Source: an uncultured bacterium
GTDB taxonomy: Bacteria > Patescibacteriota > Minisyncoccia > Phycocordibacterales > PALSA-1337
DNA length: 9,550 nucleotides
Direction: 5' to 3'
Assembly (NCBI GenBank): GCA_903868845.1
Contig: CAIPWS010000024.1
Coordinates: 1-9,550, forward strand
The translations under genes were made by a program, and so were the position numbers. Positions 1-9,550 of this stretch are shown one piece after another. The first letter of the stretch is position 1. The number at the start of each line of letters is the position of its first letter. The notes beneath the pieces are model-generated. The model saw only the letters and a list, made by a program, of their open reading frames with translations, searched no databases and had not been told where the DNA came from.

Positions 1-212
1 AAACGCTTCTTTCCTTGCTCAAGCGAAGTCACGATCTCACTCGAAATTAGCTTCTCCAAAATAGGGTATACAGTGGTCCTTTTTATGCCTATTTCATTGG
101 CCAGAGTGGTGGCGTCTGAACCACCAGTTTTGAGTAAACCGATGTAGACATTTATCTCCTGCTCAGACAATCCAATCTCCTTTAATATGGCTGTACTTTG
201 GTTTGATTCCAT
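1..212 (-). CDS. TrmB-like winged-helix regulator R1 (N-terminal part, cut by window edge)
   Basis: Reading leftwards from the ATG at 212-210 gives 70 codons before the window ends, beginning MESNQSTAILKEIGLSEQEI. It is a typical TrmB-family DNA-binding domain: a first helix (ILKEIGLSEQEINVYIGLL), a helix-turn-helix with recognition helix around IKRTTVYPILEKL, then the start of the wing (SSEIVTSLEQGKKR). In this family the C-terminal part, missing here, is an effector or dimerisation domain. The gene diverges from the binding protein at 369, and the inverted repeat at 288-305 lies between them, so it probably regulates that gene and itself. The ATG has no Shine-Dalgarno in front of it (AATTATTAACAAC). 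The recognition helix differs from R2/R3 (KRTTVYP against PRPxVYD). The family assignment is secure; the role in the local circuit is inferred. Confidence 0.85.
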   Translation of the reverse strand, partial: MESNQSTAILKEIGLSEQEINVYIGLLKTGGSDATTLANEIGIKRTTVYPILEKLISSEIVTSLEQGKKR

Positions 213-245
213 GTTGTTAATAATTTACGACAGTAATATGCATAT

Positions 246-273
246 AGTATAAACGAGCCTATAAATAAGTCAA
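246..273 (-). promoter_or_regulatory. Predicted promoter of R1
   Basis: On the minus strand TTGACT (273-268) is followed after 16 nt by TATACT (251-246), a good sigma70-like match. Transcription would start near 239, giving a leader of about 26 nt before the ATG at 212. The -35 lies 14 bp from the proposed operator at 288-305. Confidence 0.55.
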
Positions 274-287
274 TTGTGGACAGTAAA

Positions 288-305
288 TGTCAAAACTACT
301 TGACA
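288..305. promoter_or_regulatory. Proposed TrmB-type operator, cassette 1
   Basis: TGTCAA-AACTAC-TTGACA is a perfect inverted repeat with 6-bp arms and a 6-bp spacer. Its right arm is exactly the -35 hexamer of the S1 promoter, so a bound regulator should block S1. It has the same length and outer bases as the repeats at 2976-2993 and 5064-5081. The palindrome is seen directly; that R1 binds it is inferred. Confidence 0.6.
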
Positions 306-328
306 ATACGTATACAATCGTGTATACT
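300..328 (+). promoter_or_regulatory. Predicted sigma70-like promoter of S1
   Basis: TTGACA (300-305), a 17-nt spacer and TATACT (323-328) form a near-consensus promoter. The start would be near 335, giving a leader of about 34 nt that is AT-rich and has no Shine-Dalgarno sequence. The spacer and -10 also carry two copies of GTATAC, at 310-315 and 322-327. Confidence 0.75.
310..327. repeat. GTATAC-N6-GTATAC repeat over the S1 -10 region
   Basis: The palindrome GTATAC occurs twice with a 6-bp spacer (AATCGT), so the 18-bp unit reads as both a direct and an inverted repeat. It covers most of the spacer and the -10 element of the S1 promoter. It has the same 6-6-6 layout as the proposed operators but a different sequence. 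It could be a second regulator site, or chance AT-rich symmetry. Confidence 0.4.
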
Positions 329-368
329 TGTGTTGTTATTAAATATTAGCAATTAATATTATAAATAT

Positions 369-1493
369 ATGAAGAAAATTATCTGGACAGTGGTAACGAT
401 AGTCATAGTGATAGCGATTATCGTGACAGCGCTTGTTTCGCAAAAGGGTAATACAGCAACTATAAAAATAGCCGGCCTTTATCCACTCACAGGAGGTCTA
501 GCATCATACGGCGAACCTGCACAGAAAGCGGCTTTGATAGCTGTTGAAGATATAAATGCGACTGGAGGCATAAATGGCAAGAAACTTGAACTTGTTTCAG
601 AAGATCATAAGTGTGATCCGAAAACGATGGTCTCACTTTTTGAAAAGACAGTGAACGTAGATGGTATACATATCATGACTTCAGTCGCATGTAGTGGAAC
701 TGTATCTGCGGTCGCGCCAAACTTGGAGAAAAATGATACGGTCTTGCTCGGTACTGTGACATCAGGTTCGAAACTCACAGCAGTATCGCCAAATTTCTAC
801 AGAAACTGGGCGTCAGATGGTCAGGAGGCAAAATTATTGTCCAACCAGGTTATTGCGAAAGGTTACAAGACGGTGGCGGTCATTTACGAAGAGACAGATT
901 ATGCAAAAGGTCTCAAGATAGCTATGGAGAATGATCTCAAAGACTCCGGTGTGAAGATAGTTAGCGAATCATTTGTCTCTGGCGCTACAGATGTCAGAAC
1001 CCAACTTACAAAGTTACAAGCAGTGAAAGCAGATGTCTTGTTTGTGAGTGTGCAGACGGTCCCAAGTGGTGAAACTGTCCTTACACAGATTGAGCAACTC
1101 AAATTCCAGCCAAAAGCGTTGTTCGTGAATGACAATATCCTGAAAGCTGCACCTTTGCTCACCAATCATACAGCCCTGCTCGACGGAGCTATAGGTGGTG
1201 ACTACGTCTTTCACGGATCGGACGGATTGAATGCTCTTCTTGCAAAATACAAAGCAAAATATGGTCAGGATTGTCCTCAAGTCAATATCTGTGCAGCCGA
1301 ATACGATGCTATCGCCATGATTGCACAAGGTATAAAAGAAAATGGTGAAACATCTGCTGGTGTGAAATCATATCTAAGTCACGCGAAGTACCAAGGTATA
1401 AGTGGAACTATAAGTTTCGACTCCAACAATGACAGATCTGACGCAAACTACTCCTTGTTCGTGATAAAAGGAGGTAAAGCAGTGGATATGTAA
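369..1493 (+). CDS. Membrane-anchored branched-chain amino-acid-type substrate-binding protein S1
   Basis: A 374-residue extracytoplasmic solute-binding protein of the type 1 periplasmic-binding fold (LivJ-like, Peripla_BP_6). Residues about 4-23 are a hydrophobic segment (IIWTVVTIVIVIAIIVTAL) with no lipobox cysteine, so it is probably an uncleaved anchor. The first lobe starts IKIAGLYPLTGGLASYGEPA, followed by GGINGKKLELVSEDHKCDPK. C82 and C108 (HKCDP, SVACSG) align with Cys53 and Cys78 of E. coli LivJ, which form a disulfide, and S109 matches the ligand-contacting Ser79. This points to an amino-acid-like ligand and to folding outside the cytoplasm. Two more cysteines (GQDCPQVNIC) could form a second bond. 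The ATG at 369 directly precedes the anchor; no Shine-Dalgarno is visible. It diverges from R1 and converges with the phosphoesterase. No permease or ATPase is nearby, so it may use a distant transporter or act as a sensor. Confidence 0.9.
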   Translation: MKKIIWTVVTIVIVIAIIVTALVSQKGNTATIKIAGLYPLTGGLASYGEPAQKAALIAVEDINATGGINGKKLELVSEDHKCDPKTMVSLFEKTVNVDGIHIMTSVACSGTVSAVAPNLEKNDTVLLGTVTSGSKLTAVSPNFYRNWASDGQEAKLLSNQVIAKGYKTVAVIYEETDYAKGLKIAMENDLKDSGVKIVSESFVSGATDVRTQLTKLQAVKADVLFVSVQTVPSGETVLTQIEQLKFQPKALFVNDNILKAAPLLTNHTALLDGAIGGDYVFHGSDGLNALLAKYKAKYGQDCPQVNICAAEYDAIAMIAQGIKENGETSAGVKSYLSHAKYQGISGTISFDSNNDRSDANYSLFVIKGGKAVDM

Positions 1494-1530
1494 AAACGAA
1501 GGTGATTGCGAGATGAAATATTACACCTTC
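1492..1530 (-). terminator. Possible intrinsic terminator of the R2-phosphoesterase operon
   Basis: On the minus strand GAAGGTG (1530-1524, ending at the stop codon) pairs with CACCTTC (1504-1498) over a 19-nt loop and is followed by G and TTTTT (1496-1492). The 7-bp stem and U-run fit an intrinsic terminator, but the loop is long. On the plus strand there is no U-run, so no terminator is apparent for S1. Confidence 0.45.
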
Positions 1531-2204
1531 TCAAGATTCGCATTCCCAGAATTATCGATAGTCACGTAAGTAGATGGATTGTCACAAAATGAGCCGGAAT
1601 TTATATAGAGCACGCCGTCTTTCGAACCGGTGTATGGCAAGTGTGTGTGAGAACAGATGACGATGTTCGCCCCTCTCTGCAAAGCGTGATGTGTTGCAAG
1701 GCGCTGCTGTCTATGAGAAGAGACTCCAAGTACACGCTTACTCAAACGCTTGATAAACATTGAAGAACTTTGGTTGTCTCTGTTCATGTGCTGTATGACA
1801 TAAAACATGTCACCGAAGGCGCGCGTGATATTTGGTAGATGCGTCACAAAAGGGTCGAACATGTCTCCGTGCAGACATAAAAACTTATTTTGACCGATGG
1901 TAAATGCTAGGTCGTCGACGATATCGATTCCCATATTTCTAGCAAGATGATCTAAGTTGCGACCATGGTTACCTCCGACGAGGATGACTTTACGTGTCTT
2001 GGCTATTTCAGTTATCAGCGAAACAAGTTGCCAATGCTTATCGTCAAACGACTTTGTAACTTCGGTGTCGAAGAGGTCGCCATTTATAACCAGAGTTTTG
2101 AATCGAGCCGTCTTCAGGAGCTCGATGATCTTATCTGTGCGACAAATCTTCGATCCAATATGAATATCGCTGATAAGTAATGTGTGGCAGGACATGATAA
2201 TCAC
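1521..2204 (-). CDS. Calcineurin-like metallophosphoesterase (LpxH-like family)
   Basis: A 227-residue metal-dependent phosphoesterase with all the usual metal-ligand motifs in order: SDIHIG (D13, H15), NGDLFD (D43), GGNHGRN (N79, H80), LHGDMFD (H112) and SHTHLP (H186, H188). Size and motif spacing resemble the UDP-2,3-diacylglucosamine pyrophosphatase (LpxH) and related COG2908 group, but no lipid A pathway gene is visible, so the substrate is unknown. The start is either a GTG at 2204, overlapping the R2 stop as GTGA, or the ATG at 2195 (MSCHTLL), which is closer to the first strand. Either way translation is probably coupled to R2, and no Shine-Dalgarno is seen. There is no signal peptide, so it should be cytoplasmic. 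It is the only gene of the array that is neither regulator nor binding protein. Family confidence is high; function is open. Confidence 0.88.
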   Translation of the reverse strand: MIIMSCHTLLISDIHIGSKICRTDKIIELLKTARFKTLVINGDLFDTEVTKSFDDKHWQLVSLITEIAKTRKVILVGGNHGRNLDHLARNMGIDIVDDLAFTIGQNKFLCLHGDMFDPFVTHLPNITRAFGDMFYVIQHMNRDNQSSSMFIKRLSKRVLGVSSHRQQRLATHHALQRGANIVICSHTHLPYTGSKDGVLYINSGSFCDNPSTYVTIDNSGNANLEKV

Positions 2205-2956
2205 TTAGAGATATTCCATATTACATTAAAATGCATAAGAACCAAGGCCGCGAACTCCTCGCTGTGAACTATAAATCCGAAAGGTTTTTCGCTTGCTGAG
2301 ACGAAGGCGACCTTGTCGGCGTATATCCAATAGCTTATTTCGAAGTGCATAGACTTCGGAGCATATCGAAGTTCGCGTAGGTCCTCCTTTTTATTTGCCA
2401 TGAAAGGATATTTTTGAAAGTTTAGTTTGGAATCGTATCTTCGAAGCGCCTTGAGTGAAGTATTGTTCGCTACGCGCCTCTTGTTATGCCACTCAAGATA
2501 TTCAGGTCCAAGGATAGCCATCATCTTGTGTGTTGGCCACAAAGAATATGTTTCAATATTCTTGTACCACAAGACGTCATTGAATATTTTCTGTATGCCT
2601 TCCTTGCCGGCGAAGAATCTTATCTGTGGTTCAACAGTTTTAGTCTTCTTTTTGAGTGATGGCAATATCTCCTTGAGTAATTTTTTTCCATGTTCTATGG
2701 AGGCAGTCTGTTGGTCGAGAAGCTGAAGAAGGTAGTTAGGGTCGCTTGCACCGAAAATAGTTTTCGTATCTTCAGACTTTGATACAACCATACCGCGATT
2801 TATGAGATCATTGAGTCCGTCATACACGGTGGGGCGGGGCATAGACAGTCTTTGGGAAATCATGCGCGCAGAAGCTGCTCCAGATTCTAGAAGATCTAGA
2901 TAAATACGCTGTGCGCCACCCTCGACTCCTAAAGTTTTTAATACATCTTCGATCAT
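2201..2956 (-). CDS. TrmB-like transcriptional regulator R2
   Basis: A 251-residue cytoplasmic regulator. Residues about 1-65 form the TrmB winged helix: LKTLGVEGGAQRIYLDLL, the HTH ISQRLSMPRPTVYDGLNDLI, then the wing GMVVSKSEDTKTIFGA. A helical linker (about 70-100) leads into a C-terminal domain starting IRFFAGKEGIQKIFND and ending WNISK, the effector-type domain shared with R3 and more distantly R4. It shares the recognition-helix pattern PRPxVYD with R3. The ATG at 2956 has no room for a Shine-Dalgarno because the -10 box TATAAT ends only 6 nt upstream, so the mRNA is probably leaderless. It diverges from S2 with a palindrome between them and overlaps the phosphoesterase by 4 nt. Most likely it represses or activates S2 and regulates its own operon; the effector is unknown. 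Confidence 0.88.
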   Translation of the reverse strand: MIEDVLKTLGVEGGAQRIYLDLLESGAASARMISQRLSMPRPTVYDGLNDLINRGMVVSKSEDTKTIFGASDPNYLLQLLDQQTASIEHGKKLLKEILPSLKKKTKTVEPQIRFFAGKEGIQKIFNDVLWYKNIETYSLWPTHKMMAILGPEYLEWHNKRRVANNTSLKALRRYDSKLNFQKYPFMANKKEDLRELRYAPKSMHFEISYWIYADKVAFVSASEKPFGFIVHSEEFAALVLMHFNVIWNISK

Positions 2957-2962
2957 GAGCCT

Positions 2963-2991
2963 ATTATAGCAGAATTGTCGCTTTTTGACGA
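2963..2991 (-). promoter_or_regulatory. Predicted promoter of R2-phosphoesterase, giving a leaderless mRNA
   Basis: On the minus strand TCGTCA (2991-2986, 4 of 6 consensus bases), a 17-nt spacer and a perfect TATAAT (2968-2963) precede the R2 ATG by only 6 nt. The expected transcription start coincides with the A of the start codon. The operator at 2976-2993 covers the -35 and half of the spacer, which fits autorepression. Confidence 0.6.
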
Positions 2992-2993
2992 CA
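2976..2993. promoter_or_regulatory. Proposed TrmB-type operator, cassette 2
   Basis: TGTCG-CTTTTTGA-CGACA is a perfect 5-bp inverted repeat with an 8-bp spacer, 18 bp in total. Length, spacing and outer bases are the same as in cassette 3 (TGTCG-N8-CGACA). It overlaps the R2 -35 and ends 2 bp before the S2 -35. Binding by R2 is inferred. Confidence 0.6.
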
Positions 2994-2995
2994 GG

Positions 2996-3024
2996 TAGAC
3001 AATCATTGACGCAATCTATATAGT
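2996..3024 (+). promoter_or_regulatory. Predicted sigma70-like promoter of S2
   Basis: TAGACA (2996-3001), a 17-nt spacer and TATAGT (3019-3024) make a good promoter. The start would be near 3031, leaving a leader of about 58 nt with no Shine-Dalgarno before the ATG at 3089. Confidence 0.6.
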
Positions 3025-3031
3025 ATTGTCT
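2997..3031. repeat. Inverted repeat spanning the S2 promoter
   Basis: AGACAAT (2997-3003) and ATTGTCT (3025-3031) are perfect 7-bp inverted arms 21 bp apart, bracketing the S2 -35/-10 interval. The TGTC/GACA core is shared with the proposed operators, so it may be an auxiliary site. It could also be chance. Confidence 0.35.
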
Positions 3032-3088
3032 GTTAGTGTCGATTATGAGTCGTTTATTAGTAAATAGACACTTAACGAAATAAACATT

Positions 3089-4231
3089 ATGTTAAATAAA
3101 AATAAGGTTATTTGGAGCGTGTTAGTTATTATTATCGTTATTGTGGTTGCTGGTATCGTTACGGCAATAAAGAATAAACCTAGCGATACCATCAAGATAG
3201 GTGCCATCTTATCTTTGACTGGTAATGGTTCTGCTTATGGCCAGCCAGCCCAAAGAGGTATGACGCTTGCTATTCACGACATCAACTCAAAAGGCGGTAT
3301 CAATGGCAAAAAGCTTGAAGCAGTATATGAGGATTCTCAGTTTGATCCCAAGATTGCTCTATCTGCTTACCAAAGTCTGAGTGCACGCGGTATCCGTTTC
3401 ACAGTTACAAATGGTTCAGGTGTTTCACTGGCTGTAAGGAAGCCCGTGGTTAATGATCACAACTTTCAGTTTGAAACTGCAGCGGTAACTCCAGTATTTA
3501 GTGATGGTCAGCCAAATACATGCCGTCTTACTCTTACAGCTCCGGTATCTGGTGTGAGCCTGGGAAACTTCGTATCCCAAAATCTCAAAGCCAAGACTTT
3601 TGCGGCACTCACCCTGAACGATGACTATGGCAAAGCTATGACGGATTCTGTTTCACAGACTGTTTCAGGACAAGGTGTCGTTGTGAAAGGTGCTGATTCA
3701 TTTGATAAGAATGCAACTGACTTCAGAACTCAGATTACGAAGCTTGCAGCCTTGAATCCGGATGTTTTACTCGTCGTCCCGGCTGCCGGTCAGGCTCAAG
3801 CTATATTCAAGCAGCTGAAAGAGCTCGGTTGGAAGGGTGCGATAGTTAGTGATAGCTGGACCATTATCAATGATAATTTGAAGGACTTAAGTCTCGTCGA
3901 TGGCGCATATTTCGTCAATTATGATTGGAATGGAAACGTCAGCCAAAATGACAGTGAAAGCGCAAAGACTTTCAAGTCTGAGTACTCAACACGTTTCGGT
4001 GGCAATGCTCCTGTTATCGCCGCCACAACTTATGACTCTGTAGAATTGTTGGCCAAAGCTATAACCGCGGTCGGTACAAATGATCCGGTCGTCGTTGGTC
4101 AGTGGCTTACGAATAATGTGAAGGATTATCACGGTGTCACGGGTTCTGTAACTCTCAACCAAGATTGTGAAGCTTCAAGAGCAGCTGTTATACAGCAGGT
4201 TAAAGGCGGAAGCTTTGTGGAGGTGAAGTAA
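3089..4231 (+). CDS. Membrane-anchored branched-chain amino-acid-type substrate-binding protein S2
   Basis: A 380-residue type 1 solute-binding protein, visibly a paralogue of S1. An N-terminal hydrophobic anchor (about 7-27, VIWSVLVIIIVIVVAGIVTAI) lacks a lipobox cysteine. The first lobe reads IKIGAILSLTGNGSAYGQPA and GGINGKKLEAVYEDSQFDPK, close to S1. The two disulfide cysteines of S1 are replaced here (SQFDPK, TNGSGVS); only isolated cysteines remain (NTCRL, NQDCEA), so the LivJ-type disulfide is lost. The second lobe has the usual FRTQITKLAALNPDVLLVV and LKELGWKGAIVSDSW segments. The ATG at 3089 directly precedes the anchor; the leader is AT-rich with no Shine-Dalgarno. It diverges from R2 and converges with R3, with only 15 bp between stop codons and no terminator visible there. 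The ligand is unknown and may differ from that of S1. Confidence 0.9.
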   Translation: MLNKNKVIWSVLVIIIVIVVAGIVTAIKNKPSDTIKIGAILSLTGNGSAYGQPAQRGMTLAIHDINSKGGINGKKLEAVYEDSQFDPKIALSAYQSLSARGIRFTVTNGSGVSLAVRKPVVNDHNFQFETAAVTPVFSDGQPNTCRLTLTAPVSGVSLGNFVSQNLKAKTFAALTLNDDYGKAMTDSVSQTVSGQGVVVKGADSFDKNATDFRTQITKLAALNPDVLLVVPAAGQAQAIFKQLKELGWKGAIVSDSWTIINDNLKDLSLVDGAYFVNYDWNGNVSQNDSESAKTFKSEYSTRFGGNAPVIAATTYDSVELLAKAITAVGTNDPVVVGQWLTNNVKDYHGVTGSVTLNQDCEASRAAVIQQVKGGSFVEVK

Positions 4232-4246
4232 ATATACTCCGCACAA

Positions 4247-5059
4247 TTATTCAAGATCCAGACCTTCCAAAAACTTATCGGTATACTGTGGCTCTGGTTT
4301 CACTTGTTTGGATAAATTCCAGATCACTTCAAATTGGGTTTTGGTCAGATTTGCAAAGTCACGACTGTGAATGACGAATCCGAAACATTCTTTCTGAGAA
4401 GATATGAAAGCAACCTTATCTTCATACATCCAGTAGCCCATATCCCAAGCCATACTCTTCGGTGCTAGGCGGATTTCGCGCAGGTGTTTTCCACCAACAC
4501 CTAGAAATGGAAACTTCTTAAAATCAGTTTTGGAATTGTGAGGATATATGCCGCGTATAGAAATGTTTCTTTGGATTCTCTTTCTATTTAATTCCTCAAG
4601 ATAATCAGCGCCGAGGACATGAAGTATCTCTGTCATTGGCCACATGATGGTCGTGTCAATATTTCTGTGCCACATGATGTGGTTCATGACTTGTCGCAAT
4701 CCTTCCTTGCCAGAATAAAACTTTATCTTTGGTTCAATGAAATGTGTTTGCTTAAGAAGGGAAGGTAAAAGCTTCTTGAAGTTGGTTTTTTCTGATTCGA
4801 GAGAATCTATCTTTGATTGTAAGAGGTCAGGAATATTCTTTATATCGTCCACAGAAAATATCTTTTTGTTTTCTTCATCGCGTTCGGTCACCAGACCGTG
4901 AGTGGTCAGGATCTTGATATTGTCATATACAGAAGGTCTGGGAATGTTCAGTCGCTCCGCAATCTGACGCGCAGTTGAAGGGCCTTTGTCCAAGAGGTCA
5001 CTGAAGACCCTTTGGGCATTTGATGAGAGGTTTAGTTCTTGAAAGATTTTATCGAACAT
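4247..5059 (-). CDS. TrmB-like transcriptional regulator R3
   Basis: A regulator of 270 residues when started at the ATG at 5059 (MFDKIFQELNLSSNAQRVFSD). This aligns with the R2 start and lies downstream of the predicted promoter; the longer TTG reading from 5098 would begin inside promoter DNA. Residues about 1-65 are the winged helix, with recognition helix IPRPSVYDNIKIL nearly matching R2. A linker helix (about 75-105) leads to the C-terminal domain IKFYSGKEGLRQVMNHIMWH, with REIRLAPKSMAWDMGYW and EVIWNLSK, clearly homologous to R2 (RELRYAPKSMHFEISYW). R3 carries a tail of about 20 residues after WNLSK that R2 and R4 lack. It diverges from S3, with an 18-bp palindrome across both promoters, so S3 is the likely target. 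No Shine-Dalgarno is visible. Confidence 0.88.
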   Translation of the reverse strand: MFDKIFQELNLSSNAQRVFSDLLDKGPSTARQIAERLNIPRPSVYDNIKILTTHGLVTERDEENKKIFSVDDIKNIPDLLQSKIDSLESEKTNFKKLLPSLLKQTHFIEPKIKFYSGKEGLRQVMNHIMWHRNIDTTIMWPMTEILHVLGADYLEELNRKRIQRNISIRGIYPHNSKTDFKKFPFLGVGGKHLREIRLAPKSMAWDMGYWMYEDKVAFISSQKECFGFVIHSRDFANLTKTQFEVIWNLSKQVKPEPQYTDKFLEGLDLE

Positions 5060-5062
5060 ACT

Positions 5063-5091
5063 TTGTCGATATTCGTCGACAGTTTTACAAT
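5063..5091 (+). promoter_or_regulatory. Predicted sigma70-like promoter of S3
   Basis: TTGTCG (5063-5068), a 17-nt spacer and TACAAT (5086-5091) predict a start near 5098 and a leader of about 24 nt before the ATG at 5122. The -35 lies inside the left arm of the operator at 5064-5081. Confidence 0.65.
5064..5081. promoter_or_regulatory. Proposed TrmB-type operator, cassette 3
   Basis: TGTCGA-TATTCG-TCGACA is a perfect 6-6-6 inverted repeat of 18 bp. It covers the -35 and spacer of the S3 promoter and the predicted start site of R3 (about 5080), so one bound dimer could shut both genes. It is the best-formed of the three 18-bp repeats. Binding by R3 is inferred. Confidence 0.65.
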
Positions 5092-5115
5092 ACCACAACT
5101 AATATGTATACTCAA
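5087..5115 (-). promoter_or_regulatory. Predicted promoter of R3, sharing its -10 with S3
   Basis: On the minus strand TTGAGT (5115-5110), a 17-nt spacer and TATTGT (5092-5087) predict a start near 5080 and a leader of about 20 nt. Five of its six -10 bases are the opposite strand of the S3 -10 (5086-5091), so two polymerases cannot sit there at once. Confidence 0.55.
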
Positions 5116-5121
5116 GTCATT

Positions 5122-6216
5122 ATGAAAAATAGAAATATCATATTTGTTTCGATTGCCATAATATTGGCCATATTTATAGGATTTGCTATATCGCAGGGCC
5201 GCGATACTGATACGAAAACAATTAAAATAGGTGCCATTTTACCTTTGACTGGCACACAAGCTTTCGCTGGAGAAGGTATGAAGAATGCCCTAGAAATGGC
5301 CTTGCACGATCTTCCCAACACGAAATATAAGTATGAACTAGTTATCGCCAACAACGCATTTGATGTGAAGTCATCCATAAGCGCCGCCCAAAAGCTTATC
5401 GATGTAGACAAAGTTTCAGCTATCATTGACGCTTATGCACCTATAGGCAATGCAGTATCACCGATAACAGAAAAAGCTCACATTGTGCATATTGGTGTAG
5501 CTTTTGACCCTAAAATTGCAGAAGGTGATTACAATTTCTTACTGTTTACGACACCGGATACTGCTGCACGTGCTTTTCTTGCAGAAATGCAGAAGCGAGG
5601 TTTGCACACACTCGGTATATTCAGGGTAAATAATCAGGGAATCTTCGCTGTCTATTCATCACTTGAAAGTCTGGCCAATCAATATGGTGTGACTATCGTC
5701 TCCGATCAAATGTTTCAACCAGGTGAGCGAGATTTCAAGAGTTTGATCGCCAAAAGTGCTCCAAGCAAGCCGGATCTATATGCTTTGTTGGCACTGTCGC
5801 CAGAACTTGAGATTTTGACTAGACAACTTCAAGACCAAGGTATTCACGACATATCATCAACTATATATTTCGAGCTAGCCAAGGACAAATCCGTGTTTGA
5901 AGGATTATGGTCTGTAGGCTATGGCGAGATTTCTCCAGACTTTGTTGCTAAATACAAGGCTAAATACAAGGCTAAATACAATCAAGACATTACGTTCGGT
6001 GTTCCAAATGTCTACGATGCATTTAACATACTTGTGCAGTCTGCCGAATCATATAGTGGCCCAGGAAAACCATCGTCAGAGTTTATTGCTAAGCAGATAC
6101 AGCGTGTCGGCGATTTCCAAGGCGTTCTTGGCAAGCTCCACGTAGATTCCGCTGGAATCATTGATACACCTGCATCTATAAAGATTGTGAAAGATGGGGT
6201 GTTGGTAGGAGTGTAA
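5122..6216 (+). CDS. Membrane-anchored substrate-binding protein S3
   Basis: A 364-residue type 1 solute-binding protein. The ATG at 5122 (MKNRNIIFVSIAIILAIFIG) is preferred: like its paralogues it places a few charged residues before the hydrophobic anchor (about 6-23) and lies about 24 nt after the predicted start site. An in-frame ATG at 5104 is only about 6 nt from it. The first lobe starts IKIGAILPLTGTQAFAGEGM. The protein has no cysteine at all, unlike S1, and the GGINGKKLE stretch of S1/S2 is replaced by LPNTKYKYELVIANNAFD, so it is more diverged. Near residue 276 it carries KYKAKYKAKY, caused by a 12-bp tandem duplication. It diverges from R3 and its stop is 6 bp from that of R4. The ligand is unknown and the binding pocket probably differs from S1. 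Confidence 0.88.
   Translation: MKNRNIIFVSIAIILAIFIGFAISQGRDTDTKTIKIGAILPLTGTQAFAGEGMKNALEMALHDLPNTKYKYELVIANNAFDVKSSISAAQKLIDVDKVSAIIDAYAPIGNAVSPITEKAHIVHIGVAFDPKIAEGDYNFLLFTTPDTAARAFLAEMQKRGLHTLGIFRVNNQGIFAVYSSLESLANQYGVTIVSDQMFQPGERDFKSLIAKSAPSKPDLYALLALSPELEILTRQLQDQGIHDISSTIYFELAKDKSVFEGLWSVGYGEISPDFVAKYKAKYKAKYNQDITFGVPNVYDAFNILVQSAESYSGPGKPSSEFIAKQIQRVGDFQGVLGKLHVDSAGIIDTPASIKIVKDGVLVGV
5947..5979 (+). repeat. In-frame 12-bp tandem repeat inside S3
   Basis: The unit GCTAAATACAAG occurs at 5947-5958 and 5959-5970, followed by 9 bases of a third copy, encoding AKYKAKYKAKY. S1 has one copy at the equivalent place (AKYKAKYGQ), so the extra copy looks like a slippage duplication in S3. The copies are identical at the nucleotide level, which suggests it is recent. 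Confidence 0.85.
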
Positions 6217-6222
6217 TATCAA

Positions 6223-6987
6223 CTATTTTGAAATATTCCACAACCCCATGAAGAAATCTATGTAACTCTTTGCAATTTTTGGACTTATGACGGTGAAACT
6301 AGCGATAGGATTACTAAACATGATTAGGCTCACTCGGTCTTCATACACCGAGATATTCAGTTCACCAGAGAAGCCGCTAGGTAAGAGGCGATAATTGAAA
6401 AGACGTCTTTCGTCCTTGTTGGTCTCAAGATATTTCTTTTGTTCGGCACTTCCTAGGTACATAACCTCGATATTCTTTTTTACTCTGATATATTCATACT
6501 CATTGAGAAAACGTCCCATTGTTTTGTGATATCCATCACCTGTTCCACCGAAAATATATACTTTTGAACCCGGGCTAACTGATTTGATCATCTCTAGTTC
6601 ATTGGTCACGAAAGTGTCGACGCCACGATATATTTCGAACTGCTGCATGTCTACAGGAAGTAGTTTTTTCTCAATCTGTTTGATGACATCATCTGCCAAG
6701 CGCTTCTTGTGTTCGAACATGGCTGATAGTTTGGATAACCCGTGGTTATAAAATTTCTTGCGACCTCTAACAATGGAGTGACCGATAAGACCTTTCTCCT
6801 CCAGAGAAGCTAAATTATCATAAACAAACTGACGGTGTAGTCCAGTTTCGGACACTATAGGGGATGCGCCGACTTCTCCCAAGGAAATCAGGGCCAAATA
6901 TATAGCTGATTCCTTAGGGTTAAGACCTAGGTTTTTCAAGGTTTCGACTATATCTTTTGTCTCTTTATTATCAAGAATTGTTGACAT
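6223..6987 (-). CDS. TrmB-like transcriptional regulator R4
   Basis: A 254-residue regulator and the most divergent of the four. Residues about 10-80 form the TrmB winged helix: VETLKNLGLNPKESAIYLAL, then SPIVSETGLHRQFVYDNLASLEEKG and the wing LIGHSIVRGRKKFY. A linker leads to a C-terminal domain starting FEIYRGVDTFVTNELEM, with VYIFGGTGDGYHK and ELNISVYEDRVSLIMFS, ending GLWNISK like R2. The recognition helix HRQFVYDN differs from PRP[ST]VYD of R2/R3, in parallel with a different inverted repeat upstream (7020-7056). It diverges from S4, its likely target, and abuts S3 with a 6-bp convergent gap. The ATG at 6987 has no Shine-Dalgarno. The effector is unknown. Confidence 0.87.
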   Translation of the reverse strand: MSTILDNKETKDIVETLKNLGLNPKESAIYLALISLGEVGASPIVSETGLHRQFVYDNLASLEEKGLIGHSIVRGRKKFYNHGLSKLSAMFEHKKRLADDVIKQIEKKLLPVDMQQFEIYRGVDTFVTNELEMIKSVSPGSKVYIFGGTGDGYHKTMGRFLNEYEYIRVKKNIEVMYLGSAEQKKYLETNKDERRLFNYRLLPSGFSGELNISVYEDRVSLIMFSNPIASFTVISPKIAKSYIDFFMGLWNISK

Positions 6988-7019
6988 ATGTGTAAAATGT
7001 GTTCTAGATTATGGGCTTA

Positions 7020-7056
7020 TTTGTCAGTATTATTGTCATCATAAACTACTGACAAA
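7020..7056. promoter_or_regulatory. Proposed operator of cassette 4: 10-bp inverted repeat
   Basis: TTTGTCAGTA (7020-7029) and TACTGACAAA (7047-7056) are perfect 10-bp inverted arms with a 17-bp spacer. A further TTGTCA (7033-7038) and TGTCA (7061-7065) lie in and just after it. The right arm contains the -35 of S4 and overlaps the proposed -35 of R4. The arm centres are 27 bp apart, unlike the 18-bp repeats of cassettes 1-3. Binding by R4 is inferred. Confidence 0.6.
7026..7055 (-). promoter_or_regulatory. Possible promoter of R4
   Basis: On the minus strand TTGTCA (7055-7050), an 18-nt spacer and AATACT (7031-7026, 4 of 6) predict a start near 7019 and a leader of about 30 nt. The two hexamers fall on the two arms of the inverted repeat. 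The -10 is weak, so this is tentative. Confidence 0.35.
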
Positions 7057-7077
7057 GATATGTCAACGTGGTATTGT
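7049..7077 (+). promoter_or_regulatory. Predicted sigma70-like promoter of S4
   Basis: CTGACA (7049-7054), a 17-nt spacer and TATTGT (7072-7077) predict a start near 7084. The -10 overlaps an in-frame GTG at 7076, which excludes that codon as the start and supports the ATG at 7121. Confidence 0.6.
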
Positions 7078-7120
7078 GAATATATCCGAAAGGATGATTA
7101 TTACTAATATTATTAAATAT

Positions 7121-8215
7121 ATGAATATTACAAAAAATCTTTGGATAATAGGGGTGATTGTATTGATGATTGTAGTAGTTGTAGTCTTGGTTGTCAGAGG
7201 TACTGGCGCTCATAGCACCGAGAAATCTACTAAGACAATAAAGATCGGTGCGATAGTATCTCTTTCTGGAGCCGCTTCGACTAACGGAGAAGATATCAAG
7301 AAAGGAATGGATTTGGCTCAGAGTGATCTAGCCAAGCAAGGCATAAATGTGGAGATAGACTATCAAGACGACGCGACAAATCCGAAGGATAGTGTAAGTG
7401 CTGCTCAAAAGATGTTGGCGACAGATAAACCCGATGTCTTCGTTGGACCGATCTGGAGTTTCCTTATAGATGCTGCAAATCCGATAGAGAGCCAAGCAAA
7501 GATAGTTACTTATTCACCTTGCTCAACATCTGAATATATAAATTCGAAGAGTGATTATCTATTCAATGGATACATAAAGAATTCCTTGAAAGAATTACCA
7601 GCCACAGAGTGGTTGAAATCGATGAATGCCAAGAAAGTCGCAATTATTGCAAGTCAGGATAGTTGGGGAGATAGTCATATGGAAGCATATTCACAAGCTG
7701 TGACCGATGCGAATGCTACGCTTGTTTTAACCGAAAGAGTACCATTTGGTAGCGAGATGAATTCATTACCAACAATCTTACTGAAGGCGAAATCAGCTGG
7801 TGCAGACGCAATATTGTGGACCGGTTACGATGACGGAGCAGCAGTGTTCCTAAAAAAGATGCATGAGCTTGGACTAAATATTCCAGTACTTGGCACAGAC
7901 GCATTCAAGACGGTGATTTCCAATGGGAATGTTCATCTTACAGCGCAAGATAAAATCTATGTCTTCGATACTGAGAGGAGTAATGAGTTCGATGCCAAGT
8001 TTAGTAAAGCGTATGGTGTTACTCCTGGTGAATGTGCAAATACAGCATATGATGGAGTTATGATTATCGCTGACGCGGTGCAGAATTCTAAAGATGGTAA
8101 CATCCAAGACTACATGAGAAACAATGTGAACTACTCTGGGTACGCGCACACATATAAATTTGATCAGAATGGAGATATCAAAGGTGGTCAGTGGATTGTG
8201 AGAGAACTTAAATAG
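7121..8215 (+). CDS. Membrane-anchored substrate-binding protein S4
   Basis: A 364-residue type 1 solute-binding protein, started at the ATG at 7121 (MNITKNLWIIGVIVLMIVVV) because this places the anchor (about 7-25) where the paralogues have it. An in-frame GTG at 7076 falls in the promoter -10. The ATG at 7094 has purines touching it (GAAAGG with no spacing) and cannot be fully excluded. The first lobe begins IKIGAIVSLSGAASTNGEDI; then DDATNPKDSVSAAQKML and VFVGPIWSFLIDAANPI. It lacks the S1-type cysteine pair; single cysteines occur in YSPCST and GECANT. The second lobe shows VAIIASQDSWGDSHMEAY, ADAILWTGYDDGA and the hinge segment NTAYDGVMIIADAV. It diverges from R4 and is followed by a hairpin terminator at 8221. 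The ligand is unknown. Confidence 0.88.
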   Translation: MNITKNLWIIGVIVLMIVVVVVLVVRGTGAHSTEKSTKTIKIGAIVSLSGAASTNGEDIKKGMDLAQSDLAKQGINVEIDYQDDATNPKDSVSAAQKMLATDKPDVFVGPIWSFLIDAANPIESQAKIVTYSPCSTSEYINSKSDYLFNGYIKNSLKELPATEWLKSMNAKKVAIIASQDSWGDSHMEAYSQAVTDANATLVLTERVPFGSEMNSLPTILLKAKSAGADAILWTGYDDGAAVFLKKMHELGLNIPVLGTDAFKTVISNGNVHLTAQDKIYVFDTERSNEFDAKFSKAYGVTPGECANTAYDGVMIIADAVQNSKDGNIQDYMRNNVNYSGYAHTYKFDQNGDIKGGQWIVRELK

Positions 8216-8220
8216 ATCAC

Positions 8221-8253
8221 AACAAAAAACCGCCTCTATGGCGGTCTTTTGTT
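8221..8253. terminator. Bidirectional intrinsic terminator between S4 and HU
   Basis: ACCGCC (8229-8234), loop TCTAT and GGCGGT (8240-8245) form a GC-rich stem. It is extended, after one mismatch, by AACAAAA (8221-8227) pairing with TTTTGTT (8247-8253). The plus strand ends in CTTTTGTT for S4. The minus strand has a run of T directly after the stem, so it also serves HU transcripts. Confidence 0.85.
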
Positions 8254-8329
8254 CGATAGTAGTATGATCAAATGAACCGTCGAAAGCTCTTTTGGTCTTA
8301 CTTTAGACTTGCGTCTTTCAACTTGAAAC

Positions 8330-8602
8330 TTATTTTACTGCGTCCTTGAGGGCCTTTGCGGCGCGGAACTTTGGAACCTTCATAGCTGGGACGTTGATAG
8401 ACTCACCAGTACGAGGGTTACGTGCCTGACGTGCTGCACGCTGCTTGACGGAGAAGATACCGAGACCAGCGATAGATACCTCTTCACCCTTCTTGAGTGA
8501 ATCGATGATGCTGTTGATGACTGTCTCAACGGCTTGTTCGGCCTGGACCTTTGTTCCTCCGAGGATTCCGTGAACTGCTTCTGTGATAGCTGCTTTGTTC
8601 AT
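8330..8602 (-). CDS. HU-family nucleoid DNA-binding protein
   Basis: A 90-residue protein of standard HU/IHF length. It begins MNKAAITEAVHGILGG, has the dimerisation core with VSIAGLGIFSV (42-52), the DNA-embracing arm with RNPRTGE (61-67) including the intercalating proline P63, and the C-terminal helix FRAAKALKDAVK. HU bends and compacts DNA without strong sequence preference and can assist repressor loops. It lies beyond the regulator/binding-protein array, separated from S4 by a terminator, and diverges from the 8809 gene. The start has an AT-rich upstream region with no Shine-Dalgarno, after a leader of about 78 nt. Homodimeric HU is likelier than IHF since only one copy is seen, but the two cannot be told apart with certainty from sequence alone. 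Confidence 0.95.
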   Translation of the reverse strand: MNKAAITEAVHGILGGTKVQAEQAVETVINSIIDSLKKGEEVSIAGLGIFSVKQRAARQARNPRTGESINVPAMKVPKFRAAKALKDAVK

Positions 8603-8642
8603 ATTTGTTTTATTAATTTTTTATAATGGTCTCGGTCGTTAT

Positions 8643-8658
8643 TCCGCTGACTTGCGGA
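8643..8658 (-). promoter_or_regulatory. Hairpin in the HU mRNA leader
   Basis: TCCGC and GCGGA pair in a perfect 5-bp GC-rich stem with a 6-nt loop, about 40 nt before the HU start codon. Next to it (8658-8672) is the near-palindrome AGCT-AGATCG-AGCT. There is no U-run, so it is not a terminator. It may affect mRNA stability or translation. Confidence 0.4.
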
Positions 8659-8687
8659 GCTAGATCGAGCTAACTAACTGTGTATAC

Positions 8688-8715
8688 ATTATATAGTAAG
8701 CCATTTATTAGGCAA
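8688..8715 (-). promoter_or_regulatory. Predicted promoter of HU
   Basis: On the minus strand TTGCCT (8715-8710), a 16-nt spacer and a perfect TATAAT (8693-8688) predict a start near 8681 and a leader of about 78 nt. Confidence 0.55.
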
Positions 8716-8739
8716 TAGACTGTATATGTACCAGTAAAT

Positions 8740-8769
8740 TTGACAAACAACACCTAGTCGTGCCATGAT
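8740..8769 (+). promoter_or_regulatory. Predicted promoter of the 8809 gene
   Basis: A perfect TTGACA (8740-8745), an 18-nt spacer and CATGAT (8764-8769), preceded by the extended -10 dinucleotide TG at 8761-8762, predict a start near 8776 and a leader of about 33 nt. Confidence 0.5.
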
Positions 8770-8797
8770 TTGGCCTGAACAGAGGAATTTTAACCCC

Positions 8798-8807
8798 GGA
8801 GGTGATC
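8798..8807 (+). promoter_or_regulatory. Near-perfect Shine-Dalgarno that fixes a TTG start
   Basis: GGAGGTGATC matches the complement of the 16S rRNA 3' end over ten bases. Its GGAGG core lies 6 nt before TTG at 8809. The ATG at 8813 is in another frame and reaches a stop after five codons, so TTG is the start. Confidence 0.85.
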
Positions 8808-8808
8808 T

Positions 8809-9303
8809 TTGAATGCTGAGGAAACAGTAATAATTGTGCTGATTTGGTTTTTCGTAGTGATAATGGGGACGTTTTTGGTTATTCGTTTCGAGGACCAGTT
8901 TACAGATTTCGTCGGTTGGTTCTATGATGCGTGGGATGATCATGTTGAGAATGCACGCACCCAGTATATGGCGTCCTCAATGCATGCGAAGGATTTGGCG
9001 TCACAGCTCGCCTTTCATGGTGCAGCCTGGGTAGTCAACACCAAAGATGTACAGGAAGGGCATTTGTACTATGCGTCCTTTGTGTTTAGGGAAGAAGGTA
9101 TTGTCTACTACATTTCAAAGAGGGATAAGAAGTGTACGTTTGCAATATCCTACAGCTTGGAGAGTGAGAAGTTTGCCAACAAAGTGGCCAAAGCTCTGAC
9201 CAAGATGTGGGGAATTGAGGTCGATCTCATCTACCGTGATCCTCAAAAACCGAAAATCGTGAAACTGACCACTTACAAGGTCATGTATGCTGAACGTGTC
9301 TGA
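8809..9303 (+). CDS. Uncharacterised membrane-anchored protein, 164 residues
   Basis: I do not recognise the family. Residues about 6-25 form one strongly hydrophobic helix (TVIIVLIWFFVVIMGTFLVI), followed by an acidic and aromatic stretch (FEDQFTDFVGWFYDAWDDHV, 27-46). The remaining part, to residue 164, is soluble, with an alternating pattern suggesting a small alpha/beta domain (HLYYASFVFREEGIVYYIS, KCTFAISYSLESEKFANKV, IEVDLIYRD). Two acidic residues precede the helix and no cleavage site is evident, so topology is uncertain. It starts at TTG behind a near-perfect Shine-Dalgarno, the only clear one in the window, and ends TGA-TAA ahead of a strong terminator. It is monocistronic and diverges from HU. 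It is a credible expressed gene because promoter, ribosome site and terminator are all present; function unknown. Confidence 0.85.
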   Translation: MNAEETVIIVLIWFFVVIMGTFLVIRFEDQFTDFVGWFYDAWDDHVENARTQYMASSMHAKDLASQLAFHGAAWVVNTKDVQEGHLYYASFVFREEGIVYYISKRDKKCTFAISYSLESEKFANKVAKALTKMWGIEVDLIYRDPQKPKIVKLTTYKVMYAERV

Positions 9304-9316
9304 TAACCAGATGATT

Positions 9317-9330
9317 TGAGCGAAAGCTCA
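9317..9330 (+). other. GNRA-tetraloop hairpin in the 3' UTR
   Basis: TGAGC-GAAA-GCTCA is a perfect 5-bp stem closed by a GAAA tetraloop, between the stop codon and the terminator. Such a hairpin can stabilise mRNA ends; it has no U-run of its own. Confidence 0.5.
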
Positions 9331-9335
9331 GTCAC

Positions 9336-9367
9336 CAACCCCGAAACCAATCGGGGTTGAGTTTTTT
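9336..9367 (+). terminator. Strong intrinsic terminator of the 8809 gene
   Basis: CAACCCCGA (9336-9344) pairs perfectly with TCGGGGTTG (9351-9359) over the loop AACCAA, followed by AG and six T residues (9362-9367). The 9-bp GC-rich stem with U-run is a textbook rho-independent terminator. Confidence 0.93.
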
Positions 9368-9452
9368 ATGATCACTTATCATTTTTTAATTTAATGTCGG
9401 ATTTTATCATTACGAAATAAAATTTTAGCGCACGGAAGTTCCCAAGATTTAT

Positions 9453-9481
9453 TTGAGGCGTATAATTGTAATAATTATCAA
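9453..9481 (+). promoter_or_regulatory. Possible promoter of the right-edge gene
   Basis: TTGAGG (9453-9458), 17 nt and TATCAA (9476-9481) fit loosely. A perfect TATAAT also lies at 9461-9466 but without a good -35. Which is used cannot be decided. The rest of 9368-9497 is AT-rich and shows no gene. Confidence 0.3.
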
Positions 9482-9497
9482 TCTAATCTTTCATAAT

Positions 9498-9550
9498 ATG
9501 AATAAAGAATCAAAAAATGAGGAAAATCTATCTACTAAAGCAGTAGCAAT
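9498..9550 (+). CDS. Start of a further gene, cut by the window edge
   Basis: An ATG at 9498 opens a frame that runs to the window end without a stop and encodes MNKESKNEENLSTKAVA. The first residues are hydrophilic and charged, so no signal peptide is evident. It follows the terminator at 9336 and has AT-rich DNA without a Shine-Dalgarno in front, like most genes here. Seventeen codons are too few to name a family. Confidence 0.5.
   Translation, partial: MNKESKNEENLSTKAVA

Follow-up and report, generated by a model that had tools for sequence, protein, structure and literature searches.

Four neighbouring cassettes, R1-SBP1 to R4-SBP4, occupy the stretch of DNA analysed here (the window, 9,550 nucleotides from an uncultured member of the Patescibacteriota), and in each of them a TrmB-type regulator gene diverges from a binding-protein gene. 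The divergent gaps of cassettes 1-3 carry 18-bp inverted repeats, O_S1, O2 and O3, and the locus raises the question of whether these are copies of one motif or separate sites serving separate regulators. Sequence comparison makes them well-supported candidate operators of the adjacent TrmB-type genes. With a probability of roughly 60%, we read each of them as a private operator that the regulator next to it probably binds to set transcription of that gene pair alone, with R2 and R3 acting as activators and R1 as a repressor.

The cassettes and their inverted repeats

The regulators all exceed the curated cut-off of PF01978 (TrmB-type wHTH; 25.6 bits), and the SBP genes of cassettes 1-3 are likely nutrient-receptor genes:

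3..212, minus strand: R1, TrmB-type regulator, N-terminal 70 aa only, where the contig ends; PF01978 53.9 bits
369..1493, plus strand: SBP1, LIV-type binding protein; Peripla_BP_6 178 bits; N-terminal membrane anchor (by eye)
2201..2956, minus strand: R2, TrmB-type regulator; PF01978 43.2 bits; helix PRPTVYD; predicted fold matching TrmBL2 and TrmB
3089..4231, plus strand: SBP2; Peripla_BP_6 167.2 bits
4247..5059, minus strand: R3, TrmB-type regulator; PF01978 49.9 bits; helix PRPSVYD; ATG at 5059
5122..6216, plus strand: SBP3; Peripla_BP_6 118.8 bits
6223..6987, minus strand: R4, TrmB-type regulator; PF01978 42.7 bits; helix HRQFVYD
7121..8215, plus strand: SBP4; Peripla_BP_6 133.5 bits

The predicted model of R2 (pLDDT 87.2, pTM 0.58) matched TrmBL2 (5bpd; E 2.4e-13, TM 0.47, rmsd 7.7), TrmB (3qph; E 5.3e-10) and the TrmB sugar domain (2f5t; E 8.0e-06). 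A PDB sequence search with R2 found no relative, and Pfam at E<=1e-3 reported no effector-domain family for R2, R3 or R4.

The three repeats that the earlier note had described proved exact in sequence and position:

288..305, unstranded: predicted operator O_S1 of cassette 1, TGTCAAAACTACTTGACA; 6-bp arms, the right arm being the predicted SBP1 -35; relatives in L053, L065 and L137
2976..2993, unstranded: predicted operator O2 of cassette 2, TGTCGCTTTTTGACGACA; 5-bp arms
5064..5081, unstranded: predicted operator O3 of cassette 3, TGTCGATATTCGTCGACA; 6-bp arms

They are the only exact matches to TGTCR-N8-YGACA in the window, where seven matches are found with one mismatch against 1.11 expected, a number reached in 0/200 shuffles. 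To correct for the post-hoc choice of the motif, the four divergent gaps were dinucleotide-shuffled 3000 times. In 4/3000 shuffles three gaps had a 4-mer arm and a span in common, with arms of 5 bp, and in 0/3000 this held for an arm with at least two G/C; this particular motif fell in three gaps in 0/3000. Within the source assembly (732,696 b, 66% complete), the strict pattern occurs at three places, all of them O_S1, O2 and O3 (reversed control, 1), so that it is confined to the three gaps rather than equally common inside genes. The looser TGTC-N10-GACA is found at six places (control, 2), and the three beyond the operators lie inside open frames.

Enrichment upstream of TrmB-type genes was assessed on 143 upstream regions, reduced to 138 by removal of five near-duplicates; two of 121 TrmB ORFs were skipped as they had no DNA-binding end, and dyad and information counts used 136 regions after removal of two under 30 bases. 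Over the 138 regions, TGTC-Nk-GACA peaks at k=10 (20) and k=9 (13), the other values of k (0-24) giving 0 to 6; the remainder of the family loci retrieved holds 12 N10 and 5 N9 matches. The N10 form reaches 0.86 per kb upstream of TrmB-type genes vs ~0.02 per kb elsewhere in the family loci, the latter rate being approximate as two stretches share 2 kb and the subtracted length includes some regions outside the set. TGT..ACA dyads of span 17 and of span 18 are each present in 18/136 regions (shuffle means ~2, maximum 5 over 100 shuffles), and a dyad of span 17-19 is found in only 40/136. An unbiased dyad search of 58 divergent gaps returned ATTCG-N8-CGAAT six times and TTTGT-N12-ACAAA eight times with 5-base arms (maximum 5 over 30 shuffles), and nothing above shuffles with 4-base arms.

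Predicted operator types and promoter geometry by clade

R2 and R3 belong to one clade (A), with the helix (P/A)RP(S/T)(V/I)Y(D/G), whose operator TTGTCGnnnTTCGACGACA is present in 13/13 sampled members with at most one mismatch at scored positions, and in 0/125 other upstream regions, the next best having three mismatches. The source assembly matches this consensus with at most two mismatches only at O2 and O3, and at one further place with three. Sister clade B (helix PKS) carries the operator ATTCGCTTTTCGCCGAAT in the same 18-bp frame, found in 8/9 PKS-helix regulators of the set and in 0/129 others; in the ninth, L132, an exact copy lies within a miscalled start. Operator type thus matches the clade of the adjacent regulator, and the sites are kept in diverged orthologous gaps, as the earlier note had proposed to check. 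In clade A, the operator carries 1.46 bits of information per base vs 0.35-0.42 for spacer and flanks, while clade B gaps are fairly alike outside the operator too (0.68-1.06 bits). Since the relatives share common ancestry, conserved gaps are not independent events. Four more distant clade-A relatives were also considered: the A consensus is found within one mismatch in 2/4, and the best predicted promoter lies at +2 in L173, at +3 in L172 and at +5 in L170 (or +2 with its site taken 3 bp further along), with none in L171.

The operator cannot be told from the helix letters alone: L063, a fourteenth PRP-helix regulator (PRPTIYI) placed elsewhere in the tree, has a different, 17-bp TGTCA-type dyad. 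A one-residue helix-to-operator code was likewise set aside: a code based on the aspartate that follows the tyrosine fails in several clades (by eye), and the L063 operator differs. In other genomes, the clade-A operator and promoter frame precedes genes for a flavin reductase, a radical SAM protein, an ABC ATPase, an NMT1-type binding protein and a haem-oxygenase-like protein; as the same frame stands before such different genes, the module looks portable.

The earlier note had placed each site on or against the predicted -35 of a binding-protein gene, which is right, yet the geometry differs between cassette 1 and cassettes 2 and 3:

300..328, plus strand: predicted SBP1 promoter TTGACA-N17-TATACT; -35 at 300-305, the right arm of O_S1
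2996..3024, plus strand: predicted SBP2 promoter TAGACA-N17-TATAGT; -35 at 2996-3001, 2 bp after O2
5084..5112, plus strand: predicted SBP3 promoter TTTACA-N17-TATACT; -35 at 5084-5089, 2 bp after O3
246..273, minus strand: predicted R1 promoter TTGACT-N16-TATACT
2963..2968, minus strand: predicted R2 -10 TATAAT; O2 would cover the R2 -35 and part of the spacer
5087..5115, minus strand: predicted R3 promoter TTGAGT-N17-TATTGT, a weak prediction; O3 would overlap the R3 start site
215..232, unstranded: second 18-bp site O_R1, TGTTAATAATTTACGACA, at the start of R1

In 19/22 clade A/B gaps, the divergent gene has its best predicted promoter beginning exactly 2 bp past the operator (11/13 in clade A, 8/9 in clade B), whereas flank shuffles gave at most 3/22 at +2 and at most 7/22 at any one offset. 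The clade B offsets used nine of ten gaps, L132 being left out for its miscalled start; they include L042, a near-duplicate left out of the 138-region set, and the count without it is 18/21. The exceptions are L041 (+3), L133 (-9, tied with +2) and L076 (+32, with +2 ranked fourth). The -35 is imperfect in 21/22 of these gaps, including L041 at +3; L120 has TTGACA. Regulator promoters are weak predictions, with no consistent -10 offset in clade A and the commonest offset best in 6/9 in clade B.

R1 falls in a different clade with its own operator consensus. All four sampled R1-clade gaps have an operator that contains the -35 itself (best promoter at -6), a -35 with 6/6 consensus matches, and a second site of the same form as O_R1, the two sites being 73, 73, 72 and 72 bp apart. 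O_S1 is retained in the L053, L065 and L137 gaps; a longer perfect dyad at 310-327 (GTATACAATCGTGTATAC, 7-bp arms) is absent from them (by eye) and was discarded as a candidate. The closest SBP1 relatives (46-51% identical) come from five genomes, L136-L140. An R1-type regulator together with R1-type sites occurs in L137 alone; the fetched stretch holds no TrmB in two of the others and a TrmB of another clade in the remaining two.

Because R1 differs from R2 and R3 in clade, consensus, promoter position and second site, the reading of one motif shared by cassettes 1-3 was rejected. What stood of the proposed subfamily binding motif is the comparative support for operators of adjacent TrmB-type genes; a single motif and a single subfamily did not. 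The common feature is a 17/18-bp frame with outer TGT...ACA, found in several TrmB clades. One global regulator reading TGTCR-N8-YGACA in all cassettes would account for three loci of the same length and outer bases, but it is very improbable: the type of operator tracks the clade of the regulator next to it, a separate consensus is found among R1 relatives, and the strict site is nowhere else in the assembly, although at 66% completeness distant sites could be missing. It is harder still to credit that the repeats arise simply from -35 elements and an AT-rich composition; the right arm of O_S1 is indeed a consensus -35 and the gaps are 25-33% GC, but shuffle tests, conservation well beyond the -35 and the position of the clade A/B site upstream of it all speak against this. 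Slighter again is the chance that the repeats work at the RNA level, as leader hairpins. O3 would fall within the transcript in the regulator direction, but in the SBP direction the site is upstream of the predicted promoter, the arms are only 5-6 bp, and sequence is conserved rather than just pairing, left TGTCG being invariant in 13/13 clade A operators.

Cassette 4 was treated separately. Tentatively, R4 has its own 21-bp operator variant:

7034..7054, unstranded: candidate operator O4, TGTC-N13-GACA; right arm overlapping the predicted SBP4 -35
7049..7077, plus strand: predicted SBP4 promoter CTGACA-N17-TATTGT

O4 is a weaker variant that the earlier note had passed over, and its form recurs in one of three R4-like relatives (L052; not L039 or L062). 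As this relative shares it, the 21-bp site was preferred to TTTGTCAGTA / TACTGACAAA (7020-7056).

Proposed mode of regulation

We infer the direction of regulation from position and -35 quality only. A regulator dimer would read the two arms, its binding being switched by a ligand in the putative PLD-like C-terminal domain. For cassettes 2 and 3 we picture this dimer immediately upstream of the imperfect -35, with the operator centre near -46.5 of SBP transcription, helping RNA polymerase at the receptor gene and covering the regulator's own promoter or start; R2 and R3 are predicted to activate the receptor gene and to repress their own. Because its operator includes a perfect -35 and is accompanied by a second site at the regulator start, R1 would repress both genes, from two sites ~7 DNA turns apart and perhaps cooperatively.

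All regulators could instead be simple repressors, the operator blocking polymerase at both divergent promoters until ligand releases it. Pyrococcus TrmB represses at its promoter, according to the available portion of PMC4158304, the O_S1-type site contains the predicted -35 throughout the R1 clade (4/4 gaps), and a protein ending 2 bp from the -35 could still hinder polymerase. We consider this unlikely, though not negligible, since the clade A/B site mostly ends before the -35 (19/22) and the imperfect -35 in 21/22 gaps, vs 6/6 matches in the R1 clade, is expected for an activator-dependent promoter.

The preferred reading also has the receptors probably supplying a single LIV-type ABC importer in common, judging by counts only: the source genome has 18 receptor-domain and two LIV permease matches, a relative's genome 24 and two. 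A broader proposal, which we hold as tentative and somewhat short of an even chance, is that a TrmB lineage in these Paceibacteria radiated into private one-gene switches. Each orphan receptor would have its own regulator and operator key in a common 17/18-bp frame; the key would vary by clade (PRP-helix A with TG...CA ends, PKS-helix B with AT...AT ends), and sliding the frame 8 bp relative to the -35 would turn activation into repression. Receptors would be separately regulated and exchangeable, and therefore one importer would be served by the array. The fixed-place sites in related genomes suggest how a single importer might draw on many receptors, each with its own switch. If true, this would provide regulators matched with their operators in at least three clades, with half-sites open to testing, offer a natural comparison of activator-like and repressor-like placement within one family, and illustrate how a bacterium with a reduced genome could keep control of many receptors that use one importer.

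Comparison with known systems

Our literature search found no study on such operators in Patescibacteria, nor, among the papers searched, one containing both 'Parcubacteria' and 'TrmB'. Comparative genomics across a regulator family is likewise the approach of the IclR, GntR and LacI operator surveys, which in their available parts concern other families, whereas one family with many paralogous cassettes in small genomes is treated here. Pyrococcus and Thermococcus TrmB has a site at a binding-protein transport gene promoter and represses there, like cassette 1, but its operator, TACTN3AGTA, is shorter and unrelated, and whole transporter operons are controlled (available portion of PMC4158304). 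Closer in frame are Pyrococcus TrmBL1 and Thermococcus Tgr, also TrmB-family regulators, with the TGM operator TATCAC-N5-GTGATA (available portions of PMC4706686 and PMC4158304), a 17-bp palindrome whose outer 4-mers are, by our count, 9 apart, as in TGTC-N9-GACA. The TGM sequence itself is not at the three sites, which read TGTC(A/G)...(T/C)GACA, and many genome-wide targets of the TrmBL1/TGM kind were not seen in the 66%-complete assembly. According to the available portion of PMC4706686, Pyrococcus TrmBL1 acts as an activator where its site is upstream and as a repressor where it is downstream, and both effects may occur at a single region. The archaeal pair differs in operator sequence and in its BRE/TATA promoters, as against the bacterial -35/-10 here, and governs a global sugar regulon, whereas the operators described here are apparently private to one gene pair.

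Three inverted repeats and their family-wide setting

Each of the four cassettes in the window places a TrmB-type regulator gene (PF01978; R1-R4) divergent from a gene for a LIV-type binding protein (Peripla_BP_6; SBP1-SBP4). The motif TGTCR-N8-YGACA had been put forward in an earlier note as an operator shared by cassettes 1-3, and its three perfect inverted repeats are letter-exact in the window:

288-305, predicted 18-bp operator O_S1, cassette 1
2976-2993, predicted 18-bp operator O2, cassette 2
5064-5081, predicted 18-bp operator O3, cassette 3

Scanning the 732,696-base, 66%-complete assembly (GCA_903868845.1) recovered these three exact copies and none elsewhere; the looser TGTC-N10-GACA occurred at six places, the three outside these operators sitting within open frames. 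The accompanying claim that chance is an unlikely explanation also held: in post-hoc-corrected shuffles of the four regulator/divergent-gene intergenic regions (gaps), none of 3000 trials produced an arm with at least two G/C common to three gaps at the same span, and four did so when any arm was allowed. The repeats are very probably operators (probability about 0.9), and we infer that each is bound by the neighbouring regulator.

A calcineurin-like phosphoesterase gene (1521-2204) lies between SBP1 and R2, overlapping the end of R2, and what looks by eye like an HU-type DNA-binding protein gene lies downstream of SBP4 (~8330-8601, minus strand).

Within the family, 32 of 53 genomes have relatives of R2, as many as 17 copies occurring in one genome. 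Relatives also appear at 21 loci in named records, among them Candidatus Paceibacterota, Taylorbacteria, Nomurabacteria, Vogelbacteria, Parcubacteria and Falkowbacteria. Of the 121 regulators in the fetched family loci, 119 were kept, and 58 of these stand divergent from a binding protein. Spacing was surveyed in 138 non-redundant TrmB upstream regions (23.3 kb), where TGTC-Nk-GACA peaked at k = 10 (20 occurrences), followed by k = 9 (13) and k = 11 (six), with 0-4 at any other k (0-24); the remainder of the fetched loci held 12 occurrences at k = 10 and five at k = 9. TGT..ACA dyads were commonest at spans 17 and 18, each found in 18 of 136 regions (shuffles averaged ~2 and reached 5 at most). 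A dyad of span 17-19 was present in 40 of the 136 regions and absent from 96, so many TrmB clades have other arms, or none there; read by eye in tree order, other clades show arms at similar span, such as TGTAAC-N5-GTTACA and TGACGA..TCGTCA.

Operators and promoter offsets by regulator clade

Clade A comprises 13 regulators, R2 and R3 included, with the DNA-binding helix (P/A)RP(S/T)(V/I)Y(D/G), the others being 36-51% identical to R2. Its operator consensus, TTGTCGnnnTTCGACGACA, accompanies all 13 with at most one mismatch to TGTCGNNNNNCGNCGACA, T TGTCG (positions -1 to 4) being unchanged in every site; at that threshold it occurred in none of 125 other upstream regions, the next best having three mismatches. 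A fourteenth PRP-helix regulator (L063, PRPTIYI), placed elsewhere in the tree, has a 17-bp TGTCA-type dyad, and the association is therefore with the clade, not with the three helix letters. Comparison of the sequences demonstrates the sites, their positions, their conservation and their link to regulator clade. Clade-A regulators L114, L119, L120, L129 and L133 precede non-LIV genes with the same operator frame.

Promoter positions were scored between -18 and +44, counted from the end of the operator. In clade A the top-scoring -35/-10 pair starts at +2 in 11 of 13 cases, the exceptions being L041 (+3) and L133 (-9, tied with +2), and information reaches 1.46 bits per base in the operator against 0.35-0.42 in the flanks. 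The sister clade B has the helix PKS, and ATTCGCTTTTCGCCGAAT is present in nine of its gaps with no more than two mismatches; in eight of them the top promoter stands at +2 and has a 16-bp spacer (exception L076); a tenth regulator, L132, has an exact site lying within the called gene start. Operator information is 1.87 bits per base here against 0.68-1.06 in flanks that are fairly alike, so that clade A provides the stronger footprint. Together, the two clades place the top promoter at +2 in 19 of 22 gaps (18 of 21 once the near-duplicate L042 is removed); shuffling the flanks gave a maximum of 3 at +2 and of 7 at any offset.

An asymmetric TTCG core, its orientation fixed toward the receptor promoter, lies inside the symmetric operators of both clades; in the window it is found at:

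2984-2987, core of O2, reading TTTG
5072-5075, core of O3

The divergent genes of clade A encode LIV-type binding proteins in the window and, elsewhere, an NMT1-type binding protein, an ABC ATPase, a flavin reductase, a radical SAM protein and a haem-oxygenase-like protein, those of L115 and L116 having no family assigned. With one frame standing before such different genes, the clade-A switch module looks portable. As an out-of-sample check, the clade alignment was run against 383 genomes of the class and returned four more distant regulators (E 1e-69 or better). An A-type site with at most one mismatch occurs in L172 and L173, and L170 and L171 have TGTTG..CAACA dyads four mismatches away; the top promoter lies at +2 (L173), +3 (L172), +5 (L170) and -16 (L171), the L170 offset becoming +2 if its site is shifted onward by 3 bp, with CAACAACA aligned to CGACGACA. 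The strict operator/+2 rule fails among these four; beyond clade A, the frame is partly kept while the letters drift.

In clade C, the R1 relatives L053, L065 and L137 retain the 18-bp TGTC..TTGACA site. In all four sampled gaps, that of the window included, the last six bases of this site form a perfect -35, with a -10 after N17. A second 18-bp site, TGTT..TACGACA, lies near the regulator start in the same four gaps (window copy, 215-232), at distances of 73, 73, 72 and 72 bp; in a nearby clade, the paired sites of two regulators (L033, L064) are separated by 64 bp. The helical repeat of DNA is 10.5 bp per turn, and these spacings approximate whole turns (seven and six), which would suit cooperative binding to the predicted sites.

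For cassette 4, an R4 operator absent from the earlier note is tentatively proposed at 7034-7054, a 21-bp TGTC-N13-GACA with its right arm over the predicted SBP4 -35. This form recurs in one of three relatives examined (L052, not L039 or L062).

Receptors and importer

The assembly holds 18 Peripla_BP_6 matches (E<=1e-15; fragments possibly included) and two LIV-type permease matches, and the related genome G047 holds 24 and two; across the family, LIV-type binding proteins occur in 19 of 53 genomes and a permease over the cut-off in 16. On contig 14 of the assembly (L168), genes for two LIV permeases stand together with genes for binding proteins and for two ABC ATPases, one of which has the branched-chain C-terminal domain. 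On these counts, the simplest reading is that many receptors, each under separate control, feed a single importer. One binding-protein match on contig 14 contains an internal stop.

Evidence against the clade-C picture comes from five genomes whose SBP1 relatives are the closest (46-51%): of these, L137 alone has an R1-type regulator and sites; L138 and L139 have the receptor beside a regulator of another clade, and L136 and L140 have no TrmB within the fetched stretch beside it. Given one R1-type regulator in five, receptors and regulators seem to have been re-paired in evolution.

Predicted mode of action and known TrmB systems

With the transcript start assumed 7 bp after the -10, the operators of clades A and B would lie between about -55 and -38 relative to the start of receptor transcription, directly upstream of a -35 hexamer that is imperfect in 21 of 22 gaps; activation by R2 and R3 is, by a little, the favoured prediction. 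In clade B the best regulator promoter has its -10 at a single offset before the operator in six of nine gaps, and the operator would then cover the regulator's own start; in clade A the regulator -10 is irregular, with no consistent position. The R1 operator holds a 6-of-6 -35, the place expected of a repressor, and R1 probably represses.

As far as the literature was searched, three things appear to be new: the operators of Paceibacteria TrmB paralogs, their clade-specific keys within a shared frame, and the pair of promoter offsets; no paper with both 'Parcubacteria' and 'TrmB' was found in the largely open-access journal literature searched. Earlier work already describes TrmB regulators, palindromic operators and sites with a dual use (PMC4158304, PMC4706686). 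In Pyrococcus TrmBL1, one region is said to serve both uses (PMC4706686), and the double use of one region proposed here would resemble it.
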